From Rhizobium sp. Q54 (lineage in GTDB: Bacteria > Pseudomonadota > Alphaproteobacteria > SMXS01): a stretch of DNA of 11,272 nucleotides. Location: NCBI GenBank assembly GCA_945872035.1, contig CAMBYA010000045.1:1-11272 (forward strand). The letters run 5' to 3'. Both the position numbers and the translations under genes were made by a program. Position 1 is the first letter of the stretch; each line of letters begins with the position of its first letter. The notes beneath the pieces are model-generated. The model was not told the origin of the DNA. It searched no databases and was given only the letters and a program-made list of their open reading frames with translations. This document shows positions 1 through 11,272 of this stretch, piece by piece.

Positions 1-1
1 C

Positions 2-346
2 CTGGAGGCGACGGACGCCGTCGTCGAGGCCTGGACCACGGCGCGGACCCGGGCGGAGATCTTCGCCGCCATCAAGCAGTTCCGCATCCCCTGCGCGCCG
101 GTCCGCGACCTGGAGGAGGTGATGAACGACCCGCACATGCACGAACGCGGCATGCTGGAATGGGTCGACCATCCGGAACTGGGCAGGGTGGTGCTGCCCA
201 ACAGCCCGCTGCGCATTCACGGCGCGGAACGGCCGGCGACGGTACCGAGCCCGATGTTGGGCCAGCACAATGACGAGATTTTCGGCGGGCTGCTGGGGCT
301 GTCGAGCGACGAAATCGCGGATCTGCGCGCCAAGGGGGCGATCTAG
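2..346 (+). CDS. CaiB/BaiF-type (family III) CoA-transferase, C-terminal part
   Basis: The reading frame is open from the first complete codon of the window, so the gene starts upstream and only its last 114 residues are present. Family III CoA-transferases move CoA between a donor CoA-thioester and a carboxylic acid in the cytoplasm. The visible part matches the family's C-terminal end: a segment beginning PCAPVRDLEEVMNDPHM, then RGML, then the terminal LGQHNDEIF and LLGLSSDEIADL region ending in KGAI. The catalytic Asp and the CoA-binding N-terminal half lie outside the window, so the substrate cannot be inferred. The stop overlaps by 4 bp the stop of the convergent dienelactone hydrolase gene, and no terminator fits between them. 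The internal GTG/ATG codons near 119 are not starts, because the family sequence continues upstream without a break. Confidence 0.9.
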   Translation: MEATDAVVEAWTTARTRAEIFAAIKQFRIPCAPVRDLEEVMNDPHMHERGMLEWVDHPELGRVVLPNSPLRIHGAERPATVPSPMLGQHNDEIFGGLLGLSSDEIADLRAKGAI

Positions 347-1056
347 GCGATCACTTCCTCCACGAAGTTGATCATCGCCTGCCACGACCGCTTGTCGGCC
401 TTAGCGTCGTGCTTCACCCCGCGTTCGGGCATGTTGAGGCCCGGATGCGTAAAGGCATGCATCGCGTGGCCATAGGCGTGCAGCGACCAGTCGGCGCCCG
501 CGCCGGTCAGCTCCTTCGCCAGCGTCAGCACGTCGGCCGGCGGCGTCATCGGGTCTTCCCAGCCGTGCAGCACCAGCACGCTGGTCTTGATGCTGCCCTG
601 CGGCCCCAGGTTCGGCGGCGTATAGACGCCGTGCAGGCTGACCACGCCCTTCACACTGTCGGTGCCGCTGCGCGCCAGGTCGAGCGCGCACAGGCCGCCG
701 AAGCAGTAGCCGGCGAAGACGATGCGCCTCGGGTCCACTTCCGGCAGCGCGGCGGCGGCGTCCACGATGGCCAGCAGACGGTCGCGCAGCAGCGCGCGGT
801 CGGCCATGTAGGGCGCCATCAGCGCGCTGTTGTCCTCGCCCGGACTGCCGCGCTTGCCCTTGCCGTAGACGTCGACGGCGATGCCGACATATCCCAGCGC
901 CGCCAGCCGGTCGGCCACGCCGCGTTCTGGGTCGCCCTGGCCGGCCCAGTTGTGCGCGACCAGCACGGCGGGCCGCTTGCCGGCGCCTTCGGGGACGGCG
1001 ACGTAGAATTCGCAGGTCACGTCGCCATGGACGTGCTCGTGGTAATGGCCCGGCAT
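343..1056 (-). CDS. Dienelactone hydrolase family protein
   Basis: A single-domain alpha/beta hydrolase of 237 residues, the usual length for the dienelactone hydrolase (DLH) family, with no signal peptide and so probably cytoplasmic. Counted from the chosen start, the nucleophile is Cys118 in the elbow GYCFGG, the acid is Asp168 in HGWEDPM, and the base is His200 in MHAFTHP. A Cys nucleophile is typical of DLH enzymes, which open lactone or ester bonds; the true substrate is unknown. An ATG at 1062 is also in frame, but the perfect GGGGAGG Shine-Dalgarno touches it directly and is 6 nt from the ATG at 1056, so I prefer 1056. It follows the DUF3297 gene by about 20 nt on the same strand and is probably co-transcribed with it. 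Confidence 0.9.
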   Translation of the reverse strand: MPGHYHEHVHGDVTCEFYVAVPEGAGKRPAVLVAHNWAGQGDPERGVADRLAALGYVGIAVDVYGKGKRGSPGEDNSALMAPYMADRALLRDRLLAIVDAAAALPEVDPRRIVFAGYCFGGLCALDLARSGTDSVKGVVSLHGVYTPPNLGPQGSIKTSVLVLHGWEDPMTPPADVLTLAKELTGAGADWSLHAYGHAMHAFTHPGLNMPERGVKHDAKADKRSWQAMINFVEEVIA

Positions 1057-1078
1057 CGTCATCCTCCCCAGGTTCGGT

Positions 1079-1345
1079 CTATTCGGGCGCGGTTTCCGCG
1101 TCCGGCTCCGGGTCGCGGAAATACGCTTCCACGGCGCCCTTCAGCTTGATAGTCATCGGATTGCCGTGGCGGTCCAGCGAGTTGGCGACGCTGACCTTGA
1201 TCCAGCCTTCGCTGACGCAGTACTCGTCCACGTTGTTCTTCTCGACGCCCTTGAAGCGGATGCCGACGCCGCGCCGCAGCAGCTCCTCGTCATAGTGAGG
1301 GCTTTTCGGGTTGGTGGAGAGGCGGTCGGGCAGGGTGTCGGTCAT
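1079..1345 (-). CDS. DUF3297 family small protein
   Basis: An 88-residue soluble protein that I recognise as DUF3297 from its conserved N-terminus (TLPDRLSTNPKSPHY), the block RGVGIRFKGVEKNNVDEYC, then EGWIKV and the end of the domain DRHGNPMTIKLKG. The family is common in proteobacteria and has no established function. The protein has no membrane segment or signal peptide, and its last dozen residues are acidic and poorly conserved. The ATG at 1345 fits the usual family start, although the Shine-Dalgarno before it is weak. It lies between the TPR gene (66 nt upstream) and the dienelactone hydrolase gene (downstream), all leftward, so one transcript is likely. Confidence 0.88.
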   Translation of the reverse strand: MTDTLPDRLSTNPKSPHYDEELLRRGVGIRFKGVEKNNVDEYCVSEGWIKVSVANSLDRHGNPMTIKLKGAVEAYFRDPEPDAETAPE

Positions 1346-1411
1346 GGATCGGCTTTCGGCTGGTGTTCAGGCGCGCAGAGTGCCCATCACGTCGCCGGAT
1401 TCCAAGCCGAT

Positions 1412-1975
1412 TCAGCGGGTCTCGCGCTGGGTGACCGTGAACCGCGTCAACTCCTTCTTCGGCATGTCCCATTCCGGGCTGAGCGCCAGCGCCTGGCTGT
1501 AGTCATAATAGGCCGCCGTGGTGTCCCCCAGCCCTTCATAGGCGATCGCCCTGTTGAAATAGGCCTTCTCGGGCTCCTCGATGCCCAGCTCGAGGCCCTT
1601 GTTGGTGTCAGCGAGCCCTTCGGCGAAGCGCTTGGTGCCGATCATCAGCGCGCCGCGGTTGACCCAGCCTTCGCCCAGCTCTGGCTTGCGCCTGAGCGCG
1701 TCGTCGAAGTCGCTCTGGGCCAGGTCCCAGGCCTTGCGACGCATGTGGATGATGCCGCGGTTGACGAAGGTGGCGGCGCGGCGGAGCTGGTCCATCGGTT
1801 CCTGCTGCAGCGCGAGGTCGCAGGTCGCCAGCGATTTTTCGTCGGCCCTGCCCCATAGCGCCGCCCGCGAGCATTCCGCCGCCTTCGAGTCACCCATGAT
1901 GGTGACGGCGCTCCAGGCCGGCGCCCCGGCGAGGGACAAAAGGGAGGTCATGGCCACCAATAGTCTGACGTTCAT
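1412..1975 (-). CDS. Exported TPR-repeat protein
   Basis: A 187-residue protein with a signal peptide (hydrophobic residues 4-20, likely cleavage after WSA at 21-23) and about three tetratricopeptide repeats at roughly 67-100, 101-134 and 136-169, with typical helix signatures such as NRGIIHMRRKAWDLAQSDFD and FNRAIAYEGLGD. TPR arrays are protein-binding scaffolds. With the signal peptide, this one probably works in the periplasm, where Cys35 and Cys52 could form a disulfide. The frame extends 5 codons further to a TTG, but the ATG at 1975 has GGGGAG at a good distance and gives the canonical signal peptide start. A promoter lies at 2112-2140, leaving a leader of about 130 nt. The partner and role are unknown. 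Confidence 0.85.
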   Translation of the reverse strand: MNVRLLVAMTSLLSLAGAPAWSAVTIMGDSKAAECSRAALWGRADEKSLATCDLALQQEPMDQLRRAATFVNRGIIHMRRKAWDLAQSDFDDALRRKPELGEGWVNRGALMIGTKRFAEGLADTNKGLELGIEEPEKAYFNRAIAYEGLGDTTAAYYDYSQALALSPEWDMPKKELTRFTVTQRETR

Positions 1976-2111
1976 TTCCGGTCTCCCCAACCTGCAAGAG
2001 TAACGGTCTGTTATTCCCCAGTATTCGGTTGCTGCTCATCAGAAGGAGGCGGCCTCGAATAGCTGTCATGGAACAACGGTTGTTTTAAATCGGACTCGGC
2101 AAGACAGGGGG

Positions 2112-2140
2112 ATTATACGCCCGCGGCGTGCGTTGGCCAA
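2112..2140 (-). promoter_or_regulatory. Sigma-70-type promoter for the TPR/DUF3297/DLH group
   Basis: Read on the minus strand there is a TTGGCC -35 box (2135-2140), a 17-bp spacer and a perfect TATAAT -10 box (2112-2117). Transcription would start near 2105 and run into the TPR gene, whose ATG is at 1975. The leader contains the short palindrome AACAACCGTTGTT near 2071-2083. The -35 box matches 4 of 6 consensus bases. Confidence 0.5.
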
Positions 2141-2157
2141 ATCGCGATACGCCGGAC

Positions 2158-2985
2158 TCAGGCAGCCGGGCGCTCGCCGATCGTCACCGGCGAGCCGGCG
2201 TAGCGGGCCAGAAACGGCAGGTCCCGGCACATGGCCTCGACCCGGTCGACGTCCTTTCTGGTCCAGGAGACGCCGTACCGCGACAGGTTGGGGGATTCGA
2301 CGACTACGGCGCGGCAGGCGGCCAGATAGGCCGGGTCTGCTTCAAGCCCGACGAAGGCGCATAGCTGTTCCAGATGGCCTTCCACGTCGGCGACGAAATC
2401 CTCATGCCATTGGGTCAGGGTTTCCTCGGGCGCCAGCCGGTCGATCACCGCCTGGCAGCACGTCGCCAGGGCGTGGTAGCGGTCGATGGTGGCGGACATG
2501 GGCCGCGTCTCGCGCCGCGATATGGTGGCCAGGTTGTCGTAGGGATTGCGGACGTTGTGGATGAAGCGCAGCGGCATATCCATCCGCCGCCTGATGGTAT
2601 CGAGCAGCGACGGGTCTCGCAGCAGGTGCCAGCTGGTCCCGCCGCCCTTCTTGTCGCCGATCACGCGGATGTCGTCGTGCCTGCCCAGGAAGCCGCCGGG
2701 CACGTCGTAGGCGTAGCCCTCGTTGATCCAGCCCCGCTCGGCGAAATCCTGGTCCCGGCGCCGCAGCAGCGCCAGGATCTGCTGTCGCCGGAAGCCCAGC
2801 TGGAAATAGCGGGTGGCGAACAGTTCATGGGCGATCAGCGCCTGTGGATGCGCGTTGAGCAGCGCGCCGACCAGCGAATGGCCGCTGCGCGGATAGCCGA
2901 TGAAGGTGACATAGGCCTGCACATTGTTGAACAGCCGGCGATGCGCCGCGTAGTCGACCCACGAGGCGGGATACAGCACCGCCAT
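2158..2985 (-). CDS. PAPS-dependent sulfotransferase family protein
   Basis: A sulfotransferase-fold protein that would transfer sulfate from PAPS to an acceptor. The 5'-phosphosulfate loop is YPRSGHSLV, about 30 residues from the start, and the 3'-phosphate-binding segment is FIHNVRNPYDNLATIS in the middle. The C-terminal half (HEDFVADVEGHLEQLCAFVGLE and the YGVSWTRKDVD region) is typical of bacterial sulfotransferases with a carbohydrate or unknown acceptor. The start is uncertain: the frame is open up to a TTG at 3048 with no Shine-Dalgarno, while the ATG at 2985 has GGAG 10 nt upstream, so I chose the latter (275 residues). It sits alone between the tRNA-Gly and a divergent promoter region. 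No carbohydrate cluster is visible, so the acceptor cannot be named. Confidence 0.82.
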   Translation of the reverse strand: MAVLYPASWVDYAAHRRLFNNVQAYVTFIGYPRSGHSLVGALLNAHPQALIAHELFATRYFQLGFRRQQILALLRRRDQDFAERGWINEGYAYDVPGGFLGRHDDIRVIGDKKGGGTSWHLLRDPSLLDTIRRRMDMPLRFIHNVRNPYDNLATISRRETRPMSATIDRYHALATCCQAVIDRLAPEETLTQWHEDFVADVEGHLEQLCAFVGLEADPAYLAACRAVVVESPNLSRYGVSWTRKDVDRVEAMCRDLPFLARYAGSPVTIGERPAA

Positions 2986-3187
2986 GGCAAAGGCACTCCG
3001 GAGCCATTCGGACTTGCTCAGGTGTGCCAGCCGCCTCTGAAACAGCAATGATGCGGCAGTCAGGTGCCCAACCCCCAGCCAGATGCGCCCGCGCCAGCAT
3101 CATACGACTGGACGCCGGTGTGAAACGAATTTTGACGCTGCCGGAACCTGTTCCGGGCGCGGCGACGGTGTCGGTCTGCGAGAAATT

Positions 3188-3262
3188 TGGAGCGGGCGAT
3201 GAGATTCGAACTCACGACCCTAACCTTGGCAAGGTTATGCTCTACCCCTGAGCTACGCCCGC
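3188..3262 (-). tRNA. tRNA-Gly (anticodon GCC)
   Basis: Read on the minus strand this 75-nt sequence folds as a complete cloverleaf: a 7-bp acceptor stem GCGGGCG/CGCCCGC, D arm with GCTC/GAGC, anticodon stem TAACC/GGTTA with loop TTGCCAA (anticodon GCC, plus-strand positions 3228-3230), a 5-nt variable loop, and T arm GTGAG-TTCGAAT-CTCAT with one G-T pair. The discriminator is T and the 3' CCA is encoded (3188-3190). I see no other tRNA next to it. Confidence 0.97.
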
Positions 3263-3305
3263 GCTCCGTTCGCACCAAAGGGCATCGCCCCGGTGCAGGC
3301 GGCGG

Positions 3306-3333
3306 ATATTACGCATTGGTTTTGGGTTTGCAA
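3306..3333 (-). promoter_or_regulatory. Promoter of the tRNA-Gly gene
   Basis: On the minus strand there is a TTGCAA -35 box (3328-3333), a 16-bp spacer and a TAATAT -10 box (3306-3311). The predicted start near 3299 leaves about 37 nt of 5' leader before the mature tRNA end at 3262, a normal length for RNase P processing. No other gene lies upstream on this strand, so the tRNA needs its own promoter. Confidence 0.5.
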
Positions 3334-3390
3334 CCCCAATCTTGAGGGAAAAATCGACGCATCGTTTGGCTCTTCCGCAGGCGGCGAGCC

Positions 3391-3430
3391 TTGACGGAAC
3401 GCTTAATTTCACCACCTGATTGTGCTAGGT
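3391..3430 (+). promoter_or_regulatory. Possible promoter of the cnoX operon
   Basis: A TTGACG hexamer at 3391-3396 is a good -35 box. Downstream there is no clear -10 box at 17 bp; the nearest candidates (around 3414-3430, including TGTGCTAG) match poorly. The operon at 3512 must have a promoter between the tRNA and this point, but only the -35 part is convincing. Confidence 0.25.
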
Positions 3431-3473
3431 CACCGCCAGCGGGATCAGCCGGCCGGCGGCGCGATAACCCGGA

Positions 3474-3502
3474 CCATAACGAACCGGCCCATAACGAACC
3501 GG
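3474..3502 (+). repeat. Tandem 14-bp direct repeats in the cnoX leader
   Basis: CCATAACGAACCGG occurs perfectly at 3474-3487 and again at 3489-3502, a period of 15 bp, with a degenerate third copy (CGATAACCCGG) just upstream at 3462-3472. The last bases of the second copy run into the GGAAGG Shine-Dalgarno of cnoX. The repeats could be a protein-binding site or simple slippage; nothing decides between these. Confidence 0.6.
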
Positions 3503-3511
3503 AAGGCAAGC

Positions 3512-4405
3512 ATGAGCACGTTGCAGGCGCCGCAAGGCGAACTGATCAAGGATTCGGACACCGCCCATTTCATGGCCGACGTCATCGAGACGTCGCGCAC
3601 CGTGCCGGTGATCGTCGACTTCTGGGCGCCGTGGTGCGGGCCGTGCAAGCAGCTCACCCCGATCATCGAGAAGGTGGTCAACGCCGCCAACGGCCGGGTC
3701 CGGCTGGTGAAGGTCAATGTGGACGAGAACCAGCAGCTCGCCGCCCAGCTCCGCGTCCAGTCGATCCCGGCGGTGTTCGCGTTCTTCAACGGCCAGCCAG
3801 TCGACGGTTTCATGGGCGCGGTGCCGGAAAGCCAAGTGAAGCAGTTCGTCGACCGCCTGTCCGGCCTGGGCGGCCCGGGCCCCATCGAGGAGATGCTGGC
3901 GGCAGGCGCCGAGGCGCTCGAGGCTGGCGATTTCCAGGGCGCCGAGGCCATTTTTACCGAGGTGCTGGCGGCCGAGCCCGACAACCTTACCGGCTATGCC
4001 GGCATCATGCAGGCCCGGCTGAAGTCCGGCGACCTGGACGCGGCGAAGCAGATGTTCGCCTCGCTCGATGCCGATACCCAGGGCCAGAAGGAGTTCGCCG
4101 GCGTGCGCGCCGCGCTCCAGCTCGCCGAGCAGGCGGGCGACGCGGGCGACGTGGCCGATCTGAGGGCGAAGGTCGAGGGCGACCCGGCCGACAGCCAGGC
4201 CCGCTTCGACCTGGCGCTGGCGCTGGCTGGCGCCGGCCGGAATGAGGACGCGGCCAGGGAACTGCTGCACATCGTCCGCCACGACCGGGCCTGGAACGAC
4301 GACGGCGCGCGCAAGCAGCTCGTCACCCTGTTCGACGCCTGGGGGCCGACCCACCCGCTGACGGTGCAGACCCGCAAATCGCTGTCGTCGCTGCTGTTTT
4401 CATGA
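3512..4405 (+). CDS. cnoX: CnoX/YbbN-type thioredoxin-TPR co-chaperone
   Basis: A 297-residue cytoplasmic protein with an N-terminal thioredoxin domain (about 1-118) and a C-terminal TPR-like helical domain (about 128-297), the CnoX (YbbN) architecture. The redox motif WCGPC is intact (Cys42, Cys45), and the cis-Pro loop is at SIPAVF (Pro86). Known CnoX proteins hold oxidatively damaged clients and pass them to GroEL or DnaK; forms with an intact CxxC, as in Caulobacter, also reduce mixed disulfides. The start is the ATG at 3512, with GGAAGG 5 nt before it; the upstream in-frame extension is repeat sequence without family resemblance. Its TGA overlaps the next ATG (ATGA), so translation of the LonN-domain gene is probably coupled. 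Confidence 0.93.
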   Translation: MSTLQAPQGELIKDSDTAHFMADVIETSRTVPVIVDFWAPWCGPCKQLTPIIEKVVNAANGRVRLVKVNVDENQQLAAQLRVQSIPAVFAFFNGQPVDGFMGAVPESQVKQFVDRLSGLGGPGPIEEMLAAGAEALEAGDFQGAEAIFTEVLAAEPDNLTGYAGIMQARLKSGDLDAAKQMFASLDADTQGQKEFAGVRAALQLAEQAGDAGDVADLRAKVEGDPADSQARFDLALALAGAGRNEDAARELLHIVRHDRAWNDDGARKQLVTLFDAWGPTHPLTVQTRKSLSSLLFS

Positions 4406-5049
4406 TCCAGGACTGGACCAACCTGCCGGGCACAATGCCGGTCTTTCCGCTGACCGGCGCGTTGCTGCTGCCGCGGGGCGCGCTGCCGCTCAACATCTTC
4501 GAGGGGCGCTACCGGGCCATGGTCGAAGACGCGATCAAGGGCAAGCGGGTCATCGGCATGGTCCAGCCCAGGGCGCATGAGGGCGAGACGCAGGAGCCGC
4601 CGGTCTACGACATCGGCTGCGCCGGACGGCTGACCGCCTTCCAGGAACTGGAGGACGGCCGCTACATCATCACCCTGACCGGCATTCGCCGCTTCCGCAT
4701 CGTCGAGGAGATGGCGCGCACCACGCCGTACCGCATGTTCCGGGTCGACTATGCCGACTTCATGCAGGACTTCGAGCCGGAGACCGCGTCGAGCGCCGAC
4801 CGGGCGTATTTCCTGAGACTGATCCGGCAATATGTCGACATCCAGGGCTACAACGTCGACTGGGACGTGATCGAGAACACCGACACGGAAACCCTGATCC
4901 ACGCATCATCGACCCTGGCGCCCTGGGCGCCGAACGAGAAACAGGCGCTGCTCGAGGCGCCGGACATCGACCGCCGCTACGAGACGCTGATCGCGCTCTA
5001 CGAGATGGCCATCGCCCAGGCAGGCGGCGCCGGCGGCTCGCTGCAGTAG
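4402..5049 (+). CDS. LON N-terminal (substrate-binding) domain protein
   Basis: A 215-residue stand-alone LonN (PUA-like) domain without the AAA+ or protease parts of Lon, so it is not a protease. Family signatures are [30 protein letters not shown] near the N-terminus (residues about 12-41), the [29 protein letters not shown] block (about 73-101) and the helical C-terminal half with [17 protein letters not shown]. Such proteins accompany CnoX-type genes in alphaproteobacteria, and a role in protein quality control is plausible but unproven. The ATG overlaps the cnoX stop by 4 bp. A hairpin at 5055-5075 follows the stop. Confidence 0.9.
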
Positions 5050-5054
5050 CAAAC

Positions 5055-5075
5055 CGGCCGCCTCGAAAGCGGCCG
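5055..5075 (+). other. Intercistronic GC-rich hairpin
   Basis: CGGCCGC and GCGGCCG form a perfect 7-bp stem around a 7-nt loop between the LonN-domain stop (5049) and the Trm112-like start (5096). Only TTCGT follows, not a T-run, so it is probably not an efficient terminator. It could partly reduce read-through or protect mRNA ends. Confidence 0.5.
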
Positions 5076-5095
5076 TTCGTAATAGGAAACTTGGC

Positions 5096-5284
5096 ATGCC
5101 GTCATCCAACGACATCGACCCCAAGCTGCTGGAGATCCTGGTCTGCCCGCTGACCAAGGGGCCGCTGGAGTACGACCGGCAGGCGCAGGAGCTGGTCAGC
5201 CGCAAGGCCGGGCTGGCGTTCCCGATCCGCGACGGCATCCCGATCATGCTGGTCGACGAGGCCCGCGGCCTCGACGGCCAATGA
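5096..5284 (+). CDS. Trm112-like small protein (UPF0434)
   Basis: A 62-residue protein of the Trm112/YcaR family: [17 protein letters not shown], then an [21 protein letters not shown] block. Eukaryotic and many bacterial members bind zinc with Cys pairs. Here the first motif is CPLT (only Cys17 remains, no second pair), so zinc binding in this form is unlikely. Eukaryotic Trm112 activates methyltransferases; the role of the bacterial short proteins is not settled. An AGGA Shine-Dalgarno lies 8 nt before the ATG. The stop overlaps the start of the DUF971 gene by 4 bp (ATGA). Confidence 0.88.
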
Positions 5285-5640
5285 CCGCGAAGCCCTGGCC
5301 CGCCGACCTCCGCTTCAACCAGGCCGAGCGGCTGCTCGAGATCGACTTCGAGGACGGCAGCAAGTTCCGTCTACCCTATGAGCTGCTGCGGGTGGAAAGC
5401 CCGTCGGCCGAGGTGCAGGGGCATGGCGCCGGCCAGAAGACCATCGTGCCGGGGAAGCGGAACGTGTCAGTCGCGGGCGTGGTGCCGACAGGCAACTACG
5501 CCGTCCGCATCCAGTTCGACGACGGCCACGACACCGGCATTTACAGCTGGGACTACCTTTACGAGCTCGGGACGAAGCAGGACGAGCTGTGGACGACGTA
5601 TCTGCAGGCGCTCGACTGGAAGGGACTGAAGCGGGACTGA
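5281..5640 (+). CDS. DUF971 domain protein
   Basis: A 119-residue protein made of one DUF971 domain (also called gamma-butyrobetaine hydroxylase-like N-terminal domain): [44 protein letters not shown], then [31 protein letters not shown]. The family's function is unknown; it appears in iron-sulfur and scaffold contexts in some bacteria. There is no signal peptide. The ATG lies within the Trm112-like stop, and a 7-bp hairpin (CGAGGCC-CGC-GGCCTCG, 5257-5273) covers the place of its ribosome-binding site, so translation probably depends on ribosomes arriving from upstream. It ends 4 bp from the convergent asd stop, with no terminator between. Confidence 0.9.
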
Positions 5641-5644
5641 GCGG

Positions 5645-6688
5645 CTACCGCTTCAGCAGCAGCTCGGCGATCTGCACCGCGTTGAGCGCCGCGCCCTTCA
5701 GCAGCTGGTCGCCGGCGGCGAACAGGGCGAGCGTCCGGCCCGACGGATCGGCGGTGTCGACGCGGACGCGGCCCACCAGCACGTCATCCTGCCCGGACGC
5801 CTCGGACGGCATGGGGAAGTGGTTGGCGGCGCGGTCGTCCACCAGCCGCAGGCCCTGGCCGCCCTGCAGCAGCGCGCGGGCTTCCTCCGGCGTCACCACC
5901 TCGTCGAACTCCACCGAGATCGACATGGCGTGGGCGCGCAGCACGGGCACGCGGATGCAGGTGATGCCGATCGGCAGGTCGTCCACGCCCAGGATGCGGC
6001 GGGTTTCGGCCACCACCTTCAGCTCCTCGCCGTTGTAGCCGCTGTCCACGTCCACATCGGCGTTGTGGCTGAACAGGTTGAAGGCGTAGGGGTGCGGCAG
6101 CACCTTCGGCGCATAGGACTCGCCGCGCAGCTGGGCGGCGGTCGATTCCCGCAGCTCCTCCATGGCGGCGGCGCCCGCGCCGGAAGCGGCCTGGTAGGTC
6201 ACCATGCTGAGGCGGCGGATCGGATGCGCCTTGTGCAGCGGCGCCAGCGCCACGGTGGCGATGGCGGCCACGCAATTCGGGTTGGCGATGATGCCGTTGT
6301 GGCGGGACAGCGCCTCGCCATTCACCTCGGGCACCACCAGCGGCACGTTCGGGTCCATGCGGAACGCCGACGAGTTGTCGACCATGATCGCGCCCGCACC
6401 CACGGCGTCCTGTGCGTGGCGGCGCGAGATGCTGGCGCCGGCCGAGAACAGCGCCACGTCGACGCCCTCGAAGCTCCTTGCGGTCAGCTCCTCGATGGCG
6501 ACGTCGTTGCCCTTGAACGGCAGCGTCTTGCCGGCCGAGCGGGCGGACGCCAGCAGCTTCAGGCCGCCGACCGGGAAGTTCCGGCTCTCGAGGCAATTGA
6601 TGAGCTCGACGCCGACGGCACCGGTCGCGCCGACGATGGCGACGACGGGAGCGCTGGAATTGATCTGGCGGGGTGAGGTGGTCTGCAT
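5645..6688 (-). CDS. asd: Aspartate-semialdehyde dehydrogenase
   Basis: A 347-residue enzyme, the family's normal length, which reduces L-aspartyl-4-phosphate with NADPH to aspartate semialdehyde, the branch point for lysine (and peptidoglycan diaminopimelate), threonine and methionine. The NADP loop is GATGAVG (20-26). The catalytic Cys139 lies in NPNCVAA, and the substrate-binding Arg245 and general base His252 lie in RVPVLRAHA, with the 7-residue Arg-His spacing known for this enzyme. The ATG at 6688 is preceded by GAGAG about 6 nt upstream, a sequence that can be sequestered in a hairpin. It is the only asd-like gene in the window. Its 5' region carries a Thr/Lys-rich leader reading frame and alternative RNA structures (separate entries), so attenuation by threonine and lysine supply is likely. 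It is transcribed toward the DUF971 gene. Confidence 0.95.
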   Translation of the reverse strand: MQTTSPRQINSSAPVVAIVGATGAVGVELINCLESRNFPVGGLKLLASARSAGKTLPFKGNDVAIEELTARSFEGVDVALFSAGASISRRHAQDAVGAGAIMVDNSSAFRMDPNVPLVVPEVNGEALSRHNGIIANPNCVAAIATVALAPLHKAHPIRRLSMVTYQAASGAGAAAMEELRESTAAQLRGESYAPKVLPHPYAFNLFSHNADVDVDSGYNGEELKVVAETRRILGVDDLPIGITCIRVPVLRAHAMSISVEFDEVVTPEEARALLQGGQGLRLVDDRAANHFPMPSEASGQDDVLVGRVRVDTADPSGRTLALFAAGDQLLKGAALNAVQIAELLLKR

Positions 6689-6692
6689 GATC

Positions 6693-6770
6693 GTCTCTCT
6701 ACCTTTGTTGTGGGAGAGACAGGGTCGGCATTCGCTCGGTCCCCGTCTCCGGGGCCTTCCGCTCTTGCCG
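6693..6770 (-). promoter_or_regulatory. Predicted asd leader attenuator structures
   Basis: Between the leader stop (6773) and the asd ATG the minus-strand RNA can form (a) a stem of CGGCA (6766-6770) with UGCCG (6726-6730) enclosing an inner hairpin GGCCCCG-GAGA-CGGGGACC (6738-6756, one bulged A), and (b) a hairpin of GUCUCUC (6714-6720) with GAGAGAC (6693-6699) that covers the asd Shine-Dalgarno. Two competing pairings exist: GGCGUUCGCU inside the leader frame (6789-6798) can pair over 10 bp, one of them G-U, with AGCGAAUGCC (6727-6736), excluding the outer stem; and the loop sequence GAGAC (6745-6749) can pair with GUCUC (6716-6720), excluding the SD hairpin. No T-run follows any hairpin, which points to translational or Rho-linked control. 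Folded by hand only. Confidence 0.5.
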
Positions 6771-6772
6771 CT

Positions 6773-6847
6773 CTAAACCGCGCGCACCAGCGAACGCCCC
6801 GCCGAAGCGGTCGTTTTCGTCGTGGTGGTGGTTTTGGTCATCGACAT
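6773..6847 (-). CDS. Thr/Lys-rich leader peptide of asd
   Basis: A 24-codon frame on the asd strand, ATG at 6847 to TAG at 6773, 84 nt before the asd start. Residues 4-13 read TKTTTTTKTT: eight Thr (ACC and ACG) and two Lys (AAA), then ASAGRSLVRAV. A run like this just upstream of a gene for threonine and lysine synthesis is the hallmark of an attenuator leader peptide, as in E. coli thrL, where Thr and Ile codons are used. There is no Shine-Dalgarno, but the promoter at 6856-6884 would start the mRNA within 0-3 nt of the ATG, so leaderless translation fits; leaderless attenuator peptides are known in rhizobia (trpL). A second ATG is at codon 3. The function is inferred from position and composition. 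Confidence 0.7.
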   Translation of the reverse strand: MSMTKTTTTTKTTASAGRSLVRAV

Positions 6848-6855
6848 GGCGCGGA

Positions 6856-6884
6856 CGTTTAGCATGGGCATCCGGTCCGGGCAA
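6856..6884 (-). promoter_or_regulatory. Promoter of the asd leader transcript
   Basis: On the minus strand there is a TTGCCC -35 box (6879-6884), a 17-bp spacer and a TAAACG -10 box (6856-6861). Only 8 nt separate the -10 box from the leader ATG, so transcription would start at or 1-3 nt before the ATG, giving a leaderless peptide. It lies directly after the hairpin that ends the gloA transcript. Spacing is ideal; both hexamers match the consensus partly. Confidence 0.5.
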
Positions 6885-6890
6885 CATGCG

Positions 6891-6918
6891 CGATCCGCAT
6901 GGCTGTCCATGCGGATCG
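6891..6918 (-). terminator. Long perfect hairpin after gloA
   Basis: CGATCCGCATGG (6891-6902) and CCATGCGGATCG (6907-6918) form a perfect 12-bp stem with a 4-nt loop, 13 nt past the gloA stop. There is no T-run on its 3' side on the minus strand, so it may act as a terminator of the weak type or as a 3'-end stabiliser. It separates the cupin/gloA transcript from the asd promoter. Confidence 0.5.
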
Positions 6919-6931
6919 GGCGAAAAAGCGC

Positions 6932-7447
6932 TCAGGCGCCCTGTGTCGCCGCTTCCCGGAAACCGGCCATCAGGGTGCGCAGGTTGGGGCCGGAGACGAT
7001 CTCGATCCAGTAGCCGTCAGGGTCCTTGATGAAGGCGAGGCCCTTCATGGAGCCATCCTGCGGGCGCTTCACGAATTCCACGCCCAGCTGGTCGAGCCGG
7101 GCGCAGGCGGCGTCCACGTCGGGCACGGTCAGGGCGATGTGGCCGAAGCCGCGCGGCTCGGCGTTGCCGTTGTGATAGGCGAATTCCGGGTCGTTCTCGG
7201 TGCCCCAATTATGCGTCAGCTCCAGCAATGCGCGCTGCTCGAACAGCCACTGCACGCGCTCGTCCCGGTCCTGCGGCACCGGACCTTCCGGATAGCCGAC
7301 GAAATACAGCGAAAACTTGCCCGTCTCGAAGTCGAAGCGGTCGATCACGGTCATGCCGAGCGTGTCACGGTAGAAGGCCAGCGAGGCCTCGGGATCGCGC
7401 ACGCGCAGCATGGTGTGGTTGAAACGAAAACCGTCGGTAGGCTGCAT
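6932..7447 (-). CDS. gloA: Glyoxalase I (lactoylglutathione lyase)
   Basis: A 171-residue enzyme that isomerises the hemithioacetal of methylglyoxal and glutathione to S-lactoylglutathione, the first step of methylglyoxal detoxification. Metal ligands expected for the family are visible: His11 (NHTMLRV), Glu76 (LLELTHN), His103 (RGFGHIAL) and Glu149 (DGYWIEIV). The long insert with [12 protein letters not shown] and [14 protein letters not shown] makes it the longer, eukaryote-like subtype, which in known members uses zinc. The open frame extends 63 codons further upstream over the cupin gene, but the ATG at 7447 is the family start. It begins 4 nt after the cupin stop, so the two are probably co-transcribed and coupled. 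A good Shine-Dalgarno is not seen. Confidence 0.95.
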
Positions 7448-7451
7448 GCGT

Positions 7452-7898
7452 CTATACCGCTCCGACCGTCGGTCCGACACCGGAGCGGCGCATCTTCTCC
7501 ATCTCCTCCCAGCTGGTGTAGGTGGTGAGATGTTCGTCATCGTAGAAGATGATCGGCCCGTTGCAGATGAACAGGTACTCGGTATCCTCCATCGCCTCGG
7601 TCGCGCCGTGCAGCACGCCGTTGGGCTCGTAGACATAGTCGCCCGCGTTGAGCACGCCGTCGCGCACCTTCAGCTGGCCCTTCAGGATGAAGGTGTGCGA
7701 CGCGCTGAGATGCTTGTGCGGCGGCGCGATATAGCCCTTCTTCCAGTTGAACAGCACCGCCCAGGTGCCGGTCTCGGCGCCAGTGTACAGCACCTTGGTG
7801 GCCGACAGCGGCGTCTGCTGGATCCACGGCGTCTTCGACGCCTCGACCAGCGTGTCCTGCAGATTGCCGTTGATAGGAAAGATGTCCTGCAATGCCAT
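7452..7898 (-). CDS. Single-domain cupin, possible non-heme dioxygenase (copy 1)
   Basis: A 148-residue cupin resembling the 2,4'-dihydroxyacetophenone dioxygenase/ChrR-like group, where an iron or zinc site acts on oxygenated or diketone-type substrates. Motif 1 is [20 protein letters not shown] (about 55-74), with His61 and His63 and with His68 where many cupins have Glu; motif 2 is [15 protein letters not shown] (about 86-100), with His97. The ligand set is thus all-histidine, as in acetylacetone dioxygenase (Dke1). No substrate can be assigned. Shine-Dalgarno GGGGAG is 7 nt before the ATG. About 80 % of residues match the neighbouring copy 2, and each copy has 148 residues. It precedes gloA by 4 nt. 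Confidence 0.88.
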
Positions 7899-7921
7899 GT
7901 TCGTTCTCCCCGTTTTGGCCG

Positions 7922-7938
7922 CGGCGGCATTGCCGCCG
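7922..7938 (-). other. Hairpin between the two cupin genes
   Basis: CGGCGGC-ATT-GCCGCCG is a perfect 7-bp stem with a 3-nt loop in the 58-nt gap between the cupin genes. There is no T-run on either side. It may stabilise the mRNA or set different expression levels of the two cupins. Confidence 0.45.
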
Positions 7939-7956
7939 GGCCAGCGTCAATGTGAC

Positions 7957-8403
7957 CTATTCCGCAGCCTTTGCCTGTGATGCGGCCGAACGGCGCAGCT
8001 TCTCGATCTCTTCCCAACTCTTGTAAACCGTGAAGTGCTCGTCGTCGTAGAAAAGGATGGGCCCGTTGCAGATGAACAGGTATTCCGTGTCCTCCAGCGC
8101 CTCGGTGGCCCCGTGCAGCACGCCGTTCGGTTCGTAGACGTAGTCGCCGGCATTCAGCACGCCGTCGCGGACCTTCAGCTTGCCCTTCAGGATGAAGGTG
8201 TGGGATGCACTCAGATGCTTGTGCTGCGGAGCGACATAGCCTTTCAGCCAGCGGTATAGCACCGCCCAGGTGCCGGTTTCGGCGCCGGTATAGAGCACCT
8301 TGGTGAACGACAGCGGCGTCGTCTGGATCCAGGGCGTCTTGGCCGCCTCGACCAGCGTGTCCTGAATGTTGCCATTGATCGGCTGGATGTCCTGCATCGG
8401 CAT
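7957..8403 (-). CDS. Single-domain cupin, possible non-heme dioxygenase (copy 2)
   Basis: A paralogue of the adjacent copy with the same 148-residue length. By hand alignment 28 positions differ, 8 of them in the last 9 residues and the rest scattered. All motif His residues are kept: His61 and His63 in [13 protein letters not shown], His68, and His97 in NGVLHGAT. Three in-frame ATGs occur at 8409, 8403 and 8397; 8403 aligns base for base with the start of copy 1 behind the shared GGGGA Shine-Dalgarno, so I chose it. It is the first gene of a probable copy 2, copy 1, gloA transcript. Function unknown beyond the cupin fold; an all-His metal site suggests an enzyme rather than a sugar- or DNA-binding protein. 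Confidence 0.88.
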   Translation of the reverse strand: MPMQDIQPINGNIQDTLVEAAKTPWIQTTPLSFTKVLYTGAETGTWAVLYRWLKGYVAPQHKHLSASHTFILKGKLKVRDGVLNAGDYVYEPNGVLHGATEALEDTEYLFICNGPILFYDDEHFTVYKSWEEIEKLRRSAASQAKAAE

Positions 8404-8455
8404 GGTCATTTTCCCCGTTTGGCCCGCGCGCGATGCCCGGACAAGCCCCCCGCAG

Positions 8456-8487
8456 AGTTTAAGCGAGTGTTCTATCTCGGTCGATAG
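8456..8487 (-). promoter_or_regulatory. Possible promoter and operator of the cupin/gloA group
   Basis: On the minus strand there is a TCGACC -35 (8479-8484), a 17-bp spacer and a TAAACT -10 (8456-8461), each matching 4 of 6 consensus bases. The inverted repeat CTATC-N6-GATAG (8472-8487) overlaps the -35 box, where a repressor could bind. The predicted leader is about 45 nt. Both are weak guesses from the sequence. Confidence 0.3.
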
Positions 8488-8517
8488 CGGACTTCGACAG
8501 ATGGTGAACGCGGACCA

Positions 8518-8554
8518 CCAAAAAATATGGGCCGCCCTCTGTCGAGGGCGGCCC
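8518..8554 (-). terminator. Rho-independent terminator of ibpA
   Basis: On the minus strand GGGCCGCCCTC (8544-8554) and GAGGGCGGCCC (8529-8539) form a perfect 11-bp GC-rich stem with a 4-nt loop, followed by ATATTTTTTGG. It lies 21 nt past the ibpA stop and has the stem plus T-run of a canonical intrinsic terminator. Confidence 0.9.
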
Positions 8555-8575
8555 AGTCACAGGCAAAGAACCTAG

Positions 8576-9055
8576 TTAAGCGGCGGTCGCGTGGTCGATG
8601 ACCTTCGCGCCCGCACCGTTGATGGGAATCTGGCGCGGCTTGCGCTCCTCGGGGACCTCGCGGACCAGGCTGACATGCAGTAACCCGTTCTCGAGCGAGG
8701 CGCCGGTCACCTTGATGGTGTCGGCGAGGTGGAAGCGGCGCTCGAAGGCGCGCTTGGCAATGCCGCGGTGCAGGTAGACCGGTTGCGGCGGCTGGGACTC
8801 GCCATCGGCGGCCTCGGCCTTCTGGGCGCGGCCCGAGATCACGAGCACGTCGTCCTTCACCGTGACGTCGAGTTCCTCGTCAGTGAAGCCGGCGACCGCC
8901 ATGGTCACGCGGTAGTCGTCAGTGCCGACCTTCTCGATGTCGTAGGGAGGATAGCCGCCGTCGCCGTTGAGGCGGGTGGCGTTGTCGAGCATGCGGACCA
9001 GGTTGTCGAAGCCCACGGCCGACCGCATCAGGGGATTGGTGTCGAATACGCGCAT
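8576..9055 (-). CDS. ibpA: Small heat-shock protein IbpA (Hsp20)
   Basis: A 159-residue alpha-crystallin-type small heat-shock protein that holds unfolding proteins for refolding by other chaperones. The IbpA subtype is clear from MRVFDTNPLMRSAVGFDNL at the N-terminus, GGYPPYDIEK (33-42), the YLHRGIAKRAFERRFHL region (94-110), GASLENGLLHVSLVREVPEERKP (118-140) and the C-terminal IPI motif (143-145) that links oligomers. The frame is open for another 34 codons to 9157, but the ATG at 9055 is the family start with GGAGAG 4 nt before it. Upstream are a ROSE-like thermometer (9056 onward) and a heat-shock promoter (9156-9183), so heat control at both transcription and translation is likely. Confidence 0.95.
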   Translation of the reverse strand: MRVFDTNPLMRSAVGFDNLVRMLDNATRLNGDGGYPPYDIEKVGTDDYRVTMAVAGFTDEELDVTVKDDVLVISGRAQKAEAADGESQPPQPVYLHRGIAKRAFERRFHLADTIKVTGASLENGLLHVSLVREVPEERKPRQIPINGAGAKVIDHATAA

Positions 9056-9110
9056 CTTACTCTCCGAAGCTGAGCAATAAGGATCATGTGGCCCACCATA
9101 TGGTCGGGCC
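9056..9110 (-). promoter_or_regulatory. ROSE-like RNA thermometer of ibpA
   Basis: In the minus-strand leader, CUUAUUGCUC (9072-9081) can pair with GAGAGUAAG (9056-9064) over nine base pairs with one bulged G and a U-G pair, burying the GGAGAG Shine-Dalgarno. The UUGCU opposite the Shine-Dalgarno and the bulged G are the hallmark of ROSE elements, which melt on heating and are known before ibpA-type genes in proteobacteria. A second hairpin, GGCCC(G)ACC-AUAU-GGU-GGGCC (9090-9110), lies upstream, as in multi-hairpin ROSE leaders. Hand-folded. Confidence 0.65.
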
Positions 9111-9155
9111 GGTTCCGTCGTTTCCAGGCCCTTCAGCGGCGCCCGGCGAATGCTC

Positions 9156-9183
9156 ATTTGGGAAAGGTTTGGTGGCGTTCAAG
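9156..9183 (-). promoter_or_regulatory. RpoH (sigma-32) type promoter of ibpA
   Basis: On the minus strand CTTGAA (9178-9183), 15 bp, CCCAAAT (9156-9162), close to the heat-shock sigma consensus CTTGAA-N13-17-CCCCAT. Transcription would start near 9149, giving a 94-nt leader that contains the thermometer. This also shows that the longer frame to 9157 cannot be the real start of IbpA. Confidence 0.6.
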
Positions 9184-9604
9184 AGGCAAAGGTCGCCTTC
9201 CGCGTTCATCCGGTCGGCTTTGCAACGAGCACGGCCGGTCGTTGGCACCGTGATGCCCGATCGCGCCTCGGCACAGTCAGGCGCACCCGTTTGGAGGCGT
9301 TGCCGTCACAAAGCCAGCGCCCCGGCCGCGGGCCGCGCGGATGATCTGCGGTAAAACTGAAATGCCGGGTGACTTTATTAATAATAGTAATTGATATCAA
9401 AATACCCTGACCATGAGCCTTGATGGTTGTTTGGTCAGATTCGCCATAATGAAAAAAGTTCCATCGAAAGCGCGATTTATAAATAAATTATTGATTTGAG
9501 TTTGTACGAAATAGCGCGTCATGTGCATTAAAGAACGAAGGGTCCTGAACTTGTTTTGCACGGATGCAGGGTCTGGGCCAGGATTATTTTGATCGGGGCG
9601 AAGC
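9184..9604. other. Gene-free region, AT-rich from about 9355
   Basis: I find no convincing gene here. 9184-9354 has the GC content of the neighbours and no clear signal. From 9355 to about 9600 the sequence is strikingly AT-rich, with TTTATTAATAATAG, the palindrome TTGATATCAA (9391-9400), the inverted repeat CTGACCA/TGGTCAG (9407-9413 and 9432-9438) and TTTATAAATAAATT. This is where the promoter of the TPS transporter gene should be, but no -35/-10 pair stands out. The base composition suggests acquired DNA. Confidence 0.6.
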
Positions 9605-10530
9605 ATGTTTAAGCCAATTCTATTGACAGTGCTTCTGTTGATAGCGTGTCAGAGTGCCCTTGCGCAGCAACTGCCGGTCGCGGGCGGGCAATTCCAGCAG
9701 ATACCGCCGTCGCCGGCACGCGAAAGATTCATTCCCGAATTGCGGGTCGAGCGTCCGGACGCGCCGCTCGCGACGGGAGCGGGTGGCGACCGGATTCCGG
9801 TAAGCGCGCTGCATGTCAGCGGCGCGACGCAGTTTTCCGAAGCCGAACTGGTCCGCGCGGCCGAATTCACGCCTGGCCGTGACCTGAGCCTGGCCGTGAC
9901 CTGAGCCTGGCCGACCTGCGCGGCATGGCCGCGAAAATCGCCGCCTATTACAATCGTCGCGGATTTATCGTCGCCCAGGCCTATGTGCCGGCACAGGACA
10001 TCGGCGCCGGCGCCGTCACCATCGCGGTAGTCGAAGGCCATTACGGCGCCGTCAACCTCAACAACCAGACCAACCTGTCGAACGGCCTGGCTCGGTATGT
10101 GCTGTCGGGCGTGGACAGCGGCGATGTTGTGGAGAATGCGCCGCTCGAACGACGGCTTCTGCTGCTTTCGGACATTCCCGGCGTACGGGTCAAGTCGACG
10201 CTCGCGCCCGGATCGCTGGTCGGCACGTCCGACCTGACCGTCGATGTCATGCCGGGACAGCGCGTGACCGGCAGCATTGAGGCCGACAACGCCGGCAACC
10301 GGTACACCGGCGCCTACCGGGTCGGCGGCATCGTCAGCGTCAACAACGTGCTGGGCCACGGCGACGTCGCCAGCGTGCGGGCGCTCACCTCGTTCGACGG
10401 GCTCAACTTCTTCCGGGGATCCTACCAGGCCCTGCTCGGCAACGTCACCCTGGGCGCGGCCTACGGCAACCTGCACTACAAGCTCGGCAAGGAATTCAAG
10501 AGCCTGGACGCGCGCGGCTCGGGCGAAACC
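9605..10530 (+). pseudogene. Broken TpsB-type (FhaC/ShlB) outer-membrane transporter gene
   Basis: TpsB proteins are 16-strand beta-barrels with periplasmic POTRA domains that export a large partner (TpsA) in two-partner secretion. The start has a signal peptide (residues 1-20, cleavage likely after SALA), then a POTRA domain beginning RIPVSALHVSGATQFSEAELVRAAEFTPGRDLS, the NRRGFIVAQAYVPAQDIGAGAVTI block and the barrel start with NAGNRYTGAYRVGG. Two lesions are visible. A 17-bp tandem duplication (9872-9905) shifts the frame so translation stops at 9904 after 99 codons; removing one copy joins the frame to the rest, which continues from 9925. Near 10530 the barrel ends abruptly where unrelated sequence begins, losing perhaps half of the usual 550 or so residues. 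No TpsA partner is in the window. The reading is confident, its activity is not expected. Confidence 0.85.
9872..9912 (+). repeat. 17-bp tandem duplication inside the TPS transporter gene
   Basis: The unit cctggccgtgacctgag occurs perfectly at 9872-9888 and 9889-9905, followed by the first 7 bases again (9906-9912). Since 17 is not a multiple of 3, the extra copy creates the frameshift and the TGA at 9902-9904. With one copy the protein would read through SLADLRG without interruption, which is the expected POTRA sequence. Confidence 0.9.
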
Positions 10531-10545
10531 TGGCCCTTGGTCATC
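10515..10545. other. Rearrangement junction between two truncated genes
   Basis: Up to about 10530 the plus strand encodes TpsB sequence (LGKEFKSLDARGSGE). From about 10530 the minus strand encodes serine hydrolase (LSPKTVQLMTKGQ read leftward). Each loses its family signature where the other starts, so two unrelated gene fragments are joined tail to tail. The exact base cannot be fixed by eye. I see no insertion-sequence ends or target-site duplication. Confidence 0.65.
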
Positions 10546-11272
10546 AGCTGCACTGTCTTGGGCGACAGGATGCGCGCGCCATCCAGCTCGCCGCCGTTCA
10601 GCATCATCTGGCAGAACCGCAGATAGTCGGCAGTGGTCGACACGAGGCCGCCGCCGCCCGACAGGAGTTTCGCGCCGGTCTCGTAGAGGTCCAGGCCGGC
10701 GCCGGGCTTCAGGACGGCCAGCCTGCCGTCGGGACCTTTCGTGTAGAGTTCGGCGAGCCGTCCGCGCTGGCCCGGCGGCACCGTGAACATGGTGTCGTTC
10801 ATCTTCAGCGGCTCGAACAGGCGCTCCTTGAGGAACACGTCGAGCGGCTTGCCGGACACCACCTCGATCACCCGTCCGAGGATGTCGATGGACGCGCCGT
10901 AGTGGTACTCGCCGGGCTCGTCGGTCAGCGGGATGGTCGCCGTCTTTCTCGATAGCTCCTCAAGGGTGTTGCCGGCGTCGAACACGTCCTTCCTGTCGTA
11001 GATTTCCCCGACGGGGGTCCCGTCGTAGCCGCCCGGATAGGTCAGACCCGAGGTGTGCGTCATCAGGTGGAATATCTTCGGTGGAGTCTTCGGTGGCCGG
11101 GTCTTCGGCGCGTCCGGGCCGCCATCCACGTAGACGCCGGTGCCGGCGAACTCGGGAAGATGCATGGATACCGGATCGGTCAGGCGGAGCTTGCCTTCCT
11201 CGACCAGGGTCAGGGCCGCGACGACGGTTATCGCCTTGGTCATGGAATAGATGCGCACCAGCGTGTCGCTAG
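10531..11272 (-). pseudogene. Serine hydrolase (beta-lactamase/class C family), both ends missing
   Basis: A PF00144-type serine hydrolase whose catalytic Ser-x-x-Lys is SMTK (in LVRIYSMTKAIT, near the right edge), with the second motif region EYHYGASIDILGRVIEVVSGKPLD and the later LLSGGGGLVSTTADYLRFCQMMLNGGELDGARILSPKTVQLMT. Family members include esterases, DD-peptidases and beta-lactamases; the substrate is unknown. The frame is open to the window end, so its N-terminus lies outside. After LSPKTVQLMTKGQ the family sequence normally continues for about 100 residues with the last catalytic motif, but here the frame runs into antisense TpsB sequence and stops at 10476. The 3' part is therefore lost, and the product is probably inactive. 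Confidence 0.8.

Follow-up and report, generated by a model that had tools for sequence, protein, structure and literature searches.

The second, accessory asd gene of the DNA analysed here is probably controlled by a ribosome-mediated attenuator, in which a short Thr/Lys-rich leader peptide would act through a relay of alternative RNA pairings on the asd ribosome-binding site (RBS). We call the whole stretch of 11,272 nt that was studied, and not the leader alone, the window; the features concerned are collected in Table 1. An attenuator had been proposed here in a preliminary description of the window, and this reading is supported by the leaders of relatives and by covariation. Comparison of sequences establishes the leader, its codon content, the promoter pattern, the clade-wide conservation and the covariation of the central hairpin B:C.

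Table 1. Features of the asd2 leader region, in window coordinates
Feature	Position	Strand	Basis
asd2, aspartate-semialdehyde dehydrogenase, second paralogue	5645..6688	minus	NCBIfam and tree
Segment E (AGAGAGAC), at the asd ribosome-binding site, predicted to pair with D in the OFF form	6693..6700	minus	site pairing p=0.02
Segment D (CCCTGTCTCTCC), predicted to pair with C or E	6713..6724	minus	C:D and D:E pairing analyses
Segment C (AGACGGGG), predicted to pair with B or D	6741..6748	minus	C:D 8/8 pairs, p=0.010
Hairpin B:C, CCCCG-GAGA-CGGGG, no U-run after it	6741..6754	minus	covariation; tail ACCGAGCGAA
Segment B (GCGGAAGGCCCCGGAG)	6746..6761	minus	duplex energies and covariation
Leader peptide ORF MSMTKTTTTTKTTASAGRSLVRAV, 24 codons	6773..6847	minus	ATG at 6847, stop 6775-6773; homologues before 61/77 asd2 genes
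Segment A, predicted to pair with 0 or B	6786..6802	minus	A:B duplex p=0.056 in window
0:A hairpin CCGC-UUCG-GCGG, within leader ORF, overlapping last Thr codon	6799..6810	minus	sequence; consensus helix of alignment fold
Control codons 4-13, 8 Thr (5 ACC, 3 ACG) and 2 Lys (AAA)	6809..6838	minus	sequence
-10 element TAAACG	6856..6861	minus	sequence and pattern before 54/70 leaders; predicted mRNA start near leader ATG
-35 element TTGCCC	6879..6884	minus	sequence and pattern before 54/70 leaders

The leader carries Thr at positions 4, 6-10, 12 and 13 and Lys at positions 5 and 11, and 84 nt (6772-6689, minus strand) separate its stop codon from the asd ATG at 6688. The preliminary description had singled out this frame of 24 codons, with eight Thr and two Lys at positions 4-13 and 84 nt before asd, and all of this is read directly from the sequence. 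The best density in the window was 8 Thr, or 10 Thr and Lys, per 10 residues, and none of 200 dinucleotide shuffles went beyond 6 and 7, respectively. Upstream of 6847 the frame stays open, with 45 codons counted from an earlier ATG; 6847 is preferred as the start since it is favoured by the promoter and by the alignment. A Thr-rich frame might be expected by chance in a GC-rich window, Thr codons being ACN, but this explanation has practically no chance of being right: it is ruled out by the shuffles (0/200 match the window), by the count of leaders at 61/77 loci and by the tree, where 64 of the 73 rows of the asd2 group carry a leader. The leader frame is real. It is a short ORF whose control codons match the downstream pathway, as judged from codon content and conservation, and in the leader set the Thr, Lys, Ile and Met control codons end at the start of RNA segment A. 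Residues before segment A (n=1027) comprised 36.7% Thr, 15.3% Lys, 7.1% Ile and 5.6% Met, and those from segment A on (n=684) 1.3% Thr, 0% Lys, 1.3% Ile and 1.2% Met, these counts being based on automatic A positions (8-mer A:B search) that are wrong for several rows, the window among them.

The window promoter consists of TTGCCC and TAAACG spaced by 17 nt, and its -10 element ends 8 nt upstream of the leader ATG. A similar pattern, defined as TTGAC, TTTAC or TTGCC followed after 16-18 nt by a hexamer with A at position 2 that ends 5-10 nt before the ATG, was found before 54 of 70 leaders as against a mean of 0.7 and a maximum of 4 in shuffled sequences, the -10 rule being a loose one that demands only this A. 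The set of 70 counts one contig twice (L023 and L168). A generic sigma-70 scan with a stricter -10 rule found no promoter in the leader region. SD-like motifs were detected at 2/70 leader ATGs versus 42/70 asd ATGs. The natural reading of these sequence patterns is that the leader mRNA would be leaderless, starting at or near the leader ATG; a promoter placed for such a start had been predicted in the preliminary description, and its recurrence before the leaders supports this. A leaderless attenuator mRNA that begins at the AUG of the leader peptide is described for trpL/rnTrpL of S. meliloti in the part of PMC10117765 devoted to it; that leader, however, belongs to trpE and is a transcription attenuator. 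Upstream of the leader promoter, in the gap to the glyoxalase gene, positions 6892-6917 hold a perfect 10-base inverted repeat, GATCCGCATG-gacagc-CATGCGGATC, and no U-run follows it.

The downstream gene had been taken for asd, and this holds by NCBIfam, with scores of 410 bits for PRK14874 and 378 bits for TIGR01296, both above cut-off; the tree and the genome counts identify it as a second paralogue and not as the housekeeping asd. By its sequence, the window's asd is placed in a clade distinct from the latter. In a tree of 126 proteins made by a quick method, asd2 formed one group of 73 rows with a support of 99, comprising 64 with a leader, 7 without and 2 that were not scored, and six of the seven belong to one subgroup. 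Within the window's family asd2 was found in 5 of 10 genomes, four of which list a second asd with 42-44% identity; upstream of all seven asd genes of the other kind in this family (L113-L119), a LeuB-like C-terminus recognized by eye ends the stretch. Apart from the window's own genome, which is 78% complete and has one asd match, all 21 genomes with a strong asd2 match contain two. Among plasmid records no close asd2 was detected, the 87 records that matched all lying below 60% identity. The asd2 of L001, which is labelled Candidatus Kuenenia stuttgartiensis, is the same as that of the alphaproteobacterial G236:C49 of the window's genus, and L001 is probably a mislabelled bin. Elsewhere in the window, 7452-7898 and 7957-8409 on the minus strand are a tandem pair of ChrR-type cupin genes, and by eye 9605-10626 on the plus strand looks like a secretion gene of the TpsB/ShlB kind that is spread over two adjacent frames and may be broken.

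To count leaders we used a fixed rule: 12-60 codons, at least eight of T, K, I or M and at least three T in 12 residues, no more than 300 nt upstream. It was satisfied upstream of 61 of 77 asd2 loci versus 3 of 2183 background windows. Among the 16 negative loci, five have weaker leaders by eye (L035, L040, L041, L088 and L175), leaving 11 of the 77 genes that lack a leader in the 300 nt upstream; of these, L013 and L102 lie on shortened contigs. The 48 controls, asd genes of other types, gave five positives, three being leuB ends and two real-looking leaders (L149 and L150). A few leader-bearing asd genes fall outside the asd2 clade: L103 and L106 by their place in the tree, and L149 and that of G146, which likewise belong to the more distant kinds; in G045 the leader (L103) precedes the sole asd found there. 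Besides Thr and Lys, leaders labelled Acetobacteraceae or Roseomonas carry Ile, and most of those labelled Rhodobacteraceae and kin carry Met. Among the strains in which asd2 has a leader are Marivivens donghaensis (L017) and Yoonia tamlensis (L022).

Comparing the regions upstream of asd in relatives, a check proposed in the preliminary description, we observed that most keep the frame with its Thr/Lys run and that the pairing covaries, most firmly in the central hairpin (row L015 of alignment A1 was shortened). The segments can form two sets of pairings, either 0:A with B:C and D:E, or A:B with C:D. By covariation and duplex statistics, these mutually exclusive pairings link the leader to an output hairpin; the D:E hairpin covers the RBS of the regulated gene. 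For B:C, both sides were changed in 32 cells across 52 sequences versus 8.8 after shuffling, and 0 of 500 shuffles scored as high. The alternatives A:B, C:D and D:E are supported but partly modelled. The A:B duplex beat shuffles in duplex energy (p<0.05) in 31/70 sequences, the window falling short of significance (p=0.056), and in several relatives (e.g., L009 and L011) it is a long hairpin that spans the leader stop codon. C:D has all 8 of its 8 pairs in the window (p=0.010), and for no fewer than 25 of 58 sequences the test gave p<0.05; it is weak or absent in several relatives, such as L010, L040 and L160. Since rows are related or hand-picked, as were the 23 A:B representatives, we do not take the combined p values for C:D and A:B as proof. 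Often D tracks the changes in C: GGTCGGGG goes with TCCCGACC in L019, GGACAGGG with CCCTGTCT in L026, and C GCGCGGGG with D CCTCGCGC in L028 and its relatives. When D segments were swapped, the C types GGTCGGGG and GCGCGGGG paired best with their own D, above every foreign D; across 18 C types, 7 were at 0.12 or below and 11 were not, and the window's type (0.26) does not stand out. The D:E pairing at the site exceeded shuffles (p<=0.05) in 20/58 sequences, with p=0.02 in the window and p=0.069 there for hairpin energy alone.

We then modelled the folding of the RNA around a ribosome halted on the leader. With the ribosome at codon 12 of the window's leader, the predicted probabilities were 0.73 for A:B, 0.00 for B:C, 0.99 for C:D and 0.03 for D:E; with the ribosome at the stop codon they were 0.01, 0.61, 0.03 and 0.69, respectively. 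In these folds, made without asd coding sequence, the RBS exposure rose from 0.22 (stop) to 0.48 (codon 12). Over 34 sequences, hand-chosen from the 58 of the C:D test, exposure at the last control codons exceeded that at the stop codon in 25 and fell below it in 2, the mean gain being 0.165 versus 0.005 for 12 shuffled sets, the highest of which gave 0.064. In 27 of these 34, A:B with C:D was at least as stable as 0:A with B:C and D:E. These folds describe equilibrium and ignore the order of RNA synthesis, and the prediction for the window depends on how much of asd is included: up to 15 nt of coding sequence is harmless, 18-21 nt makes the switch vanish, and with 24-45 nt the exposure is 0.30-0.39 versus 0.21, weaker than the 0.48 seen without asd, 24 nt moving it little (0.21 to 0.30). 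The early asd codons (6660-6690, minus strand) hold CCCCGCC, which is able to pair with segment A in the folds, and this pairing accounts for the weakening or loss of the switch in longer folds.

The mechanism that we propose would work as follows. RNA polymerase would start at or beside the leader ATG, and the leader would be translated directly by a ribosome. With charged Thr-tRNA and Lys-tRNA at hand, this ribosome would clear the Thr/Lys codons and reach the stop codon, making segment A unavailable; B:C would then form, D:E would close the asd RBS and no Asd2 would be made. Under a shortage of Thr (or Lys), it would instead stall on the last control codons and cover segment 0, so that A:B forms, C goes to D, E is freed and asd2 is translated. 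The leader would thus be a sensor of tRNA charging. In sister lineages, the same B:C hairpin followed by a U-run would terminate transcription.

What the attenuator of the window controls, transcription or translation, was judged from the sequence after the hairpin. The preliminary description's attenuator has no U-run here: no terminator-like site was found at 6400-7400, the tail after B:C in the window reads ACCGAGCGAA, and the intrinsic terminator, a hairpin with a U-run before the structural gene, is thus missing from the window. RBS masking is the better supported output, and it is other members of the clade that look terminator-like, with a U-run. The 8 nt after B:C contained at least five T in 16 of the 19 sister-subclade leaders versus 7 of the 46 from the window's subclade, the subclades being assigned from the tree and five leaders (L103, L106, L149, L176 and L177) being left out. 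This split suggests that the chassis has moved between termination and RBS masking, and it is also what speaks for purely transcriptional attenuation in the window too, where B:C would be a weak or Rho-assisted terminator and the RBS hairpin incidental; the leaders of truncated thrS genes, with GC-rich hairpins and then T-rich stretches, point the same way. We consider this unlikely for the window, given the lack of a terminator-like site and the recurrence of the site hairpin with different sequences in other leaders (GTCTCTCC/GGAGAGAC, GTCTTCC/GGAAGAC and GTCCTTTC/GAAAGGAC). As the window's hairpin lacks a U-run and the relay ends over the asd RBS, control is probably translational: a translational relay is likely in the window, though modelled, and translation would be its main output.

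To look for the same chassis elsewhere, a covariance model was built from asd2 leaders and used to search 288 genomes of the class, drawn evenly. At E<=1e-6 there were 27 matches in 23 genomes, 20 before asd, 6 before thrS and 1 before another gene; they are a lower bound because just 12 candidates per genome were scored, and the model favours Thr leaders because Thr codons lie inside it. All six ThrRS genes behind these matches pass the TIGR00418 cut-off. In 18 hand-picked genomes, the same threshold gave 20 matches (14 asd, 5 thrS and 1 other); one of these genomes, G089, had no strong match, its best E being 0.288. We searched 11 genomes, picked mostly for having such matches, with TIGR00418, and 7 of them contain a second thrS that is truncated, the first 166-169 model positions being absent. 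A leader of the same chassis precedes 7/7 of these truncated genes (L189, L197, L198, L199, L200, L222 and L223), and in G045 a leader precedes the only thrS, which is full-length (L228). The ThrRS leaders (n=8) have on average 5.6 Thr and 0.125 Lys, L223 being a Thr/Ile/Lys mixture, and the asd leaders (n=70) 5.4 Thr and 2.24 Lys; the difference in Lys gives p=1.3e-6 among relatives that are not independent. The control codons follow the gene behind them, as tRNA-charge sensing predicts. Weaker or unassigned model matches include L204, where a DapA-family gene (HMM) has an Arg/Pro-rich leader, an acetyltransferase gene (L202, HMM), an acetyltransferase-like gene by eye (L203), and L201 and L225.

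The leader might also act otherwise than by tRNA charging. In the type of arrest known from TnaC and SpeFL, the nascent peptide or a free amino acid would be the signal, and a peptide end, TTAxAGR, is indeed kept in many leaders. This stretch is also explained by RNA segments 0 and A, the residues ahead of the Thr run vary, and codon content tracks the downstream gene, Lys accompanying Thr in asd leaders but being almost absent from thrS leaders, which makes such a signal very improbable. Alternatively, the frame could encode a small protein with its own function in trans: the comparable SEP5 frame of S. meliloti is translated and was seen as a tagged protein (passages on SEP5 in PMC10117765), and peTrpL is reported to be active in trans (PMC7298713). 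But outside the control codons and the pairing segments both the length and the sequence of the leaders vary, and 26 of the 27 model matches are tied to asd or thrS, so that a protein acting in trans is extremely improbable. Attenuation by a leader ribosome, as described above, remains the probable reading.

In the region 6400-7400, Rfam gave no match up to E=5, the threonine leader included, so a T-box riboswitch and any other known Rfam element were rejected. The search of six relatives returned one sub-gathering match, to ctRNA_p42d, at the hairpin of the thrS element L198 (31 versus 50 bits). In the thrL leader of E. coli (Rfam RF00506), a leader peptide with Thr and Ile control codons and competing hairpins precede thrABC, and the output is a terminator. 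Control codons in a leader peptide and competing hairpins are found in both systems, but here Thr with Lys, and Ile or Met in some lineages, precedes asd2. Ribosomes stalled on a leader open a hidden RBS by alternative pairing in ermC, which senses macrolides, and in the rtpA leader of B. subtilis, which senses Trp-tRNA; the relay predicted here differs in having six segments (0 and A to E) and mixed control codons. Hairpins masking the SD of amino-acid or tRNA-synthetase genes are also of a known kind, as are leader peptides on tRNA-synthetase paralogues, according to portions of PMC1262725, PMC3896937 and PMC2965389. Like the leaders described here, those of hisS and hisZ in bacilli are leader-peptide attenuators on tRNA-synthetase paralogues, but they use His codons, are found in Firmicutes and act by transcription terminators (PMC2965389, relevant part).

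No such attenuator for asd in alphaproteobacteria was known to the preliminary description, yet the idea is not wholly undescribed. SEP5 of S. meliloti, which has six Thr and three Lys codons and lies in the 5' UTR of a gene called 'aspartate dehydrogenase', was found translated by Ribo-seq and Western blotting, and in 2023 it was suggested as a possible leader peptide; its authors report it as conserved in Sinorhizobium only (the SEP5 passages of PMC10117765). It is likewise a short alphaproteobacterial Thr/Lys frame in a 5' UTR, but the description given in these passages contains no RNA mechanism (PMC10117765). Because of this suggestion, the idea of a Thr/Lys leader is partly in print (PMC10117765, same passages). 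In three genomes of family f33 (L150, L229 and L230), the asd behind the Thr/Lys frames that we found is the other paralogue; the peptide is built differently, the hairpin resembles a terminator and has a U-run, and these look-alikes may correspond to SEP5. For the asd2 clade, the ThrRS targets and the relay, no description was found in open-licence PubMed Central, a scope beyond which lies the 2004 survey of proteobacterial attenuators by Vitreschak et al.

Altogether, these observations may reflect a transferable attenuator chassis of alphaproteobacteria, with codons fitted to the gene behind it: Thr/Lys, with Ile or Met by lineage, for a spare asd that heads the Thr, Lys, Met and Ile branches, and Thr with almost no Lys for a spare, mostly truncated ThrRS. 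Its output would shift within the asd2 clade between termination and an RBS relay, and the whole would amount to a starvation regulon of backup enzymes that works through RNA only, a proposal to which we give even chances. The leaders offer a natural series in which one architecture carries varied control codons and genes and an output that ranges from terminator to RBS masking, so that rules of attenuator evolution become testable by comparison. Such a layer of control easily escapes notice, given the tiny size of the leaders and their probable translation from leaderless mRNA. The findings suggest that a spare Asd is kept by a number of alphaproteobacteria, and a spare ThrRS by some, with expression mostly confined to Thr/Lys starvation.
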